Of a stretch of 49,036 nucleotides of DNA, positions 1 to 49,036 are shown piece after piece. The notes beneath the pieces were generated by a model, which did no database searches, was not told where the DNA came from, and was given only the letters and a program-made list of their open reading frames with translations. The number at the start of each line of letters is the position of its first letter. Position 1 is the stretch's first letter. The position numbers and the translations under genes were made by a program. Location of the stretch: the NCBI GenBank assembly GCA_029260875.1, contig JAJDCL010000001.1:1-49036 (forward strand), given 5' to 3'. Origin of the DNA: Candidatus Saccharimonadota bacterium (lineage in GTDB: Bacteria > Patescibacteriota > Saccharimonadia > Saccharimonadales > OFTM59).

Positions 1-131
1 CCGAGGATTGTTTGGATTACAACTTCTACCGGCCACACAGTAGCCTAAACATGATGACCCCGATTGAATACTTACAAAGCCTAACCGGCTTTGAGCATGC
101 TACAGTAAATACAAGTGTCCTATATGTTTAG
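1..131 (+). CDS. C-terminal end of a DDE transposase/integrase-core protein (partial)
   Basis: The frame beginning at base 3 is open from the window edge to TAG at 129-131. It contains YNFYRPHSSLNMMTPIEYL, the typical C-terminal signature of the integrase core (rve) domain of IS3/IS481-like transposases, where N-x-x-RPH-x-x-L-x-x-x-TP is conserved. About 42 residues are visible, so the catalytic DDE residues lie outside the window and intactness cannot be judged. Short repeats and hairpins follow before the tRNA gene. No convincing IS terminal inverted repeat was found downstream. Confidence 0.7.
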   Translation, partial: EDCLDYNFYRPHSSLNMMTPIEYLQSLTGFEHATVNTSVLYV

Positions 132-179
132 TGGGTCGACCTCCGTAATCTTTCACACCTTTGCAACATAGTGGCAAGG

Positions 180-218
180 TTCTAGAGGGGGTTCTAGAGG
201 TTCTAGAGGACTGTCCTC
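180..218. repeat. Three TTCTAGAGG copies and a small hairpin
   Basis: TTCTAGAGG occurs at 180-188, 192-200 and 201-209. The last copy runs into a small inverted repeat, GAGGA-ctg-TCCTC, at 206-218. It lies about 50 bases after the transposase stop and may be part of an insertion-element end. Its function is unknown. Confidence 0.6.
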
Positions 219-255
219 TAACAGATGGCTGAAACGTGTATTATGGAAATTAGCT

Positions 256-271
256 GCGGGGGCAGGACTCG
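256..271. repeat. 16-bp direct repeat of the initiator-tRNA 3' part (possible attachment-site scar)
   Basis: The 16 bases GCGGGGGCAGGACTCG are identical to 444-459, the acceptor/T-arm end of the tRNA gene at 439-513, in the same orientation. A duplicated tRNA 3' end beside an intact tRNA is the usual footprint of site-specific integration. Only about 170 bases separate the copies, so at most a remnant element remains. A partial tRNA duplication is an alternative. Confidence 0.45.
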
Positions 272-404
272 GTCACGTGCCGCGACCCCGAAACTTGCGC
301 GTATGAAAACAAGTTTTCATTGGAAGGTTTCCTTGCGAACTGCCACTGGCAGTTCTCACCTCCGACCTCGCGAGGTCGCAGAACCGAATCAGTCTCCGAC
401 CAAG
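272..404. other. Non-coding stretch with three perfect inverted repeats
   Basis: No convincing gene is seen between the transposase tail and the tRNA. The stretch holds GAAAAC-aa-GTTTTC (305-318), GAACTGCC-act-GGCAGTTC (337-355) and the 16-bp palindrome CGACCTCGCGAGGTCG (363-378). These could be RNA hairpins or protein sites; nothing shows which. Confidence 0.5.
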
Positions 405-436
405 AAAAATACCCGTCCGGAAGGACGGGCACTTTT
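405..436 (-). terminator. Rho-independent terminator of the initiator tRNA
   Basis: The stem CCCGTCC-ggaa-GGACGGG (412-429) is followed on the minus strand by TATTTTTCTT. It lies 10 bases past the tRNA 3' end. Confidence 0.85.
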
Positions 437-438
437 CT

Positions 439-513
439 TGGTAGCGGGGGCAGGACTCGAACCTGCGACCTCGTGGTTATGAGCCACGCGAGCTGCCGCT
501 GCTCTACCCCGCG
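439..513 (-). tRNA. tRNA-fMet (CAU), initiator, CCA encoded
   Basis: The reverse complement folds into a complete cloverleaf: acceptor CGCGGGG/CCCCGCT, D-stem GAGC/GCTC, anticodon loop CTCATAA with CAU, T-loop TTCGAGT, discriminator A and encoded CCA. Position 1:72 is C x U and cannot pair. An unpaired 1:72 is the hallmark of bacterial initiator tRNA. The anticodon stem is CGTGG/CCACG, so only two of the three conserved G-C pairs next to the loop are present. It is the first of three CAU tRNAs in this window. Confidence 0.9.
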
Positions 514-685
514 TCGGTGGTAATGGAGACAAGCCTACGGTTTTTCTCATCACTCCGGCAAAATGGAATACATTTTGTCGGGCTGCTCTTTTCCCTTAGG
601 AAAATTAGCTAAGAGAAATGAGAATGTACTCAAATCTATAACCTGAACATGTTACCAAACAGAGGTGCGGTTGTCAATCTTTGTA

Positions 686-2059
686 CTAGAGACCGTATTT
701 GTTAGCTAGGCTTACTAGCTCGGTTTGGGTTGGCCATGGGTTGAAGCTACAGCCCTGCAGGCTAATTGATTGTTGCTGCATCACCGGCGCGGGCGTGCCA
801 GCACCGGGGCAGTTACTATGGCCAAACCCTAGCCAGTGCCCAACCTCGTGATTAATAACCATACTTCGGTAGTCACTTAGGCTGCCACCGGCGGCATTCC
901 ATGGGTCAGTCGCGCCTACCCACCTGTCGTAATTAATAATGACATTATTGCCGACTCTACAACTGTAATAGTTATCGCAAACCGTCGGCGAAAACGCCGC
1001 TACATCATTAGGCGCGCTTAACCACGCTATAAACTGGCAGCCAGAATCTACAGCCGCAAACCTGACCTTGCCTCCTAGGCTCCAGCCCCTGCTATCTGCC
1101 AATACCTGAGCCACTTTGGATTTAAAACCTGCTAGCTCGCCAGTGTTTACATTCTTTAGCTGCACACAATACGTAATAGTTTTTAGGGCCGTCGGCAGCG
1201 CATCGGTCACAGTAACCGTGCTGTCCTTGTTTGCGCCTAGGTCCTTAGCAATTTGTGTAGCAGCCGCGTTGATATTGGACCATTTGGCACTTTTTACGAA
1301 CTGCACTTGCCTAAGGGTAATTAAAATTTTTGCTGCATCAAAGCTAAATGCCAGACCATCAAAAGCCACCCAAGAAACTTTGTCGGCCTTCGTAGCTACA
1401 TAATTACCTTTGCTGGACTTGATGGTAACGGCTTTTTCAAGCTTGGCATTGACGGATTCTGCGGTAGCATTTAGGTCGGGGTTAGCCTGGGGTTCAATTG
1501 GCTTTACGGGCACATCAACCAGCTCTCCAGACACACTAGCTGATTTTATTTTTGACAATAGCTCGTCCGTGTCTACTACGCGACCTGGGGCCCCTTGCTT
1601 GACCTGTGCCACCCCATCTTCAAAACTCAGCGCAGGGTCGGTCGGGGCAAGACTGATTTCAAAAAGCTTATCAAGTTCCTCCTTGAGCACATCATGGTCT
1701 GCGTCCAGCTCTAGCGCATACGTGTGTTTGCCCAAAAATAAAGCTATGGACCGTATGTATTCATGTGAGCCAGCGATTTCATCTGCTATAGCCTTAGAGT
1801 TTGTAGAAATTTTCAGAGATTTTAGGTTAGTTTTTTGGGATTGGTCATTGTATCGTAGCTCGATTGTTTTAGAGTCAATTCCATATATATGATCTATGCT
1901 GCCATTTACAGCTATGCCATTGACACTCGTGTTTGGAAGGACCTTGCCCTTATTAACCACATACGCAAAGTGGTTTAAAAGCAAAAGCAGCCCAATCACA
2001 AACCCCGCAACGACAGATACTAGCCTTTTCTTATTTAGTTTTCTTATTTGTTGAATCAC
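686..2059 (-). CDS. Membrane-anchored metzincin-type metalloprotease with DUF3152-like domain
   Basis: This 457-residue protein starts with GTG (2057-2059). One hydrophobic segment at about residues 12-32 should anchor it with the bulk outside the cell. Residues about 40-300 resemble extracytoplasmic spacer or YoaR-like peptidoglycan-binding repeats (VLPNTSVNGIAVNG near the start). The C-terminal part carries HEVGHWLGFGH at about 404-414, the HExxHxxGxxH zinc motif of metzincins, followed by PVMQQQ as a probable Met-turn. The surrounding pattern is that of DUF3152, known from Actinobacteria. Four to five cysteines near the active site could form disulfides. A role in cutting envelope or host surface proteins is inference. 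It is transcribed away from the small-gene promoter at 2119. Confidence 0.75.
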   Translation of the reverse strand: MIQQIRKLNKKRLVSVVAGFVIGLLLLLNHFAYVVNKGKVLPNTSVNGIAVNGSIDHIYGIDSKTIELRYNDQSQKTNLKSLKISTNSKAIADEIAGSHEYIRSIALFLGKHTYALELDADHDVLKEELDKLFEISLAPTDPALSFEDGVAQVKQGAPGRVVDTDELLSKIKSASVSGELVDVPVKPIEPQANPDLNATAESVNAKLEKAVTIKSSKGNYVATKADKVSWVAFDGLAFSFDAAKILITLRQVQFVKSAKWSNINAAATQIAKDLGANKDSTVTVTDALPTALKTITYCVQLKNVNTGELAGFKSKVAQVLADSRGWSLGGKVRFAAVDSGCQFIAWLSAPNDVAAFSPTVCDNYYSCRVGNNVIINYDRWVGATDPWNAAGGSLSDYRSMVINHEVGHWLGFGHSNCPGAGTPAPVMQQQSISLQGCSFNPWPTQTELVSLANKYGL

Positions 2060-2118
2060 TTTAGTTATTTATATCATAACCCCAGACAGACTGTAACGGC
2101 ACTATCTCTATAATGCTA

Positions 2119-2146
2119 TTGACTTTTAAGCAATTATATGTATAAT
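2119..2146 (+). promoter_or_regulatory. Strong sigma70-type promoter for the 27-aa gene
   Basis: TTGACT (2119-2124), a 16-bp spacer and a perfect TATAAT (2141-2146). Predicted start is near 2153, about 50 bases before the ATG at 2203. Confidence 0.75.
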
Positions 2147-2202
2147 CAATGTTGTTGATGCATTAACAGAAAAACTTTAAAACAAAAAATGAAAGGATAT
2201 CT

Positions 2203-2286
2203 ATGCCACTCAACCTGGCTTACGAGTTTGCTCCAACTGAAAATACGAGCATACTAGAAGTTGATAACATAATAAGTCAACTATAA
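2203..2286 (+). CDS. 27-residue peptide gene (own promoter and terminator)
   Basis: An ATG at 2203 preceded by AAAGGATATCT (ribosome site AAAGGA) opens a 27-codon frame ending in TAA at 2284-2286. The peptide starts MPLNLAYEFAP and ends DNIISQL. It is neutral to acidic and has no Cys, no signal peptide and no membrane segment. It sits between a near-consensus promoter (2119-2146) and a GC-rich terminator (2294-2317), so the whole transcription unit is about 160 nt. No family is recognised. It could be a small regulatory peptide, a leader, or the coding part of a dual-function RNA. An overlapping ATG at 2189 opens another 22-codon frame and is less likely. Confidence 0.5.
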   Translation: MPLNLAYEFAPTENTSILEVDNIISQL

Positions 2287-2293
2287 AACACTC

Positions 2294-2317
2294 AAGCCCG
2301 GGGCAACCCGGGTTTTA
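2294..2317 (+). terminator. Intrinsic terminator of the 27-aa gene
   Basis: AAGCCCGGG-gcaa-CCCGGGTTT: a 6-bp GC stem extended by three A/G-T pairs and followed by TTTT. It begins 8 bases after the stop codon. Confidence 0.85.
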
Positions 2318-2372
2318 GTTATGCTAAATCATAATATTATCAAGCTACTATGAACTTCCTTCATGTTAACAG

Positions 2373-2537
2373 GTGTGGTATATTGACCTCTGTTGCGTTT
2401 GCAGCTGTAGCAATTGGCTAAACGAAGGTTTTGTCTGTTTAGACAATTGCAACGAGTGTGTCGCTGAAGGGTGGTGTAAAACCTGCTCAAACCAGGTTTT
2501 ATGCAAGGCACTCTCCGGTTCCGCCAAGGCAGGGTAG
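2373..2537 (+). CDS. Possible Cys-rich small protein (doubtful)
   Basis: A GTG-initiated frame of 54 codons runs into the first bases of the tRNA gene (TAG at 2535-2537). Ten of 54 residues are Cys: CCVCSC near the start, then spaced CxxxCxxC, WCKTC and LC. Such a pattern resembles a zinc-ribbon or metal-binding miniprotein and is unusual for a random frame. Against it: no ribosome-binding site, a non-ATG start, a TAA stop just upstream, and overlap with the tRNA 5' end. It may be a decayed gene or coincidence. Confidence 0.25.
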   Translation: MWYIDLCCVCSCSNWLNEGFVCLDNCNECVAEGWCKTCSNQVLCKALSGSAKAG

Positions 2538-2604
2538 CTCAGATGGTTAGAGCGCAGGACTCATAAGCCTGAGGTCGCGAGTTCAATTCTCGCCCCTGCT
2601 ACCA
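2528..2604 (+). tRNA. tRNA-Met (CAU), probably elongator, CCA encoded
   Basis: Cloverleaf: acceptor GGCAGGG/CCCTGCT (G1-U72 wobble), TA at 8-9, D-arm GCTC..GAGC, anticodon loop CTCATAA, variable loop AGGTC, T-arm GCGAG/CTCGC, discriminator A and CCA. The anticodon stem has an A31 x G39 mismatch next to the loop. Base 1:72 can pair, so it is not the initiator. The third CAU tRNA (14518-14593) looks more like tRNA-Ile2, which leaves this one as elongator Met; that assignment is inference. Confidence 0.85.
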
Positions 2605-2776
2605 AGTAAAAGTTTTATCTTCCGGAGTAGTCACTATAAGTAGGCTCTCGCATACCGGTGGCATCTAGCGCGACACTCACCGCCACAACCCTTGTTTCTT
2701 GATTACAATTTATGAGAATTCTTATAGCTACAATTCAAATGTAGGCCTAGACTTAGTTACGTTAAGGAGGGCAGCT

Positions 2777-2857
2777 GTGAGTAAATCAAGACGTGAAAGC
2801 ACTCGTGGCCAACACAATCGTAAGCGCGAGCCCTGGCAGCAGTTTATTATTTACTAG
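2777..2857 (+). CDS. 26-residue strongly basic peptide
   Basis: A GTG start is preceded by TAAGGAGG with 6 bases spacing, the best Shine-Dalgarno in the neighbourhood. The peptide begins MSKSRRESTRGQHNRKRE and ends QQFIIY, with about one third Arg, Lys or His. The stop at 2855-2857 is followed 13 bases later by a terminator. A possible upstream promoter is TTGATT-18-TATAGC near 2699-2728. It looks like a small nucleic-acid-binding or ribosome-associated peptide, but no family is recognised. It does not match bL36 or the bS22/COX24 type. Confidence 0.5.
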   Translation: MSKSRRESTRGQHNRKREPWQQFIIY

Positions 2858-2870
2858 ATTTGTCGGGTTG

Positions 2871-2907
2871 GGCCTGTAATTATTTTATAAGTTACAGGCC
2901 TTTTAAA
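2871..2907 (+). terminator. Intrinsic terminator after the 26-aa gene
   Basis: GGCCTGTAA (2871-2879) pairs perfectly with TTACAGGCC (2892-2900), loop of 12, followed by TTTTAAA. It may also serve the converging gene on the minus strand. Confidence 0.85.
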
Positions 2908-2947
2908 TTGCCAATATTAGTTGACATCTTAAACATAGAGGCCAAGC

Positions 2948-4462
2948 TTAACCTTCTGCACCTTCAGGGCTTATGCAAAGATATTGATAATTGGGCTCAA
3001 AGTGGTGACAAGCGCGCATATGCTGTGACGCGTCGCTGAATATGTCCTTCATTCTATAAGCCAAGTCTCTATAGCAAGGTTCTTTGTTCGCTTCGCGGAC
3101 CAATACACACAGTTCGGCTGCTTCGTTTTTCAGATTCTCCCCCCAGAAATCTATGATAACGTTCAGCCCCCCGCTGATGCACTGGTCGTAATAATTCTGG
3201 GTCATCGGTACGTCCTTGCAGCCACGCGCAATCGCCACGACGTCACGCAGATATATGCTCGCCAGGTCCCGACCCCAACTTCTAAAACAAACCGGAACGT
3301 GTTCGGCCGGAGCCTTTAGGCATTGCTCGATTATTTTTGCACCATTATCGTTATACAGCGTGCGCATCCAGCTGGTCTGCATTTGGTAGCATTCATACTG
3401 CGTAAAAGCATCCTGCGAAATCTTATTGCATGGGTAGTGCGGGTCTTCGCTAATCCACTCTGTCTTGTGCCCCGGTATTGCTCCTAGCCCCTGCGCTACC
3501 ATGATGTTCTCCATGAACACACCTCCATAACATCCGCTGCGGCCGTATAGTTCTTCTATCTGGTTACACAGTTCAAGTCCGGCAGGTAAGTCATAGCTCT
3601 CGTAGGCTAATACGCCGTGACCGACACCGTGATAGCATTGGAAATTTCCGAAGTCAGTATCAAAAGAGCTGCATAATTCTGAAATGTCAGATGCTAAATT
3701 TGCTACTCCGTTTAATTTTATAAAGCCTTCCATAGCGCCATGATATAAGCCCGAATGACAGTTTGGGCTGCCGTCTTTAAACACCTCGGCATTATAAAGC
3801 TCAAAACCGAGCCTCCCTACTGTGTGTGCTGGCTGGTGGCAGTCATATATAGCCCCATCCCCTGAGTCTACGAGTAGATCATCCATAATAGCCTTAGGCC
3901 CAAAAACCGCCAGTTTATAGCGTAGTTCCTTTTCGCCTTTTGGATTATCGCGGTTGGTGAGTTCAATAACACTCATTTCATCCATAACCCGCTCAGCCTC
4001 ACCAGAAAATATGCTGAAATATAACTTTGCTATCTTGATTTTTATGCGGGTAAAGAAGCCGAATTCGTGCGCTTTTTCTACCTGCTCCACTGCATGGTCA
4101 TCTTTATTGACCTTAATATCACCGATGAATTCTGGCTTGATATGGTCGTGGAATTTCCACTGGCCGCTTTTAGTAAATCTAAAGCTCCAACTCTGACCAG
4201 GGTCTATCGGCCCCCTAGGGTCAAAATCAGAATAAATCTCGTGAGTTGGGTGGATGTTAGAGGCAGGCCAGCGTGGCCCAGTATCATCGTTGCGGAATGT
4301 TATGCTGTCGCCCTGGGTAATTTCTATAACGCTTGGCTCAAAACCGCCAGGCACCATATTAATTGTGTGCTGCTGCTCTTCATGCGCAGCAACCGGAAAG
4401 AACTGAATCAGCGAAAGCACCAACAAAAATGGTAATAAAAACAGTAGGGTTTTAGTCTTCAT
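2948..4462 (-). CDS. Secreted cupredoxin-fold protein with a large Cys/His-rich domain
   Basis: The 504-residue protein has a clear signal peptide (MKTKTLLFLLPFLLVLSLIQ, cleavage near AHEEQ). Residues about 30-120 form a cupredoxin-like domain (EPSVIEITQGDSITFRNDD, then GQWKFHDHIKPEFIGDIKV). The usual C-x(n)-H-x(n)-M copper loop is replaced by F-H-D-H, so the blue-copper Cys is absent. Residues about 200-500 contain many paired Cys and His in repeating motifs such as CHSGLYHGAMEG, CYHGVGHG and GCYGGVFMEN, plus a Cys-rich tail. I do not recognise this domain by name. Metal or heme binding, or heavy disulfide bonding outside the membrane, is plausible. It is transcribed alone, converging with the 26-aa gene. 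Confidence 0.6.
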   Translation of the reverse strand: MKTKTLLFLLPFLLVLSLIQFFPVAAHEEQQHTINMVPGGFEPSVIEITQGDSITFRNDDTGPRWPASNIHPTHEIYSDFDPRGPIDPGQSWSFRFTKSGQWKFHDHIKPEFIGDIKVNKDDHAVEQVEKAHEFGFFTRIKIKIAKLYFSIFSGEAERVMDEMSVIELTNRDNPKGEKELRYKLAVFGPKAIMDDLLVDSGDGAIYDCHQPAHTVGRLGFELYNAEVFKDGSPNCHSGLYHGAMEGFIKLNGVANLASDISELCSSFDTDFGNFQCYHGVGHGVLAYESYDLPAGLELCNQIEELYGRSGCYGGVFMENIMVAQGLGAIPGHKTEWISEDPHYPCNKISQDAFTQYECYQMQTSWMRTLYNDNGAKIIEQCLKAPAEHVPVCFRSWGRDLASIYLRDVVAIARGCKDVPMTQNYYDQCISGGLNVIIDFWGENLKNEAAELCVLVREANKEPCYRDLAYRMKDIFSDASQHMRACHHFEPNYQYLCISPEGAEG

Positions 4463-4485
4463 TTTAGCCGTATTATAGCATTCAG

Positions 4486-4908
4486 CTAGAGCTTGGCCTT
4501 TAGTGCCGCAGGGCTAAGTGGCAGATCAATCACATCAACCACGCCAGCTTTTAGCGTTGCCGCATTAAAATATGCCAGCTCATGCCCCGGTGAATGAGCC
4601 AGAACAACTTGCTTGTTTAGTGCTACTGCAGCACCTACTTCTGTCTGTACGCCAACCGACGGTTTGTCGCTTAGAAGCGCGATCAGTGCATCACTTTCCT
4701 TGATACGCTGCAAGTCTAGTCTAAACGCGGCGGCCGGATCAGTGTTGTTTATCTTGTACTGGTCTTCTCTAAGCGCGCAAAAAACCGTATGGCCTAGCGA
4801 TTCGATGGTGGCCAGTGTAGCCTCCAGCCAAGTTTTGTAATCCGTAAAGACCTCTCCTGTGTCGTAGTTAACCTGTGTAGAATAAGATGCGGCAACAAAT
4901 ATCTTCAT
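4486..4908 (-). CDS. Nucleoside 2-deoxyribosyltransferase-like protein
   Basis: 140 residues. It starts MKIFVAASYST, a Rossmann-like first strand, and has DLQRIKESDALIALLSDKPS followed by GVQTEVGAAVALNKQVVL. This D..I...D..IA......S.G...E.G.A...K pattern is that of the nucleoside deoxyribosyltransferase superfamily, where the Glu is the catalytic nucleophile. Length fits the family. It would exchange bases on deoxynucleosides or hydrolyse nucleotide glycosidic bonds. It is divergent from maf across a 39-base gap, and a related frameshifted gene lies on the other side of maf, so this is a small nucleotide-salvage or cleansing cluster. Confidence 0.65.
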   Translation of the reverse strand: MKIFVAASYSTQVNYDTGEVFTDYKTWLEATLATIESLGHTVFCALREDQYKINNTDPAAAFRLDLQRIKESDALIALLSDKPSVGVQTEVGAAVALNKQVVLAHSPGHELAYFNAATLKAGVVDVIDLPLSPAALKAKL

Positions 4909-4947
4909 TGTTTTAAGTTTAACAGACGTGTTTGTTATGATTATGTA

Positions 4948-5523
4948 ATGAAACAGCTCGTACTTGCTTCCAGTTCTGCGCCACGAAAGGCTCTGCTCGA
5001 CAAACTGCAGATCCCTTACGTGATAGACCCTAGTAATTACGAAGAGGACATGACTCTTGATTTGCCGCCAAAAGAATTGGCGATAGAATTATCCCGCGGC
5101 AAAGCGCGCGATGTAGCCCAGAGGCACAAAAATGCAGTCATACTTGGCGCTGATAGTTTCGCGGTATGTGATGGCCAGCTGCTCGGAAAGCCGCATACCT
5201 TAAAGCGTGCCAAGGAGATGCTTCGCCTGTTGAGCGACCGCAGCCACACCTTTATCACTGGTTATACAATTATAGATACCGATAGAGGACAAGAATTTTC
5301 GGAAGCAATTGAAACCATGGTGTACTTCCGTGAGATCAGCGACAATGAGATAGACCAATACCTAGAAAAGGAAGATGTGCTAAAAAATGCTGGCGCATAT
5401 CGTTTGCAAGATGTCGGTGCAATCTTTGCAGTCAGAGTGGAGGGAGAGGTTAATAATATTATCGGGTTACCGCTCGCTCAAGTCAGCGAACAGCTAAAAA
5501 CTTTTGGTATATCGCTACTTTAA
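4948..5523 (+). CDS. maf: Maf-family nucleotide pyrophosphatase
   Basis: 191 residues, the usual length for Maf. The N-terminus LVLASSSAPRKALLDKLQI matches the Maf signature (S-x-S-P/A-R-R/K-x-x-L-L). ILGADSFAVCDGQLLGKP carries the conserved Asp and the GKP motif. Family members hydrolyse non-canonical or canonical nucleoside triphosphates to monophosphates and in some bacteria slow septation. A -10-like TATGAT at 4936-4941 ends 6 bases before the ATG and no Shine-Dalgarno is seen, so the mRNA is probably leaderless. It is directly adjacent to, and converges with, the gene at 5524-5951. Confidence 0.85.
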   Translation: MKQLVLASSSAPRKALLDKLQIPYVIDPSNYEEDMTLDLPPKELAIELSRGKARDVAQRHKNAVILGADSFAVCDGQLLGKPHTLKRAKEMLRLLSDRSHTFITGYTIIDTDRGQEFSEAIETMVYFREISDNEIDQYLEKEDVLKNAGAYRLQDVGAIFAVRVEGEVNNIIGLPLAQVSEQLKTFGISLL

Positions 5524-5951
5524 TTAGATTAGCCCGTCAAGATTATTGTGTAATACGATTGGCTGGAGAGCTTTAATTTCTTCGGCAAAAGTCGAATCTT
5601 CGGGGATCTCATTGAGTATAAAAATCTTCTTATTCAGATAAAATGCTACGCCCATTTCCATTAGCACAGCGCCGCCTATGTAATTTTGCTTACTGTTTTT
5701 TCATAATTTAAAACTAAAATCGCGTCACCTTCGGCAACCTTTTTGAAGTGACCGCGGGTAAGCTCAGTCTTTTTACTGTAATCACCGTTTTTAAACCATG
5801 GTTTGTAGCGGCTGACTCCATAGTCCCCGTTCTGCTTCATGATTTCAGCAGTCACCGGCAAAGTAACTTTAAGCCCGGCTTTTTCAAGCTCAGCCTGTAC
5901 CTCTACCGCCTGCTTATAAAAGTTGGCGCTCGAACAAATAGTCATAGTCAT
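5524..5951 (-). pseudogene. Frameshifted nucleoside deoxyribosyltransferase-like gene
   Basis: The intact frame from ATG at 5951 gives 91 residues (MTMTICSSANFYKQAVEVQ ... GDAILVLNYEKTVSKIT). Right at the break, the -1 frame continues as NSKQNYIGGAVLMEMGVAFY, then LNKKIFILNEIPEDSTFAEE, and ends at 5524-5526. This continuation holds the family's conserved N-Y-I-G-G-x-x-x-x-E/M-G-x-A core. The shift is in a run of six A (minus strand; six T at 5696-5701); seven A would restore one 142-residue protein. Mutation, assembly error, or -1 slippage at AAAAAAC are all possible. It abuts maf tail to tail with no gap. Confidence 0.8.
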
Positions 5952-5972
5952 TGACTCAGGTATAGCACAACG

Positions 5973-6434
5973 CTAAGATCTGCGGAACAGAAACTGCATC
6001 CAGGCTTCAAAGTTTTGCTGATACTTAGGTTTCTGAGGCTTGGTTTTTTCATCTGTATTTTGGGCCTTGGGCAATTCTACACTGTTAGCCAAGGCCACAC
6101 TTTCTGGTACCAGAAGCAATTTTTCTCCTGGCGCAGCGAGCCCGAATTGACGGCGAGCAGTTAGTTCCAAGTACTGATCGGTCTCAAAATATTGATTACG
6201 AAGTCGCAGGGTGTCGTTTTCTAGGTTTTGCAGCTCCGTTTCCTGGCGCAAACGTGATATTTTCTTTTGCAGCTGATAATTATCCTGGATAACTCCTACA
6301 CCGCTCCACGTAACTAATAAAGCGACAACCACAAATACATGCACACCTAGTACGCGCACATCATGAAGCTCTTTGATGTAGGCGACTATTTTGGCAAAGC
6401 TTGTGCGCAAAAATTGCGGGCTAACTAGTTTCAT
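5973..6434 (-). CDS. Septum-formation initiator, DivIC/FtsB-like
   Basis: 153 residues: a short cytoplasmic N-terminus, one transmembrane segment at about 28-50 (VRVLGVHVFVVVALLVTW), then a coiled coil (QLQKKISRLRQETELQNLEN). The family's typical ending YLELTARRQFGLAAPGEKLL follows, then a charged, Lys/Pro-rich tail. FtsB/DivIC proteins bridge FtsL and FtsQ/DivIB in the divisome. It overlaps the upstream small membrane gene by 14 bases, so the two are co-transcribed and translationally coupled. Confidence 0.85.
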   Translation of the reverse strand: MKLVSPQFLRTSFAKIVAYIKELHDVRVLGVHVFVVVALLVTWSGVGVIQDNYQLQKKISRLRQETELQNLENDTLRLRNQYFETDQYLELTARRQFGLAAPGEKLLLVPESVALANSVELPKAQNTDEKTKPQKPKYQQNFEAWMQFLFRRS

Positions 6435-6768
6435 CCGTTTTATTTGGGTTTTTTGGTTGATCTTTTTGTTTGGCAGACATCATAGTAAATGCTAAAACAA
6501 AACTAGCCACGAATCCGACCGAAAGCACAACGGTGCTTACGCCCGGGTTGTGCTCCATAAACACAATAGCAATCAGTATAAGTAGCGGCACAATGCCAAT
6601 AATACGGTTAAGCGGCTTAACACCTAGTTTTTCAAGCAAGGCATAGATACCAAACAGCACAAACGCAATAATAAGCAGGGCCGCCCAAACCGGCTGATGC
6701 GTAACGGCATCTAAAAGCCCGGTGCCTTGTGTTACTTCTTCTTCCGCATGCGCCAAATAAATATTCAT
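6421..6768 (-). CDS. Small integral membrane protein of unknown function
   Basis: 115 residues with three hydrophobic segments (about 29-47, 57-70 and 78-97) and a Lys/Asn-rich tail. A periplasmic-looking N-terminus (MNIYLAHAEEEVTQGTG) precedes the first segment. No family recognised. Its 3' end overlaps the DivIC/FtsB-like gene and it begins 4 bases after the S66 peptidase stop, so it is in one operon with cell-wall and division genes. Confidence 0.7.
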   Translation of the reverse strand: MNIYLAHAEEEVTQGTGLLDAVTHQPVWAALLIIAFVLFGIYALLEKLGVKPLNRIIGIVPLLILIAIVFMEHNPGVSTVVLSVGFVASFVLAFTMMSAKQKDQPKNPNKTDETS

Positions 6769-6772
6769 GTCA

Positions 6773-7813
6773 CTAGTATGTCACGAAAATCCTGTGATTT
6801 GAACTGTCCACCTTAGCCAACTGTCCACTAGGTAGAAGAAATTGTGGATCGGTATGGCCAAAGTCTAAATTTTGTATAATTGGAATTGTTGAGTTGTATT
6901 CTCGGACTGTACTTAATATGACTTCTTGCTGTTCTTTACGGTACTCTGCTTTCTCTTCAGCTGTATTCCTCTTATCAAATTCCCAAGCTTTTGCTCGGCC
7001 GACAAGTATGGCCTTGAATTTATCCAGCCAGCCCCGTTCACCCATACCGGTTAAGACGTATTGTACTAGCCACGGTTCCGGCAGATCTTCAGCAGTCTCT
7101 AAGTAAAGGATAGCTCCAGACAAATCTGCATCTTTTGGCAGATATTTGCCTACCGCAAACTGCGCGACCAGAGATTCCACACAACCACCCCACAAAATAC
7201 CTTCAGCGTCGGATGTACCATCCCAAAACCATGGCTGGTTTGGCTCCTGCTTACGTTGCCTTTCCAGATTTGTTTTATCACTCCAGTCAAGACCTTCATC
7301 GTTGTACATCTCTGAGTGTCGTAACTCTATTTCTCCTTTTTCAAATAAAGCCTTTTTCAGATACTCCACGGTAAAATCATCCATTGTCGACTGCATAGCG
7401 AACTGTGTCATAATTGCACCACCATAAAAAGCTGGTATACCCAAGTTCCATAAATAATTAATTATATGGGTAATATCGCTGTAGCCAAAAAATGGTTTTG
7501 GATTATCTATAAAAACTTTTGGATCTAAGTATTTCAAAAGCTTTATGGAACCTTCTCCGCCAATAGAACTGATAATTGCCTTATTTATGGGATCAGCAAA
7601 TGCATCCATAAGATCACGAGCACGATCCTCCAGGCTGCTATCCATCTGTCGCGTAGTAGGATACTCTTTCCATTTAAGCCCAAATACCGCTTCCAGCCTC
7701 TCAAGCCCAACATCCTGAACCCAGGGGAATAGCCCTGGCAACCCAGCCGACGGAGAAACCACAGCTACCTGATCTCCGACCGATGGTCTTTGAAGCTGAA
7801 CAAACTCTTTCAT
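6773..7813 (-). CDS. LD-carboxypeptidase, S66 family, MccF-like
   Basis: 346 residues. Features of peptidase S66 are visible: VAVVSPSAGLPG at the N-terminus, SIGGEGSIKLLKYLD, FFGYSDITH (nucleophile Ser), LYLETAEDLPEPW (catalytic Glu) and NLDFGHTDPQFLLPSG (catalytic His). The DGTSDAEGILWGGC and LETAED segments are closer to the MccF branch, which detoxifies microcin C-type nucleotide peptides, than to LdcA of murein recycling. The cytoplasmic enzyme could act in either role. A TAGAAT box ends 6 bases before the ATG, so the transcript is likely leaderless. Upstream lies the CPFC peptide gene and its terminator. Confidence 0.8.
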   Translation of the reverse strand: MKEFVQLQRPSVGDQVAVVSPSAGLPGLFPWVQDVGLERLEAVFGLKWKEYPTTRQMDSSLEDRARDLMDAFADPINKAIISSIGGEGSIKLLKYLDPKVFIDNPKPFFGYSDITHIINYLWNLGIPAFYGGAIMTQFAMQSTMDDFTVEYLKKALFEKGEIELRHSEMYNDEGLDWSDKTNLERQRKQEPNQPWFWDGTSDAEGILWGGCVESLVAQFAVGKYLPKDADLSGAILYLETAEDLPEPWLVQYVLTGMGERGWLDKFKAILVGRAKAWEFDKRNTAEEKAEYRKEQQEVILSTVREYNSTIPIIQNLDFGHTDPQFLLPSGQLAKVDSSNHRIFVTY

Positions 7814-7830
7814 GCACCTATTCTATCAAC

Positions 7831-7863
7831 AAAAATAATCTGAATTTACTTCAGGTTATTTTT
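7831..7863. terminator. Bidirectional A/T-flanked terminator hairpin
   Basis: AAAAATAATCTGAA-tttac-TTCAGGTTATTTTT: A-rich on one side and T-rich on the other, so it works on both strands. On the minus strand it ends transcripts of the 49-aa gene 18 bases before the S66 peptidase start. Confidence 0.75.
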
Positions 7864-7948
7864 ATCCGCTTTCAGGAAGGAGCAGCCGGAGTTCCGATTC
7901 ACCCGGAACACCGCGCGATGAGGGAACCTATCCCGGTTCCCTCATTAT
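7864..7948 (-). other. Structured 3' region of the 49-aa gene
   Basis: Between the small-peptide stop and the terminator lie two strong hairpins: an 11-bp stem ATGAGGGAACC/GGTTCCCTCAT (7918-7945, loop of 6) and GTTCCG/CGGAAC (7891-7909). Next comes TCAGGAAGGAGCAGCCGGA (7872-7890), which recurs with one change at 29369-29387. Neither hairpin has a T-run, so they are not simple terminators. They may stabilise the mRNA or form a small RNA. Confidence 0.45.
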
Positions 7949-8098
7949 CTAGCAGAAGGGGCAGTCGCCTGCGTCCTTTTTGGCCTCCATCTTAGCTAAG
8001 ATTGCTTTTGCTTCATCGGCCTGACTGGTGTCAGCCACCTGATTGTCCTGCTTCTTATCTTCAGTGTTTTTAACTTTTGTTTCTTTTTTGCTCAGCAT
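7949..8098 (-). CDS. 49-residue charged peptide ending in CPFC
   Basis: ATG at 8096-8098 is preceded by AAAGGA at 6 bases spacing and by a perfect consensus promoter. The product starts MLSKKETKVKNTEDKKQDNQ, has a helical stretch EAKAILAKMEAKK, and ends GDCPFC at TAG. It is highly charged and lacks signal or membrane segments. The two C-terminal Cys (CxxC) are its only cysteines and could bind metal or act in redox, or be a modification site. No family is recognised with certainty. It is followed by hairpins, a terminator and then the MccF-like peptidase gene. Confidence 0.65.
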   Translation of the reverse strand: MLSKKETKVKNTEDKKQDNQVADTSQADEAKAILAKMEAKKDAGDCPFC

Positions 8099-8151
8099 TG
8101 ATATTCCTTTTGTTTTTATTTGTTACTGTTTATTTTACTGTAACCTATTGC

Positions 8152-8180
8152 ATTATATACCGCTTTTGCTTATTTGTCAA
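8152..8180 (-). promoter_or_regulatory. Perfect consensus sigma70 promoter of the 49-aa gene
   Basis: On the minus strand TTGACA (8175-8180), a 17-bp spacer and TATAAT (8152-8157). Predicted start is near 8145, leaving a roughly 47-nt A-rich leader before the ribosome site. Confidence 0.85.
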
Positions 8181-8191
8181 TACTGGTATAT

Positions 8192-10909
8192 CTAGCCGTT
8201 CAACGCTTCGGGTGTGGCTTCTAATGAGTGTTCTTTATATATGAGTTTGTCTAGGATTGGGTTCATAATCTTCATAAACACAAACAACACCACGCTGCCA
8301 GTTATCATAATTGACCAGTCATGGGCATTGAGCGGGCCGACTTCGAAATAGCCTGCTAGCCCTGGGGTGTAGAGTACTGCTAGCTGTAGGGCTAATGACG
8401 AAACAATCGCCACTGACAGCCATGGGTTGGCAAACCAGCGGATTTTATAGTCGGTTCTTATGTCTACCAACCGCACTATTTCGTATACAACCATAGCTGT
8501 AAATGCTGCTGAGACTGCTGCTATGCGAGACTCGTGCGTGTGGTTGTACCAATATTGGCCTGTCAAAAACACGCTCATGATAGTCCCGAAAATAAATATT
8601 TCTGCCCAAACCCGCGACGAGACAATGGCTTCTTGAAACCGCTTTGGCTTAGACGATAATATATTAGCCTGAGCTGGGTCAGAGCCCAGTGCCACGGCTG
8701 GTAATCCGTCTGTGACAATGTTAATAAATAGCAACTGTGCGGCCGTTAAAATAAGATCATTAAAGAAAATAATACCCAGCACAACCGTAATAACCTCAGC
8801 TATGTTGCAACTAATAAGGAAGTTAACAAATTTGCGGACATTATCAAAGATACCCCGACCTTCTTCAATCGCATTAATAATGGTTAAGAACTGATCGTCC
8901 AGCAAGATAAGATCGGCAGCTTCTTTGGATACGTCTGTGCCAGTAATCCCCATAGCTATACCAATATCAGCAGCTTTAATGGCTGGAGCATCATTAACAC
9001 CATCCCCAGTCATAGCTACCTGGTGCCCGTGCTTTTTAAGCGCCTGGACTATCCGTATCTTGTGTTCGGGGTCTACGCGCGCATATACGCCAATGGTTTC
9101 TGCACGCTTCTCAAATTCCTCCTGGCTAAGCTTGCCCAGTTCCGTGCCAGAGATCGCGTCCCCTGTAATGCCAATCTCTTTGGCAACTGCTTTTGCCGTC
9201 TCTATATAGTCGCCAGTTATCATGATCACCTTCATGCCGGCCTCGGACTGGACGCGGTGGATTACTTCTATAACTTCTTCGCGCGGGGGATCCATCATGG
9301 CCTGTAACCCGATAAATGTTAGACCCTTTTCGGCATCGGGCTCATTCTTAGGCTGTAGTTTTGTCTGCTTGCTGGCAAATGCAAGTACGCGCAAAGCTTG
9401 TGCAGAAAAGCGTTCGTTCATGTTCCATATTTCTTGCTTAACAGCCTCTGTTAAGGGTTTGGCGTGGCCGTTTTTATCATAATATTCGCTGCAACGCTCA
9501 AGCACCATCTCTAGAGCGCCTTTTGCTGCCACAATATATTCCCCTTTGGGGGCTTTGTGGACCGTGCTCATGCGCTTTCGCTCTGAGGAAAATGGGAATT
9601 CTTGAATTCTGGGGTAGTTTGTTGTCAGAGCGGCCGCGTCAATGCGTCCTTTGCCTGCTGAGACAATTAGTGAGCCCTCGGTTGGATCTCCGAGCACCAC
9701 ACCTTCTCGTACGGTGGAGTTGTTACACAACACCCCAACTTCTAATAAATGCTGCAATCCAGGCGCTTGGCTTTTAAAAGAGAATTCCCCCTTCATTTCG
9801 TAACCACTACCGCTAACTGAGCCTTCCTGAGAGTTTACATAAAGAGCCCTCACCGTCATTTCGCCTTTTGTCAGTGTCCCGGTTTTATCTGAACAAATGA
9901 TATCTGTGCTGCCTAACGCTTCAACAGCCGACAGCTTCCTTACAAGTGCGTTTTTGCCTGCCATGCGCCTTGCTCCAAGCGCCAAGCTAATACGGACCAC
10001 AAAGGCCAACCCCTCAGGAATCGCCGCCACGGCCAGCGCAACCGCTGCTGTAAATGCAAATATGAGGTGATGGATTAGCCCCTTATCATTGCCCTCACGT
10101 ACAAAGAACAACACAATGAAAAAAACTACGGCACAGATTATTGCAATAAAATAGCCAAGTTTTCTGCCTAGGTCATCAAGTTTTTTCTGCATTGGAGTGT
10201 CTTCGTTTTCAACGCCACTTACAAGATCAGCTATCTTGCCAATTTCGGTATGCTGCCCCGTGCCAGCAACCACACCCAGCCCGCTTCCAGATGTCAGAAA
10301 CGTACCAGCAAAAACCATACATTTTTGATCTCCGAGTGGAACATCTTGGTCAAGCCTATCGGTATTTTTATTGACTGGGAGGGATTCGCCTGTCAGGCTT
10401 GCTTCGTTACACGCCAGGCCACTTACCTCTATAAGTCGGATGTCGGCCGGCACCTTTTGCCCAGCCTCAAGAATGACAATATCGCCTGGTACTAGTTCGG
10501 CTGCATCAATTTCTTTGACCTCGCCACTGCGACGTACGCGAGCCTTAAAGCCAACTAATTTACTAAGCGCTTCAACGGTTTTCTCGGCCTTATACTCGTT
10601 AAAAAAGCCAACCAACGCAATCGCAACCACGATAGCAATTATCAGCAACGACTCTTTGACGCTGCCGCCCTCTTCTACAAATGCCAGCCCAAAAGATACT
10701 GTGGCAGCAATGATTAACACAACTATCAAGGCGTCTTTAAACTGGTTTAAGAATAATTTAAAAGGGTTCAGCTTGCTGCCACGATGAAGCTCGTTGCGCC
10801 CAGACTGTTTAGCACGAGCCGACGCTTCTTCCTCGGACAGGCCTTGATCTTTTGCTACGGAAAGTTGCTTAAGCAACTCATCCGAAGATAGTTGATACCA
10901 CCGTTTCAT
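8192..10909 (-). CDS. P-type Ca2+-transporting ATPase (type IIA/IIB)
   Basis: 905 residues with the complete P2-ATPase order: N-terminal cation-ATPase domain, TGES actuator loop, membrane helices M1-M4, DKTGTLT phosphorylation site, nucleotide domain, MTGDGVNDAPA hinge, and M5-M10. Ca2+-type ligands are present: IPEGL in M4, SCNIAEV in M5, and INIVTDGLPA in M6 (N/T/D). The Pro after PEGL in the usual PEGLP is Ala here. The enzyme would export Ca2+, or possibly Mn2+, at the cost of ATP. It is transcribed divergently from the gene at 10998, with an 88-base intergenic region. Confidence 0.9.
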   Translation of the reverse strand: MKRWYQLSSDELLKQLSVAKDQGLSEEEASARAKQSGRNELHRGSKLNPFKLFLNQFKDALIVVLIIAATVSFGLAFVEEGGSVKESLLIIAIVVAIALVGFFNEYKAEKTVEALSKLVGFKARVRRSGEVKEIDAAELVPGDIVILEAGQKVPADIRLIEVSGLACNEASLTGESLPVNKNTDRLDQDVPLGDQKCMVFAGTFLTSGSGLGVVAGTGQHTEIGKIADLVSGVENEDTPMQKKLDDLGRKLGYFIAIICAVVFFIVLFFVREGNDKGLIHHLIFAFTAAVALAVAAIPEGLAFVVRISLALGARRMAGKNALVRKLSAVEALGSTDIICSDKTGTLTKGEMTVRALYVNSQEGSVSGSGYEMKGEFSFKSQAPGLQHLLEVGVLCNNSTVREGVVLGDPTEGSLIVSAGKGRIDAAALTTNYPRIQEFPFSSERKRMSTVHKAPKGEYIVAAKGALEMVLERCSEYYDKNGHAKPLTEAVKQEIWNMNERFSAQALRVLAFASKQTKLQPKNEPDAEKGLTFIGLQAMMDPPREEVIEVIHRVQSEAGMKVIMITGDYIETAKAVAKEIGITGDAISGTELGKLSQEEFEKRAETIGVYARVDPEHKIRIVQALKKHGHQVAMTGDGVNDAPAIKAADIGIAMGITGTDVSKEAADLILLDDQFLTIINAIEEGRGIFDNVRKFVNFLISCNIAEVITVVLGIIFFNDLILTAAQLLFINIVTDGLPAVALGSDPAQANILSSKPKRFQEAIVSSRVWAEIFIFGTIMSVFLTGQYWYNHTHESRIAAVSAAFTAMVVYEIVRLVDIRTDYKIRWFANPWLSVAIVSSLALQLAVLYTPGLAGYFEVGPLNAHDWSIMITGSVVLFVFMKIMNPILDKLIYKEHSLEATPEALNG

Positions 10910-10936
10910 GTGTTCGCCTGTATGTCCTAATTTCTG

Positions 10937-10964
10937 TTGAGATAACCTCTTTACATGGTATAGT
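10937..10964 (+). promoter_or_regulatory. Probable promoter of the 10998-12904 operon
   Basis: TTGAGA (10937-10942), a 16-bp spacer and TATAGT (10959-10964). It lies 34 bases before the GTG at 10998, in the divergent gap with the P-type ATPase. Confidence 0.55.
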
Positions 10965-10997
10965 GTTTACAATACATAAGCAAAATGAATATAAAGA

Positions 10998-11924
10998 GTG
11001 GGCCTGATGTTATTTGCACAAGCAGACCTTGAACAACAGATTATAGAGCTAGCTATCAGAACTGTGGTCACGGCTTCTATCGCGCTGATCGTGTTAGTTG
11101 TAGTTGCAGCAGGCACTAAAGATAAGTTGCCAGCACTAAAACTGCCGCTCTTTGTGCTGATCGCATTCACCATGATAGGGACGACGGTGATTTTATTTGG
11201 GAGCACTATCTATCTGAATATGAAATCTGAATCTGGAGGTCCGGTACACTGGCATTCAGAAATAGAATTCTGGTCATGTGGTGCAGAGTTAAACTTGAGA
11301 GATCCAGTGGGCTTTTTGTCTAATAAAATCGGGACTGCTACTTATCATGAGCACAACGACAAGCACATTCACCTTGAAGGGGTCGTAGTCCAGAAAAGTC
11401 ACGATGCTTCACTTGGCAAGTTTATGGAAGTTACGGGCGGATATATCAACCAAGGCGCCCTAGCGATTCCGCTAAATAAAGATCAAGGTACTTGGTTTGC
11501 GGCTGGCAGTCAGATTGATGGCGACAAGCAACGCTCGGAAAACTTCGGCCTAGCTACCAATGAAAACCAATGGATAACACATGATGACAAGGGCGCGGTT
11601 CTAGCATTGCGTGACGGACAATACTGTAGCGGGAGCCACTCAGCGCCTGCCGAGGTACAAGTATTCGTATATAGTTATGATAAACCTTCAAAAACATACG
11701 CCCAGCGCAAACTAGATAACCCAGCACAGTATGTGTTAAGGGAGGAGTCCGCTCTTGGCCCGCCTGCTGACTGCGTTATTGTTGAATATGACGCACCAAA
11801 AGCGCGAACAGACAAACTATGCCAACAGTATGGCGTAAAAGATGCAGACCGCTGCACCGAATTTGGCGTCAAAGAATATGACGGTGAACTTTGCAACATC
11901 CGTGAAGTAAGGAGTAGTGAATAA
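10998..11924 (+). CDS. Membrane protein with His-rich and Cys-containing extracytoplasmic domain
   Basis: 308 residues from GTG; an in-frame ATG at 11007 is an alternative start. Two hydrophobic segments (about 17-41 and 50-72) precede a long outside domain. That domain has the metal-site-like motif GGPVHWHSEIEFWSCG and a second cluster YHEHNDKHIHLEG. Cys residues recur up to the end (ADC, KLC, RCTEFG, ELC). I recognise no named domain. Its stop overlaps the ATG of the CcdA-like gene (TAATG), so both are translationally coupled. A joint role in periplasmic redox or copper handling is inferred from that coupling and the ligand-like residues. Confidence 0.6.
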   Translation: MGLMLFAQADLEQQIIELAIRTVVTASIALIVLVVVAAGTKDKLPALKLPLFVLIAFTMIGTTVILFGSTIYLNMKSESGGPVHWHSEIEFWSCGAELNLRDPVGFLSNKIGTATYHEHNDKHIHLEGVVVQKSHDASLGKFMEVTGGYINQGALAIPLNKDQGTWFAAGSQIDGDKQRSENFGLATNENQWITHDDKGAVLALRDGQYCSGSHSAPAEVQVFVYSYDKPSKTYAQRKLDNPAQYVLREESALGPPADCVIVEYDAPKARTDKLCQQYGVKDADRCTEFGVKEYDGELCNIREVRSSE

Positions 11925-12628
11925 TGCTTGATTTACCTACTCTTGGGCTAGTAATAACCTCCGCCGCGATTGATTCAATCAACCCCTGCGCTATCGGCGT
12001 TCTGATACTAATGGTGTCGGTGATTATGGGCCAAGGTGGTGGTACTAAAAAACTAATCCAAAATGGGCTAGCCTACATTGGTGCGATCTTTTTGACTTAT
12101 CTTATAGCCGGGCTTGGTTTAATCGTGGCGTTTGCATCTATCCCGATACTGGTAGCTGAGTATCTGTCATTATTTGTTGGAGCTCTTGTGGTTGTTGCTG
12201 GGCTAATTGAGATAAAGGATTACTTTTGGTATGGCAAAGGATTCTCGCTGCAAATTCCCAAATACTTCGCCAATAAAATTCATGAATATTCTACAACCAA
12301 GACCAGTACCTGGGGCGTTATGCTCCTGGGGGCATTCGTTGCTGCTGTCGAGCTACCCTGCACCGGCGCCCCGTATCTAGCGATCATTACTATCCTTAGG
12401 ATAGATTTTAACCTTATAGCTTTCGGATTGATGATCCTATATAACCTTATCTTCGTTGCGCCGTTGCTTATTATTTTGTTTATGGTAGCTGGCGGTGCCA
12501 AAATTAGTGATGTGTCTAAGTGGAAAGAGGAAAGTAAAGGCACTATGCGACTGTTTATGGGTCTACTGTTAGCCGCTCTTGGCTGGATATTAATATTAAT
12601 AGCAAACGGCACAATAAACTTTGGATAA
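11924..12628 (+). CDS. CcdA/DsbD-type transmembrane thiol-disulfide transporter
   Basis: 234 residues, six predicted membrane helices. Two conserved Cys are in family position: SINPCAIGVLIL in the first helix and VELPCTGAPYLA after the third. This pair carries reducing equivalents across the membrane in CcdA proteins. The ATG shares a base with the stop of the preceding gene. Electron acceptors could be the neighbouring Cys-rich protein or the DsbA-like protein at 38394-39029; this is inference. Confidence 0.8.
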   Translation: MLDLPTLGLVITSAAIDSINPCAIGVLILMVSVIMGQGGGTKKLIQNGLAYIGAIFLTYLIAGLGLIVAFASIPILVAEYLSLFVGALVVVAGLIEIKDYFWYGKGFSLQIPKYFANKIHEYSTTKTSTWGVMLLGAFVAAVELPCTGAPYLAIITILRIDFNLIAFGLMILYNLIFVAPLLIILFMVAGGAKISDVSKWKEESKGTMRLFMGLLLAALGWILILIANGTINFG

Positions 12629-12631
12629 ACA

Positions 12632-12904
12632 ATGAAACATATCGTTAAACGAGCCGGGCACAGCGAAAATTACGATGAGCGTAAGCTTTATGCAAGTATT
12701 TACGCGGCATGTTTGAGCGTCCGTGAGCACCCTGGTTCAGCCGAGCTAGTCGCTCAAGAAGTTGTTGAGCAATTTGCGAGGTGGCTAGAAAGCAAGCACG
12801 AGATTTCATCAAATGATATACGTCGTGTCGCTGGAAGTTACCTAAAACAACTTAATCCCGATGCAGGGCATATGTATCTGCTCCACCGGAGCCATCATGT
12901 GTAA
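12632..12904 (+). CDS. Stand-alone ATP-cone domain protein
   Basis: 90 residues consisting almost only of an ATP-cone. It opens MKHIVKRAGHSENYDERKLY, the typical V-K-R-x-G..E.yd..K start of the domain, and has helices ending in DIRRVAGSYLKQLNP. ATP-cones sense dATP/ATP in ribonucleotide reductases and in NrdR, but NrdR's zinc ribbon is missing here. It starts 3 bases after the CcdA-like stop, so it belongs to the same transcript. A nucleotide-sensing regulatory role is plausible. Confidence 0.7.
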   Translation: MKHIVKRAGHSENYDERKLYASIYAACLSVREHPGSAELVAQEVVEQFARWLESKHEISSNDIRRVAGSYLKQLNPDAGHMYLLHRSHHV

Positions 12905-12910
12905 GAACAA

Positions 12911-13006
12911 TTCTTCATTTCACTTTTGCCAATTATCAGAGATTTCCCGCTGAGGTATATTAAGTGTTAAATGCTAAATTAATGACAAATGAAAAATGTG
13001 AACTGC
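12911..13006. repeat. Empty inverted-repeat element, like the arms around the four-helix gene at 45951-46328
   Basis: The left arm (12911-12937, containing CATTTCACTTTTGCCAATT) matches the left arm of the 45911-46361 element once about 14 bases are omitted there. The right arm (12962-13006, AAGTGTTAAATGCTAAATT onward to AAATGTGAACTG) aligns with that element's GTTAAAT...AAATGTGAATTG arm. Its reverse-complement similarity to the left arm is also visible. Only about 25 bases lie between the arms and no gene is present. It looks like an internally deleted, MITE-like copy. Confidence 0.5.
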
Positions 13007-13010
13007 TAAA

Positions 13011-13033
13011 TGCTTTGACGCGAAGGCAAAGCA
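13011..13033 (+). promoter_or_regulatory. Hairpin touching the start codon of the flavoprotein gene
   Basis: TGCTTTG-acgcgaagg-CAAAGCA folds into a perfect 7-bp stem ending one base before the ATG at 13034. The only Shine-Dalgarno-like bases (GAAGG) are in its loop, so it may position or limit ribosome access. Confidence 0.4.
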
Positions 13034-14422
13034 ATGTATAAGGTAAAACACAAACGACCGGCTTATTACGATTATGACTTAATAGTTATAGGTACTGGCG
13101 CAGGTGGTGGCGTAGCTGCCCATATTGCTGCCAAAGCTGGCAAAAAAGTTGCTGTTGTGGAGATGGAAAAGATAGGTGGCGAATGCCCTAACTTTGGCTG
13201 CGTACCCACCAAGGCGCTGTTAATGGCCGCAGAAACTTATCAGACAGCCCTAAATGGTGAGCGCTTTGGCTTGCGTACAGAGAAGGTCGCGTACGATTAC
13301 AACGCCGTGAAGGCCTGGAAGGACCGAGCTGTCTTACACACAGGCACCGAAGAAGGTGCAGCGTTTTATGCTCAAGAAGGCATCAAAGTCATTACCGGTC
13401 ATGCGCATTTTATTAGCCCGTGGAGTATTTCTGTTAATGGTCGGCGCTATGTTGCCCATAAGTTTCTTATAGCCACAGGCACTAAATCTGTCGTACCGCC
13501 CATCCCTGGCCTTGTAGAGGCTGGTTATATGACCTACAGGGACGCCATAGAGCTGACCGAACCGCCTAAATCGCTTTTTGTGATTGGTGGTGGTGCTATT
13601 GGCTGTGAATTTACCGAACTATTCAGCTCCTTTGGCACGAAAGTGCATATTGCCGATATGGCGCCCAGACTTATTGGGCTGGAAGATCCAGAAGTAGGCG
13701 AGCTTGTTGGGGCTTTGTTTAAAAACCGTGGCGTAGTCGTCTACACAGGAGCCAAAATCACACGGGTCAGCAAAGACGGCGCTCGTAAGGTAGTACATTT
13801 TGAAACCGCTGGAACCACGCATAAAGTTACCGTAGATGAAATACTGCTTTCTTCTGGCAAAACGCCAAACACAGACCTAGGGCTAGAAAATGCCGATGTT
13901 GTATATGATAGAGGTGGGATCAAGGTTAATGACCACATGCAGACTTCGTCAAAGCACATTTACGCTGCCGGAGACATCGTTGGGCCATACCGCTTTACCC
14001 ACACAGCGTCATACCAAAGCCGGGTCGCTGCGCACAATATGTTTCACCGAGAAAACCAAGTTGTCGCTAAATACCATGCAGTACCGCGTTGCGTTTTTAC
14101 CGATCCAGAGATCGCTTGCGTAGGCTACACCGAACAACAATTGAAAGAAAAGGGTTTTGCATATCAGGCAGGGATTGTTCCTATTACAGTTATTGGTCGG
14201 GCTAATACTAGCGGTGTTGATAGTGGGTTTGTGAAAGTTATTGCCAGCAAAAAAGGCACATTGCTAGGTGCAAGCATAGTCAGCCCAAGGGCAGGAGAAA
14301 TGATCCACGAGCTTACACTGGCAATTCAGCACGGCATGAAAGCCCGTCAGGTTGCCGAGACAATCCATGCCTTCCCTACTTGGTCAGAAGCAGTCCGCGC
14401 CGCCTGCAACAAAATCAAATAA
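13034..14422 (+). CDS. FAD-dependent pyridine nucleotide-disulfide oxidoreductase (MerA/Lpd-like)
   Basis: 462 residues. The FAD-binding GxGxxG is DLIVIGTGAGGGVAAHIA, the redox-active pair is GGECPNFGCVPTKALL, the NAD(P) fold is FVIGGGAIGCEFTELF, and the second FAD contact is IYAAGDIVG. The C-terminal dimerisation domain ends HAFPTWSEAVRAAC, matching the H-x-x-x-T-x-x-E of lipoamide dehydrogenases. The protein lacks MerA's N-terminal metal domain and C-terminal Cys pair, so mercury reduction is not supported. It probably reduces a disulfide or quinone substrate with NAD(P)H. A start-proximal hairpin and the empty repeat element lie just upstream. Confidence 0.85.
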   Translation: MYKVKHKRPAYYDYDLIVIGTGAGGGVAAHIAAKAGKKVAVVEMEKIGGECPNFGCVPTKALLMAAETYQTALNGERFGLRTEKVAYDYNAVKAWKDRAVLHTGTEEGAAFYAQEGIKVITGHAHFISPWSISVNGRRYVAHKFLIATGTKSVVPPIPGLVEAGYMTYRDAIELTEPPKSLFVIGGGAIGCEFTELFSSFGTKVHIADMAPRLIGLEDPEVGELVGALFKNRGVVVYTGAKITRVSKDGARKVVHFETAGTTHKVTVDEILLSSGKTPNTDLGLENADVVYDRGGIKVNDHMQTSSKHIYAAGDIVGPYRFTHTASYQSRVAAHNMFHRENQVVAKYHAVPRCVFTDPEIACVGYTEQQLKEKGFAYQAGIVPITVIGRANTSGVDSGFVKVIASKKGTLLGASIVSPRAGEMIHELTLAIQHGMKARQVAETIHAFPTWSEAVRAACNKIK

Positions 14423-14480
14423 CAAACCTATGGCTGCAGTGTATGGGATAAGCTTTTGCTTATTGTCCTCAAACCATGCA

Positions 14481-14518
14481 GAAAATAAAAATCACTCTAG
14501 CGAGTGACAGTTATTTTT
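14481..14518. terminator. Bidirectional terminator between flavoprotein gene and tRNA
   Basis: AAATAA-aaa-TCACTC-tagc-GAGTGA-cag-TTATTTTT: a 6-bp stem with A/T flanks pairing further out. It serves the + strand gene and the minus-strand tRNA, which converge here. Confidence 0.7.
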
Positions 14519-14593
14519 GGTGGGGGTGGATGGAATCGAACCATCTACCAAGCGGTTATGAGCCGCCTGCTCTAACCGATGAGCTACACCCCC
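14518..14593 (-). tRNA. tRNA with CAU anticodon, probably tRNA-Ile2 (lysidine type), CCA encoded
   Basis: Cloverleaf: acceptor GGGGGTG/CACCCCC, D-arm GCTC/GAGC, anticodon loop CTCATAA, T-arm GATGG/CCATC, A73 and CCA. The anticodon arm and variable region, AGGCGGCTCATAACCGCTTGG, closely resemble those of Escherichia coli tRNA-Ile2 (AGGCG-CTCATAA-CGCTTGG pattern), whose C34 is changed to lysidine by TilS. Elongator Met is the alternative. Confidence 0.8.
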
Positions 14594-14806
14594 TCGGCCT
14601 GCCTTATTCTAACAGAGAGATTATAGATTAAAAATCCTTAGGTTGGTATGTGTTTTATTTAAAACACCAGAATTGCTCTGTGGAGCGATACTTTCAATAC
14701 CTTTATGTTTCTGCGGCGATATAGGTGCCCCACCTATTAATGTAGAGAGTAGCTCCTAGTACCACTGCTCCGCACTCATCTCCGGCTAATAGATAATAGT
14801 AACGGC
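14594..14806. other. Intergenic stretch upstream of the tRNA, no gene seen
   Basis: No frame with a start site and coding character was found. The first part presumably holds the tRNA promoter on the minus strand. No consensus pair could be fixed with confidence. Confidence 0.5.
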
Positions 14807-14959
14807 TCAGTACAGGCTGCTGTCACCGCGCATAAACACGTAGTAGACCAGACCATACACAATTGACGCAACCACCAGATATATAACTACCCATTGCCAC
14901 ATTGGCCGCTTGCCATAGCTTTTTGGTTGTTGGTTTGACGATTGTAGTTCCGGATCCAT
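14807..14959 (-). CDS. 50-residue single-pass membrane protein
   Basis: ATG at 14957-14959 has AAAGGGG about 9 bases upstream. The product has a polar N-terminus (MDPELQSSNQQPKSYGKRP), then one helix, MWQWVVIYLVVASIVYGLVY, and a short tail. Length, Trp/Tyr at the helix ends and position before yggT suggest a real small membrane protein of the type common in Saccharibacteria. No function is known to me. Confidence 0.65.
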   Translation of the reverse strand: MDPELQSSNQQPKSYGKRPMWQWVVIYLVVASIVYGLVYYVFMRGDSSLY

Positions 14960-15040
14960 CTTAAGCACCCCTTTAATTAACACCTCTAATTATACTCCGC
15001 TTGTACAAGATGCCTCGGTTGAAGAAGTAATCTCTAGAGT

Positions 15041-15469
15041 TTAAACTGCGCGGTTGCGGCGATTTATGGTAAGTAGCCTTACGATACCGTAGCCCAGCAA
15101 AGCGTATACAGCCATGGCAACCAGTGTTTCTACCTCAAATCGGGCAACCCCATAACGTACCTGATATCCGAACAGGCCAAAGAATGGCGCCGCAAACGGA
15201 TAAGTAATACTGTAGATCAAATCGGCAAAGGCATTGGCACGATTGGCGCCGAGCATAGATAATGCAAATCTGAACGCCAAGAGTACAGTGACTACCCCTG
15301 TTATAAACCAAGCGACTCGGGCTGCGGTATTGGGCGTGTCGTCACGTACTACCGTTCTCTGAGCAACAACCGGTTCATCAGACGTGCTAGTGGTAACCCT
15401 GCGTACTACTTGCTCGGAGTCGCCCTTGCCAACAACTTTCTCTCGTGTTTCTTGAATTTGTTCGGCCAT
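15041..15469 (-). CDS. YggT-family membrane protein
   Basis: 142 residues. A charged cytoplasmic N-terminus with repeated Val/Arg/Thr is followed by two membrane segments separated by the YggT signature region LIYSITYPFAAPFFGLFGYQ. Family members are linked to membrane integrity, ion homeostasis and cell-division protein placement. AAAGGAG lies 8-10 bases before the ATG, a better ribosome site than most genes here. Confidence 0.8.
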   Translation of the reverse strand: MAEQIQETREKVVGKGDSEQVVRRVTTSTSDEPVVAQRTVVRDDTPNTAARVAWFITGVVTVLLAFRFALSMLGANRANAFADLIYSITYPFAAPFFGLFGYQVRYGVARFEVETLVAMAVYALLGYGIVRLLTINRRNRAV

Positions 15470-15544
15470 TTGGTAGATCTCCTTTAAATTACAGACCCCT
15501 TAACTATGCCTTTGATTTAATAATCGGACTGTTAGAATTCTCTT

Positions 15545-16093
15545 TTACAAGATTAGCATCAACAGTGCCATAGCAGACATACCAAAATCTTCTACAAAAC
15601 TTACCTTAGACAAAGGCAGCTTAATGAATGTGCCTAGGCAAGCACACATAATGTTAGACTTGTTGCGCAGCTCCTGCCAGACACCAACGGCTCCGGTGCT
15701 CGTGATCAGTAAGGTTATAAGGTTAAGGGTGTTGGAGTTATCAAAAAGCAAGTAGGCTACCCCCAGCACGCCCTCAACAAAAGGGTAGGCATAAGCCCAC
15801 AGTTTGAAACGTTTGGCAATTATGTCATAGCCCATATACGCGCCAACGAAGTTTTCCATATTAATGAACTTGAATGTTGCAAAAGTAATAAAGAAAACTG
15901 CCATGAAGTCACTAAAAAACCGTTCCAGCCCCCAACCACGAGCCCAGCCAAGCAGCAAGCTAACAGCTAATATCCCGCCGATTACACCCGCAAACTTCTT
16001 ATATTCCTTGGGAGATTCATCCACCCCTTCGTCCAGATGGATATGATGAACTTCGTTATCGTCATGCATAGTCGTAAACATTCTATCATGCAC
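15545..16093 (-). CDS. MauE/DoxX-type redox-associated membrane protein
   Basis: 182 residues; a His-rich N-terminus (DDNEVHHIHLDEG) and four membrane helices. The loop CACLGTFIKLPLSKVSFVED with a CxC pair, followed by FGMSAMALLML, fits the MauE/DoxX-like family, whose members assist disulfide or metal-centre formation outside the cytoplasm. Translation may start at Met1 or at Met9 (16069). It is separated from yggT by about 75 bases and may share its transcript. Confidence 0.65.
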   Translation of the reverse strand: MHDRMFTTMHDDNEVHHIHLDEGVDESPKEYKKFAGVIGGILAVSLLLGWARGWGLERFFSDFMAVFFITFATFKFINMENFVGAYMGYDIIAKRFKLWAYAYPFVEGVLGVAYLLFDNSNTLNLITLLITSTGAVGVWQELRNKSNIMCACLGTFIKLPLSKVSFVEDFGMSAMALLMLIL

Positions 16094-16149
16094 CTATTGC
16101 TGGTATGTTGAGCTAGCGCTGGACACATTTTAGGGCTTAATACCGCCAC

Positions 16150-17107
16150 TTAGGCGCTGCGAACATTCTGCAAGGTTACTAAGAGCTCGTTCGCAGTGTT
16201 ACACCCCACTAGCTCTTCACGTAGCTCTTTGGCGCTATCAAAGCCATTGATATAAACTTTACAAAAATATATTAAGAGTATGGAGTTTGCGCTCGCCGTT
16301 TGGCCAGGTCTTCATAAAGAGTTTAATATGGCTTTTGTATAAATCCAGTCGTTGTTGCTTTGTGTAGCTATGCCATGGGCTGGCCTTAGCGAAAACAAAA
16401 GGATCATGGAAAACACCACGGCCAATCATGATGCCGTCTAGCTTGTGCTTTTTGGCTAGTTCTATTCCTGCCTGTCTCGTCATGACATCGCCATTGCCGA
16501 TAATTGTCGTAGCAGGAAAGAGCTGGTCGCGCAGTTCACGCACCGCACCGATCATTTCCCAGTTCGGCGGCGCTTCACTTAGCTGCTTGGCGGTCCGACC
16601 ATGGACAGTTAACGCGTTAAGTTTTTGGTTAAGAAGCAGTTCGTGCCAGGTTAAGTCAATTTTATTAAACCCAAGGCGAGTTTTGACGCTAATAGGCAAA
16701 CCGCCGGCGCCCTCTTGTGTCGCCTTAATTATTTCAATGGCCCGTTCCCTGTTGTTGATCAGCGCCACGCAGCAGCCGTTTTTGATCACGGTCTTTACCG
16801 GGCAGCCCATATTCAGGTCAACCCCCGCGTATCCCATAACCTTAAGCTCCTTGGCTGTTTTATAAAAATTTTCCGGCGTCTTACCCCACAACTGCGCGAT
16901 AACCGGCCGGTCGGTCTTAGCCAGCTTCAGCTTTGGTATTAGCTTTTCGCGCCCAGGACTTTGCAGCCCGTCTACATTAACAAACTCAGTAAAGTACAAA
17001 TCTGGCGGAGCTGTGTTGGCAATAATCTGACGAAAAACCGTGTCGGTCACATCGTCCATTGGTGCCAATATAAAAAATGGCTTAGGCAATTCATCCCAAA
17101 TAGTCAT
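16150..17107 (-). pseudogene. dus: tRNA-dihydrouridine synthase, frameshifted near the C-terminus
   Basis: From ATG at 17107 the frame gives 282 residues with all Dus marks: ILAPMDDVTD, LWGKTPENF, DLNMGCPVKTV (catalytic Cys), ALTVHGRTAKQ and IIGNGDVMT followed by MIGRGVFHDP. It stops after KLHTLNIFL at 16259. Dropping one T from the five-T run (A5 at 16263-16267 on the given strand) continues in frame as CKVYINGFDSAKELREEL and ends at 16150-16152. Family members normally continue with such a Y-x-NGFDGA-x-ELR segment. So about 40 residues of the helical tRNA-binding domain are cut off, by mutation or sequencing error. A TAGAAT box lies 8 bases before the ATG. Confidence 0.85.
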
Positions 17108-17118
17108 GACCTATTATT

Positions 17119-17511
17119 CTAACCGACACATTGCTCTTGGTCACTAATTATCGGGGGCTGGCTCATATCCATCATTTGAACCGGTTCAATTTGTACCTGT
17201 CGCCTTGTGCTTGAGACGCCCAGGGCAGCCCGCCACAGAGGCCCTACAACCCTAAGCTGCGCCTTTCTTTCTTCAGGTGTAGGTGTAGGATTATTAGAGT
17301 TACTAGCTGGAACGTCCAGCATCTCGTCTCGCACACGCCTTAAATAATCGGCCTCGTTGCTATTTTGTTCATTGCTTGTTAACCGCCTGGCATTTGGCTG
17401 TGCAGCCTGAGGCGATCTAAGATATGGCAATAGACTGTCTGGGTCGCTTCTTGGATCGCCAGAATCAGAAGGTTCAAATTCAGATATATCTATTGGTTTT
17501 GAACTATCCAT
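17119..17511 (-). CDS. Low-complexity cytoplasmic protein, unknown
   Basis: 131 residues from ATG at 17509-17511; an upstream in-frame ATG at 17565 is possible but adds an atypical N-terminus. The sequence is acidic and Pro/Ser/Asn-rich (EFEPSDSGDPRSDPDSLLPY), with no membrane segment. The last third is more ordered (RVVGPLWRAALGVSS). No family recognised. It precedes dus by 11 bases on the same strand, so the two may be co-transcribed. Confidence 0.5.
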   Translation of the reverse strand: MDSSKPIDISEFEPSDSGDPRSDPDSLLPYLRSPQAAQPNARRLTSNEQNSNEADYLRRVRDEMLDVPASNSNNPTPTPEERKAQLRVVGPLWRAALGVSSTRRQVQIEPVQMMDMSQPPIISDQEQCVG

Positions 17512-17595
17512 GTCTATATTATAACATACTTGTAAATATATTCCACTAGCTGGTCGGGGTAACAATGCTCATGTTCCTATGCGATAATTATAGCG

Positions 17596-18273
17596 ATGGA
17601 TAGTGTAATGAATATTGTTGCTCTTATTGCTCCGGTAATTATTATTGCCATTTTTGTCTTGCCCTTTACGGTTTCTTTGCTACGCAACCGAGGTCTTATG
17701 GGGCTAGCGATTATCTTCGTACTTACAAACTACACTTTGGCGGTTATGGCGCTTGCGGCTAAGACCGGCCTACCGTACGGTCGGTTTTTTTATGATAGCG
17801 CGCTTGGTTATAAATTGTTCGGCGTTGTCCCGTGGCTAGTAGTCATTACTTATCCCTCGCTTTTAATGGCTATATTCTGGCTGGCGAGCAAGTTTACGTT
17901 TGGTGCTGGTCGCATCGTCTTAGCGACATTGTTTGGCACGTTGGCTGGGCTTATGCTGGACCCTGTAATGGTAAAGCTGGAGCTATGGCAGTGGGAAAGC
18001 CCGGGGACTTTTTACGGTGTGCCATTTATAAGTTTTGCTGGCTGGGCTGTTACATCGCTGGTTGGAGCTACTTTGCTGCACATGCTATGGGGCAAGGAAA
18101 CTCCGGTTACAAGGGGGGCTGCCTATAGTGGTTTGTTATTTGTACTGTTTTGGACTGGAGCGAATGTAGGCGTAAGGCAATGGGTTCCAGCAGCGATAGG
18201 CGGTGTTGTTGGCGGGTTGATGCTGATGTTGGCTGGAATTGAAAGCTGGGCCAACAGGCGCGAAGTAAGCTAA
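17596..18273 (+). CDS. Carotenoid biosynthesis protein, CruF-like (DUF422)
   Basis: 225 residues with seven or so membrane helices. Conserved family segments are LPYGRFFYDSALGYKLFG, GVVPWLVVITYPSLL, LMLDPVMVKLELWQWES and TFYGVPFISFAGWAVTS. Members hydrate the terminal double bond of acyclic carotenoids such as bisanhydrobacterioruberin or gamma-carotene derivatives (1',2'-hydratase). No other carotenoid gene is in the window, so the pathway must be elsewhere or the substrate taken from a host. GATAAT at 17583-17588 ends 7 bases before the ATG, suggesting a leaderless transcript. Confidence 0.75.
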   Translation: MDSVMNIVALIAPVIIIAIFVLPFTVSLLRNRGLMGLAIIFVLTNYTLAVMALAAKTGLPYGRFFYDSALGYKLFGVVPWLVVITYPSLLMAIFWLASKFTFGAGRIVLATLFGTLAGLMLDPVMVKLELWQWESPGTFYGVPFISFAGWAVTSLVGATLLHMLWGKETPVTRGAAYSGLLFVLFWTGANVGVRQWVPAAIGGVVGGLMLMLAGIESWANRREVS

Positions 18274-18325
18274 CCGTACGACACCACCAATATTATCGTC
18301 TGCTTATATACTGCGCGTAGAAGAC

Positions 18326-19423
18326 CTACTCCCAGCGGAACACCCTAAAAGCAATAAAGTAGATTACTAAGGTCCAAACACCGATAACAGCCAATTGAGG
18401 GCCTAGGTCAAGTAGTGTTTTGCCTTCTGTCAGGATCATTCTGAGCCCATCCACAATAGGGGTCAACGGGACAAACTGCGTTATATTCTGCAGCCAGCCT
18501 GGCATCAAAAATGTTGGGAAGAAAATACCTGACAAAAACATCATTGGCAAAGTCAATATCTGCGTCAGTGGAGCTGCTTGGTTAGCGTCTTTGGCCCATC
18601 CCGCAATCGCCATACCAAAGCCAAAGATACAAACGGTGCCGATGATAGTAAATAGAGTAAAGTTGAAATAATCGCCCCGCATATTGAAATCAAATATCAG
18701 TAGAGCGGCAATGAACAGAAACGCTACGGATATCATGCCAACAAAAATACGGTTGAGCGCGGTCGCCATAATTAGCTGCCAAGCACGTATCGGAGCGACC
18801 CTCATACGCCTGAGAGCGCCTGTTTTCTTATCAACAGTAAAGCCTTCACTCATACTGAATATGCCAAGCCCCAAGATTGAAAACCCGAGCAAGCCAGCTA
18901 ATGTGTAATCAAAACGCGTAAGATTAGCGGTTTGAATCGGTTTAGACTCTTGCGTAAGTGGTTTTTCTACCCGAACAAACTCAGCATTAATTCTGTCCAA
19001 AACTCCTTGCAGTACGGCGTTAAAGCTTGCCGATAATTGCTCATCGCCAGGGTCATAATAGGTTATCAGCTTACCGCTAGGATGTTGGTTTTCGTTTAGG
19101 ATTCCGAAGCTTTCTGGCAGCTCTAATATGGCATCAAACTCACCGCGTCCTAACTTTTCTTTGGCAGAGTCAAAATCAGTTTCTGTAAACTTGAAGACTT
19201 CCCCTTTTTTGGTTTCTTCAATAAATGTTTTTGAGAACTCTGTATCTGATTTATTAATCAGCGCGACCTTGAAGCTAGGCGAATCGTTACCGCCAAAAAT
19301 AAAGCCAAATATGACAAGGAATATCAGCGGGAAAACAAGCGTAAAAAACAGTGCAATTTTGTCACGGAAAAAGCGTAGCGTGAACAGTTTAGTCATAATC
19401 CAGACTGCTTTTAGGTCTTTCAT
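18326..19423 (-). CDS. ABC-2 type transporter permease
   Basis: 365 residues. One N-terminal helix (ALFFTLVFPLIFLVIFGFIF) is followed by an extracytoplasmic domain of about 130 residues, then five C-terminal helices including the conserved FLSGIFFPTFLMPGWLQN region. This is the DrrB/YhhJ-like exporter fold. It starts 2 bases after the stop of the ATPase gene and must form a complex with it. Exported substrate unknown; lipids, drugs or peptides are typical. Confidence 0.85.
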   Translation of the reverse strand: MKDLKAVWIMTKLFTLRFFRDKIALFFTLVFPLIFLVIFGFIFGGNDSPSFKVALINKSDTEFSKTFIEETKKGEVFKFTETDFDSAKEKLGRGEFDAILELPESFGILNENQHPSGKLITYYDPGDEQLSASFNAVLQGVLDRINAEFVRVEKPLTQESKPIQTANLTRFDYTLAGLLGFSILGLGIFSMSEGFTVDKKTGALRRMRVAPIRAWQLIMATALNRIFVGMISVAFLFIAALLIFDFNMRGDYFNFTLFTIIGTVCIFGFGMAIAGWAKDANQAAPLTQILTLPMMFLSGIFFPTFLMPGWLQNITQFVPLTPIVDGLRMILTEGKTLLDLGPQLAVIGVWTLVIYFIAFRVFRWE

Positions 19424-19425
19424 AA

Positions 19426-20184
19426 TTACTCCCTTAGGTCCTTTCCGGTCAGGTCAATAAATACGTCTTCAAGGTCAGCTTGCTGGACTTCGGCCTTTTT
19501 CTTAAAGCCCTTTTTGAGTAAAGCTTTGATAAGGTTGTTTGGCGTATCAAGAGCGATGATCTTGCCGTTATCCATGATTGCCACACGGTCGCACAGCAGT
19601 TGAGCCTCTTCCATATAATGTGTGGTCAGAACAATAGTTATACCTGTTTTTTGAATAGTCTGTACCAGCTCCCACAGGTTACGGCGGGCTTGGGGGTCTA
19701 GCCCAGTTGTCGGCTCGTCCAAGAACAAAACTTTTGGCTTATTGACCAAGGCCGATGCCACGCTGAATCGCTGGCGCTGGCCACCAGACAATGTGTCCAC
19801 GGTGCTCTTAGCTTTGTCTTTTAAATTGACCATCTCGAGTAGTTTATAAGGATGAACTGTTCGGTGATACATACCACCGAACATCGTCAGCAATTCCACT
19901 AGGGTTAATTGATTAAAGAAGTTGGTACTTTGTAGCTGCACGCCGATTATTTCTTTGATGTGATGAGGATTCTGGCTTACGTCTATACCGTCTAGTGTGG
20001 CGGTGCCGCCATCAATCGGTCTCAGCGCTTCAATCATCTCTAGCGTAGTAGTTTTGCCTGCACCATTTGGACCAAGGATGCCAAAGACCTCACCCTTTTG
20101 GACATCAAAATCAATACCCTTAACGGTCGTTTTTTTGCCGTACTTCTTAGTCAACCCCCGGACCTCTAGGATAGCCTCTGTCAT
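19426..20184 (-). CDS. ABC transporter ATP-binding protein (exporter)
   Basis: 252 residues: Walker A GILGPNGAGKTT, signature DTLSGGQRQR, Walker B VLFLDEPTTGLDP and the switch His in LTTHYMEEAQ. It is DrrA/CcmA-like and has a short tail (VQQADLEDVFIDLTG) typical of ABC-2 partners. First gene of a two-gene operon with the permease at 18326-19423. Confidence 0.9.
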   Translation of the reverse strand: MTEAILEVRGLTKKYGKKTTVKGIDFDVQKGEVFGILGPNGAGKTTTLEMIEALRPIDGGTATLDGIDVSQNPHHIKEIIGVQLQSTNFFNQLTLVELLTMFGGMYHRTVHPYKLLEMVNLKDKAKSTVDTLSGGQRQRFSVASALVNKPKVLFLDEPTTGLDPQARRNLWELVQTIQKTGITIVLTTHYMEEAQLLCDRVAIMDNGKIIALDTPNNLIKALLKKGFKKKAEVQQADLEDVFIDLTGKDLRE

Positions 20185-20220
20185 ATAGAGACATATTATA
20201 ACTCAGACCCTGGAATGGAC

Positions 20221-20256
20221 AAAAATAAAACCGCCCCGATTGCTCGGAGCGGTTAC
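20221..20256 (-). terminator. Intrinsic terminator of the 64-aa gene
   Basis: On the minus strand AACCGCTCCGA-gcaa-TCGGGGCGGTT with one bulge, then TTATTTTT. It lies 20 bases past the stop at 20276. Confidence 0.85.
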
Positions 20257-20275
20257 TTTGCTTTTTAGCTTTTAA

Positions 20276-20470
20276 CTACTTACGCTTGACTGTCAAGAAA
20301 CCGTTACGTGGGTTTTCGTTAACTGTCATGCCTGCTGGCAAGTCAGAAGCCTCTGGGCGCTGGTCCTTGCTGAAGTAGTAAATAGTTTGTTCTTTGCCGC
20401 CACGAAGCGTAACAGCTTTTGAATTTAGGTAATATGTTACCCCTTTGGAATTTGTGTGCTTGTATGCCAT
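20276..20470 (-). CDS. Conserved 64-residue basic protein
   Basis: The start is set at ATG 20468-20470 because GGGAG lies 9 bases upstream; the longer frame to 20545 lacks such a site. The protein opens MAYKHTNSKGVTYYLNSK, continues with RGGKEQTIYYFSKD, and ends NGFLTVKRK. It is basic and beta-rich by appearance. Similar short proteins are widespread in Saccharibacteria, but I know no function for them. It has its own terminator. Confidence 0.75.
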   Translation of the reverse strand: MAYKHTNSKGVTYYLNSKAVTLRGGKEQTIYYFSKDQRPEASDLPAGMTVNENPRNGFLTVKRK

Positions 20471-20709
20471 TGCTGAAATCTCCCTCTCTCTTGAATTTGT
20501 AATGGTACCCCTAACATACTCTCGGATATTTCCCCTTGTCAACAACTTTTAATCTGCAGGGTCACACTAATATGGTGACTACCCCTGTTAATGATCGTAG
20601 TGAAAAATGTTGTGGAGAAGAATCATCAACGAGATGTTGCAAGATAACACGCTTATGTATTACACTGGTCAGAGTAAAGAAATCTAAATATAAAGGTGGA
20701 GTTCACACT

Positions 20710-21321
20710 ATGGAATTCATGAATCGCAGTAATCAACAGGTGCAACAAACACACGCACCGGCACCAACAGGGGTACCTTCTGGCCCGCGTGGCCGCGGAA
20801 GAGGCTTGAATGCTTTTAAGGGTTTGCGCATTGCTTCAGTCGTGCTTCTTTTTGCAACAACCATATTAATAGTGGCGCTTGTATGGCTAGTAATGAGAGG
20901 AAACGTCGGCAACAATAGAGAAGCGCAGTACATCCAAAATGACCGCTTGCAAGCCGTTTTCTTAAATGGTGGGCAGGTCTATTTTGGCAAAATACAAGAC
21001 CTTAACAGTAAGTATCTTAGAATGACTGATATTTTCTATCTGCGAGTTAATCAAGTTGTACAGCCAGACCAACAAAGCACTCAGCAAGCCCAGCAGAATG
21101 ACATATCCCTCGTAAAGCTAGGTTGTGAATTACATCGTCCGTCTAATGACATGCTTATAAACCGCGAACATGTCATCTTCTGGGAGAACCTAAAAGAAGA
21201 GGATGGTGAAAACACTGTTCCAGGTGCAGTTAAAAAATACATGGCACAGTACCCCGAAGGTCAAGAGTGTCAGGAGCCAACGCAACAAGGCGACAACAAC
21301 CAAACCAACACCGATAACTAG
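20710..21321 (+). CDS. Single-pass membrane protein with extracytoplasmic domain, unknown
   Basis: 203 residues from ATG at 20710, chosen because AAAGGTGGAG lies about 8 bases upstream; the open frame extends back to 20536 with non-coding character. The N-terminus is Gln/Pro/Gly/Arg-rich, followed by a helix (VVLLFATTILIVALVWLVM) and a domain starting QAVFLNGGQVYFGKIQDLNS. A Gln/Asn-rich tail closes it. The FLNGGQVYFGKI segment is typical of a recurring Saccharibacteria family. A terminator follows. Confidence 0.65.
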   Translation: MEFMNRSNQQVQQTHAPAPTGVPSGPRGRGRGLNAFKGLRIASVVLLFATTILIVALVWLVMRGNVGNNREAQYIQNDRLQAVFLNGGQVYFGKIQDLNSKYLRMTDIFYLRVNQVVQPDQQSTQQAQQNDISLVKLGCELHRPSNDMLINREHVIFWENLKEEDGENTVPGAVKKYMAQYPEGQECQEPTQQGDNNQTNTDN

Positions 21322-21343
21322 AGATAGCTATTGTGTATAGGGT

Positions 21344-21376
21344 AAACACCCGTAGCCAAAAAGGTTGCGGGTGTTT
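21344..21376 (+). terminator. Strong intrinsic terminator
   Basis: A 14-bp stem AAACACCCGTAGCC/GGTTGCGGGTGTTT with loop AAAAA, followed by AGTTTTG. It is A-rich upstream and may also stop the converging minus-strand gene. Confidence 0.85.
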
Positions 21377-21409
21377 AGTTTTGCCCGTAGATACTATACG
21401 GACTAATCG

Positions 21410-22015
21410 TTAGTCTAGTTGGGTTTTGAGCCAACGCTCCAGGCTAAACCGAAGAATAAACAACATGAAGAATACCGCGCTTACCAATATGCTCCACCCG
21501 GCCAGATCTGGCGACCAAAATGGCGAAACAAAATCATATTGGTAAAGCTCTTTTGGGACTACTTGGCGTTCCGTAGCGCTGTTTTGGGTTATATATTCTT
21601 GTACGCATTGGGCGCGAGCCTGTATCTGGCCGGCTGGAAAACGTGCCTCACAGATGCGAACAGCATCCGCTGAGACTTTTTCGTTAGTCGTAGCTACTCG
21701 TGCGCGCTCCCCAGCCACTAATCGCTCATATGTTTTGGCCAGTTGAATCGGAGGGTGAATTGCGTTATCGCCACTAGTTAAATCGGTGTTCATGTGACTA
21801 TAGACGTGCTTACGCAGAGTCTGCAGAGCCTCTTCAACCCCCTCGCCGGACTCGTCCGCTGTATGTACTGCCTCTCGCAAACGCACCATTTCTAGGTTAT
21901 TCTGACGCAGTGCCGAGATCGCTATTAACCCAGCAACAATAAAAACTATCAAAAAGTACCAGTAACTTACTGGTCTGAGTTTGACCCAGAGATGGTGCAG
22001 TTTTCGTTTATTCAT
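21410..22015 (-). CDS. Two-helix membrane protein, unknown
   Basis: 201 residues. Helices at about 18-37 (YWYFLIVFIVAGLIAISALR) and 172-192 (GWSILVSAVFFMLFILRFSL) enclose an outside domain of about 130 residues with two Cys (RICEARF, AQCVQEY) that may form a disulfide. The MVRLREAV...ADESGEGVEEALQ segment is helical. No named family; the topology recalls sensor-type periplasmic domains without a kinase. Confidence 0.65.
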   Translation of the reverse strand: MNKRKLHHLWVKLRPVSYWYFLIVFIVAGLIAISALRQNNLEMVRLREAVHTADESGEGVEEALQTLRKHVYSHMNTDLTSGDNAIHPPIQLAKTYERLVAGERARVATTNEKVSADAVRICEARFPAGQIQARAQCVQEYITQNSATERQVVPKELYQYDFVSPFWSPDLAGWSILVSAVFFMLFILRFSLERWLKTQLD

Positions 22016-22056
22016 CTTGCTTACGATTATGCCACATCTGGTGCTAGACTGATACT

Positions 22057-23361
22057 ATGCACATCTTTTTCAGCGGGATAGGAGGCACAGCCATCGGACC
22101 TTTGGCGCTAATCGCTAAACAAGCCGGTCATGCAATTTCCGGTTCTGACAGCCAGCCTTCGCAGTATATTAACTACTTGCGCTCTAAGGGGCTACTAGAC
22201 ATACACATCGGCCAGAGCAAAGATCAAATTGCCCATATCCATGAAGAAAGCCCTATTGATTGGTTTGTGCGGTCATCTGCTGTACCAAACGACTCCCCTG
22301 AGCTTTTGTATTGTAAAGAGCAAGGCATCAAGACAAGCAAGCGCGACGAACTGCTAAACCAGATAATTGATGACAAGAAATTAAAGTTATTAGCCATAGC
22401 TGGCACGCATGGTAAAACTACTACAACCGCCATGGTTATCTGGCTGTTCCAGCAGCTCGGCATACCTATAAGCTACTCTGTAGGAGCAAAAATCAGTTTT
22501 GGAGATATGGGGCAGTATGTTGCCGGCTCAAAGTATTTCGTGTACGAGTGCGACGAGTTTGATCGTAACTTTTTGGCTTTTAGACCATATATTAGCATGA
22601 TCGCCGGTGTGTCCTGGGACCATCACGAAATATTTCCTACGCGAGAAGATTATCAGCTTGCGTTCCGGGAGTTCATTGAGCAGAGTGGCCACACCATCTT
22701 ATGGCGCGAAGATTTTGACTATCTCGGCATGAAGCGGGCAGACCACTTGACCGTCTTAGAAGGTGGTGCCGATGAGCAAGAATTGACTGGAATCGCCGGG
22801 TTTTATAATCGTCTGGACGCTTGGCTGGCTTCTAGTGCGCTTTCTCGGATAACCGGTAAGCCCACAGGCGAAATCGCTAAGCTGATGGCCGATTTTCCTG
22901 GGCTGCAACGGCGCATGGAGCTTATTATTCCTAACCTATACAGTGACTATGCCCATACGCCAGATAAAATCCGTGGTGCTATGAGCACCGCGCTAGAAAT
23001 GGCCACAAAGAACAACCAAGACCTAGTGGTGGTCTACGAGCCCCTGACCAACCGTAGGCAGCACTACCTAATGAAAGATTACAAAGACTGTTTTGCTGGC
23101 GCTAAGAGGGTTTATTGGCTACCTAGCTACCTGGCGCGTGAAGACCCTTCAGAGCGCCTTATAACGCCTGAAGAACTTATAGGTTATTTGGATGATCCGT
23201 CTATAGCTGAAGCCCATGAGCGTAACGATGATCTAAAGCAAACAATTCAACGTCATCTAGACCAAGGCGACATGGTAGTAGCCATGGCCGGAGGCGGCGG
23301 CAACTCCCTAGACGAATGGCTCAGAGAAAACTTCTCTGCCCGTCTAATTCACCCCGAGTAA
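22057..23361 (+). CDS. murC: UDP-N-acetylmuramate--L-alanine ligase
   Basis: 434 residues. N-terminal MHIFFSGIGGTAIGPLA binds the UDP moiety, AIAGTHGKTTTTAMV is the Mur-ligase ATP loop, ECDEFDRNFL and SWDHHEIF carry catalytic residues, and SDYAHTPDKIRGAM belongs to the C-terminal domain. It ligates L-Ala to UDP-MurNAc in peptidoglycan synthesis. The related Mpl recycling ligase is a less likely reading. TAGACT ends 6 bases before the ATG, so the message is probably leaderless. Confidence 0.85.
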   Translation: MHIFFSGIGGTAIGPLALIAKQAGHAISGSDSQPSQYINYLRSKGLLDIHIGQSKDQIAHIHEESPIDWFVRSSAVPNDSPELLYCKEQGIKTSKRDELLNQIIDDKKLKLLAIAGTHGKTTTTAMVIWLFQQLGIPISYSVGAKISFGDMGQYVAGSKYFVYECDEFDRNFLAFRPYISMIAGVSWDHHEIFPTREDYQLAFREFIEQSGHTILWREDFDYLGMKRADHLTVLEGGADEQELTGIAGFYNRLDAWLASSALSRITGKPTGEIAKLMADFPGLQRRMELIIPNLYSDYAHTPDKIRGAMSTALEMATKNNQDLVVVYEPLTNRRQHYLMKDYKDCFAGAKRVYWLPSYLAREDPSERLITPEELIGYLDDPSIAEAHERNDDLKQTIQRHLDQGDMVVAMAGGGGNSLDEWLRENFSARLIHPE

Positions 23362-23400
23362 TGCTCCATAAAAATCTCACGTGTTTCAGGCTTGAGCTAT

Positions 23401-23485
23401 TTTTGGCGCACTCACGCGCAGCACAAGCTAACCGTATTGTTTGTATCTCCAGCCTCTGGAAGCTCCTGATGAGTGAGTGCCAAAA
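23401..23485. repeat. Long-range inverted repeat after murC
   Basis: TTTTGGC-gc-ACTCAC (23401-23415) pairs with GTGAGTGCCAAAA (23473-23485): 13 bp with a 2-nt bulge around a 57-nt interior. That interior holds a further hairpin CCAG-cct-CTGG. It could be a structured 3' UTR, a small RNA or the remains of a mobile element. Confidence 0.45.
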
Positions 23486-23540
23486 GCACAATTTATAGTG
23501 AGGGGGTGTTTAAGCCATTCCACCCCAAGTATTTAAGGAG

Positions 23541-23672
23541 GTGGTGAGTTACCCGAGCATTGTGGGTTTTGACAATGAACTCATAAAGAGCTGGAAGCGG
23601 CTGTCAGTTTTGATGCAATCTTTTGCTGGTACAAAAGAGTGCTCGTGTTGCGGCACGAAAGCTGCATTTTAA
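23541..23672 (+). CDS. Possible 43-residue protein or gene remnant with CSCCG motif
   Basis: An AAGGAGG ribosome site (23535-23541) abuts two GTG codons (23541, 23544). The spacing is too short for standard initiation, so the true start is uncertain. The frame ends with TKECSCCGTKAAF before TAA. The C-x-C-C-G piece recalls the first half of a zinc ribbon, as in TnpB-type proteins, but no second half follows. A 6-bp GGGGTG/CACCCC hairpin lies just upstream. It may be a remnant. Confidence 0.3.
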   Translation: MVSYPSIVGFDNELIKSWKRLSVLMQSFAGTKECSCCGTKAAF

Positions 23673-23694
23673 GAGTTATAACTATGGACAAAAA

Positions 23695-24789
23695 CTAATT
23701 CTTTTGGGCGTATTTGGTGATATATTCTTCAACCAGCTCACGCGCCCTACGGTCTTCAATCTGCTTAGGCGGATGCTTCTTAAAGAATGCTGCTGGCTCA
23801 ACAATAGCGCCCTTCAGCCCGTTGTCTAGCGCTAGCTGCATGCAGCGGATTGAATCAATCGCAACACCAGCAGAATTAGGCGAATCCTCCACAGAAAGAC
23901 GTAGCTCAAGGTTCATAGGCACGTCACCAAAATGCTTGCTCTGCATGCGAATGTAACAGACTTTGTTGTCCTTTAGCCAAGGCACGAAATCACTTGGGCC
24001 TACGTGCACATTCTCGTCTATTACTTCGTGCCCACGCGCAGTCATCATAGATGTGACAGCCTCTGTCTTAGAAATCTTCTTACTTACCAAACGCTCGCGT
24101 TCTAGCATGTTCAAAAAGTCTGTATTGCCACCTACATTGAGCTGATAGGTGTGTTCGATCTTCATGCCACGGTCCAGGAAAAGGTTAGTGAGCGCCCTAT
24201 GAACAATAGTAGCGCCAACTTGCGCTTTGATGTCGTCACCAATCACTGGCAGTCCTGCATCTTCAAACCTCTTTGCCCATACCGGATCAGATGCAATGAA
24301 TACCGGTATGCAGTTAACAAAACCACAGCGCGCGTCAATTGCTGCTTGAGCGTAGAGCTCAGTAGCTTCCTGAGAGCCAACCGGCAAATAGTTGATAACT
24401 ATCTGTGCGCCAGAGTCCTTTAGTACCTGCACAACATCTACCTCTGGAGCATCGGATATAGGGACTACTGGCTCGGTGTATTTGTTAACACCGTCCAGTC
24501 TTGGCCCACGAGAAACCTTAACCCCCATATTTGGCACCTGTGCGAATACAGCAGTGTTGTTCGGCGCGGCATAGATAGCCTCTGACACATCCTTGCCCAC
24601 TTTGTCTGCGTTTACGTCAAATGCAGCCACAACTTCTACGTCGCGCAAATGGTACCCACCGAAGTTAACATGCATGACACCCGGAACAAACTCGTCGTCT
24701 GTGGCATCCTTATAGTAATGAATCCCTTGTATAAGGGATGAGGCGCAGTTGCCAACGCCTACAATAGCGACCCTAATTTTCTTAGACAT
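23695..24789 (-). CDS. ino1: Inositol-1-phosphate synthase (myo-inositol-3-phosphate synthase)
   Basis: 364 residues, the short actinobacterial length. NAD-binding fold [18 protein letters not shown], conserved [54 protein letters not shown] and [13 protein letters not shown]. It converts glucose-6-phosphate to inositol-phosphate, the first step to phosphatidylinositol and mycothiol-type compounds. The 5' region shows TTGACT-15-TATAAT and a hairpin. No other inositol gene is present in the window. Confidence 0.9.
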
Positions 24790-24809
24790 GATTAAATTGC
24801 CTCTTTATT

Positions 24810-24868
24810 AAATGCCGTTATTGGCATTTTTACTCGTACTAATTATACACCAAATCGGATTGAGTCAA
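24810..24868 (-). promoter_or_regulatory. ino1 promoter and leader hairpin
   Basis: Minus strand: TTGACT (24863-24868), 15-bp spacer, TATAAT (24842-24847). In the transcribed leader AAATGCC-aataac-GGCATTT (24810-24829) forms a perfect 7-bp stem ending 20 bases before the ATG. Confidence 0.6.
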
Positions 24869-24875
24869 ATATCAC

Positions 24876-25328
24876 CTAGGGCACGGGTTTCGCGTCAGAC
24901 CACCCAAACTCACTGTAAGTATTGCCTGCATTAATCTGTTCAATTGCAAATCTTATATAGTCTACGGTGTTTTTGGGTAAATTATTAATGTTCAGCCAGA
25001 CAATTTCAGAATGCTTGTTCGGTTCAGCATTGATTGGCTCCCCCACCCACTTATCGCTCTCAAAGAATGCGTCAACTCTTACATGATCCCCGCAATTGCG
25101 GTGCATGGTATGAACCTGCCTTAATGTATCAGGGCTAATCTGTAGCCCAGTTTCTTCAAAAACTTCACGCGCACCAGCCACCGAAAAACTTTCCATATCT
25201 TCAACATGACCAGACGGCAACCCATACAAGCCATCCATATAACCTGTGTGGCTGCGCTTTAAAAATAATACTAAACTTCCCTTTCTAAATATAATGTAAG
25301 ACGATGGTACGTTGCATCTGCCGCTCAT
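24876..25328 (-). CDS. NUDIX hydrolase
   Basis: 150 residues with a complete Nudix box: GHVEDMESFSVAGAREVFEE followed by TGL, fitting Gx5Ex7REUxEExGU. YGLPSGHVE precedes it. Such enzymes cleave nucleoside diphosphate-linked compounds, including damaged dNTPs. The start overlaps the stop of the MazG-like gene by 4 bases, so the two are coupled and both act on nucleotides. Confidence 0.85.
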   Translation of the reverse strand: MSGRCNVPSSYIIFRKGSLVLFLKRSHTGYMDGLYGLPSGHVEDMESFSVAGAREVFEETGLQISPDTLRQVHTMHRNCGDHVRVDAFFESDKWVGEPINAEPNKHSEIVWLNINNLPKNTVDYIRFAIEQINAGNTYSEFGWSDAKPVP

Positions 25329-25657
25329 CGGTTGTCCCCGCCGCCTTTTAAAACGCCCCGTCTTTGTCTGTCAGCCAACTTATCAACATTTAGCTGCATT
25401 ACTTCGTCAAACGACAGCCCTAAGCTATCAGCTAGTACGGCAATATACCAGACGACGTCGCCCAGCTCTTTTTTAAGCTCTCCAAGGTCTTCGTCACTAA
25501 TTTTGCCATCCTTGTAGGCTACGATCTTCTTCCATTTTTCTACGACTTCACCGGCTTCACCGGCAACTCCCATGACCCAGACTGTTTTATTCATAAGCGC
25601 GTCAGGGTGCGGTACGCGAGTTGTTAGAGCCAGTTTCTGATATTCATCAAATGTCAC
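25325..25657 (-). CDS. MazG-like nucleotide pyrophosphohydrolase
   Basis: 110 residues from GTG at 25655-25657. The EExxE/ExxD metal motif is seen as GVAGEAGEVVEKWKK and KKELGDVVWYIAVLAD, typical of the all-alpha NTP-PPase superfamily. It hydrolyses (d)NTPs to monophosphates. No Shine-Dalgarno precedes the GTG; instead a 19-codon frame with a good ribosome site ends across it (25647-25706), suggesting coupled translation. Confidence 0.8.
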   Translation of the reverse strand: MTFDEYQKLALTTRVPHPDALMNKTVWVMGVAGEAGEVVEKWKKIVAYKDGKISDEDLGELKKELGDVVWYIAVLADSLGLSFDEVMQLNVDKLADRQRRGVLKGGGDNR

Positions 25658-25793
25658 ACCATAAGTTTCGCACCGTAGCAGCCGGCTGTCTAGCTAAGCC
25701 AGCCATTCCACTGCTCCTTTTGGCGTGTTACTGTGTCAATAATTCCAGTGCTCGTTCACCGTACTGCTCTGTACGGCTCACTCCGCGATTCAT
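25647..25793 (-). other. Two short leader-like frames upstream of the MazG-like gene
   Basis: Frame one: ATG at 25793, 21 codons, MNRGVSRTEQYGERALELL..., preceded by AAGGA. Frame two: ATG at 25706, 19 codons, MAGLARQPAATVRNLWCDI, preceded by AAAAGGAG with good spacing; its TGA lies inside the MazG-like gene. They may be translated leaders or the decayed end of another gene. Confidence 0.35.
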
Positions 25794-25825
25794 TATTTCC
25801 TTGTCCCGCACTCAAAATGCAAATC

Positions 25826-26413
25826 TTATGTGATAACAATGCCTGTTTCACTGATTTTAACAGCGCCTTCGCGCAAGACCTCAATAGCGTCATCTACGAC
25901 CCGAATGAGGGTAGAGGATTGACGACCACCTAAATCACCGCCGTCCACATAAAAATCAACCCTATCACCGAAGTATCCCTGGGCTTCGGTTAAAGTTTCT
26001 GCCGGAGCTTGCCCTGGATGATTAGCGCTTGTGGTCAAAAGCGGACCGGTTTGACTCAGTAAGTTTGTCACTTCCTTTTCGTCCGGGATTCTAGTCGCAA
26101 TACTGCCTTTACCTAAGTGAATATATTCCAGCCCATGCGACGGAATGATAATGCTAATAGGCCCTGGCCAGAACTGCTCAACAGCCTTTAGGTACCGTGC
26201 CTTAATGCCAAGCGACACCAGTTGAGCTGTATTGGCCGCGATCACTGTGCCTGGCTTATGCTCGCGGCTTTTTAAGCCATAAAGTCGTTTAACCGCTGGT
26301 TCATCTGCAGCTCGGCAAACTAGCCCGTAGACAGTATCTGTTGGCAACACACCAACATCACCTTTCATGAGTAGGTCAGCAACTTTTTGGTTGTCTAGTG
26401 AGTCAAAAATCAT
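25826..26413 (-). CDS. L-threonylcarbamoyladenylate synthase (Sua5/YrdC family)
   Basis: 195 residues, the TsaC length without the Sua5 domain. GDVGVLPTDTVYGLVCRA is the conserved N-terminal motif, LYGLKSREHKPGTV the substrate loop, and TTSANHPGQAP the S-x-N motif. It makes threonylcarbamoyl-AMP for the t6A modification at position 37 of ANN-decoding tRNAs. Confidence 0.85.
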   Translation of the reverse strand: MIFDSLDNQKVADLLMKGDVGVLPTDTVYGLVCRAADEPAVKRLYGLKSREHKPGTVIAANTAQLVSLGIKARYLKAVEQFWPGPISIIIPSHGLEYIHLGKGSIATRIPDEKEVTNLLSQTGPLLTTSANHPGQAPAETLTEAQGYFGDRVDFYVDGGDLGGRQSSTLIRVVDDAIEVLREGAVKISETGIVIT

Positions 26414-26490
26414 TCAGTCGTCAACTATTTTGTTCCCTGTTTATTCTACACAGTAGTTACTCTGGTGCAAATTTGTACTAGAATAAGTCA

Positions 26491-27186
26491 ATGGCAAGTT
26501 TAGTTTCTCCTATGGAGGCGCCACCCCAATTAGCAGTACCCGATGCTTTGAGCCGACAAAATAACTGCCTATTGCCTAGTTTAACGCCGGAAGTAATTAA
26601 TGAGTTAAGGGCACAGGGTTGGTACAGAATAGGTATAATGGCAGCCTTTGTTGACAGTTCCGGGAGAGTTATGATGCTAGAACATCGCGGGCGAGACAAA
26701 AATCCAGATGGAGTGCTAGGCCCTTTAGGGGAAACAACACGGAGCAGTGGAGCTATTATAGAACAACCCCTGGAAACACTTTTCCGAGGGATAACTGAAG
26801 AGCTCGGCGTCCAATCACCAGGCAGTCTTGATATTCATTTACATCCAAAGGATGGATGGGTAATTAACTCGTGGCCAGCCGGCGATAACTCCCCAGGACA
26901 ATTATCGTGCGCAATTTCTTTCCCTGTTCTTTTACCTGATCGGGTAAAAACAAGCCTTCTAACCCCCTTATGCAACACCGCAGAAGTACGCCGAGTACGC
27001 TTCATGACCCCTGAAGAAATTTTTAATACTCCGGATGGGGGTCTTCGGCCGGGTGTAAAGCCATGGCTTCAACAGCTAGACACTGCTAGACTACTTAATC
27101 CAGCCGAGTTCGGCACGTTAATTAAGCTATGCCCTGTCGGCGATTATAGCCCCTCATGGGGCGAAGACCTATGTGTTAACTCATGA
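26491..27186 (+). CDS. NUDIX-like protein with a degenerate Nudix box
   Basis: 231 residues. The middle part reads VMMLEHRGRDKNPDGVLGPL, GETTRSSGAIIEQPLETL and RGITEELGV. The box end should be RExxEExG; the first Glu is Gly here, so catalysis may be weakened or altered. N- and C-terminal extensions are not recognised. TAGAAT ends 6 bases before the ATG. Its stop overlaps the start of the kinase-like gene (ATGA), so both are made together. Confidence 0.6.
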   Translation: MASLVSPMEAPPQLAVPDALSRQNNCLLPSLTPEVINELRAQGWYRIGIMAAFVDSSGRVMMLEHRGRDKNPDGVLGPLGETTRSSGAIIEQPLETLFRGITEELGVQSPGSLDIHLHPKDGWVINSWPAGDNSPGQLSCAISFPVLLPDRVKTSLLTPLCNTAEVRRVRFMTPEEIFNTPDGGLRPGVKPWLQQLDTARLLNPAEFGTLIKLCPVGDYSPSWGEDLCVNS

Positions 27187-27758
27187 GTACCGTCTTAATG
27201 ATTACTGGTCCTTCGGGAATTGGTAAAACATACCTGACAGAACAACTGGTAAATCAATACCCGAGCCACTTTGAACCCCTCCGCTTATATACTACCCGTC
27301 CTGCTCGTGATAATGAGTATTTCACCGACAGGATTCATGTAACAAAATCCGAGTTCACTATGCGCTTTCAGAATGGTGATTTCTTTGTTGCCGATCAGTT
27401 TCATGGCAACTGGTATGGGTACTCAAAAAGGGCGCTTCGCAACAATCATAAAATTGTCGTGGGGAATACCTGGCCTGCTTTAATACCGAAGTTCATCCAT
27501 ATTCCTGGCCTATATTTAATAGGAATGACTCTTAACAATAACGGCGTAGAAATCCTAAAAAAGCGCATGATTGATAGGGGCGATTCACACAAAACTGTTC
27601 ATGAGCGCACCAAACTTATCAGCAAGGATGTGCAAGACCTAGAATCAGTAAGGCCTCTCATTGAAAAGTTCGGCAAAATCTTCAAGATTCTGGACAATAG
27701 TACCATACATGAGGATGTGATACCTTGGATAAAATCAAGTCTACTGAATGATGCTTAG
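27183..27758 (+). CDS. P-loop nucleotide kinase, guanylate-kinase-like
   Basis: 191 residues. LMITGPSGIGKTYLTEQLV is the Walker A region as in guanylate kinases, and LYTTRPARDNEYFTDRIHVT matches the S/T-T-R-x-x-R-x-x-E GMP-binding region. DFFVADQFHGNWYGYSKRAL corresponds to the following substrate loop. Homology is partial and the true gmk is probably elsewhere. It likely phosphorylates a nucleotide or related small molecule. It is coupled to the preceding NUDIX-like gene by ATGA. Confidence 0.6.
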   Translation: MSTVLMITGPSGIGKTYLTEQLVNQYPSHFEPLRLYTTRPARDNEYFTDRIHVTKSEFTMRFQNGDFFVADQFHGNWYGYSKRALRNNHKIVVGNTWPALIPKFIHIPGLYLIGMTLNNNGVEILKKRMIDRGDSHKTVHERTKLISKDVQDLESVRPLIEKFGKIFKILDNSTIHEDVIPWIKSSLLNDA

Positions 27759-28249
27759 AGACCTAGAGTTTGGTCGCTTAATTCGTCTTCAGGGAAATCT
27801 GAAGATTCATCTACCCCGTCCAGGGTCTGGTCAATTTCGGTAGAGGTAGCATCGATTGATTCTGGGGTAACAGCTGATTCTACTTGGGTAGACGTTTGAG
27901 TGTTTTCTGATGACTCAGGCGCACTAGTGTTTTTAAATGTTATCACTGTGACTACCGCTAATATCGCTGCAACAACCAAGGCAATGATTATGGGCGTGAT
28001 CGGCGCGCTATGCTTAGGAGTCGCAGCGGGCTTGTGCTGGTCTACTGGAGCTCTCGCTGCTCCTTCGCCAGGAAGACTAGGACTGCTTGGCTGATCAACA
28101 GGTAGTGGAGCTACAACAGATGGACTGGGTGCGCCTGGCGCATCTTCAGCCACGGGGGGTTCAGGGGATTCAGGCATGTGCATATCTATAACCGGAGCGG
28201 TGCGCGACTCATCAGGTGTTTGCGGACGGTTGGGGTTGTTTTCTTCCAT
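27755..28249 (-). CDS. Pro/Ala/Ser-rich single-pass membrane protein
   Basis: 164 residues: a proline-rich, disordered cytoplasmic N-terminus, one helix (ITPIIIALVVAAILAVVTVI) and an acidic Ser/Thr-rich outside tail. No family. Its stop overlaps the kinase-like gene's end by 4 bases (tail to tail), and the next gene upstream ends 2 bases before its start. Confidence 0.6.
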   Translation of the reverse strand: MEENNPNRPQTPDESRTAPVIDMHMPESPEPPVAEDAPGAPSPSVVAPLPVDQPSSPSLPGEGAARAPVDQHKPAATPKHSAPITPIIIALVVAAILAVVTVITFKNTSAPESSENTQTSTQVESAVTPESIDATSTEIDQTLDGVDESSDFPEDELSDQTLGL

Positions 28250-28251
28250 AG

Positions 28252-28929
28252 CTAGTCAGTCTCCTCGCCGCTAGAGTTTGCTTCGCGCTGTGCAGCTAGT
28301 TCGGCGCGGATTACGGCTAGTGCTGGCTTGATAGTTTCTAGAATAAGCTTGCGGATGTTTTGGCCGGTTTCATGGAGTGTTTTACGATAACTTCTAGATT
28401 CTTCTAGCGCGGCCTTAAAAGCTTCTGGGTCTGAGGCGCAATCCATTGCGGTAAGATCTGCTACAGCTTGCTTGTACTCTGCAAGGCCTGCTTTAAATGC
28501 GCCGATTGACTCCTCTAGCAAACTAATCTGAGCGTCAAGCTGGTTTGTGTCTACATTCTTGGTTTTGAGTTTGCCAGAAAGATCAGTCAGATGGCTTAAA
28601 AGATTGGCATAAACGCGGTCGCGACTAGTCTCTATGCCCTTAATGCGACCTTCTACTGAACGGATCTTGCCTTGTGCATTCTCGCATCGAGCTTGCAGGC
28701 GCGTTTTTTGAGCATTGCTCAGACGTAAGTTCAGTGTGTCTTTGCGCTTTTGCAGGCGCGCCTTTAGCTCAGCTGGGTCAGGATGTGAGCTATTGCTGTC
28801 AGCGGGTTGCCATTGTGTAGTATTTGAAGAAGAGTGGTCCTCATCTTCATGGGCTGCAACCGGTCCGCCTACGACTAAAACAAAGGCTAATAGTCCAAAA
28901 ACAACAGAAGTCATGATCTTTTTATGCAT
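28252..28929 (-). CDS. Secreted coiled-coil protein
   Basis: 225 residues from ATG at 28927-28929, chosen for GGGAGG about 9 bases upstream. Signal peptide KIMTSVVFGLLAFVLVVGG with cleavage near AAHEDEDH. A short His/Asp/Ser-rich stretch follows, then long Lys/Arg/Glu-rich helices. Two Cys (QARCENAQG, AMDCASD) may pair. It is possibly a cell-surface rod-like protein. Followed by the Pro-rich membrane protein gene in the same operon. Confidence 0.65.
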   Translation of the reverse strand: MHKKIMTSVVFGLLAFVLVVGGPVAAHEDEDHSSSNTTQWQPADSNSSHPDPAELKARLQKRKDTLNLRLSNAQKTRLQARCENAQGKIRSVEGRIKGIETSRDRVYANLLSHLTDLSGKLKTKNVDTNQLDAQISLLEESIGAFKAGLAEYKQAVADLTAMDCASDPEAFKAALEESRSYRKTLHETGQNIRKLILETIKPALAVIRAELAAQREANSSGEETD

Positions 28930-28985
28930 TATTATCCTCCCTTGTGATGGATATTTTAGCATAAACACAGCCCGTTTTGCCCTGT

Positions 28986-28991
28986 TATAAT
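28986..28991 (+). promoter_or_regulatory. -10 box of a leaderless gene
   Basis: A perfect TATAAT ends 7 bases before the ATG at 28999, placing the transcription start at or next to the start codon. No Shine-Dalgarno fits between. Confidence 0.65.
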
Positions 28992-28998
28992 TAGATGC

Positions 28999-29331
28999 AT
29001 GGCGACTTATGAAGATTTTCAGAAACTTGACGTGCGTGTAGGCAAAATTATCGGCGTAGAGGATTTCCCAGAAGCAAAAAAGCCAAGCTATAAATTGCAG
29101 ATAGATTTTGGTTCAAAAATCGGTATCAAAAAATCCTGCGCCCAACTAACCCAAAATTATTCCGAAGAAGATCTCCAGGGTAAGCTAATTTTAGGTGTCG
29201 TAAACTTTCCGTCCAGACAAATTGGCCCAGCCGTTTCAGAAGTTCTAACACTCGGCGTCCCAGATGAACGCGGCGAGTGCATCCTAATCACCCCCGAACA
29301 AACTGCCCCCTTAGGCTCTCGCCTCTATTAA
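28999..29331 (+). CDS. tRNA-binding-domain protein, CsaA-like
   Basis: 110 residues, the size of CsaA. FQKLDVRVGKIIGVEDFPEA and DFGSKIGIKKSCAQLT form the OB-fold of the MetRS C-terminal/CsaA type. VNFPSRQIGPAVSEVLTLGV is the conserved dimer region. CsaA binds tRNA and has been linked to protein export as a chaperone. Leaderless promoter upstream; weak hairpin terminator downstream. Confidence 0.85.
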   Translation: MATYEDFQKLDVRVGKIIGVEDFPEAKKPSYKLQIDFGSKIGIKKSCAQLTQNYSEEDLQGKLILGVVNFPSRQIGPAVSEVLTLGVPDERGECILITPEQTAPLGSRLY

Positions 29332-29339
29332 TAAAAATC

Positions 29340-29360
29340 AAAATAATCTGGGTTATTTTT
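29340..29360. terminator. A/T-rich hairpin after the CsaA-like gene
   Basis: AAAATAA-tctggg-TTATTTT plus T. The stem is only A-T pairs, but the layout matches the other A/T-flanked terminators at 7831 and 39071. Confidence 0.55.
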
Positions 29361-29522
29361 GCCTAATCTCAGGAGGGAGCAGCCGGACCTAACTAGAACT
29401 ATATGCTTGAGTGGTCTGCTAGCGTGGGCCAATGCTATTCAAGGGAGAGTAGCCCGATTAGGCGATTCATTCGCCTCCCGGCACGACGAGAAGGGGCACC
29501 CCCCTCTCATAAGGCGAAGCCG
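29361..29522. other. Structured intergenic region with repeated 19-nt element
   Basis: GCCTAATC (29361-29368) can pair with GATTAGGC (29456-29463), closing about 87 bases that include hairpin GCTATTC-aaggga-GAGTAGC (29434-29453). Further hairpins: GGCGA-ttcat-TCGCC (29461-29475) and GAGA-GGGG/CCCC-TCTC (29488-29508). TCAGGAGGGAGCAGCCGGA at 29369-29387 repeats 7872-7890 with one change. It may encode a small RNA; strand undetermined. Confidence 0.45.
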
Positions 29523-31583
29523 TTAGTAATAGTACCAACCGTTAATGTCAGCAGTCGCGGTAACGTCCCTAATCTTTTTTGGGTCACCGCCATTTAGACT
29601 AACCGCGTAGTCGGCCGTTTCTTGTTCGGTCCCAATCCTAAAAACCAAGCTGTTATTATTAAGCCATCTGATCGGTCCTTTGAGCCCGCTTTGATTTTGG
29701 ATCTCTTGATCACTATTATCCTTAATATCGTAGGCCAAAATAACACCTTTGCCATCGCGCTGGTCCAACCAGAGACTATACTCGCCGTTTGGACTATCAG
29801 TATATAATCGCGAGCGCAAGTTGGCTGGTTCACCCGGTAATTTATTTGAGCTATTGCCTGTCAAACCATATTCATACCAGTCCTGACCAACTGAAAGAGT
29901 CAAACTGTTATAGCTTGTCCTGTACATATTCCATATCTCATCAGCAAAAGCAATCTGGCTAGCACTACCGTCTGCCCTGACCTTATAAAGCGATACTTTA
30001 TCTGTCTGATACACGCTGGATGGTGCAAAAAACACATAACCACGCGCAACCATGACGTCATTAAAGAAATTACTGCTAGAAAGCTCTGTGCTTTCGTCCG
30101 TGTCTTGATCATAACTTATAAGACGATGACGCTTAGGGTCCGCTGCGCTGGTACCATCTGCAATCTGCACATAGACCAATCTGTTTCCAGCCCAGTCTAT
30201 AAGTTGGACCCTTTCTGACTGCGCTACTTCAACCGTACTGTTGTCTGACAAATCAATGATCGTAAGCTTACTCAGTAGGTACCGATCACGGTTACGAACA
30301 TTCCCGCGGGTTGAAACAAGCGCCACAAGCTCTTTGGTCGGGTGAGGTAGCAATATCATGTCGTCCCGCTCACTCCCAGTACCAGCAAGCACAAGTTCTT
30401 CGTTCTTGCCGTCGACATCAATCTTGTAGACATCGTATTTACCAGAGCGCTTACTAATAAATACGTGTTTACGATTTGGCACCATTGCTAACGTGTGCTC
30501 TGATTTATCATTGGCGTCAATTGTTAGAGTCTCTTCGCGCAAATCCTGGCCAGTAATTTTTACTTCCACTGGGGTGTCATCTGTTTTATCAATTGTTAAT
30601 TTAATCTTACCGTTTTCATCTGAGAATGCATCAGCGTCACCACTTGTAGCTTCAATTTTATTGAGAGGTTTACCCGATAAATAGTCACTAACCGAAAAAG
30701 CATACTGACTACCGACTGGTGTAAGGTCTCTGTCGCCAAGGGGGTTACTACCCCAACCCAATACGACCTTCTGCTTAACAGGCGCGAAAGCTCGCTTCTC
30801 AATCACAAGTTCAGTCGCGCCTAGCTTAATCTTATTAAACCTGGCAATACCGTCGTTATCAGTTAAGACCCTCTCGCCTCTTAAACCAACCTGGACGTTT
30901 TTTAGTGGCTGGCGCGTACTCTGATCTAGAACCTTGATAGATGCACTACTACGCACACCAAAACTATTCAGCAAAAAGTAGCGGCTTGTCGGCACGGTTA
31001 TGCTTGCAGCCAAGCCGATAATCAATAAAGCTACCGTTAATCGTCTAGCTAGGGGGTTATGCCACCAGCGGCTAAAAAAGCTTTTTATCCTCCCAATGAG
31101 TGTTGGTTGCTTATTGTCAAAGGCCTTCGCTATTTCGCTATCTTCGGCAGCCAGTAACGCGTCGCTCTCCTGACGAGCAATCTCGCTAACTGCCTGCTCG
31201 GTTGCGGGGTCTTCTGTCTCAGATTCATCTACGCTCTTTGCAGCTTGCGCTAGACTCTCGTTTTCTCCCGTGTTTTTTGGTTCTGCTGAGATAGGTTCAC
31301 CCTTGGTCTGTTTTGTGTCCACTGGCTCGCTCTTTGTGATTTCTGCTGGCTGCTCATCTGAGTTCTGCGCGCCAGTGTTGCTGGATTTATTATTTGTCTT
31401 CAGCTCGGGCGCGGTTATCGTTTGAGGCTCGCTAATCTTGATTTCTGACGGCAGCCCACTTGGTATTCCTGGTTCTGGATCGGGTTCAGATGGGTCAAGC
31501 ATGCGCCTAACCTTGTCTTCAACTTTTTGCAGGTCTTGATCTGCGTCAGGAGCAACATCTTCAGTTGGTTTTTTAGATTTCAT
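29523..31583 (-). CDS. Membrane-anchored surface protein with beta-sandwich and TolB-like propeller
   Basis: 686 residues. Residues 1-170 are acidic and low-complexity, probably cytoplasmic. A helix at about 180-205 (RRLTVALLIIGLAASITV) anchors the protein. About 215-350 hold two CNA-B/carboxypeptidase-regulatory-like repeats (SASIKVLDQSTRQPLKNVQV, FSVSDYLSGKPLNKIEA). About 355-686 have propeller-like blades, e.g. KHVFISKRSGKYDVYKIDVD and YSLWLDQRDGKGVILAYDI. No catalytic motif is seen. Likely a cell-surface binding or sensing protein. Confidence 0.6.
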   Translation of the reverse strand: MKSKKPTEDVAPDADQDLQKVEDKVRRMLDPSEPDPEPGIPSGLPSEIKISEPQTITAPELKTNNKSSNTGAQNSDEQPAEITKSEPVDTKQTKGEPISAEPKNTGENESLAQAAKSVDESETEDPATEQAVSEIARQESDALLAAEDSEIAKAFDNKQPTLIGRIKSFFSRWWHNPLARRLTVALLIIGLAASITVPTSRYFLLNSFGVRSSASIKVLDQSTRQPLKNVQVGLRGERVLTDNDGIARFNKIKLGATELVIEKRAFAPVKQKVVLGWGSNPLGDRDLTPVGSQYAFSVSDYLSGKPLNKIEATSGDADAFSDENGKIKLTIDKTDDTPVEVKITGQDLREETLTIDANDKSEHTLAMVPNRKHVFISKRSGKYDVYKIDVDGKNEELVLAGTGSERDDMILLPHPTKELVALVSTRGNVRNRDRYLLSKLTIIDLSDNSTVEVAQSERVQLIDWAGNRLVYVQIADGTSAADPKRHRLISYDQDTDESTELSSSNFFNDVMVARGYVFFAPSSVYQTDKVSLYKVRADGSASQIAFADEIWNMYRTSYNSLTLSVGQDWYEYGLTGNSSNKLPGEPANLRSRLYTDSPNGEYSLWLDQRDGKGVILAYDIKDNSDQEIQNQSGLKGPIRWLNNNSLVFRIGTEQETADYAVSLNGGDPKKIRDVTATADINGWYYY

Positions 31584-31640
31584 TATGCTATATCAAGAAT
31601 CCTTATGCTTAAAGTTTACCAGATGTCGCTGGGGATGGCA

Positions 31641-31646
31641 TATAAT
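31641..31646 (+). promoter_or_regulatory. -10 box of a leaderless small gene
   Basis: TATAAT ends 8 bases before the ATG at 31655. No clear -35 or Shine-Dalgarno is seen. Confidence 0.55.
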
Positions 31647-31654
31647 GCAGGTCT

Positions 31655-31837
31655 ATGACTAGGCGTTTATGTTTTATTTGGATCGTATTAGTGGTGTTGA
31701 TTCTTGTCCTAGTTGGCACTATTCTGATCCTAAAATCCAAGGCCAAGAACAATTTACCACAAAACACGATAATACTAGACCAGCTTAATATTAAGACCAA
31801 AAACCCACAGCCAGCAGGCAAGAACATAACAAACTAG
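31655..31837 (+). CDS. 60-residue single-pass membrane protein
   Basis: One long N-terminal helix (CFIWIVLVVLILVLVGTILI) followed by a Lys/Asn/Gln-rich outside tail ending PAGKNITN. The -10 box directly upstream supports expression. It converges with, and overlaps by 4 bases, the gene at 31834-32340. No family recognised. Confidence 0.5.
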   Translation: MTRRLCFIWIVLVVLILVLVGTILILKSKAKNNLPQNTIILDQLNIKTKNPQPAGKNITN

Positions 31838-32340
31838 TGCTTTTTGCGCGGTTTGCCTTTGTGCTTTTTCTTCTTTGAACTCTTGTGTTGTTTGACCGAT
31901 TTATTAGCCTGAGGTGCTGTCTGGCTAGCCACGAGGGTTGCGCCTGTAAAATCGTTGGCGGGAATATGAGTGGTCTGCCTTTGTGCCCGCCTTAACAAAA
32001 CTACCGAACCAGCTACTGCTAGTGCGCCAAGAGCTAGTAAAAATACTTGCTTACCCCTGCCTCGCGTCGGCGTTAATACGCGCTCGTTGCTCTTGATAGG
32101 AACACCCTTAGGAATCTCAATTTTAAATGATTGGTTAAGCAGCTGTTGGGGGCTTGTCGGTTGCACGTCAGTTTGTTGCTGAAAAAGTTGCGGAGCGTTA
32201 TTTTGTGGGTTACGTGTCTCAGGTACTGCCTGTCCGGTCTGCTGCTGGGCGTAGAGCTGACTAGGGACAAGAGCTATCAGCAAAGCAAGAAAGACAGTAG
32301 CGCTACCCTGTTTTTTGCTAATAAATTTTGCAAAACTCAT
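31834..32340 (-). CDS. Secreted/membrane protein with Lys-rich tail
   Basis: 168 residues: signal peptide ATVFLALLIALVPSQLYAQQ, a Gln/Pro-rich region, a second hydrophobic helix (QVFLLALGALAVAGSVVLL) and a very basic C-terminus (KSSKKKKHKGKPRKKH). The basic tail after the helix should be cytoplasmic. TATAGT lies 8 bases before the ATG in the context AATAGGTC, as for dus and the Pif1 gene. Function unknown. Confidence 0.6.
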   Translation of the reverse strand: MSFAKFISKKQGSATVFLALLIALVPSQLYAQQQTGQAVPETRNPQNNAPQLFQQQTDVQPTSPQQLLNQSFKIEIPKGVPIKSNERVLTPTRGRGKQVFLLALGALAVAGSVVLLRRAQRQTTHIPANDFTGATLVASQTAPQANKSVKQHKSSKKKKHKGKPRKKH

Positions 32341-32547
32341 GACCTATTACTATAACATGCCCCTTAAAACCGGTGTTACTTAAACATAAGCTTGACAACA
32401 TAAAAACATGAGCGTAGCGTGGAGTGTATGGTAAATGCGCCTTTAGGTTGAGGAGTTTTGGCACTCCATTGTGCTGCATTTTTTTGGCCACAGCGTGCAT
32501 GCGCCAACAAAAGTAAAACCCTTAAAAGCAATACTAAAACCACAAAC

Positions 32548-32588
32548 AATCAGACCTCCTTAGATCGCAAAGGGAGGTCTGATTTTAA
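32548..32588 (-). terminator. Intrinsic terminator of the Pif1-like gene
   Basis: A 12-bp stem AATCAGACCTCC/GGAGGTCTGATT with a 13-nt loop, directly after the stop at 32590. The rest of 32341-32547 contains GGAGTG/CACTCC complementarity and no recognisable gene. Confidence 0.8.
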
Positions 32589-32589
32589 T

Positions 32590-34143
32590 TTATGGCTTTA
32601 CAATATTAATTGGTTTAGGGCCTGAAACGTGCTCTGAGATAATCTTCATAACATCAGTTCCATACTTTTCAAGCTTGTGACTACCGAACCCTTTAATACC
32701 TAATAGAGCCTGCGAAGATGCAGGGGGCTTAGCTGCGATAGCCGCCAGTACGCTGTCGTGGGCAACTATATAGGCTGGCATGCCCTCTGCACGGGCGCGC
32801 CTCAATCGCCACAATTTTAGGTCAGACAATAATAATTCGTTCACAATTGGCGAAGTCTCTTGCGACAAAGCTGATTCTTCGGCCACCTCAGATGTATTAA
32901 CGGCCAATTCTGCAGAAGCAGCCCGTAGACCTCGGTCCAGGTCATAGATCTGTTCGTGCATGCGTAGTGCCATGTTATTGATTCCGCTCAAAAACAGGCC
33001 GTCTAAGCTTCGTACCCTAGACAGCGCGACATAACCCATGCCGGGTGTAAATGATTTACTTAGGTCAATTTCAGCTGCGTCCAAGCTCATCCCCTGACTT
33101 TTATGAATAGTGATTGCCCATGCTAGCCTGAGCGGTAATTGTGCCACTTCAGCCCGCACCCGGCCGTCTTCCTCTAGCTTCCAGCTATGAGGAACAACTT
33201 TTACTTTTCGCTTACTGCCTGATAGCTGCACAACCGGCTCGTTATCAAGAAATTCAATAACACGGCCGCGAGTACCGTTATAAAAGCCGGCCGTCGGATT
33301 ATTAGCTACGAACATAACCTCCGCGCCAGCTTTAAGCTCTAACAACTCTGGCGCCAGTACGCTGCGCCGGAGTTGTTCGACTTTTGCAGCCGAACCTTTG
33401 GTTTCCATCTCATACTCATAAGATTCGTTTGTAATTGCGGCTAAGTGCCGCTGGTTTACCGTATCAATATCTACATTGTGCGCATAAAGCCGTGTTACCG
33501 GCTGACTTTCTAACGGTTTAGTTCCCGTGCGTTTTTGCAACAACTCCTCGTGAACGCTGTCCAGCTCGCCACGGCGCATAGCTTCTAGCAGGTCCAACAG
33601 GCCGTCTTCTTGTTGGCGATGCTGCTCCGCCAAGTAACAAATCTTTGGGTCTAGCTCTTGCCAGGCTTCAGAAAGATGAACGAAGTCCATGGCGCTGTTA
33701 TCACGGTTTACCGGCGGCAGCTGGAATAAGTCCCCAACCAAGATAACCTGTAAACCACCGAATGGCCGTTCGCTTTTGCGTAGTAACTTGCATGTGTCGT
33801 TGACCATGTCCAGCCGCCGCCCATGCAGCATTGATACTTCATCAATCACCAATACGTCGGTTGTGTTGTAGCGCTTTACAAGCCTGGAGTTGCCGACCAG
33901 CTGCTGGCGGTCACGTGGGCCTAATTCTTCGCGTATGCCAAGGCCGGACCAGGAATGAATCGTAGTGCCGCCAATGTGCGTCGCCGCAATTCCCGTACTA
34001 GCCGTAACAGCCACTGTATTGCCCGTCTTAACAGCACGCTTGACGAACTGGTTTAGCACATATGTTTTCCCAGAGCCGGGAGGCCCAGTTAAAAAAACTG
34101 AGTCACCACCGAGCATAACCCCCAAAGCCTGCGCCTGTTTCAT
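32590..34143 (-). CDS. Pif1-family helicase with C-terminal HRDC domain
   Basis: 517 residues. Walker A FLTGPPGSGKTYVLNQF, motif Ia VTASTGIAATHIGGTTIHSW, Walker B VLVIDEVSML, motif III ILVGDLFQLPPV, LAEQHRQ (motif IV), AITIHKSQGMSL (motif V) and GYVALSRVRSLDGL (motif VI). An HRDC-like domain occupies about 440-510 (LLLSDLKLWRLRRARAEGMP, LLGIKGFGSHKLEKYG). These 5'-3' helicases unwind G-quadruplexes and forks. TACAAT lies 9 bases before the ATG. Confidence 0.85.
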   Translation of the reverse strand: MKQAQALGVMLGGDSVFLTGPPGSGKTYVLNQFVKRAVKTGNTVAVTASTGIAATHIGGTTIHSWSGLGIREELGPRDRQQLVGNSRLVKRYNTTDVLVIDEVSMLHGRRLDMVNDTCKLLRKSERPFGGLQVILVGDLFQLPPVNRDNSAMDFVHLSEAWQELDPKICYLAEQHRQQEDGLLDLLEAMRRGELDSVHEELLQKRTGTKPLESQPVTRLYAHNVDIDTVNQRHLAAITNESYEYEMETKGSAAKVEQLRRSVLAPELLELKAGAEVMFVANNPTAGFYNGTRGRVIEFLDNEPVVQLSGSKRKVKVVPHSWKLEEDGRVRAEVAQLPLRLAWAITIHKSQGMSLDAAEIDLSKSFTPGMGYVALSRVRSLDGLFLSGINNMALRMHEQIYDLDRGLRAASAELAVNTSEVAEESALSQETSPIVNELLLSDLKLWRLRRARAEGMPAYIVAHDSVLAAIAAKPPASSQALLGIKGFGSHKLEKYGTDVMKIISEHVSGPKPINIVKP

Positions 34144-34180
34144 GTGTGACCTATTGTAGCAGTTACCGTATGAACAAAGC

Positions 34181-35218
34181 CTAGTGCGATATTAAAAATG
34201 ACCAAACAACATCACTTGCAATGATATCTTGGCTTGTTTTGCCGATTATTCTTACTGGGAGGTATTGTCTACCGCTTGGCCAAGTGTGACCCCCGCCAAT
34301 AATCCGATAAAGAACCGCCTCGTGCCCGCTATTTTCTACGCTCCAGCGCTGAACACGAGTATCGTCATTTGTATCAGTGTCTGGTAGGTCTCGCTGAATT
34401 AACTTATCTGGACCCGCACCAATGGCATGCGCCCAGTGCATTAATGCTGTTTCGGCCGGTACAACCCTGCCACCGTTTTTAATATTCCCAATAAGTGTAA
34501 TATCACCACCTTGGTATGGGACGATCGGATCATCCGTACCGCTCATCATCAATGTAGAAACAGGACGAGACGGGTGGCATTTATCATAAATAGGCTCCGG
34601 TATGGAGCCGGCAACCATGACAGCGGCCGTGATCGTATCGGCCTTTTCGCACAATATTCGACTAACCATCATTGCGCCATTTGAGACGCCAACAAAATAC
34701 ACTTTGGTTGGATTGACTTGATATTCTTGGGTCATCTTGTCCACCAGAGCCGACAGAAAACCCACATCATCGATGTTGGCCCTAGATCTAGACCCAACAG
34801 TATTCCCATCATGCCATTGCCGGCCATAACCATCCGGGTAGATAAGAATCGCGTGAGTCTGGTCGGCCAGTGGTAATAACGTGTTTTTTGTTAGCGAATC
34901 AACCGCGGAACTCGTCTCCCCGCCACCGTGCAGAAACACTACAAGTGGATATTTACTGCCATCAGCTTTGTATTCTTTGGGCAAGCGCAGCAGATATGTC
35001 CGGTTCAGATCGCCATGACGCATTGTCTGTTGTACTTGCATACCAACCTGCGCTGGGCCAGTCTGGTAGCCTGTTGGTGGCTGCACCTTCCAGTGCCGAA
35101 ACCATAACCCACCGCATAAAATCACCAAGGCAAGTACAGCCAGTATATATTTAGTCCTGAGAGGTGTGAGTCTTAATTTCTTCTTGTGATCTGACATATT
35201 TGTAAGCCTGTGACTCAT
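34181..35218 (-). CDS. Alpha/beta-hydrolase esterase, PHB-depolymerase/feruloyl-esterase type (LpqC-like)
   Basis: 345 residues. An N-terminal helix (KYILAVLALVILCGGLWF) exports or anchors it. Oxyanion region VVFLHGGGETSS, nucleophile elbow FVGVSNGAMMVS (Ser), acid in MMSGTDDPIVPYQGG and His in IIGGGHTWPSG give a full triad. The fold is that of esterase PHB depolymerases. The substrate may be plant or host esters, or polyester; the outside location suits nutrient scavenging. Start may be Met1 or Met8. Confidence 0.75.
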   Translation of the reverse strand: MSHRLTNMSDHKKKLRLTPLRTKYILAVLALVILCGGLWFRHWKVQPPTGYQTGPAQVGMQVQQTMRHGDLNRTYLLRLPKEYKADGSKYPLVVFLHGGGETSSAVDSLTKNTLLPLADQTHAILIYPDGYGRQWHDGNTVGSRSRANIDDVGFLSALVDKMTQEYQVNPTKVYFVGVSNGAMMVSRILCEKADTITAAVMVAGSIPEPIYDKCHPSRPVSTLMMSGTDDPIVPYQGGDITLIGNIKNGGRVVPAETALMHWAHAIGAGPDKLIQRDLPDTDTNDDTRVQRWSVENSGHEAVLYRIIGGGHTWPSGRQYLPVRIIGKTSQDIIASDVVWSFLISH

Positions 35219-35230
35219 TCAAGTTTGCGC

Positions 35231-35869
35231 TTATTGTGATAGTCGTTCAAGTTCGGGCTGCGTCCAAGAGGCAATCAGTTCGTGACCTTCATCATTTGGG
35301 TGTAGTCCATCAGCCAATAGATTTCGACCCTGGTTCAGCATCCTCAAAAACTTGTCATGAATCGGGACAAAAACAACTTCCTTGCGCTGTGCAGATTGCT
35401 TGATTGTGTCTTCAAATAAGTTAATCCTATTGTTCAGCCATTGGGTGTCTTTGCCTCGGGCATATTTCCAAGGGTTGGTCAGGCTTTCATCTACAGCTGT
35501 CAGTCCGTCGCAAATAATCTTGCTAGTAAAATTTTTTGCTTTATCAATAATTCGTTCGTAGGTTTCCTGGAAGTCATAAACTTCACTAGCCACAGCCGTA
35601 CCTTTAAGGGCCGCATCGTTAGTTCCGGTTGCCAGTACAATAATCAGCGGCTCTATATCGTTAAGACGGGCTTTGACCTCGTTTTCAAAACGATCACACA
35701 AAGACTGCACCGAGTCACCGCTAACACCTAGATTAAAGACCGTTGTCCGTTCACCGTCTATATTTTCTAGCGTTTTTTGGTGATAGTCATTAGCAATTCG
35801 CGCAACCCAGCCGCCCTGGCTGTCAAAAAAACCTTGAGTAATACTCCCTCCAAAAATCAAAATTCTCAT
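35231..35869 (-). CDS. SGNH/GDSL-family hydrolase
   Basis: 212 residues with the four SGNH blocks: FGGSITQGF (block I Ser), NLGVSGDSV (II Gly), LATGTNDAAL (III Asn) and LADGLHPNDEGH (V Asp and His). No signal peptide, so it is cytoplasmic. Likely an esterase or acyl-hydrolase. Its ATG overlaps the aspS stop by 4 bases, so it is translated from the aspS transcript. Confidence 0.8.
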   Translation of the reverse strand: MRILIFGGSITQGFFDSQGGWVARIANDYHQKTLENIDGERTTVFNLGVSGDSVQSLCDRFENEVKARLNDIEPLIIVLATGTNDAALKGTAVASEVYDFQETYERIIDKAKNFTSKIICDGLTAVDESLTNPWKYARGKDTQWLNNRINLFEDTIKQSAQRKEVVFVPIHDKFLRMLNQGRNLLADGLHPNDEGHELIASWTQPELERLSQ

Positions 35870-37173
35870 GGCGCCAACCTGTTCATGTCGCGGGGGAAGA
35901 TGATAGCTTCTTTTACTGAATTTAGGCCAATTGTTTTCTGCACCAGGCGGTCAACACCAAACCCACAGCCACCATGCGGAGGTAGGCCAGCCTTAAAAGC
36001 TTGTAGATAGTATTTATAGCCAGGATGGTTTGGGTTAATCCCTGCGGCTTCCATTTGCTTCACAAGCTTTTCATAATTATGCTCGCGCTGGGGGCAAGTC
36101 GCTAGTTCAAGCCCTCGAAACAATAGGTCTGCCCACATGACGGTCCTGCCGTTAGGGCTTACCATGTGATAAAACTTCATAGCTTCAATGGGGAATTCGG
36201 TAACGAAGACGGCCTCGCACCCCGATTCTTTTTTGGCATACTCGCAGATCCAGCGCTCTTCAGCCGGGATCAAATCTTTTTCATCTCGCGTATCATCGTT
36301 GTTGGCTTTACTGTAAAGCTCATGCACCTCGGCTACCGTAAAACGCGGAAACTCAGATTTAAGCACAAGCTCAGGAGCATTCAGGCTTTTTAGTGATTCG
36401 CCGTGTTCTTTATAGACTCTTGTCAGCACGCTATAAACCATATCTTGAACCATATTGAGCACATCGTTATGAGATTCAATAAATCCCATCTCAATGTCTA
36501 GCATAGTAACTTCACTGGTATGTCTGGTAGTCATACTAGGTTCAGCACGAAACGCTGGGGCAATCTCATATACCCGCTCAAACGCTCCGACCATGATCTG
36601 CTTATAAAACTGTGGGCTTTGGGCGAGAGTTCCTTCCTGGCCAAAATAATCCAGCTTGAACACCTCCGCACCACCCTCGGTGGCACCAGCCAGAATTTTT
36701 GGTGTCTGAATCTCAACAAATTCTTTCTCGTTTAAGAATTCCCTAATGTAGCGGTTGAGTTTAGCCCTAATCTTAAAGATTTTTTGTTCCTGAAGGTTTC
36801 TGATATTTAGCACCCTGTTATCAAATAACGTATCTTGGTTGTCTGGCTTATGGTCAATCGGCTTGTCAATTTCAATCGCAGGTTCTTCGGTGACCGGCAC
36901 CATAACTTCTATTGTAGCGTCGTGTAGCTCTGCGCCACCAGGAGCACGAGGCTCTTCTATTACCTTCCCTGTAACAGCCAGGACAGTACCAATCTGCATG
37001 CCCCTAAGTTTTTCAATTTCGTCTTTGTCCTGGATAACTATCTGGGTTAGTCCGCTACGGTCTCGAATATTAATGAAGCTCAGTCCGCCAAGCAGGCGTT
37101 TCTTATGGATCCATCCTTGCACAAGTACCGTACCATCAATATGGTCTTGTAGTTCTCTAGCTAATATTCTCAT
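35866..37173 (-). CDS. aspS: Aspartyl-tRNA synthetase, archaeal type (probably non-discriminating)
   Basis: 435 residues, the archaeal/eukaryal length without the bacterial GAD insertion of the roughly 590-residue enzyme. The OB-fold reads VQGWIHKKRLLGGLSFINIR, motif 2 FRAEPSMTTRHTSEVTMLD, and motif 3 LPPHGGCGFGVDRLVQ. Archaeal-type AspRS often charges both tRNA-Asp and tRNA-Asn and relies on GatCAB; whether that holds here cannot be read from the sequence. It is the first gene of an operon with the GDSL hydrolase. Confidence 0.85.
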   Translation of the reverse strand: MRILARELQDHIDGTVLVQGWIHKKRLLGGLSFINIRDRSGLTQIVIQDKDEIEKLRGMQIGTVLAVTGKVIEEPRAPGGAELHDATIEVMVPVTEEPAIEIDKPIDHKPDNQDTLFDNRVLNIRNLQEQKIFKIRAKLNRYIREFLNEKEFVEIQTPKILAGATEGGAEVFKLDYFGQEGTLAQSPQFYKQIMVGAFERVYEIAPAFRAEPSMTTRHTSEVTMLDIEMGFIESHNDVLNMVQDMVYSVLTRVYKEHGESLKSLNAPELVLKSEFPRFTVAEVHELYSKANNDDTRDEKDLIPAEERWICEYAKKESGCEAVFVTEFPIEAMKFYHMVSPNGRTVMWADLLFRGLELATCPQREHNYEKLVKQMEAAGINPNHPGYKYYLQAFKAGLPPHGGCGFGVDRLVQKTIGLNSVKEAIIFPRDMNRLAP

Positions 37174-37206
37174 CAGGGGAAGTATAGCCTATCACCTCTG
37201 TTCGGT

Positions 37207-38319
37207 CTAGACCTCTATGATTTCGTCTGGCTCTTGTTGTGGGCGCGAAGCGTGGTCCTGCTCTTTGCTTTCAGATGTTTTTGGTCCTGACGAAACGATT
37301 TTTTCATCTTCTATGTGTTGCTCGTGTTCTTTTTGTGCAATTACTACCGCTACAGCTCGCATGTCTTCGTACTGGTCAAATTCATCAACGATAGGCTTGC
37401 CGACGATTTGCTCTAGCACGTCTTCAATCGTGATAATCCCAACATATTCCTCAAAGCTATTCACCACAACAAACAGGTGGTGATGGGTCTTGAGAATTGC
37501 CTGCAACGCGTCGTGCAAGGACTGTTCCTCGTGAAGGTATAAAGCTTGCTTTTTCATGACGGTTTTGACTTTGCCGCCTGCCCGTCTCCTCAACAGGTCG
37601 CGCAAGAATAAGGTGCCCGCGATGTTGTCTTCATTACCCTCATACACCGGAAAGCGCGAATGTCCGCTGGCATGAAGCTCGTCCATTACAATTGGCCCCA
37701 GGTCATCCTCTGACGACACCATCTTCACAACCCGCCTCGGCGTCATGACATCACGGATTAATTTGTCGCCGAACACCAGTGTGCTACGCATGATTTCTAA
37801 CTCAGTTTGCTCAATTCTGTTATCGGTTTGCGTCTGTTGTTGGTCGAGTAAATCCAGCAGATCTGCCTTCTCGTACAAACGAGTATGAACTGGTATGTCC
37901 CTAAAACGCCTAATCAAACTGTGCGCCCAATCAATGGGTGTATGCGTCACTGCTAATACCTTGGCCAACAACGGCGCCATCCCCCGAGCAACATTACGCC
38001 CGATTGCCGTAGCTTCTCCAGCAGACAGCCAGACAAAACCTAGCCATACAAGCAGGCCACTAGCCAAAAGCGCTAGCCAAGTTGGTAAAATGTGCGAAAC
38101 GTAGACAAAGAAACCGCCAGCGCTCAGGCCAGTGACCAACCACAGAATTGCCCGCAAACTATGCCCATAAGCTACAGCTTTATAAAGCGTGGCTGCCACA
38201 TTATCACCCTGCCTAGCACGCCGTTTGAGTTCCTTGGCAGGCACTTGGCTGTATGTACGTTGCAAACTAATGGCAATAAGCGTCAAGCCTGCAAGCATTA
38301 GAGCGGTCAAAAATCGCAT
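37207..38319 (-). CDS. CNNM/hemolysin-C-like membrane protein with CBS pair
   Basis: 370 residues. Helices in about 1-130 form the CNNM (DUF21) part, e.g. LWLVTGLSAGGFFVYVSHIL and LALLASGLLVWLGFVWLSAG. The linker LEIMRSTLVFGDKLIRDVMT leads to two CBS domains (HSRFPVYEGNEDNIAGTLF, HHHLFVVVNSFEEYVGIITI). The C-terminal CorC_HlyC domain is missing and replaced by an acidic, disordered tail. The family handles Mg2+/Co2+ efflux. Confidence 0.8.
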   Translation of the reverse strand: MRFLTALMLAGLTLIAISLQRTYSQVPAKELKRRARQGDNVAATLYKAVAYGHSLRAILWLVTGLSAGGFFVYVSHILPTWLALLASGLLVWLGFVWLSAGEATAIGRNVARGMAPLLAKVLAVTHTPIDWAHSLIRRFRDIPVHTRLYEKADLLDLLDQQQTQTDNRIEQTELEIMRSTLVFGDKLIRDVMTPRRVVKMVSSEDDLGPIVMDELHASGHSRFPVYEGNEDNIAGTLFLRDLLRRRAGGKVKTVMKKQALYLHEEQSLHDALQAILKTHHHLFVVVNSFEEYVGIITIEDVLEQIVGKPIVDEFDQYEDMRAVAVVIAQKEHEQHIEDEKIVSSGPKTSESKEQDHASRPQQEPDEIIEV

Positions 38320-38393
38320 AGTTACATCTTACGGCCCCGCTTGTGTTTTGGAAAGGCGTGATAAACTATAGGATGAATATAAGGAAGGGTTAA

Positions 38394-39029
38394 ATGAGTA
38401 AAAGATTTTTATTAGTGTTCGGTGCCATGGTGGCTATCTTTGCAGGATTGTTGCTTTTCAAAAACGATGCCCAAGCCCCTACGGTGGACGGCCAAGTGAC
38501 CAATCACACCTACGGCGAAGGCCAATCAGGTGTTACTGTCGTTGAGTATGGTGATTTTCAATGTCCGGCATGTTTTTCCTACTTTCCTCTTGTGGCTCAG
38601 GTGAAAGAAAAATATAAAGATCAAATAAAATTTCAGTTTCGGCACTTTCCGATAGTTTCGGCACACCGTAACGCCAAGGCAGCCCATAGGGCAGCCGAAG
38701 CAGCTTCCCAGCAGAGCAAGTTCTGGGAGATGCACGACCTGTTATACGCCAACCAAAAATCTTGGCAAGATAGCAACAATGCTGCTCAAGTATTTGAGGG
38801 TTACGCTAACCAGATAGGCCTTGATATAGAGAAGTACAAGCAAGACGTAGTTGACGCTTCAACCGCGGCTAATATAGATGCCGACTTCAAGCAGGGTGAG
38901 AAAGATGGGGTACAAGGTACCCCGACATTTTTCATAGAAGGCAAAAAGCACGAAACAGAGGATATCAGATCTGTGGAAGACTTTGAAAGGCTAATTGACG
39001 AAGCTATTAAGCAAAAATCTACCAGTTAG
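38394..39029 (+). CDS. Membrane-anchored DsbA-like thioredoxin-fold oxidoreductase
   Basis: 211 residues. N-terminal anchor RFLLVFGAMVAIFAGLLLF, active site YGDFQCPACFSYFP (CPAC), and cis-Pro loop GVQGTPTFFIEGK. The layout is that of DsbA/BdbD-type proteins that form disulfides in exported proteins. It would fit the many Cys-containing secreted proteins in this window and the CcdA-like protein at 11924. AAGGAAGG precedes the ATG; a strong terminator follows. Confidence 0.85.
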   Translation: MSKRFLLVFGAMVAIFAGLLLFKNDAQAPTVDGQVTNHTYGEGQSGVTVVEYGDFQCPACFSYFPLVAQVKEKYKDQIKFQFRHFPIVSAHRNAKAAHRAAEAASQQSKFWEMHDLLYANQKSWQDSNNAAQVFEGYANQIGLDIEKYKQDVVDASTAANIDADFKQGEKDGVQGTPTFFIEGKKHETEDIRSVEDFERLIDEAIKQKSTS

Positions 39030-39070
39030 TACTTGCAGGCCCTTTCAGGTACCGAATGCTCACTATATAT

Positions 39071-39101
39071 AAAATAGTCTGAAATAAATTCAGACTATTT
39101 T
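39071..39101 (+). terminator. Perfect 13-bp terminator hairpin
   Basis: AAAATAGTCTGAA-ataaa-TTCAGACTATTTT with further T. Its AAAATA-TCTGAA design resembles the hairpin at 7831-7863. Confidence 0.9.
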
Positions 39102-39408
39102 GTTCGTTGCCAAAGAGCAGACAAGCTTTTTGGGCGACGAGACCCTGTCCGAGCGTCTCATTGCTCTAATATTGCAAGTACTGTTGCCACTTTGGGCGGC
39201 GTATCTTCACTTCCACGCTTTTGCCCCTTTGTTTGATTTTTATTATTTTAATACCCTGCACCGCAGCACACTCCCTGTTCGAAGCCAAAAGAATAATTCT
39301 CCTTCAGCAGCAAACTTTTTGAATATTTTTGTCTTCGGCGTAATTGGTTCTCACTGCCAACTACTAGAAGTGATCTAAGTATCGCATAAGCGTATTATGC
39401 TCGCAAGT
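39102..39408. other. Intergenic stretch without a convincing gene
   Basis: A plus-strand frame (TTG at 39100 to 39378, 92 codons) is hydrophobic but lacks a ribosome site and begins inside the terminator. Nested complementarity AGAGCA/TGCTCT around GAGAC/GTCTC (39114-39166) and GCATAA/TTATGC (39384-39400) is visible. It could be a decayed gene. Confidence 0.4.
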
Positions 39409-39903
39409 TTATTTTTTATCTCTATTTCCAATATTTCCAAGGGGGGTTAACAACGTATTAAAGACTTGACCGGCGCCAGCTCTAATACGCTCTCGGCGAG
39501 AATGTTCGGCCTTGATTTTCGTGTGTAATTTATGCAGAGCCGGGTTAGGAGCTTGGGATTCATGCATCGTCTTAAACTGCTCGTCAATTACCGCCAGCTC
39601 TTCGTCTGTCAAATCTTCTAGGTCAACGAAAGAATCTCGTGCTTTAGTGGCGCGTATTAGTTCATCAAGCTTAAGCTGCATGGCCTTACCGTCACGATTC
39701 TGTGTATTTTGAATCAAAAACACCATCAAGAATGTGACAATAGTGGTGCCGGTATTGATAACGAGTTGCCAGGTGTCTGAAAAGCCAAACATCGGCCCGC
39801 TAACCCCCCAAACAACAACAATACTGACGGCTATTAAAAATGTGTAGGCACTGCCAGCCCAAGCTGAAACTTTGTTAGAAACAAAACGAAAAAAATTCTT
39901 CAT
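39409..39903 (-). CDS. Low-affinity iron permease family protein
   Basis: 164 residues; two helices (AYTFLIAVSIVVVWGVSG and TGTTIVTFLMVFLIQNTQNR) enclose the family loop FGFSDTWQLVINTGTT. The conserved segment QNTQNRDGKAMQLKLDELI and a charged cytoplasmic helix follow. The name comes from yeast Fet4-like proteins; iron transport by these short bacterial forms is not established. Confidence 0.8.
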   Translation of the reverse strand: MKNFFRFVSNKVSAWAGSAYTFLIAVSIVVVWGVSGPMFGFSDTWQLVINTGTTIVTFLMVFLIQNTQNRDGKAMQLKLDELIRATKARDSFVDLEDLTDEELAVIDEQFKTMHESQAPNPALHKLHTKIKAEHSRRERIRAGAGQVFNTLLTPLGNIGNRDKK

Positions 39904-39960
39904 AGTTTTTGAATGCGCTTATCCTCTTGATATACTATACAGCAAGGTTTTAAAACAAAG

Positions 39961-41655
39961 ATGGACGGACATATTTTTACCGAGATAACTCTGCTGATTT
40001 GTCTGGCAGCTGCCGTGGCGCTTATTATGCGCGCCTTAAAACAACCGCTTATTATTGGCCATATTATTACTGGGCTTATAGTCGGGCCTTCGGTTTTAGG
40101 TTGGGTGCGATCACCTGAAACCGTTTCGCTTATGGGTGAGTTCGGCATCGCGCTGCTTCTGTTTATTGTTGGTTTGGGGCTAAACCCTAAGATTATCCGA
40201 GAGGTTGGCAAGGTGTCACTATTGACCGGTTTAGGCCAAGTCCTATTTACTGTCTTTTTTGCACTGATACTGACTCGCGCCCTTGGGTACAGCACAGTTG
40301 AGTCGGTGTATATATCTGTCGCTTTAGCCTTTAGTAGTACTATCATAATCCTTAAACTTCTGAGCGATAAAAAAGAACAGCACAAACTTTACGGCAAGAT
40401 ATCCATAGGTTTCTTGTTGGTACAAGACGTCATAGCAACCTTCGCACTAGTTATGGCTTCGGCCATGGGACGAGGCGGGCTAAGCTACCATGAACTTGGC
40501 GCGCTAGCACTAAAGGGTGTCGTAGTGGGAGCTGTTATTTTTGCCATTTCCCATCTAGTTCTCAAACCTATGACTAGCTTTTTGTCTCGTTCTCAAGAAA
40601 TGCTGTTTTTATTCGCAATTGCCTGGGGATTCGGTATTGGCACACTTTTTTACGAGCTAGGGTTTTCGCTTGAGGTCGGTGCTTTGCTGGCTGGAGTCGC
40701 TCTTGCAAACCTGGCCTATGCGCAGGAGGTGGCCTCGCGGCTCAAGCCGCTTAGGGACTTTTTCTTGGTAGTGTTCTTCATAGCCCTTGGCTCCAGGCTG
40801 AATCTAGATAACTTTACGTCCTACGTAAACCCAGCACTTATGCTGTCAGTACTTGTACTTGTCGGTAACCCCATTATTGTCATGTCCATAATGGGCACAC
40901 TCGGTTATACCAAAAAAAATAGTTTTAAGGCCGGTCTAGCCGTGGCTCAGATTAGTGAGTTTTCGCTTATATTCCTGCTATTGGGTCAAAGAGGCGGCCA
41001 AATCAGCGAATCAATTGTCACGCTGGTGACGCTCGTGGCTATCATTACAATCGCTGTTTCCGCCTACATGATTACCTATTCCGACAACCTCTATAAGTTT
41101 CTTGAAAAACATCTGTCACTATTTGAAAGGCGCAAGCGACTCAGCGAGCATGAAACGCCACGCTCTTTTGACGCCATACTCTTTGGCTACAAGAAAGGTG
41201 GCAGCGAGTTCGTAAGAGTCTTCAAAAGCATCGCTAAACGCTATGTGGTTATTGATTATGATCCGGATATCACAGAAGAGCTTGAACGCAAGCAGATACC
41301 TTTCCTGTACGGTGACGCTACCGATTTGGAGATGCTAGAGGAAGTGGACCTTAGCAAAACCAGGCTGATAGTTTCACTTCTTTCCGATCATACAAGCAAT
41401 ATATCCATCCTAAAACACGTCGAGCAGGTTAATCAGCAAGCAGTGGTAGTATGTCACGCCAATACCGCCCAAGAGGCTGCAGAGCTTTATGGCTTGGGCG
41501 CTAGTTACGTAATGATGCCCGTTTACATTGGCAGCGAAAAAATCAGCTCATTCATAAAGAAAAACGGCTTTAGTAAAACCGAGTTCAAACACCACCGCGA
41601 CAAACATATTGAATATCTTCGCGCGCACTACGAAACAACCTCTGTGGGCGAATAA
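39961..41655 (+). CDS. Kef-type K+/H+ antiporter (CPA2) with TrkA-N domain
   Basis: 564 residues. About twelve helices contain the CPA2 marks QPLIIGHIITGLIVGPSVLG, FIVGLGL, ALAFSSTIIILKLLSDK and LLVQDVIATFAL. From about 395 on, a RCK/TrkA-N domain follows: DAILFGYKKGGSEFVRVF, with YKKGG in place of the canonical GxGxxG, then YVVIDYDPDITEELERK and FLYGDATDLEMLEEVDL. The weak nucleotide loop may change NAD(H) gating. It converges with nadD and overlaps it by 28 bases. Confidence 0.85.
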   Translation: MDGHIFTEITLLICLAAAVALIMRALKQPLIIGHIITGLIVGPSVLGWVRSPETVSLMGEFGIALLLFIVGLGLNPKIIREVGKVSLLTGLGQVLFTVFFALILTRALGYSTVESVYISVALAFSSTIIILKLLSDKKEQHKLYGKISIGFLLVQDVIATFALVMASAMGRGGLSYHELGALALKGVVVGAVIFAISHLVLKPMTSFLSRSQEMLFLFAIAWGFGIGTLFYELGFSLEVGALLAGVALANLAYAQEVASRLKPLRDFFLVVFFIALGSRLNLDNFTSYVNPALMLSVLVLVGNPIIVMSIMGTLGYTKKNSFKAGLAVAQISEFSLIFLLLGQRGGQISESIVTLVTLVAIITIAVSAYMITYSDNLYKFLEKHLSLFERRKRLSEHETPRSFDAILFGYKKGGSEFVRVFKSIAKRYVVIDYDPDITEELERKQIPFLYGDATDLEMLEEVDLSKTRLIVSLLSDHTSNISILKHVEQVNQQAVVVCHANTAQEAAELYGLGASYVMMPVYIGSEKISSFIKKNGFSKTEFKHHRDKHIEYLRAHYETTSVGE

Positions 41656-42230
41656 AGCCCGTGCCGTTTTATATACGCCTGGACCTCTAACGGGATCTTG
41701 TTGCTTTTATTCTTTTTGCGTAAGACCGACTTGATTCTGCTGGAACTAACACTAGGCAGTGTGCTTTGAAAAATCTGATACCGCATGTCTACACCGCGCG
41801 TTTTTTCAATTGCTTGCAAAAGGCCGATAGCTTTGTTCTGGTCGCTACGCACTCCTATGATGAAATGTACCGCCCCGATCACCTGTTCTACATGTGGCCA
41901 ATCGCCCAAATGCTTCAGCATGTCATCGCCCATCAACATATGAAGGCTAGCACCCTGAAACCTTGCTTTTAACACAGGTAGTGTTTCTTGCGGAGTAAAA
42001 CGGTCTTGCCCAAGCACGATGACACCAAACTGCGGTTCTTCCATAACGGCCAGATGGACCATATTCAGACGGTGTTCAATGGCTTTGACGCCCTGCTTGC
42101 GCCGCGGCCTAGCCTCAGGCAAGAAAAAAACTTTATCAAGCCCAGCCTGTTCAAGTGCGTCATGGGCAAATTGCAGATGCCCGTTATGGATTGGGTCAAA
42201 CGTACCAGAAAGAATTCCAACTTTGACCAT
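41628..42230 (-). CDS. nadD: Nicotinate-nucleotide adenylyltransferase
   Basis: 200 residues. GILSGTFDPIHNGHLQFA holds the HxGH nucleotidyltransferase site, VFFLPEARPRRKQG the substrate loop, MLMGDDMLKHLGDWPH the NadD-specific region and SVSSSRIKSVLR the second ATP motif. It makes deamido-NAD+. Upstream, the unknown membrane-protein gene ends only 6 bases before its start, so the two are one transcript. Confidence 0.85.
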   Translation of the reverse strand: MVKVGILSGTFDPIHNGHLQFAHDALEQAGLDKVFFLPEARPRRKQGVKAIEHRLNMVHLAVMEEPQFGVIVLGQDRFTPQETLPVLKARFQGASLHMLMGDDMLKHLGDWPHVEQVIGAVHFIIGVRSDQNKAIGLLQAIEKTRGVDMRYQIFQSTLPSVSSSRIKSVLRKKNKSNKIPLEVQAYIKRHGLYSPTEVVS

Positions 42231-42236
42231 ATAGGC

Positions 42237-42947
42237 CTACTTTTTAGCACCCAGCTCCTGCCAGGCAGCTTTTATCTTCCGCGAATTATGTACATTTAGA
42301 TGATTGAGGACTACGTAAAGGATTATGATGCCGCCGAGCATCTCTAGCCCTTCTTCAATACCCGTAACTATACCTTGGTACATAAACGTATTGTGCGGGA
42401 TGTCGTTCCCGTGCAGCTCCAAGCCAACCGCACCTATCAGAAATATAAGCCAACCAAACATCATAATCAGCCATTGTCTTTTGTGTAGTACTTTTAATAA
42501 TTTACTCATAAACCAAACACCAAAAACCAATACCACGGGCATGACCAGCCACCATGCATTCAGAGTGCTTGATGACCGCTCCAGGCCGAAGAATAACAAG
42601 TGCAGGCTCTGTAGTGATAGTTCATGGATACCCGACACCTCATCAATCGAGAACAAGACACCAATAAGCGCCATGCTCAGCCAAAGCTTGCGTACAGATT
42701 TCTGACTCGCCAGCTTGGCGGCCACAATACTTGCCCCAGCAACACACAGCCAAATCGCCTGAGAAAACCAGGTAGGCAGACTAGCTTCATCATCAACATC
42801 AAAACGATTAGATATCTCAAATATCTGTCCGTGTTTTTCGTTGTAGGCTAGGTTCAGATGCTGAAAAGCTAAGTGTAGAGTGAGTAATATAATAGTCACA
42901 CCGGCCAGTGCAAGAGCGATCCTTAATGGTAGTTTAATGGAATTCAT
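42237..42947 (-). CDS. Polytopic membrane protein with conserved-looking acidic/His residues, unknown
   Basis: 236 residues from ATG at 42945-42947; TATACT ends 7 bases before it, favouring this over the upstream GTG at 42971. About six helices. Polar residues sit in or near helices: LFSIDEVSGIHELSLQ, GLELHGNDIPHN and VTGIEEGLEMLGG. Such D/E/H sets occur in membrane hydrolases and ion-coupled enzymes, but I cannot assign a family. It is followed by nadD. Confidence 0.6.
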   Translation of the reverse strand: MNSIKLPLRIALALAGVTIILLTLHLAFQHLNLAYNEKHGQIFEISNRFDVDDEASLPTWFSQAIWLCVAGASIVAAKLASQKSVRKLWLSMALIGVLFSIDEVSGIHELSLQSLHLLFFGLERSSSTLNAWWLVMPVVLVFGVWFMSKLLKVLHKRQWLIMMFGWLIFLIGAVGLELHGNDIPHNTFMYQGIVTGIEEGLEMLGGIIILYVVLNHLNVHNSRKIKAAWQELGAKK

Positions 42948-42990
42948 CCGCCTAAGTATACACGTCAGCACTAGGTCTCGCAGCCAGGCC

Positions 42991-43779
42991 CTACAAAAGC
43001 AGTAAGATCAAAGCGCCTATTACCAGCCTATAATATGCAAAAACCGATAAACTATGTTTGGCCAGATAAGCCAGCAAAAAACGTATAGCAATCAGGCCGC
43101 TCAGGAAAGCGGCCGTAATACCGGCTATAAAGATTCCTGATTGGTTATCAAACTGTGTCAGTGCCACGTCATCTAAAAGCACTTTTAAGATCGCACCAAG
43201 TGTAATAGGAATCGCCAGCAGAAACGAAAATCTCGTGGCAGACACCCTGTCAAGACCAGCAAAAAGGCCGCTTGTAATCGTACTGCCAGAGCGTGAAACC
43301 CCTGGGATAATCGCAAAGGCCTGCGCCATTCCCATCAACAAAGCCTGCTGGGGAGTAACCTGTTCTACCGCAGTTTTTCTCTTGAATTTTACCGCATAAC
43401 GCTCTGCCAATATCATAACAACCCCAAACACCATTAAATTAACCGCTACAATACGCGATGAGCGGAAGCTTGTTTCAGCGGCTGATTGTAGAAAAAACCC
43501 CGCCACTCCAGCCGGTATGGTAGCCAGCAATAACATCTTTACCAGCCAGGTTTCTCGGGTCTTGGCAAATAGGCCAAGCGTTAATAGGCGGATGTCTTTA
43601 AAGAAGTACAAAATTAGCGCCAATAGCGTCCCCACGTGCAACGCGACATCAAACGTAAGCCCAGTCTGAGACACCCCCAGGGCGTCATGCAAAACGACTA
43701 AATGACCGGAGGACGAGACTGGAATAAATTCGGTCAATCCTTGCACAATGCCCAATAAAATCGCCTGAAAAATATTCAT
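42991..43779 (-). CDS. uppP: Undecaprenyl-diphosphatase (BacA/UppP)
   Basis: 262 residues. GIVQGLTEFIPVSSSGHLVV is the first catalytic motif, and AQAFAIIPGVSRSGSTITSG the second. It recycles undecaprenyl diphosphate for peptidoglycan and exopolysaccharide carriers and is linked to bacitracin resistance. It overlaps the ABC permease stop by 4 bases, forming an operon. Confidence 0.9.
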   Translation of the reverse strand: MNIFQAILLGIVQGLTEFIPVSSSGHLVVLHDALGVSQTGLTFDVALHVGTLLALILYFFKDIRLLTLGLFAKTRETWLVKMLLLATIPAGVAGFFLQSAAETSFRSSRIVAVNLMVFGVVMILAERYAVKFKRKTAVEQVTPQQALLMGMAQAFAIIPGVSRSGSTITSGLFAGLDRVSATRFSFLLAIPITLGAILKVLLDDVALTQFDNQSGIFIAGITAAFLSGLIAIRFLLAYLAKHSLSVFAYYRLVIGALILLLL

Positions 43780-44567
43780 CTTTGGTAAATATCCCGACGT
43801 ACAAATATTATGTAACCAAAGATAACCAATGTCACATTTATGATCACAAGAACCACCATATCGCCCACCTCCAGGCCGGATCGCAACACGCTAGGATTGT
43901 TAAAATAATTGAACGGCGAAAGGTAGTTGGCTGTTTTAAGAGCGCTGACGCTCGGTGCCATTGAGGTAATCATAAAAGATACGAAAGCCAGTGCCCCAGC
44001 CACCGCACCCGAAACACCACGTCGCCCTGTGGCCGCGCCAAGACTATAGCCCAGCAGACTAAACACAAGTGTCACCAGCCACAACATAGTGACAGCAAGA
44101 AGGGTCCTGGTAACCGCCAGAGGTTCGTGTACCAATAGGGCGCCTACAAGCATGGCTACCAATATCGCCCCACACACCACGCCTATGATTGCTGCTATTG
44201 CTAAAAGTTTTTCAAAATATACACGACCCCTAGCAACCGGATGTGCGAGTAGTGTTTGTAGCGTACCGTCACTTTCGTCTCCTGCCACTAAGCCTGTCGC
44301 CAGAATCACCCCCATAATAATCGTCATAAACACCATCTGCGCTATGACCTGTAAATCCATAAATCCTTCTATGGTCTGATATGCCGTAGCGTCGCCAAGG
44401 AACGCTCTCAGAGATTCCGGCACATCACTCAACGATTGGCCAAAAGTTTCCTTAAAAGTCGGGAAAAATGCGGCAGTAGCGAGGACAAGCGCAAATAGCC
44501 CAACTCCCCAAACCACCATCAACCAGCGCTTTTCGTACAGCGTCTTTAAAAAAATATTCTTAAGCAT
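43776..44567 (-). CDS. ABC-2 family transporter permease (NosY-like)
   Basis: 263 residues from ATG at 44565-44567, with GGAG upstream; the frame to 44594 is an unneeded extension. Six helices, with the loop DGTLQTLLAHPVARGRVYFE seen in ABC-2 permeases of the NosY type. The start overlaps the ATPase gene by 8 bases. Confidence 0.8.
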   Translation of the reverse strand: MLKNIFLKTLYEKRWLMVVWGVGLFALVLATAAFFPTFKETFGQSLSDVPESLRAFLGDATAYQTIEGFMDLQVIAQMVFMTIIMGVILATGLVAGDESDGTLQTLLAHPVARGRVYFEKLLAIAAIIGVVCGAILVAMLVGALLVHEPLAVTRTLLAVTMLWLVTLVFSLLGYSLGAATGRRGVSGAVAGALAFVSFMITSMAPSVSALKTANYLSPFNYFNNPSVLRSGLEVGDMVVLVIINVTLVIFGYIIFVRRDIYQR

Positions 44568-45444
44568 GGTAATACTCCATAAATACTGTCTCAAGGTCTG
44601 TCGGCTGGATTGATATATCGGTGATTTTATACCGCGATAAGACTTTTAACAGCAGGTCGGCGTGGCCAGCGTATGTACAGCTGATCACGCCGCCAACTAT
44701 CTTGACCTCGCTTACGCCTTTCTGGCTCTTTAGTTTTGCGTGAAGCGTTTTGTCATTGCTTGTAATACGGATCTGACGTGGCAGGTTGCTGGTTATCTCC
44801 ATCAAGGGCCTGCTGGTGATAATTCTGCCCGCTCGGATAAAGGCCACGTGGTCGCAGATTTCCTGAACCTCACTTAAGATGTGCGAAGAAATAAAAACCG
44901 TTCCACCATGAGCTTTGTGTTCTAGAATAATTTTATTAAATTCTGATTGAATAAGCGGGTCTAGCCCAGATGTTGGCTCATCTAGAACAAGCAATTCCGG
45001 CTTATGCATTAGCGCCGCTATCAAGCCTACTTTTTGCTTGTTGCCACGAGACAGTGTTTTAAACTTTTTATTCAGTTTGCATTCCAGTCGATCAGCTAGA
45101 TCATGCACATATTTTTTATCAAACCTGCCACGTAAATTGCCAAAGTATTCTAGTTGTTGCCAGCCCGTTAGCCCCTTATCAAGCGCCATGTCACCTGCCA
45201 AATAGCCAATTCGCGAGCGTGTATGAAGGCCGCTGGTCTGGGTATCAAGCCCAAATAGTTTTATCGTACCCGTCGTAGGCTTGATAAGATTCATCATCAT
45301 ACTAATAGTTGTTGTCTTGCCAGCCCCATTTGGCCCCAAAAAGCCAAATATTGAGCCTTTTTGTACCTCAAGCGAGACATTCTTTGTGCCAACATTATTA
45401 CCGTATAGCTTCGTAACTTTATTCAGCGAAATAATTGGGTCCAT
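44560..45444 (-). CDS. ABC transporter ATP-binding protein
   Basis: 294 residues: Walker A GFLGPNGAGKTT, signature TLSRGNKQKVGLI, Walker B LLVLDEPTSGLDP and switch region FISSHILSEVQ. It is of the CcmA/NatA class used in bacitracin or lantibiotic exporters. Next to uppP, whose product also counters bacitracin, so a role in envelope stress is a reasonable inference. Confidence 0.85.
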   Translation of the reverse strand: MDPIISLNKVTKLYGNNVGTKNVSLEVQKGSIFGFLGPNGAGKTTTISMMMNLIKPTTGTIKLFGLDTQTSGLHTRSRIGYLAGDMALDKGLTGWQQLEYFGNLRGRFDKKYVHDLADRLECKLNKKFKTLSRGNKQKVGLIAALMHKPELLVLDEPTSGLDPLIQSEFNKIILEHKAHGGTVFISSHILSEVQEICDHVAFIRAGRIITSRPLMEITSNLPRQIRITSNDKTLHAKLKSQKGVSEVKIVGGVISCTYAGHADLLLKVLSRYKITDISIQPTDLETVFMEYYHA

Positions 45445-45453
45445 CGCTTTAGT

Positions 45454-45915
45454 TTACTTGATGCGACTTTTAAGTGCACTAAGTCTTGGGATAAAAGATT
45501 GCGCAGCGCCATCCAGGCCAAGGACTTTCAATGCACCGATTAAAACATATAATTCATCCAGCTCTTTTGGCTCTATAACGGCAGATTGTTCTAAGTTTTC
45601 AAAGAAATACTCAACTTTTTCTACCAGCCATTTTTCTTCGCCAGGCTTGATCTCGTTACTCTTCAGCTTTGTGGCCTGATCATTATTAACAACCTCTAGT
45701 GAACGAGCAGAGCGATCACGCTTTCTGAGGTGCCCGCGTTTGATAAGATTGTTAACATGTAGCGCCACAGTAGCGACCGACGTATAGCCAGTGCCTGCCA
45801 TTATTTCACGGTAACTTGGGCTATAACCGTGCTCGCCAATAAAGCTCTCAATAAAAGTCAGGAGCTCCTTCTGCTTCTTAGTTGGCAGCATCTTCTCGCT
45901 CATCATTTGTTCCAT
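45454..45915 (-). CDS. LexA-like DNA-binding protein without the protease domain
   Basis: 153 residues. The first 70 match the LexA winged-helix domain: LPTKKQKELLTFIESFIGEH, GYSPSYREIMAGTGYTSVAT and VALHVNNLIKRGHLRKRDRS. The S24 autoprotease part (Ser/Lys dyad) is absent. The C-terminal 80 residues are helical and unfamiliar. It cannot self-cleave, so it is a regulator of another signal than classic SOS. It precedes the ABC operon by 9 bases and may control it. Its start lies inside the repeat arm of the neighbouring cassette. Confidence 0.75.
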   Translation of the reverse strand: MEQMMSEKMLPTKKQKELLTFIESFIGEHGYSPSYREIMAGTGYTSVATVALHVNNLIKRGHLRKRDRSARSLEVVNNDQATKLKSNEIKPGEEKWLVEKVEYFFENLEQSAVIEPKELDELYVLIGALKVLGLDGAAQSFIPRLSALKSRIK

Positions 45916-46361
45916 TTCACATTTATTATTTTACATTTTTCAGCAATTTATCACTTACCATTTTTCAACGTCGAAACAATTTTCTGAAAGATAAACAGAA
46001 ATTGTGAAACTTCGTCTAACAGCTCATCAATCATCTGCTCCTCTATTAACTCAGCTCTTAGTAACTGCAGCCAGTAGCGAGTTTCAGCAGCCTCTTTTTT
46101 CGCTATGAAAACTTTATTGCGAAAGTCTAGTCTAGAACTAGCGTTGTTGGCTTCCGTATAATTTGCACCGATACTGGTCGCACTGCGTACAAGTTGCGTA
46201 AGAATGGGTCTCAACACAGTATCTTGATTATATTTTCTGGCTACTTGGACGGTCTTTATACTGAGAGCTAGCATACGATCTTCAAGTTCTTTGGATATTT
46301 GTTGCGAACTGCGTTGTGGGTTGTTCATTGTTAAATTACTGTGAAATGTGAATTGTTACTT
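45911..46361. mobile_element. Candidate cassette: four-helix-bundle gene between imperfect inverted repeats
   Basis: Left arm 45911-45959 and right arm 46325-46361 are imperfect reverse complements. For example, TTTACATTTTTCAGCAATTT on one side aligns with the complement of the other, TTCACATTTCACAGTAATTT (19 of 24 positions over the longest match). Units like AAATGTGAAATG recur in both. The arms include the stop codon and the bases next to the start codon of the gene. The same arms occur without a gene at 12911-13006. Confidence 0.5.
45951..46328 (-). CDS. Four-helix-bundle protein (23S rRNA IVP/bAvd-like family)
   Basis: 125 residues, fully helical. SKELEDRMLALSIKTVQVA, LVRSATSIGANYTEANNAS and SRLDFRNKVFIAKKEAAETR are the hallmark stretches of PF05635-type proteins. 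These are encoded in some 23S rRNA insertions and are related to the accessory protein of diversity-generating retroelements. No reverse transcriptase or variable repeat is near. Biochemical role unknown. The gene is bounded by the inverted repeats described at 45911-46361. Confidence 0.8.
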   Translation of the reverse strand: MNNPQRSSQQISKELEDRMLALSIKTVQVARKYNQDTVLRPILTQLVRSATSIGANYTEANNASSRLDFRNKVFIAKKEAAETRYWLQLLRAELIEEQMIDELLDEVSQFLFIFQKIVSTLKNGK

Positions 46362-46385
46362 ATAAATTTCTCAGCTTCTATCATT

Positions 46386-46808
46386 CTATACCCTAACTAC
46401 CCGGCGACGCTTATGAAAGACCCATAGTTTGAAAAATACGTAGTTCCATACAGTGAAAAACCCAGCACTGATAAATTGGCCTATATACGGTGATATACCT
46501 ATCTCTCTAAGCCCTCCGACAATTGCCAGATCAATCAGGAAATTCACAAACATCAATGAATAAAATCGTGATGCAGTGGTCTCAATTTGCTTTTTAGAAA
46601 TCTTCTTTTGGCCGAATACCCAGAACCGCTCCAAAAAGAAATTTACACTGACCCCCAAAAAGTAAGATATAGACTTAGCCCACCAGAAAGTTATCCCAAA
46701 TATTTGGTCAAACAACGCAAAGGCAGCGTAGCCACTCCAGAACTGCGCACCACCGGCGGCCATATACTCACTAAATCTTATTAGTTCTTTTTTTTGCTTC
46801 TTCTTCAT
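46386..46808 (-). CDS. GtrA-family membrane protein
   Basis: 140 residues, four helices: FWSGYAAFALFDQIFGITF, AKSISYFLGVSVNFFLERFW, FYSLMFVNFLIDLAIVGGLR and FISAGFFTVWNYVFFKLWVF. The N-F-x-x-x-R-x-W-V-F and N-Y-x-x-x-K-x-W-V-F motifs define GtrA, which is thought to flip lipid-linked sugars. It lies divergent from the glycosylphosphotransferase gene and fits that pathway. Confidence 0.85.
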   Translation of the reverse strand: MKKKQKKELIRFSEYMAAGGAQFWSGYAAFALFDQIFGITFWWAKSISYFLGVSVNFFLERFWVFGQKKISKKQIETTASRFYSLMFVNFLIDLAIVGGLREIGISPYIGQFISAGFFTVWNYVFFKLWVFHKRRRVVRV

Positions 46809-46876
46809 GTCTGTTTGTGGTCTTATATTGAGTATATCACGCAGCTATCCCATAGGTGTTACAATTAACCTAAGTT

Positions 46877-48301
46877 ATGAAGAATAATGCTTCTTTGGTC
46901 TTCGCGCTCTTTCTGGTTCTGGGTGATTTTGCCGCGCTGCTTTCCGCCTTCTTGTCGGCTTATGTGCTCCGGTTTAAGATCTTAGACCCAGAAGTAATCG
47001 CCACAGTGCCAGCCAGACATTACGCATACGCAATTTTAGGTACGATGCCGCTTTGGATAGTTGTTCATTCGCTGATCGGGCTTTACAGCTACTCCGTGTA
47101 CACCAAGCGTTTTGCAGAACTCGGTAGGTTATTCATTGGCTCACTGCTAGGGATACTTACTGTCATCGGCTACGATTTCTTCACTGCAACCCGACTTTTC
47201 CCGGGCCGGTTGGTGCCCATTTACGGTCTCTTGATCGGTTTTGGATTTTTGATTATTTTCCGGACGTTCGCCCGAATGTTAAGGCGCAACCTATTCCGTG
47301 TGGGATTTGGTGTTAGTAACGTTTTAGTTATTGGCAACACAACCGCGACCGAGGGTATCGTAGATTTTATCCGCGACACTAAAACCAGCGGTCAACTAGT
47401 GCTTGGCGTAGTTGGTAAAAACATCCCGGGTTTTAACCACTACAACTCTTTTACAGAGGCGCTTGAAAGTCTCAGGCGCCCAATTCACAGTATTATACAG
47501 ACAGAACTATACGGCGATCAGGCCAAAAATAACGAGATTTTAAAATACGCTCAAGAAAACCATATAGCCTACCGTTTTATTCCAGGCAATACCGATTTGT
47601 TTGTGGGTAACATCGCAGTTGAACTATTTGCGGGCGGCTTGCCTGTTATCGTGGTGCACCAAACAGCTCTCGTGGGTTGGGGACGGATAGTCAAGCGTAT
47701 ATTTGACCTAATTACTACTTCAATACTGCTATTTTTTATTTGGCCTATTTTGCTGCTCATAGCGCTCATACTGAAGCTGTCTGATCCACGCTCGCCGGTG
47801 TTTTTGCGCCAAGTCAGACTTACTAGGTTTAATCGAGAATTCCGTGTTTTTAAGTTCCGCACGCACATTTCTAAATACAATGGCCTTTCACCCGAGGAAG
47901 CATTTAAAAAGATGGGAAAGCCCAAGCTAATAACTGCCTACCGCGCCAATGGTGATTATTTGCCTAACGATCCGCGAGTGTCTCGGATTGGCAGATTTCT
48001 ACGCCGAACCAGCTTAGACGAGCTTCCGCAACTGTTCAATGTACTGGCAGGAGACCTAAGTCTAGTGGGCCCGCGGGCGCTTGTCCCATACGAGCTAAAT
48101 GCCTATGCCAAGCGCCATGCAATCCTAAGTGTCAAATCCGGCCTAACTGGCCTTGCACAGATTTCCGGGCGCAAAGACATCAGCTTTGAAGAACGCCGCA
48201 AGCTAGATATTTATTACGTACAAAACTGGAGCTTCTGGTCGGATATAGTAATCCTCCTCAAAACCATCCGCGTAGTCCTACTTGGCCAAGGAGCCAAGTA
48301 A
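46877..48301 (+). CDS. Polyprenyl glycosylphosphotransferase (exopolysaccharide-initiating sugar transferase)
   Basis: 474 residues. Four N-terminal helices and a CoA-binding-like middle domain ([17 protein letters not shown]) are followed by the bacterial sugar transferase domain. That domain starts [20 protein letters not shown] and has [29 protein letters not shown] and [13 protein letters not shown]. It closes with [12 protein letters not shown]. WbaP/WcaJ-type enzymes load the first sugar phosphate onto undecaprenyl phosphate. UppP nearby recycles that carrier. Confidence 0.9.
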
Positions 48302-48302
48302 T

Positions 48303-48734
48303 ATGGTAGGCGGTAGATAGTAGATGGTAGATGGCAAGATTAATTCATTTGAAGACCTGAATTCTTGGCAAGAAGCTCAAACCCTTGGCGTGCAGGTATA
48401 TGCAATTTCTAAATCTTTTCCAAAGGAAGAAATTTTTGGGTTAACAAGCCAGGTGAAGCGTGCCGTTGCTTCTGTTTCAGCAAATATTGCAGAAGGCTTT
48501 GGCAGAAGAACGCTCAAAGATAAGCTTCAATTCTATACGATAGCTTACGGTTCATTACTTGAGACAAAAAACTTCCTATATTTAGCTAACAAGCTGACTT
48601 TTCTTGATAAGCAAAACTTAGATAAACTCTTAGCACAAGCTACCAGTTGTCAAAAGTTACTAAACGCACTTATGCGCTCATTAAGGAATCATGCCTAACA
48701 CCCCACCTACCACCTACCACCTACCACCTACAAA
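48303..48734. mobile_element. Candidate cassette: second four-helix gene between reiterated GGTAGRT inverted arrays
   Basis: Left array 48304-48335: ATGGTAGGCGGTAGATAGTA then GATGGTAGATGG. Right array 48703-48730: CCACCTACCACCTACCACCT and on, the reverse complement of GGTAGGT units. So 7-bp GGTAGRT-type repeats face each other around 48324-48698. The left array contains the gene's start codon. The right array lies inside the coding start of the next gene. Confidence 0.5.
48324..48698 (+). CDS. Four-helix-bundle protein (23S rRNA IVP family), second copy
   Basis: 124 residues. LNSWQEAQTLGVQVYAISKS, LTSQVKRAVASVSANIAEGF and GRRTLKDKLQFYTIAYGSLL are textbook signatures of the 23S rRNA IVP family (A-x-S-I/V-x-x-N-I-A-E-G). 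It is clearly a different branch from the copy at 45951-46328. The ATG lies in the GGTAGAT array. Its stop overlaps the start of the glycosyltransferase by 8 bases. Confidence 0.85.
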   Translation: MVDGKINSFEDLNSWQEAQTLGVQVYAISKSFPKEEIFGLTSQVKRAVASVSANIAEGFGRRTLKDKLQFYTIAYGSLLETKNFLYLANKLTFLDKQNLDKLLAQATSCQKLLNALMRSLRNHA

Positions 48735-49036
48735 CAATAGCAACCTGAAGGTTGCTATTGTTTGCGACTGGCTAACCGGCACAGGCGGCGCCGAGCGAGT
48801 GGTCCTAGAACTGCACCATATGTTTCCAAAGGCGCCCATTTATACCTCTCAGTATGACCCAGACCCATCCATATGGTACGGCGGCAATTGGTTTAAAGAT
48901 GCAGACATTAGAACCGGTTGGCTACAAAAACTACCTAAAGGGCTGAAGAAGTTTTTGCCAGTCCTTCGCGCCATGTGGTTCTCGCATCTTGATCTATCAG
49001 ATTATGACCTGGTTATATCAGCCAGCGGCGCCGAAG
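48691..49036 (+). CDS. Glycosyltransferase, GT4-like (partial, runs off the window)
   Basis: The frame from ATG 48691 reads MPNTPPTTYHLPPTNNSN, then LKVAIVCDWLTGTGGAERVV, the family-4 donor-side start with GGAE. LHHMFPKAPIYTSQYDPD and LSDYDLVISASGAE follow to the edge. The first 16 residues are encoded by the CCACCTA repeat array and are not family sequence. An alternative start is CTG at 48745. It probably extends the sugar chain begun by the enzyme at 46877-48301. Confidence 0.85.
   Translation, partial: MPNTPPTTYHLPPTNNSNLKVAIVCDWLTGTGGAERVVLELHHMFPKAPIYTSQYDPDPSIWYGGNWFKDADIRTGWLQKLPKGLKKFLPVLRAMWFSHLDLSDYDLVISASGAE
48732..48763 (+). promoter_or_regulatory. 14-bp perfect hairpin at the glycosyltransferase start
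   Basis: AAACAATAGCAACC-tgaa-GGTTGCTATTGTTT. The right arm encodes the conserved VAIV strand, so it overlaps coding DNA. It could attenuate read-through from the four-helix gene or control translation. Confidence 0.6.

What the first reader, a model, noticed from the sequence alone, without database searches (positions are those of the whole stretch)
45911..46361. Second four-helix gene also sits between imperfect inverted repeats of different sequence
The arms match in reverse complement at 19 of 24 positions over the best segment and are built from AAATGTGA-like units. Two unrelated repeat sequences in the same architecture around the same gene family make coincidence less likely. The repeats reach into the coding ends of the gene and of the LexA-like gene.
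Basis: partly seen in the sequence, partly recalled or inferred. Interest (0 to 1): 0.65.

Follow-up and report, generated by a model that had tools for sequence, protein, structure and literature searches.

The report
Tiny mobile gene between heptamer arms
The small gene and its two matching flanks are one copy of a very small piece of mobile DNA that has inserted exactly between two neighbouring genes; copies of it across many bacteria carry short tandem repeats (mostly 7 letters) at both ends in opposite orientation, which may also explain scattered 7-letter repeats that have puzzled people since 1990.

Summary
Observation confirmed. rc(45905-45995) matches 46315-46385 at 19/24, as stated (0/300 shuffles; gapped test P=0.003). 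The gene (45951-46328, -) is PF05635/TIGR02436, the 23S-rRNA intervening-sequence protein. The arms are degenerate 7-nt tandem repeats (TGTGAAA-like) in inverted orientation.

The pattern belongs to the family. Of 98 PF05635 loci in the class, 67% have such arms, against 3% of pseudo-gene controls; divergent members (<50 bits) have none (0/9). Arm period is 7 in 62/66. Units differ between loci even in one genome, yet each locus's arms match each other (39/39). Other phyla show units of 6, 7, 8 or 10 nt.

It is an insertion. GtrA and the LexA-like gene abut in relatives; here a 470-nt insert separates them. Cyanobacterial plasmids 92-97% identical show occupied and empty sites at base level, plus gene-less copies.

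Best reading: a minimal (~0.4-0.5 kb) mobile element encoding only PF05635, related to rRNA intervening sequences but living in operon gene junctions. Shown: arms, insertion, gene-less derivatives, sense bias. Inferred: the protein acts on the arms; the DNA-cutting enzyme is unknown. RNA-stem wobble and reverse transcriptase linkage were tested without support. I found no description of this in the held library.

The parts
45951..46328 (-). PF05635 / TIGR02436 four-helix-bundle gene (125 aa), the only gene of the element
   Evidence: Pfam E 2.5e-15; NCBIfam TIGR02436 E 2.3e-20; intact ORF
46329..46372 (.). Upstream arm in gene direction: degenerate heptamers (ATTTATA AGTAACA ATTCACA TTTCACA ...), running into the gene's ATG
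   Evidence: lag-7 self-match 0.49
45916..45968 (.). Downstream arm in gene direction: inverted heptamers (TGAAAAA TGGTAAG TGATAAA ... TGTAAAA TAATAAA TGTGAAA), overlapping the gene's 3' end and ending at the LexA-like ATG
   Evidence: lag-7 self-match 0.52
45916..46385 (-). The 470-nt insert between the GtrA stop codon and the LexA-like start, absent at the same junction in relatives
   Evidence: GtrA and LexA-like genes are neighbours in 27 of 29 related loci, within 11 nt of each other in 19 of 22 measured
46380..46385 (-). Candidate target duplication AATGAT, copy next to GtrA (weak)
   Evidence: 9% of shuffles do as well, so inconclusive
45902..45907 (-). Candidate target duplication AATGAT, copy at the LexA-like start (weak)
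   Evidence: inconclusive
45454..45915 (-). Downstream host gene: LexA DNA-binding-domain protein
   Evidence: Pfam PF01726 E 1.4e-13; matched in 89 of 100 relatives
46386..46808 (-). Upstream host gene: GtrA/DPMS transmembrane protein
   Evidence: Pfam PF04138 E 1.8e-18
48324..48698 (+). Second PF05635 element of the genome: its gene (124 aa)
   Evidence: Pfam E 3.1e-34; these two are the only PF05635 genes found in the genome
48304..48334 (.). Upstream arm of the second element (GGTAGAT heptamers)
   Evidence: lag-7 self-match 0.77
48701..48733 (.). Downstream arm of the second element (CCACCTA heptamers), readable in frame as the N-terminus of the next glycosyltransferase
   Evidence: lag-7 self-match 0.86
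48731..48764 (.). Perfect 15-bp hairpin at the outer edge of the second element, one half being glycosyltransferase coding sequence; no hairpin of that size at this site in empty loci

Best explanation
The feature is one copy, somewhat degraded, of a minimal mobile DNA element. It consists of a single PF05635 gene (the protein otherwise known from 23S rRNA intervening sequences) between two inverted arrays of short tandem repeats, with a unit of 7 nt here. It inserted precisely between GtrA and the LexA-like gene, in the transcription direction of the operon. Shown by sequence: the arms, their period, their recurrence with the family across phyla, occupied versus empty sites, gene-less paired arrays and solo arrays, preference for stop-start junctions, and sense orientation. 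Inferred: the oligomeric four-helix protein binds the paired or single-stranded arms and promotes movement, including of gene-less arm pairs in trans, with a host-supplied or other trans-acting nuclease or replication step. The arms of one element stay matched because they are copied or corrected together. The enzymatic step is not identified.
For: Arm match against shuffles. Class-wide: real mean 34.0 against 20.4 mismatched and 19.9 pseudo-gene; 67% against 3% at >=29, Mann-Whitney p 7e-26; members under 50 bits 0/9. Lag-7 match 0.55 against about 0.28 at other lags; 62/66 loci peak at 7. Own arms beat every within-genome cross pairing in 39/39. Other phyla with units of 6, 7, 8 or 10 nt. 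GtrA-LexA junction empty in relatives. Base-level occupied/empty pairs on cyanobacterial plasmids, with short repeats on both sides (GTAA; TTCTA). A gene-less element with the same arms inside a PF05635 gene (L257) and a truncated remnant (L250). Gene-less paired arrays in the own genome at G000:C2:9848-9914 and solo arrays. Upstream arm starts at median 3 nt from the preceding stop codon. Co-directional with both neighbours 42, opposite to both 6.
Against: No catalytic domain is recognisable in PF05635 and no movement has been observed. Target duplications are short and inconsistent (4, 5, perhaps 6 nt). Arm sequences differ so much between loci that one sequence-specific recognition site is excluded; recognition would have to be of shape or of local repeats. 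About a quarter of strong members lack detectable arms. Gene 2's own arms are imperfect (P=0.003 alone).
Confidence: 0.78

Rival explanations
1. RNA-level element: the arms form an RNA stem in the operon transcript that RNase III cuts out, as in rRNA intervening sequences; the conserved feature is the RNA hairpin, and any mobility is incidental.
For: Sense orientation in operons; rRNA intervening sequences are excised by RNase III (PMC4990558); the arms pair in the predicted fold of the transcript.
Against: Arm mismatches are not biased to G.U (107 G.U against 135 A.C; 18 loci against 30); RNA folding is no better than shuffles (z -0.37); gene-less pairs and solo arrays occur in DNA, and a solo array has no partner to pair with.
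Confidence: 0.12
2. The arms are moved in trans by RAYT/Y1 transposases (PF01797) of the same genomes; PF05635 is a helper.
For: Y1 genes are commoner in genomes with strong PF05635 hits: 32/55 against 52/338, Fisher p 8e-11; the own genome has four.
Against: Y1 genes in these genomes are flanked by REP-like palindromes, not by heptamer arms; 23 of 55 genomes with the gene have no Y1 hit; phylogeny was not controlled.
Confidence: 0.1
3. Host-operated regulatory module: the arms are binding sites or attenuators that control the downstream gene, with PF05635 as a regulator.
For: Heptamer arrays elsewhere have been read as regulator sites (PMC2700814, PMC4679880).
Against: The downstream gene differs from site to site; sites are empty in near-identical relatives; the arm sequence is not conserved.
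Confidence: 0.04
4. Reverse-transcriptase-based movement, as PF05635 resembles Avd of diversity-generating retroelements.
For: Weak PF05635 hits do lie beside reverse transcriptases, and the own genome has two RT hits.
Against: Strong members are not associated with RVT_1 (13/55 against 107/338, p 0.27), and genomes with 6-10 copies (G220, G319, G033, G278) have no hit; the weak members tested have no arms.
Confidence: 0.03
5. Chance complementarity of AT-rich DNA.
For: Gene 2 alone reaches only P=0.003 in the gapped test.
Against: Class-wide and cross-phylum statistics.
Confidence: 0.01

Closest known systems
23S rRNA intervening sequences with an S23p ORF (Coxiella, Leptospira)
   Same: Same protein family; about 0.43 kb; complementary ends; Coxiella has tandem heptamers (GACAGAT) just before the S23p ATG whose number varies between strains (PMC4990558)
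   Different: Not in rRNA; sits in junctions of protein operons; both arms built of tandem repeats; RNase III processing not shown; the gene is intact
Cyanobacterial STRR and other heptameric repeats (Calothrix, Nostoc, Xanthomonas, Beggiatoaceae, Geobacter)
   Same: 7-nt tandem repeats, intergenic, in Xanthomonas and Geobacter often in inverted pairs (PMC4692102, PMC4679880, PMC2700814)
   Different: Described without a gene or a cause; here they flank PF05635 genes and gene-less copies. The identity of those repeats with these arms was not tested here, except for Nostoc plasmid arms
MITEs and REP/REPIN elements with RAYT
   Same: Tiny inverted-repeat DNA moved in trans, intergenic (own knowledge)
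   Different: Those have one conserved end sequence per family and a known transposase; here the end sequence is locus-specific
Insertion sequences
   Same: Discrete insertion with inverted ends and one gene
   Different: No recognisable transposase; ends are degenerate tandem repeats
Avd of diversity-generating retroelements
   Same: Same Pfam family (weak hits)
   Different: Lies next to a reverse transcriptase; no arms in the divergent members tested

Membership tests
PF05635 / TIGR02436 four helix bundle protein | Profile match above the curated cut-off | tested here: met
   57 bits against 33.8; 72.8 against 24; solved relatives 2gsc (XCC0516) and 2rld
23S rRNA intervening sequence | Located inside an rRNA gene | tested here: not met
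   Lies between GtrA and a LexA-like gene
23S rRNA intervening sequence | Complementary termini around an S23p ORF | tested here: met
23S rRNA intervening sequence | Excised from RNA by RNase III | not testable with these tools
   Needs RNA; no G.U bias in the arms
Insertion sequence | Encodes a known transposase | tested here: not met
   The only gene is PF05635
Insertion sequence | Precise insertion with an empty site in relatives | tested here: met
   Gene level in the window; base level on plasmids
Insertion sequence | Target-site duplication of fixed length | tested here: inconclusive
   GTAA (4) and TTCTA (5) on plasmids; AATGAT in the window not significant
MITE / REPIN | End sequence conserved across the family | tested here: not met
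   Units differ between loci of one genome
Diversity-generating retroelement Avd | Adjacent reverse transcriptase | tested here: not met
   No reverse transcriptase among the neighbouring genes; the listed own-genome RT is at C24:8462; no association of strong members

The most novel reading that the evidence does not exclude
A class of minimal bacterial mobile elements whose only protein is a catalytically unrecognised four-helix bundle, and whose ends are locus-specific short tandem repeats (units of 6-10 nt) that are regenerated rather than recognised by sequence. It is spread over many phyla, is the source of cyanobacterial STRR and other heptameric repeats, and includes rRNA intervening sequences as one special case.
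Probability: 0.5. Interest if true: 0.9.

Novelty: new variant of a known kind. Interest (0 to 1): 0.74.

Why it matters
PF05635 is widespread and has no known function. If it is the gene of a minimal mobile element, many annotated four helix bundle proteins inside operons are insertions, including one inside a type III-B CRISPR operon that a near relative lacks. The long-unexplained heptameric repeats of bacteria would gain a candidate cause that can be tested. How locus-specific arms stay matched, and what cuts the DNA, would be new questions about mobility without a recognisable transposase.

Tried and rejected
RNA-level pairing by G.U against A.C mismatches: no support. RNA and DNA folding of the whole element: arms pair in the optimum, but the energy is not exceptional (z -0.37 and -1.13). 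Reverse transcriptase association: none for strong members. RAYT flanks tested for heptamer arms: they carry REP-like palindromes instead. Target duplication in the window: not significant. The empty site could not be sought in the same-genus genome, which has neither GtrA nor a full-length LexA-like homologue. The mixed alignment was too diverse for a collection scan, so a single protein was used. No match in phages. The whole genome was not available as a file, so solo arrays were sought by pattern only. Viral contigs were not scanned, and no structure was predicted because solved relatives exist.

Full report
Check of the observation. The claimed match is there: rc(45905-45995) against 46315-46385 gives 19/24 in the best ungapped 24-mer, which 0 of 300 dinucleotide shuffles reach. 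A stricter gapped test with 20,000 shuffles gives P=0.003 for this gene and P<5e-5 for the second gene. A one-spacer scan of the whole window puts the two PF05635 genes first (34 and 31; next 26). A multi-spacer scan also ranks gene 2 first but shows one unrelated place at 34. So the match of gene 2 alone is moderate evidence; the family decides.

What the gene is. The gene is PF05635 (23S_rRNA_IVP, E 2.5e-15) and TIGR02436; the second gene is the same family (E 3.1e-34). The genome has only these two. Solved relatives are 2gsc (XCC0516) and 2rld. Across both subfamilies Q43, R46, S50, N54, E57 and E80 (numbering of the second gene) are invariant in 25 sequences.

The arms are a family trait. 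Among 98 PF05635 loci of the class, rc(upstream 200) against downstream 200 scores 34.0 on average, against 20.4 for mismatched pairs and 19.9 for 188 pseudo-genes placed in the same DNA; 67% against 3% reach 29 (Mann-Whitney p 7e-26). The nine fetched members under 50 bits have no arms, while 74% of the others do. The flanks of 25 LexA-like genes, as a gene-level control, average 19.8.

The arms are short tandem repeats. In the 66 armed loci the self-match is 0.55 at lag 7, 0.52 at lag 14 and 0.43 at lag 21, with about 0.28 at most other lags; 62 of 66 loci peak at 7. The unit differs between loci of one genome, yet each locus's own arms match better than every cross pairing within its genome, 39 of 39. 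Those loci had been selected for an arm score of 29 or more, which favours own pairs. Arm polarity goes with the subfamily: the upstream arm has G<C in 13 of 17 gene-2-like loci with a bias and G>C in 43 of 46 others. In 75 loci from other phyla and other Patescibacteria, 75% exceed the 95th percentile of mismatched pairs; most peak at 7, but Chryseobacterium peaks at 6, some Rhizobiales and Balneolaceae at 8, and a Dehalococcoidia bacterium at 10.

It is an insertion. The GtrA and LexA-like genes are neighbours in 27 of 29 related loci, and lie within 11 nt of each other (abutting or overlapping) in 19 of 22 measured; in the window a 470-nt insert lies between stop and start. One relative (L112) has a solo exact array (AGTACAC x4) at that junction, and another (L138) a solo array at the junction used by the second window gene. 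On plasmids 97% identical, Trichormus (L162) and Scytonema (L251) carry the element where Aulosira, Nostoc linckia and Microchaete do not; GTAA stands on both sides. Nostoc plasmids show the same at one junction (TTCTA on both sides) and, one gene further on, an element with other arms. Picosynechococcus PCC 7003 has it between cmr2 and cmr3, where PCC 7002 has none.

Gene-less forms. In Nostoc N6 (L257) a PF05635 gene is interrupted by an element with the same heptamer arms and no gene; L250 is a left arm with a truncated gene. The own genome has a paired array of about 70 nt without a gene at C2:9848-9914 and solo arrays elsewhere. The arms can therefore occur without the gene.

Where it goes. 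The upstream arm begins at a median of 3 nt from the preceding co-directional stop codon; 64% lie within 15 nt (56 loci). Both neighbours run in the gene's direction in 42 loci and both against it in 6 (neighbour strands taken from the longest ORF in 600-nt slices). Selection against antisense insertion, or need of read-through, could cause this as well as the mechanism. At the glycosyltransferase site, several occupied loci show a perfect hairpin that includes the start of the host gene; empty loci show none of that size. I have no explanation for this.

Mechanism. I favour a DNA element whose four-helix protein acts on the paired arms; that step is inferred. An RNA-stem function predicts tolerance of G.U; there are 107 G.U and 135 A.C mismatches. 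A reverse transcriptase is not needed: 13 of 55 genomes with strong hits have one, against 107 of 338 others. RAYT genes co-occur with the family (32/55 against 52/338, p 8e-11) but have REP-like flanks of their own, and relatedness of genomes was not controlled.

Comparison with what is known. The rRNA intervening sequence of Coxiella is 428 nt, has complementary ends, an S23p ORF and tandem heptamers before the ATG (PMC4990558). The present element resembles it but is not in rRNA, so I do not file it as a member. Heptameric repeats without explanation are described in Xanthomonas and Nostoc, often in inverted pairs in Xanthomonas (PMC4692102), in Beggiatoaceae (PMC4679880) and in Geobacter (PMC2700814). 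The link of those repeats to PF05635 is my inference, tested here only for Nostoc plasmid arms. The report in PMC10910872 that lists a 23S rRNA IVP among its domains in a figure on CRISPR-linked systems may reflect an insertion like that of PCC 7003. My searches of the held library found no account that joins PF05635 to such arms outside rRNA; most subscription journals are not in it.

Noticed in passing
L164 (Picosynechococcus PCC 7003 plasmid), 1489-1845: A PF05635 element sits inside a type III-B CRISPR operon between cmr2 and cmr3; PCC 7002 (L252) lacks it. CRISPR linkage of this family may be hitch-hiking.
   Followed up: partly
window 48731-48764; L025, L033, L034, L044, L045: A perfect hairpin at the outer downstream edge of elements, one half being the start of the next coding sequence; none of that size in the empty loci of the glycosyltransferase site.
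   Followed up: partly
window 48689-48745: The stop codon of the second PF05635 gene overlaps an ATG in frame with the glycosyltransferase (ATGCCTAA), so that the downstream arm can be read as its N-terminus (TTYHLPPT).
   Followed up: no
L272-L291: RAYT/Y1 transposase genes of these genomes are mostly flanked on both sides by palindromes of the REP type, and co-occur with PF05635.
   Followed up: partly
G000:C21:25900-26050 (L269): Two adjacent heptamer arrays of different units (GTAGTTA and CATACTT) without a PF05635 gene.
   Followed up: no
G000:C24:8462-9109: A reverse transcriptase hit (RVT_1) in the window's own genome; not examined.
   Followed up: no
G000:C1:48742-49035 and G000:C28:2-241: The contig end of the window continues in contig 28: the same glycosyltransferase over 80 residues at 100% identity.
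   Followed up: no
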